A stretch of DNA of 5,230 nucleotides, taken from the NCBI GenBank assembly GCA_014384545.1, contig JACNFQ010000049.1:1-5230 (forward strand), written 5' to 3'. The translations under genes and the position numbers were made by a program. This stretch comes from a bacterium. GTDB lineage: Bacteria > UBP7 > UBA6624. Every line of letters begins with the position of its first letter. The first letter of the stretch is position 1. Of the stretch, positions 1-5,230 are shown one piece after another. Under the pieces are notes generated by a model that was not told where the DNA came from, did not search any database, and saw only the letters and a program-made list of their open reading frames with translations.

Positions 1-63
1 CCCACCCCCAATCACCACAAAATCGTATTCATTCCTCAATTCCACGCCATTCTCTCCATTCAT
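1..63 (-). CDS. N-terminus of a probable FAD/NAD(P)-binding oxidoreductase (partial, runs off left edge)
   Basis: Only the first 21 codons lie in the window, and they read MNGENGVELRNEYDFVVIGGG. The segment YDFVVIGGG is the first beta strand and the start of the glycine-rich loop (GxGxxG) of a Rossmann dinucleotide-binding fold. It sits where FAD-dependent oxidoreductases usually carry it, right at the N-terminus. The start is well supported: the ATG follows a GGAGG ribosome site with a 7-nt spacer. The gene lies 41 nt after the stop of the tocopherol-cyclase-like gene, on the same strand and with no terminator between, so the two are probably co-transcribed. Too little is visible to choose between a GMC-type, geranylgeranyl-reductase-type, phytoene-desaturase-type or other flavoenzyme, and an NAD(P)-binding enzyme cannot be excluded. 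Confidence 0.72.
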   Translation of the reverse strand, partial: MNGENGVELRNEYDFVVIGGG

Positions 64-104
64 AAACAAGCCTCCAATACGTAAAACTGCAGTCTAACTC
101 ATCT
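64..104 (-). other. Longest intergenic gap in the window (41 nt), no promoter or terminator seen
   Basis: This gap separates the tocopherol-cyclase-like stop from the oxidoreductase ATG. It contains the GGAGG ribosome site and a CTGCAG palindrome but no hairpin with a T run and no recognisable -35/-10 pair. It therefore looks like an operon-internal spacer. Confidence 0.5.
71..75 (-). promoter_or_regulatory. Shine-Dalgarno site of the left-edge oxidoreductase gene
   Basis: Read on the minus strand this is GGAGG, followed by the 7-nt spacer CTTGTTT and an ATG at 63-61. It is the strongest ribosome site in the window. It fixes the start of the left-edge gene, which is otherwise too short here to be judged as an open frame. 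Confidence 0.75.
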
Positions 105-1082
105 TTAGCCAATGGATATGCTTGTCCGTTTCTGAGCATGTCCCAGTGCGGGAAAATCCGATTTCACTTCCTCGCCTAAGACAATACCCCGCAAACGCCC
201 ATTGAACGACTCGGGTGTAGCAAAGAGGGCTCCTCGCGGAGTGGGAAAGGAAAAGTCAACGATATCTCCGTGCTCGCCCTCCCCTTCAGCAATGAGAATT
301 CCGGACGAGGATTTCACGGTAAATGAGAAATGACCATCCTCTTCTTGGAGATTAATCTCATCACCTAGGAACGAAGCAAAGAACCGCGTTCCTTCAGGTG
401 TAGCCCACCGAAAGATCCCCGCGGACCCATTTGAAGTAGGCATCGATGCCACTTCCATCGCCCGGGGCTCCACATGCCCCGTATCTACCGCATGAATCCA
501 AGTCCAATAATTCGGAAATGCGGTGCCGTGGTTCTTCGCTTGGTAGACCCATCCCCCCTCTACATCCCAAACCTTCCCAAACTGGACGATACTCCCTTCT
601 GCAATCCCTCTCATCGTTGGCACCCTATGAACAAAAGGAAGCTTCCTCAGGTATAGCCTCTCCACCACATCAAATGCTCGTTTGTCTTCTTGACCCCTTT
701 CTGTGCCGTCAGATAACTTCCTCTGCCATCTCACATCCCACACCGCCTGTGCCGTCTTCGCCACCACAGCCCCCTCTTCCAAGACTCCACCCTCCCACTG
801 GACCAAGGCGTTCTCTGAAGAAGCGGTCCACTCCCCCTTCACTTTCTCCTGCCAAGACTGAGCACCTTCATCTCCCAATACCCCAGAAAAGAGAGTAAAT
901 CTGTCCGCTTCACCAACACTTTGTCCCGAAAGAATATGGGGCATAATAAAGAACCACTTCCCCTCCTCGGGAAGAACGACCCTAAGATTCCAGAAGTCAA
1001 ACCAATGAGGTTGCCCCCCAAAACGAAAGGCATTTCTGTAATCAATCACTTGATTCAAGTGCCCCCAAAGCCCACGCAGCAT
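105..1082 (-). CDS. Tocopherol-cyclase-like protein
   Basis: The protein has 325 residues from the ATG chosen here. It resembles the tocopherol cyclase family (plant VTE1 and bacterial relatives) at two places. Near residues 26-40, HWFDFWNLRVVLPE matches the 'GWYFKVxLPE'-like opening strand. At residues 183-198, KNHGTAFPNYWTWIHA matches the family signature 'EKNWGxxFPxxWFWVQ', preceded by a G-x-I strand (about 158-168) as in VTE1. Between and after these it is rich in beta-strand-like, aromatic segments, as expected for a lipocalin-like/beta-barrel protein. There is no signal peptide or membrane segment. The family includes the enzyme that closes the chromanol ring of vitamin E, but many bacterial members have no known substrate, so the reaction is not assigned. 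The gene starts inside the M20 gene and precedes a dinucleotide-binding oxidoreductase. The start is uncertain: ATG at 1115 gives a 74-nt overlap, ATG at 1082 a 41-nt overlap, and TTG at 1058 or GTG at 1049 almost none. None has a clear ribosome site, and the recognisable domain begins only around the 1040 region. Confidence 0.68.
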   Translation of the reverse strand: MLRGLWGHLNQVIDYRNAFRFGGQPHWFDFWNLRVVLPEEGKWFFIMPHILSGQSVGEADRFTLFSGVLGDEGAQSWQEKVKGEWTASSENALVQWEGGVLEEGAVVAKTAQAVWDVRWQRKLSDGTERGQEDKRAFDVVERLYLRKLPFVHRVPTMRGIAEGSIVQFGKVWDVEGGWVYQAKNHGTAFPNYWTWIHAVDTGHVEPRAMEVASMPTSNGSAGIFRWATPEGTRFFASFLGDEINLQEEDGHFSFTVKSSSGILIAEGEGEHGDIVDFSFPTPRGALFATPESFNGRLRGIVLGEEVKSDFPALGHAQKRTSISIG

Positions 1083-2211
1083 GGAGGGCTGCGCCCAAAG
1101 GCAAGACATCCTCATCCAACTTGAACTGGGGGTGGTGGACGCTCACCGTCGTCCCCAAGGCCTCGTTCCCAGAACCAAGTACCATAAACGCCCCCGGTAC
1201 CCGTTGAGCAAAATAGGAGAAATCCTCTCCTCCCATCACCGGATCTACCTCAACGAACTCCAATAAGTCCTCCGCGATAGCCCTTGAAAACGACCACAGG
1301 TCAGGGTCGTTTACTGTGGGCGGATAGGTCTCTCCAGGAAAAGAGATATCGATGGCGCATCGGTGTGCCTCTCCCACCCCATGTGAGATCTCTTTGACCC
1401 GTTTCTTGAGCACTTCCATTCCCGACTCGCTCAATGAGCGAATCGTCCCCTCTAGGACGACTCGCTCTGGGATCACATTGTGAGCATCCCCCCCCTTTAC
1501 CACTGTGATACTAACGACTGCACTGCTAAGGGGATCCGTCTCTCGACTAACAATCGCTTGTAAGGAACCGATGATCGCTGCCGCACAGACCACGGGATCC
1601 ACAGCGAGATAAGATGCTGCAGCATGTCCCCCTCGCCCCCTAACTACGATCCTCACTTTTGATGCCGAAGCGAGCAAAGACCCCGCTCGCCCTCCCACCA
1701 CACCCGTGGGCAAGAGGGGCCAGATATGGATCCCAAAGATTCTTGACACCTTGGGAGTTTCCAACACCCCCGCTTCACACATCTTCAACGCTCCAGCACC
1801 TCCCTCCTCTGCGGGCTGGAAAATCAACTTGACCGTTCCCTCTAGTTCTTCCTCTCTCGCTTTAAGCAACCTAGCTGCTCCTAATAGCATCGCTGTATGG
1901 GCATCATGACCACAAGCATGCATCACCCCTTTGATCTCACTCCTAAAGGGGAGATCCACCGCTTCTTGGATGGGAAGGGCATCCATATCTGCTCGTAGGG
2001 CGATTGCGGGCTCCTTACCTGTCCCTATCATCGCTACCACCCCCGTCTCAGCGATGCCCGATTCGTAGGAGACACCTAGTTCTTTCAGCGTCTTAACCAC
2101 CAACGCTTCTGTCTCTTTACAATCATAGAGAAGTTCAGGTCGGCGATGAATCGTCCGGCGAAGATTCCTTATCCAATCTTCTATTTCTAACGCTTTCAAG
2201 GTGATATTCAT
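1042..2211 (-). CDS. M20 family amidohydrolase (N-acyl-amino acid / hippurate hydrolase type)
   Basis: This 389-residue protein is a dimetal amidohydrolase of the peptidase M20 group that includes HipO, bacterial aminoacylases and the plant IAA-amino acid hydrolases. These cleave the amide bond of N-acyl amino acids in the cytoplasm. Visible motifs are RADMDALP (73-80), MHACGHDAH (97-105) with expected metal ligands C100 and H102, QPAEEG (132-137) with catalytic base E135 and ligand E136, GIHIWP (160-165) with H162, the lid-domain GGHAA (194-198) with H196, GGEDFSYF (327-334), and VHHPQF (358-363) with ligand H359. All catalytic residues are intact and the length is normal. There is no signal peptide. 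The ATG shares its A with the nadE stop (TGATG) and has AGAGGA six bases upstream, which points to translational coupling. The substrate cannot be read from sequence: acyl-amino acid, aryl-amino acid (hippurate) and N-acetyl-diaminopimelate-like substrates are all possible, the last being less likely. Confidence 0.93.
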   Translation of the reverse strand: MNITLKALEIEDWIRNLRRTIHRRPELLYDCKETEALVVKTLKELGVSYESGIAETGVVAMIGTGKEPAIALRADMDALPIQEAVDLPFRSEIKGVMHACGHDAHTAMLLGAARLLKAREEELEGTVKLIFQPAEEGGAGALKMCEAGVLETPKVSRIFGIHIWPLLPTGVVGGRAGSLLASASKVRIVVRGRGGHAAASYLAVDPVVCAAAIIGSLQAIVSRETDPLSSAVVSITVVKGGDAHNVIPERVVLEGTIRSLSESGMEVLKKRVKEISHGVGEAHRCAIDISFPGETYPPTVNDPDLWSFSRAIAEDLLEFVEVDPVMGGEDFSYFAQRVPGAFMVLGSGNEALGTTVSVHHPQFKLDEDVLPLGAALHAAWALGALESSD

Positions 2212-3860
2212 CAGAAGTCCTCTTCCGGAGCAAAACGGTGCGCAATGGGATACCGCCTACCCCGCCCAAATGCTTTGGATGTTAACTTGAGCCCCACGGT
2301 AAACTGTCTGCGCTTGAACTCGGCAAGCCTCGTTCTTCTTGAAATCTCCTTGACAAGAGGAAGCGAATACTCCTCTACCAGTTGATCCAAAGAGAGAAAC
2401 TCACCAACCATCGCCTCTACCAAAGGAGAGACCTTTCCATAGTCAAAAGGATCCACTTGATTGGGAGCGAGTTCCGCAGTGGGCTCTCTATCGATAACCC
2501 CCTCTGGAATACCAAACCCTTTCTGGTGAGCCCATCTTGACAATCCAAAGACATCACTCTTAGGAAGGTCCGCTATGGGTGCAATCGAACCACACATGTC
2601 TCCATAGAGCGTGCTATACCCCAAGGCGAGTTCCGTCTTGTTGCTGGTGTTGAGCAACAACGCCCCTCTTTCGTTCGCAACACCCATCAAGAGTAATGCC
2701 CTAAGCCGAGCTTGTATATTCTCACTCGTAACGCCACGCTCAATCTTCCCCAATAGAGAAGTGAGTGCACCCTTTACCTCCACGAACAGCTCTTCGATTT
2801 TTAGGACCGAAAAAGAGAGCCCCAATCTGTTAGCTAGTTCCGTTGCCCATTGAGTTGATTCTTCCGAAGTATAGCGGGTAGGTAAGAGATAACTGTTGAT
2901 ATTCTCTGCTCCCAAAGCTTCCGTAGAAATGAGAGCTACAAGAGAGGAATCAATCCCCCCCGACAGCCCCAAGACGGCTTGGGAATGTCCCGTCTTGGAG
3001 AAATAATCCCGTGTTCCCATCACCAGGGCACTGAAGAGTTCACTGTACCGGTCACGAGGGGAAGAGATCGCCTCGTTATGGGGACATTCCACAGAAGACC
3101 CCCTGACCTCAACGACGACGAAATCCTCCTCGAAACTCTTTCCTCTGCCTACAACCTCCCCCTGTGCATTTAAGACCAAAGAGCCCCCATCAAAGAGGAG
3201 TTCATCTTGCCCCCCCACCAAATTGCAGACAATGACAGGTATTTCGTTTTCGATGGCTGCCCGTCTATAGACAGCCTCCCTCATGCTGGGCTTGTTTTCA
3301 TGAAAGGGGCTTGCAGATAGGTTTAGGACGACCTGTGCCCCCATCGCTGCAGCTAATGTTGACGGTTTCGTTGAATAGTCCTCATCCCACAAATCCTCAC
3401 AAATCGTTATCCCCAGAACCCCCCCTCTAAAGGGGAGGACCTGATGGTTTCGGGCAGGTCGAAAGTAGCGACTTTCGTCAAAGACATCATAGGTTGGAAG
3501 GAGAGATTTGTGGAAGACCTGCTCTACTTTCCCCCCCATACAGAAAGCAGCCCCATTCATGCGGACAGGGAGCCCCCCAGGTGAAGAGAGCCCCGCTTCT
3601 ACATCACAGAATCCCATAAGGATGGCTGGCCCCTCTTCGGTCCAAAGAGCAGCTTCATTGAGTGCTCGACGGTTTGCCTCCAAAAAATCGACACGATTCA
3701 AGAGGTCTTGGGCATGGTATCCGGGCAAAGTCATTTCAGGAAAGAGAACGAGGTGGGCTCCTTCTTGGCGTCCTCTTTCCCAGAAAGAGCAACAGCGAGC
3801 TAGGTTCCCCTCAAAGTCCCCTACAGTCATATTGACCTGTGCGAGCGCAATCCTAATCAT
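2211..3860 (-). CDS. nadE: Glutamine-dependent NAD+ synthetase
   Basis: This 549-residue protein makes NAD+ from nicotinic acid adenine dinucleotide, ATP and glutamine, the last step of NAD synthesis. It has two domains. Residues 1 to about 255 are a nitrilase-type (CN hydrolase) glutaminase with the E-K-C triad at E42 (LFPEMTLPGY), K118 (FHKSLLP) and C154 (ITICEDLWDE). Residues about 275-549 are the ATP-dependent synthetase, with the pyrophosphate loop SGGIDSS at 300-306, the LLNTSNKTELALGY block at 402-415, the STLYGDMCG block at 416-424, the LPKSDVF block at 432-438, and a C-terminal EFKRRQ (514-519). The length fits the shorter bacterial glutamine-dependent type. The ATG has AGGATAGG five bases upstream and is 25 nt from the preceding glycosyltransferase stop; the TGA overlaps the M20 start. 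In the segment after AELAPNQ (462-468) it reads VDPFDYGKVSP instead of the acidic, leucine/proline-containing stretch I know from many homologues. All catalytic residues are present, so an active enzyme is expected. Confidence 0.97.
   Translation of the reverse strand: MIRIALAQVNMTVGDFEGNLARCCSFWERGRQEGAHLVLFPEMTLPGYHAQDLLNRVDFLEANRRALNEAALWTEEGPAILMGFCDVEAGLSSPGGLPVRMNGAAFCMGGKVEQVFHKSLLPTYDVFDESRYFRPARNHQVLPFRGGVLGITICEDLWDEDYSTKPSTLAAAMGAQVVLNLSASPFHENKPSMREAVYRRAAIENEIPVIVCNLVGGQDELLFDGGSLVLNAQGEVVGRGKSFEEDFVVVEVRGSSVECPHNEAISSPRDRYSELFSALVMGTRDYFSKTGHSQAVLGLSGGIDSSLVALISTEALGAENINSYLLPTRYTSEESTQWATELANRLGLSFSVLKIEELFVEVKGALTSLLGKIERGVTSENIQARLRALLLMGVANERGALLLNTSNKTELALGYSTLYGDMCGSIAPIADLPKSDVFGLSRWAHQKGFGIPEGVIDREPTAELAPNQVDPFDYGKVSPLVEAMVGEFLSLDQLVEEYSLPLVKEISRRTRLAEFKRRQFTVGLKLTSKAFGRGRRYPIAHRFAPEEDF
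2218..2223 (-). promoter_or_regulatory. Shine-Dalgarno site of the M20 amidohydrolase gene, inside the nadE 3' end
   Basis: The minus strand reads AGAGGA here, six bases before the ATG at 2211-2209. The site lies within the last codons of nadE, and the nadE stop and the M20 start share one base. Ribosomes finishing nadE could therefore restart directly on the M20 gene, and the site supports the chosen M20 start. Confidence 0.6.
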
Positions 3861-3865
3861 CTCAA

Positions 3866-3873
3866 CCTATCCT
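3866..3873 (-). promoter_or_regulatory. Shine-Dalgarno site of nadE
   Basis: The minus strand reads AGGATAGG, with the final AGG five bases before the nadE ATG at 3860-3858. It lies in the 25-nt gap after the glycosyltransferase stop. The gap is too short for a promoter plus terminator, so nadE is probably read through from upstream. Confidence 0.5.
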
Positions 3874-3885
3874 AAATCGGAACCC

Positions 3886-4884
3886 TTACCGACGCCCAAC
3901 CCACTTCTCCTTCCCTCGTTGCCACCACCCACTTATCCCACGAAACGCCTTGTCCAAATTCTCCTTGATGACCATTCTTTCTTCTCGGGGCGGGGGGGGT
4001 GTCAAAGGTTGAGAAAAACTGATTTCTTCTCTCTGCAGCCCTCTGACCGCTTCTTTAGCTCGCTTCCCCCTCCTGACCATCTCCTCTTTATCCAACCCAC
4101 CCAAGAGCCGTCCCAATCCCTGACTATCTCCACAAGGAGTATGCCATCCACCCCCTTTCTCAACGATGAAGTCTCCCAACCATTCACCGGGGGTCACAAT
4201 AACGGGCTTTCCTGCCTCTCCAGCATCTAAGAGACGGGTACGAAAGGCGACAGAAGCCTCGGCACTCCCTTCGGGATGGAGGGAAATCCACGCACCAGCT
4301 TCCCTTGCATCTTTCAGGAACTCCTTGTGAGATGTGTTCGCTCTCACCTCAAGTCCTTGGTGCGAACAGACAGAACTTGGTGTCCTTCTCCATGCACCAG
4401 GATACCTATCTGCCAAGACGACACCACGCCAACGCCCACCTGCCCACTGATGGAGTTTGAGTGCTTGAGAGAATGTCCTGACATCTAGCCAATCCCAGGC
4501 TCCTCCCCCCCACAAAATCAGTGACCCCAACGGCGACGGCTGAACGGGAGCTGGTAAAGGAGGAATCAACCAACAGGGGGAAGAGTGAAACCTCTCTCTA
4601 TGTTGGGGGTTCCGTTGGAGTCTGACTTCTTCCTGCCCCTTCCATCCCACCACAAATCCGCCCGCCAATGCGAATGCCGCATCCTCTAGAGTACGCCATG
4701 CTTGCTCAACACCTTTCTGAGGATTCCGGAAGGCATTTTCCTCCACATGGGGCGTCAGGAGGTCAACGATCCAAGGAGCCCCTTCCCAAATCTCTTCACG
4801 CTCGAGTAGGAGATCCGGGGGACCTACAATGACATCATCTCTCACTCCCTTCCACTGATCCATGCGACGCCTTGGTGCTCTCAT
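3886..4884 (-). CDS. GT4-type glycosyltransferase, short at the N-terminus
   Basis: With the start chosen here the protein has 332 residues. It resembles a group of GT-B fold, GT4-type glycosyltransferases found in polysaccharide clusters. Matching pieces are DDVIVGPP (16-23), WIVDLLTPHVEEN (38-50, like 'vVDLYDPxxxE'), LILWGGGAWDWLD (122-134, like 'LLWGGGIWDWxDP'), ADRYPG near 158-163, and a donor-site block from HPEGSAEAS (203-211) through AFRTRLLDA (213-221) and GKPVIVTPG (225-233) to a GD-rich helix near 252-262. Full-length members usually begin with a Rossmann unit of roughly 70 residues before the 'DVVI' strand; here it is missing. The tail is basic and tryptophan-rich, with no clear membrane segment. 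The ATG at 4884 overlaps the upstream stop as ATGA; an in-frame ATG at 4899 would add five residues. An in-frame TGA at 4905-4903 rules out a longer start. The gene may be a truncated but expressed protein, or a divergent subfamily. Donor and acceptor are unknown. Confidence 0.7.
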   Translation of the reverse strand: MRAPRRRMDQWKGVRDDVIVGPPDLLLEREEIWEGAPWIVDLLTPHVEENAFRNPQKGVEQAWRTLEDAAFALAGGFVVGWKGQEEVRLQRNPQHRERFHSSPCWLIPPLPAPVQPSPLGSLILWGGGAWDWLDVRTFSQALKLHQWAGGRWRGVVLADRYPGAWRRTPSSVCSHQGLEVRANTSHKEFLKDAREAGAWISLHPEGSAEASVAFRTRLLDAGEAGKPVIVTPGEWLGDFIVEKGGGWHTPCGDSQGLGRLLGGLDKEEMVRRGKRAKEAVRGLQREEISFSQPLTPPPPREERMVIKENLDKAFRGISGWWQRGKEKWVGRR

Positions 4885-5230
4885 TGCCACAGATCCCATG
4901 CTTCAGCCAGCAAATCTCCATCCAATCTCTCCAAGAAGGCGGGGTTTTTCGGTTGGACTAAGAGAGGGGCAATACGCTTCAAGTCTTCCTCCCTAGGAGG
5001 AAATCTCTCGCGCAAACTACGGACAACGGGCCACTTCTTGGCAAAGATTCGCCTACCATAAGAAGCCCCCTCTGCCCCCCACATCCAACCACGCTCTCTT
5101 GAACGTCTCTCCCTCTCTCGAGAAAAGCGCCAAGCAATCCCCAAGAGCGCGGGGACAAGATGGGATGGACTATTCAAGGCCAAGGCCAACAAGGCGTTCC
5201 TCTCCATCATTCTCTCTCTGCACCCACTTT
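4881..5230 (-). CDS. Probable C-terminal part of a family 2 glycosyltransferase (partial, runs off right edge)
   Basis: The frame is open to the window edge, with codons SGCRERMMERN before any obvious start. The segment ERNALLALALNSP, followed by a hydrophobic helix (HLVPALLGIAW) and an arginine-rich stretch (RFSRERERRSRERG), resembles the C-terminal 'xERNRLxxLLKNxP' region of family 2 glycosyltransferases, which follows the catalytic domain and docks at the membrane. The last 60 residues are charged and helical and I do not recognise them. I therefore read this as the end of a longer gene upstream. The alternative is a 109-residue hypothetical protein starting at the ATG at 5210, but that ATG has only a GAGAGA-like sequence directly against it. 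The stop overlaps the start of the next glycosyltransferase (ATGA), which suggests a shared sugar-transfer operon. The catalytic domain is outside the window, so the family call rests on the tail alone. Confidence 0.5.
   Translation of the reverse strand, partial: SGCRERMMERNALLALALNSPSHLVPALLGIAWRFSRERERRSRERGWMWGAEGASYGRRIFAKKWPVVRSLRERFPPREEDLKRIAPLLVQPKNPAFLERLDGDLLAEAWDLWQ

Follow-up and report, generated by a model that had tools for sequence, protein, structure and literature searches.

Gene content and order of the locus

The window, by which we mean the whole stretch of DNA analyzed here, is one complete contig of 5,230 bases (G000:C31) from a metagenome assembly (G000; 1.39 Mb in 107 contigs, 79% complete) of the candidate phylum UBP7. 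Its features are collected in Table 1. The gene on which we focus codes for a protein of the tocopherol cyclase family and lies in a single open frame spanning bases 105-1115 of the minus strand. A preliminary description of this DNA had placed the start of the gene at the ATG at 1082; the GTG at 1049 is probably the true start, because the orthologues from two related genomes (G001 and G002) open with MNFD(Y/H)RN (MNFDYRN or MNFDHRN) where the window protein has (V)IDYRN, the codons there being GTG-ATT-GAT-TAC-AGA. With this start the gene slightly overlaps the stop of the gene upstream, and both relatives show the same arrangement. The two motifs quoted in that description are both present on the minus strand, HWFDFWNLRVVLPE at 966-1007 and KNHGTAFPNYWTWIHA at 489-536.

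Table 1. Features of the 5,230-base window, with the basis of each assignment
Feature	Position	Strand	Basis or remark
Start of flavin halogenase/geranylgeranyl-reductase-like gene, 21 codons, MNGENGVELRNEYDFVVIGGG, cut by contig end	1..63	minus	sequence
GGAGG, probable ribosome-binding site of the flavoprotein gene	71..75	minus	sequence
Tocopherol-cyclase-like protein (PF14249), 314 aa	105..1049	minus	start inferred from orthologues
TAA stop of the cyclase-like gene	107-105	minus	
Core motif block KNHGTAFPNYWTWIHA (family: YxEKNWG..FP..W.W)	489..536	minus	sequence; compare PMC4963081
KNHG (Lys-Asn-His-Gly; His replaces the Trp of other members)	525..536	minus	sequence
First strand motif HWFDFWNLRVVLP, aligned with RFFEGWYYRVTLP of full-length cyclase L006	969..1007	minus	hhalign
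Alternative ATG starts of the cyclase-like gene	1082 or 1115	minus	
M20 family amidohydrolase/carboxypeptidase	1042..2211	minus	conserved upstream neighbor; overlap of about 8 bases with the cyclase-like gene
Glutamine-dependent NAD+ synthase	2211..3860	minus	position conserved; shorter form in relatives
Glycosyltransferase-like protein	3886..4899	minus	synteny; G001 orthologue weakly matches GT1 families
C-terminal part of a gene, cut by contig end; family 2 glycosyltransferase here in relatives	4881..5228	minus	synteny

The same gene order is found in G001 and G002, where it reads glycosyltransferase, glycosyltransferase-like protein, NAD synthase, M20 amidohydrolase, cyclase-like protein, flavoprotein and fatty-acid desaturase, followed by an alpha/beta hydrolase on the other strand and then by glycine cleavage genes. 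The NAD and amide metabolism genes that the preliminary description had pointed out are the upstream neighbors of the cyclase-like gene within the same gene run. Its remark that nothing else in the window points to tocopherol or quinone synthesis does not hold for lipids in general: the contig breaks 21 codons into the flavoprotein gene, behind which a desaturase gene lies in all three genomes. The remainder of the flavoprotein of G000, corresponding to the G001 protein from residue 50 onward, sits at the end of another contig (G000:C17). That contig also carries the desaturase of G000 and continues, as in the relatives, with the hydrolase gene and those for glycine cleavage. From this synteny we infer that the window contig adjoins G000:C17 across a gap of about 20 codons. 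The flavoprotein and desaturase frames share a 4-base overlap in each of the three genomes. The synteny is drawn from three genomes, two of which are of one genus, with completeness of 79, 86 and 62%.

Several further observations concern the surroundings of these genes. The two glycosyltransferase-like genes (window 3886-5228) upstream of the NAD synthase are syntenic in all three genomes; the first of them in the window has no Pfam or NCBIfam match. The NAD synthase of the window is a protein of 549 aa carrying a glutaminase (CN_hydrolase) domain; in the relatives the corresponding frames are of 270 and 378 aa and open with the synthase part (L035 11222-12034; L036 11573-12709). The hydrolase directly past the desaturase in all three genomes is BioH-like and lies on the opposite strand (e.g., L066 16059-16889 (+); L035 6205-6927 (+)), and it might belong with the preceding genes. 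The stretches from G001 and G002 have a GC content of about 35-36%, the window looks clearly richer, and the gene order is kept nonetheless.

In a small sample, the combination of cyclase-like, flavoprotein and desaturase genes was absent beside 18 distant cyclase-like genes. It was likewise absent around the best relatives of the flavoprotein and of the desaturase (27 loci each, 1.5 kb flanks), where it was sought by simple ORF calling that missed the flavoprotein or the desaturase itself at some loci, making the comparison weak there. A search of the literature also returned nothing resembling this three-gene cassette.

A divergent tocopherol cyclase family member with an altered signature

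The assignment to the tocopherol cyclase family made in the preliminary description is borne out by a profile search, in which the window protein matched PF14249 with 32.5 bits (E 6.6e-8; Pfam cut-off 26.6); it had no match in NCBIfam. Its orthologues in G001 and G002, genomes from the same family as G000, hold the corresponding position there, share 42 and 40% identity with it, respectively, and also score above the cut-off (33.6 and 39.1 bits). A profile of the three UBP7 sequences compared with hhalign against 12 other bacterial cyclase-like proteins aligned over 253 columns (E 2e-16, probability 98.7), placing KNHG on KNWG and HWFDFWNLRVVLP on RFFEGWYYRVTLP, and against the three full-length cyclases alone it gave 94% and 1e-7; these comparisons were run pairwise, which makes their E-values rough. 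As the orthologues hold the same place in two genomes and the profile comparison reaches E 2e-16, the PF14249 match is not due to chance. Judged by these alignments, the homology covers both halves of the protein, extending along its whole length and beyond any single motif. The window gene thus codes for a real, divergent and full-length PF14249 protein whose core motif is altered.

Across 386 sampled genomes the PF14249 profile matched in 31, and in 26 of these it exceeded the cut-off. Three full-length matches, presumably cyanobacterial, score above 500 bits as against 32.5 for the window protein. Beyond the family, the closest match in the first genome sample showed 26% identity with partial coverage. 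A protein-query search of genome contigs recovered no relative of the cyclase-like protein, viral contigs scanned twice for homologues that would deepen the alignment yielded none, and a sequence search of the PDB matched no solved structure. A separate bacterial PF14249 group (L037, L042, L045) has EKDWG in place of EKNWG, with FEGWYxK at the start in most cases.

The motif YxEKNWG is fully conserved across photosynthetic organisms and has been proposed to be catalytic (PMC4963081). In all three UBP7 proteins it reads YQAKNHG, with alanine in place of the glutamate and histidine in place of the tryptophan. The replacement of Trp by His in KNHG, reported for the window protein in the preliminary description, is therefore lineage-wide. 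In contrast, the Trp is kept in every homologue with a readable motif (KNWG, RNWG, HNWG or KDWG), about ten further PF14249 hits being too divergent, or of too doubtful a frame, for the motif to be read. Further, the C-terminal GLExG shared by ten homologues is replaced, including its glutamate, by ALGSG or ALGHA in the UBP7 proteins.

Since the Glu and Trp of YxEKNWG and the glutamate of GLExG are all replaced, the protein may have lost catalysis. It could then be a lipid-binding protein whose barrel holds an intermediate, either a fatty acid or an isoprenoid, in store for its two partner enzymes or in order to present it to them, a reading that is possible but to which we give decidedly less than even weight. 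Besides the replaced residues, it is favored by the lower conservation of the cyclase-like protein between G000 and G001 (42%) than of its partners (59% for the flavoprotein and 56% for the desaturase), and by the proposal that NE1406, a protein of related fold, binds lipid ligands (PMC2954199). On the other side, the UBP7 genera share KNHG..FP..W.W.HA and a large number of aromatic and polar residues without change, a pattern that would suit an active site equally well.

The altered motif likewise tells against an ordinary tocopherol cyclase (EC 5.5.1.24) acting within a complete vitamin E pathway. Family membership is all that speaks for this reading, and the score of 32.5 bits against the more than 500 of the full-length matches, together with the gene content of the incomplete genomes considered below, renders it exceedingly improbable. 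The resemblance to the tocopherol cyclases VTE1 of plants and slr1737 of Synechocystis comprises a PF14249 score over the cut-off, homology in both halves, the F..W of the first strand and the KN.G..FP..W.W block; the UBP7 proteins differ in having YxAKNHG and in lacking the C-terminal GLExG, and their genes are followed by those for the flavoprotein and desaturase in genomes where no vitamin E pathway was found.

Partner enzymes and the biosynthetic setting

The flavoprotein matches PF04820 with 69.5 bits. It scores 133 bits with a CmlS-type halogenase model (cut-off 900) and 110 bits with GG-red-SF, the model for the geranylgeranyl reductase superfamily (cut-off 158.8), and it reaches the cut-off of none of the named models. 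Its best match in the PDB is the halogenase 3e1t (E 4e-43, about 150 bits over 366 residues). It shares the GxGxxG motif with flavin-dependent halogenases (3e1t, PltA, CmlS) and geranylgeranyl reductases; however, at the site of the halogenase motif WxWxIP (PMC5945002) it has WxWxAP, reading WYWWAP in G001 and G002 and WFWWAP in G000. We accordingly treat it as a candidate halogenase, reductase or oxygenase. The third protein matches the fatty-acid desaturase family PF00487 above the cut-off in G001 and G002 (56.0 and 55.7 bits), its sequence matches in the PDB are acyl-CoA desaturases, and its three histidine boxes (HRYDAH/HRHDSH, HRKHH and HNNHH) are found in all three genomes, with the G000 protein combining these boxes with a DesA-like match. 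It thereby resembles the acyl-CoA and DesA-type desaturases, but scores well under the cut-off of the DesA model.

No gene for HPPD was detected in G000, G001 or G002, and no prenyltransferase of the homogentisate- or chlorophyll-specific types was identified in them, although genes may have been overlooked in genomes that are 79, 86 and 62% complete. Of the three UbiA-family proteins in G000, one types as heme O synthase, another is a UbiA/MqnP-like prenyltransferase adjoining a menaquinone decarboxylase, and the third is decaprenyl-phosphate phosphoribosyltransferase-like; hence, none types as a homogentisate prenyltransferase. In G001 and G002, the UbiA-family proteins were assigned solely from the adjoining genes. 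With no homogentisate- or chlorophyll-type prenyltransferase seen, the organism is probably non-photosynthetic, as the preliminary description had supposed, and devoid of vitamin E. None of the three genomes yielded a 16S rRNA gene.

The quinone-related genes bear on another possibility, in which the organism would make menaquinone and the cyclase-like protein would form a chromanol ring from menaquinol, with the flavoprotein serving as a MenJ-type side-chain reductase. The placement of the MqnP-type/UbiA-like prenyltransferase match next to the menaquinone decarboxylase would fit such a scheme, as would the weak match of the flavoprotein to MenJ (49 bits) and the acceptance of plastoquinol by the plant cyclase (PMC4963081). 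However, the flavoprotein is far closer to halogenases and general geranylgeranyl reductases than to MenJ, the scheme leaves the fatty-acid desaturase with no role, and YxEKNWG is altered; we consider this activity unlikely.

Predicted fold and proposed role

Structure prediction with AlphaFold2 from three sequences produced two poor models (pLDDT 40 and 35). The best PDB matches of the first model (pLDDT 40) were 25-phosphosteroid lyase, the Phm7/Fsa2 pericyclases and NE1406, with E-values of 1.3e-3 to 3e-2. VIA-align 2 added kievitone hydratase to these matches; its top 11 rows have Z of 7.2-8.4 over residues about 5-195, in a procedure where Z up to about 8 can arise by chance, and the lower rows comprise 5hal (6.7), a second kievitone hydratase (5.8) and unrelated structures from 4.9 downward. 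Several of these proteins we take to be lyases, hydratases or cyclases whose substrates are polyenes or lipid-like compounds. It is the agreement of the top rows on one fold, rather than any single score, that suggests a double calycin-type fold. Of the related beta barrel anticipated in the preliminary description, the first model thus provides a calycin-type candidate, whereas the second (pLDDT 35) had no significant structural match. The likeness to the AttH/CrtC-like calycin proteins kievitone hydratase, 25-phosphosteroid lyase, Fsa2/Phm7 and NE1406 comes from a low-confidence model; the PDB search gave no match at the sequence level, and function is not transferable from this group.

NE1406 is a remote relative of the CrtC family (PMC2954199), and its presence among the structural neighbors raises the prospect of a CrtC-type carotenoid hydratase. 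This we hold to be very unlikely: G000, G001 and G002, incomplete as they are, contain no gene of the phytoene/squalene synthase family, none of them has a match to PF07143 (CrtC), and profiles of the cyclase-like proteins found no match when compared with PF07143 hits, in an alignment that held at least one doubtful ORF. The essential residues of CrtC are His239, Trp241, Tyr266 and Asp268 (PMC4717167). By spacing, our guess is that its His239-x-Trp241 corresponds to the K-N-W of the cyclase family, and if the motifs do correspond, the essential Trp241 would be a histidine here.

The explanation we favor, while according it slightly less than even odds, is that the cyclase-like protein is a proton-transfer cyclase or hydratase acting on a lipid C=C bond, its gene opening a conserved three-gene lipid-tailoring cassette of UBP7. 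Under this proposal, the membrane fatty-acid desaturase would insert a C=C bond into a lipid chain and the flavin-dependent enzyme of the halogenase/geranylgeranyl-reductase superfamily would reduce, oxidize or halogenate that chain. The cyclase-like protein, as a double calycin (lipocalin-type) barrel, would bind the product and protonate or otherwise activate the C=C bond, leading to ring closure or hydration. The action of the three proteins in one pathway, the catalytic nature of the barrel and the type of reaction are what we infer here; adjacency by itself is insufficient for a shared pathway, since housekeeping genes (NAD synthase, glycine cleavage) are also part of the synteny. More speculatively, the three genes may represent a hitherto undescribed UBP7 lipid-tailoring pathway, in which a desaturase, a flavin-dependent halogenase/reductase-like enzyme and a tocopherol-cyclase-like enzyme whose active site has been remodeled by the exchange of Trp for His and Glu for Ala yield a membrane lipid that is cyclized, hydrated or halogenated.

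Proteins resembling tocopherol cyclase were described from heterotrophic bacteria in 2016 (PMC4963081), so that the presence of one in a heterotroph, as put forward in the preliminary description, is by itself not new. The UBP7 proteins resemble those earlier examples in their hosts, probably non-photosynthetic in the case of UBP7, and in the conserved motif block, but differ from them in that the latter keep the Trp wherever it is readable and no such cassette was found beside them. Judged by the literature and genomes searched, the UBP7 branch, with its changed motif and its conserved cassette of three genes, appears new. For this one branch of the cyclase-like proteins of heterotrophs, the fixed three-gene neighborhood hints at a substrate class, a lipid into which an enzyme has introduced a C=C bond, and the naturally occurring replacements of Trp by His and of Glu by Ala give a way to probe the role of YxEKNWG.
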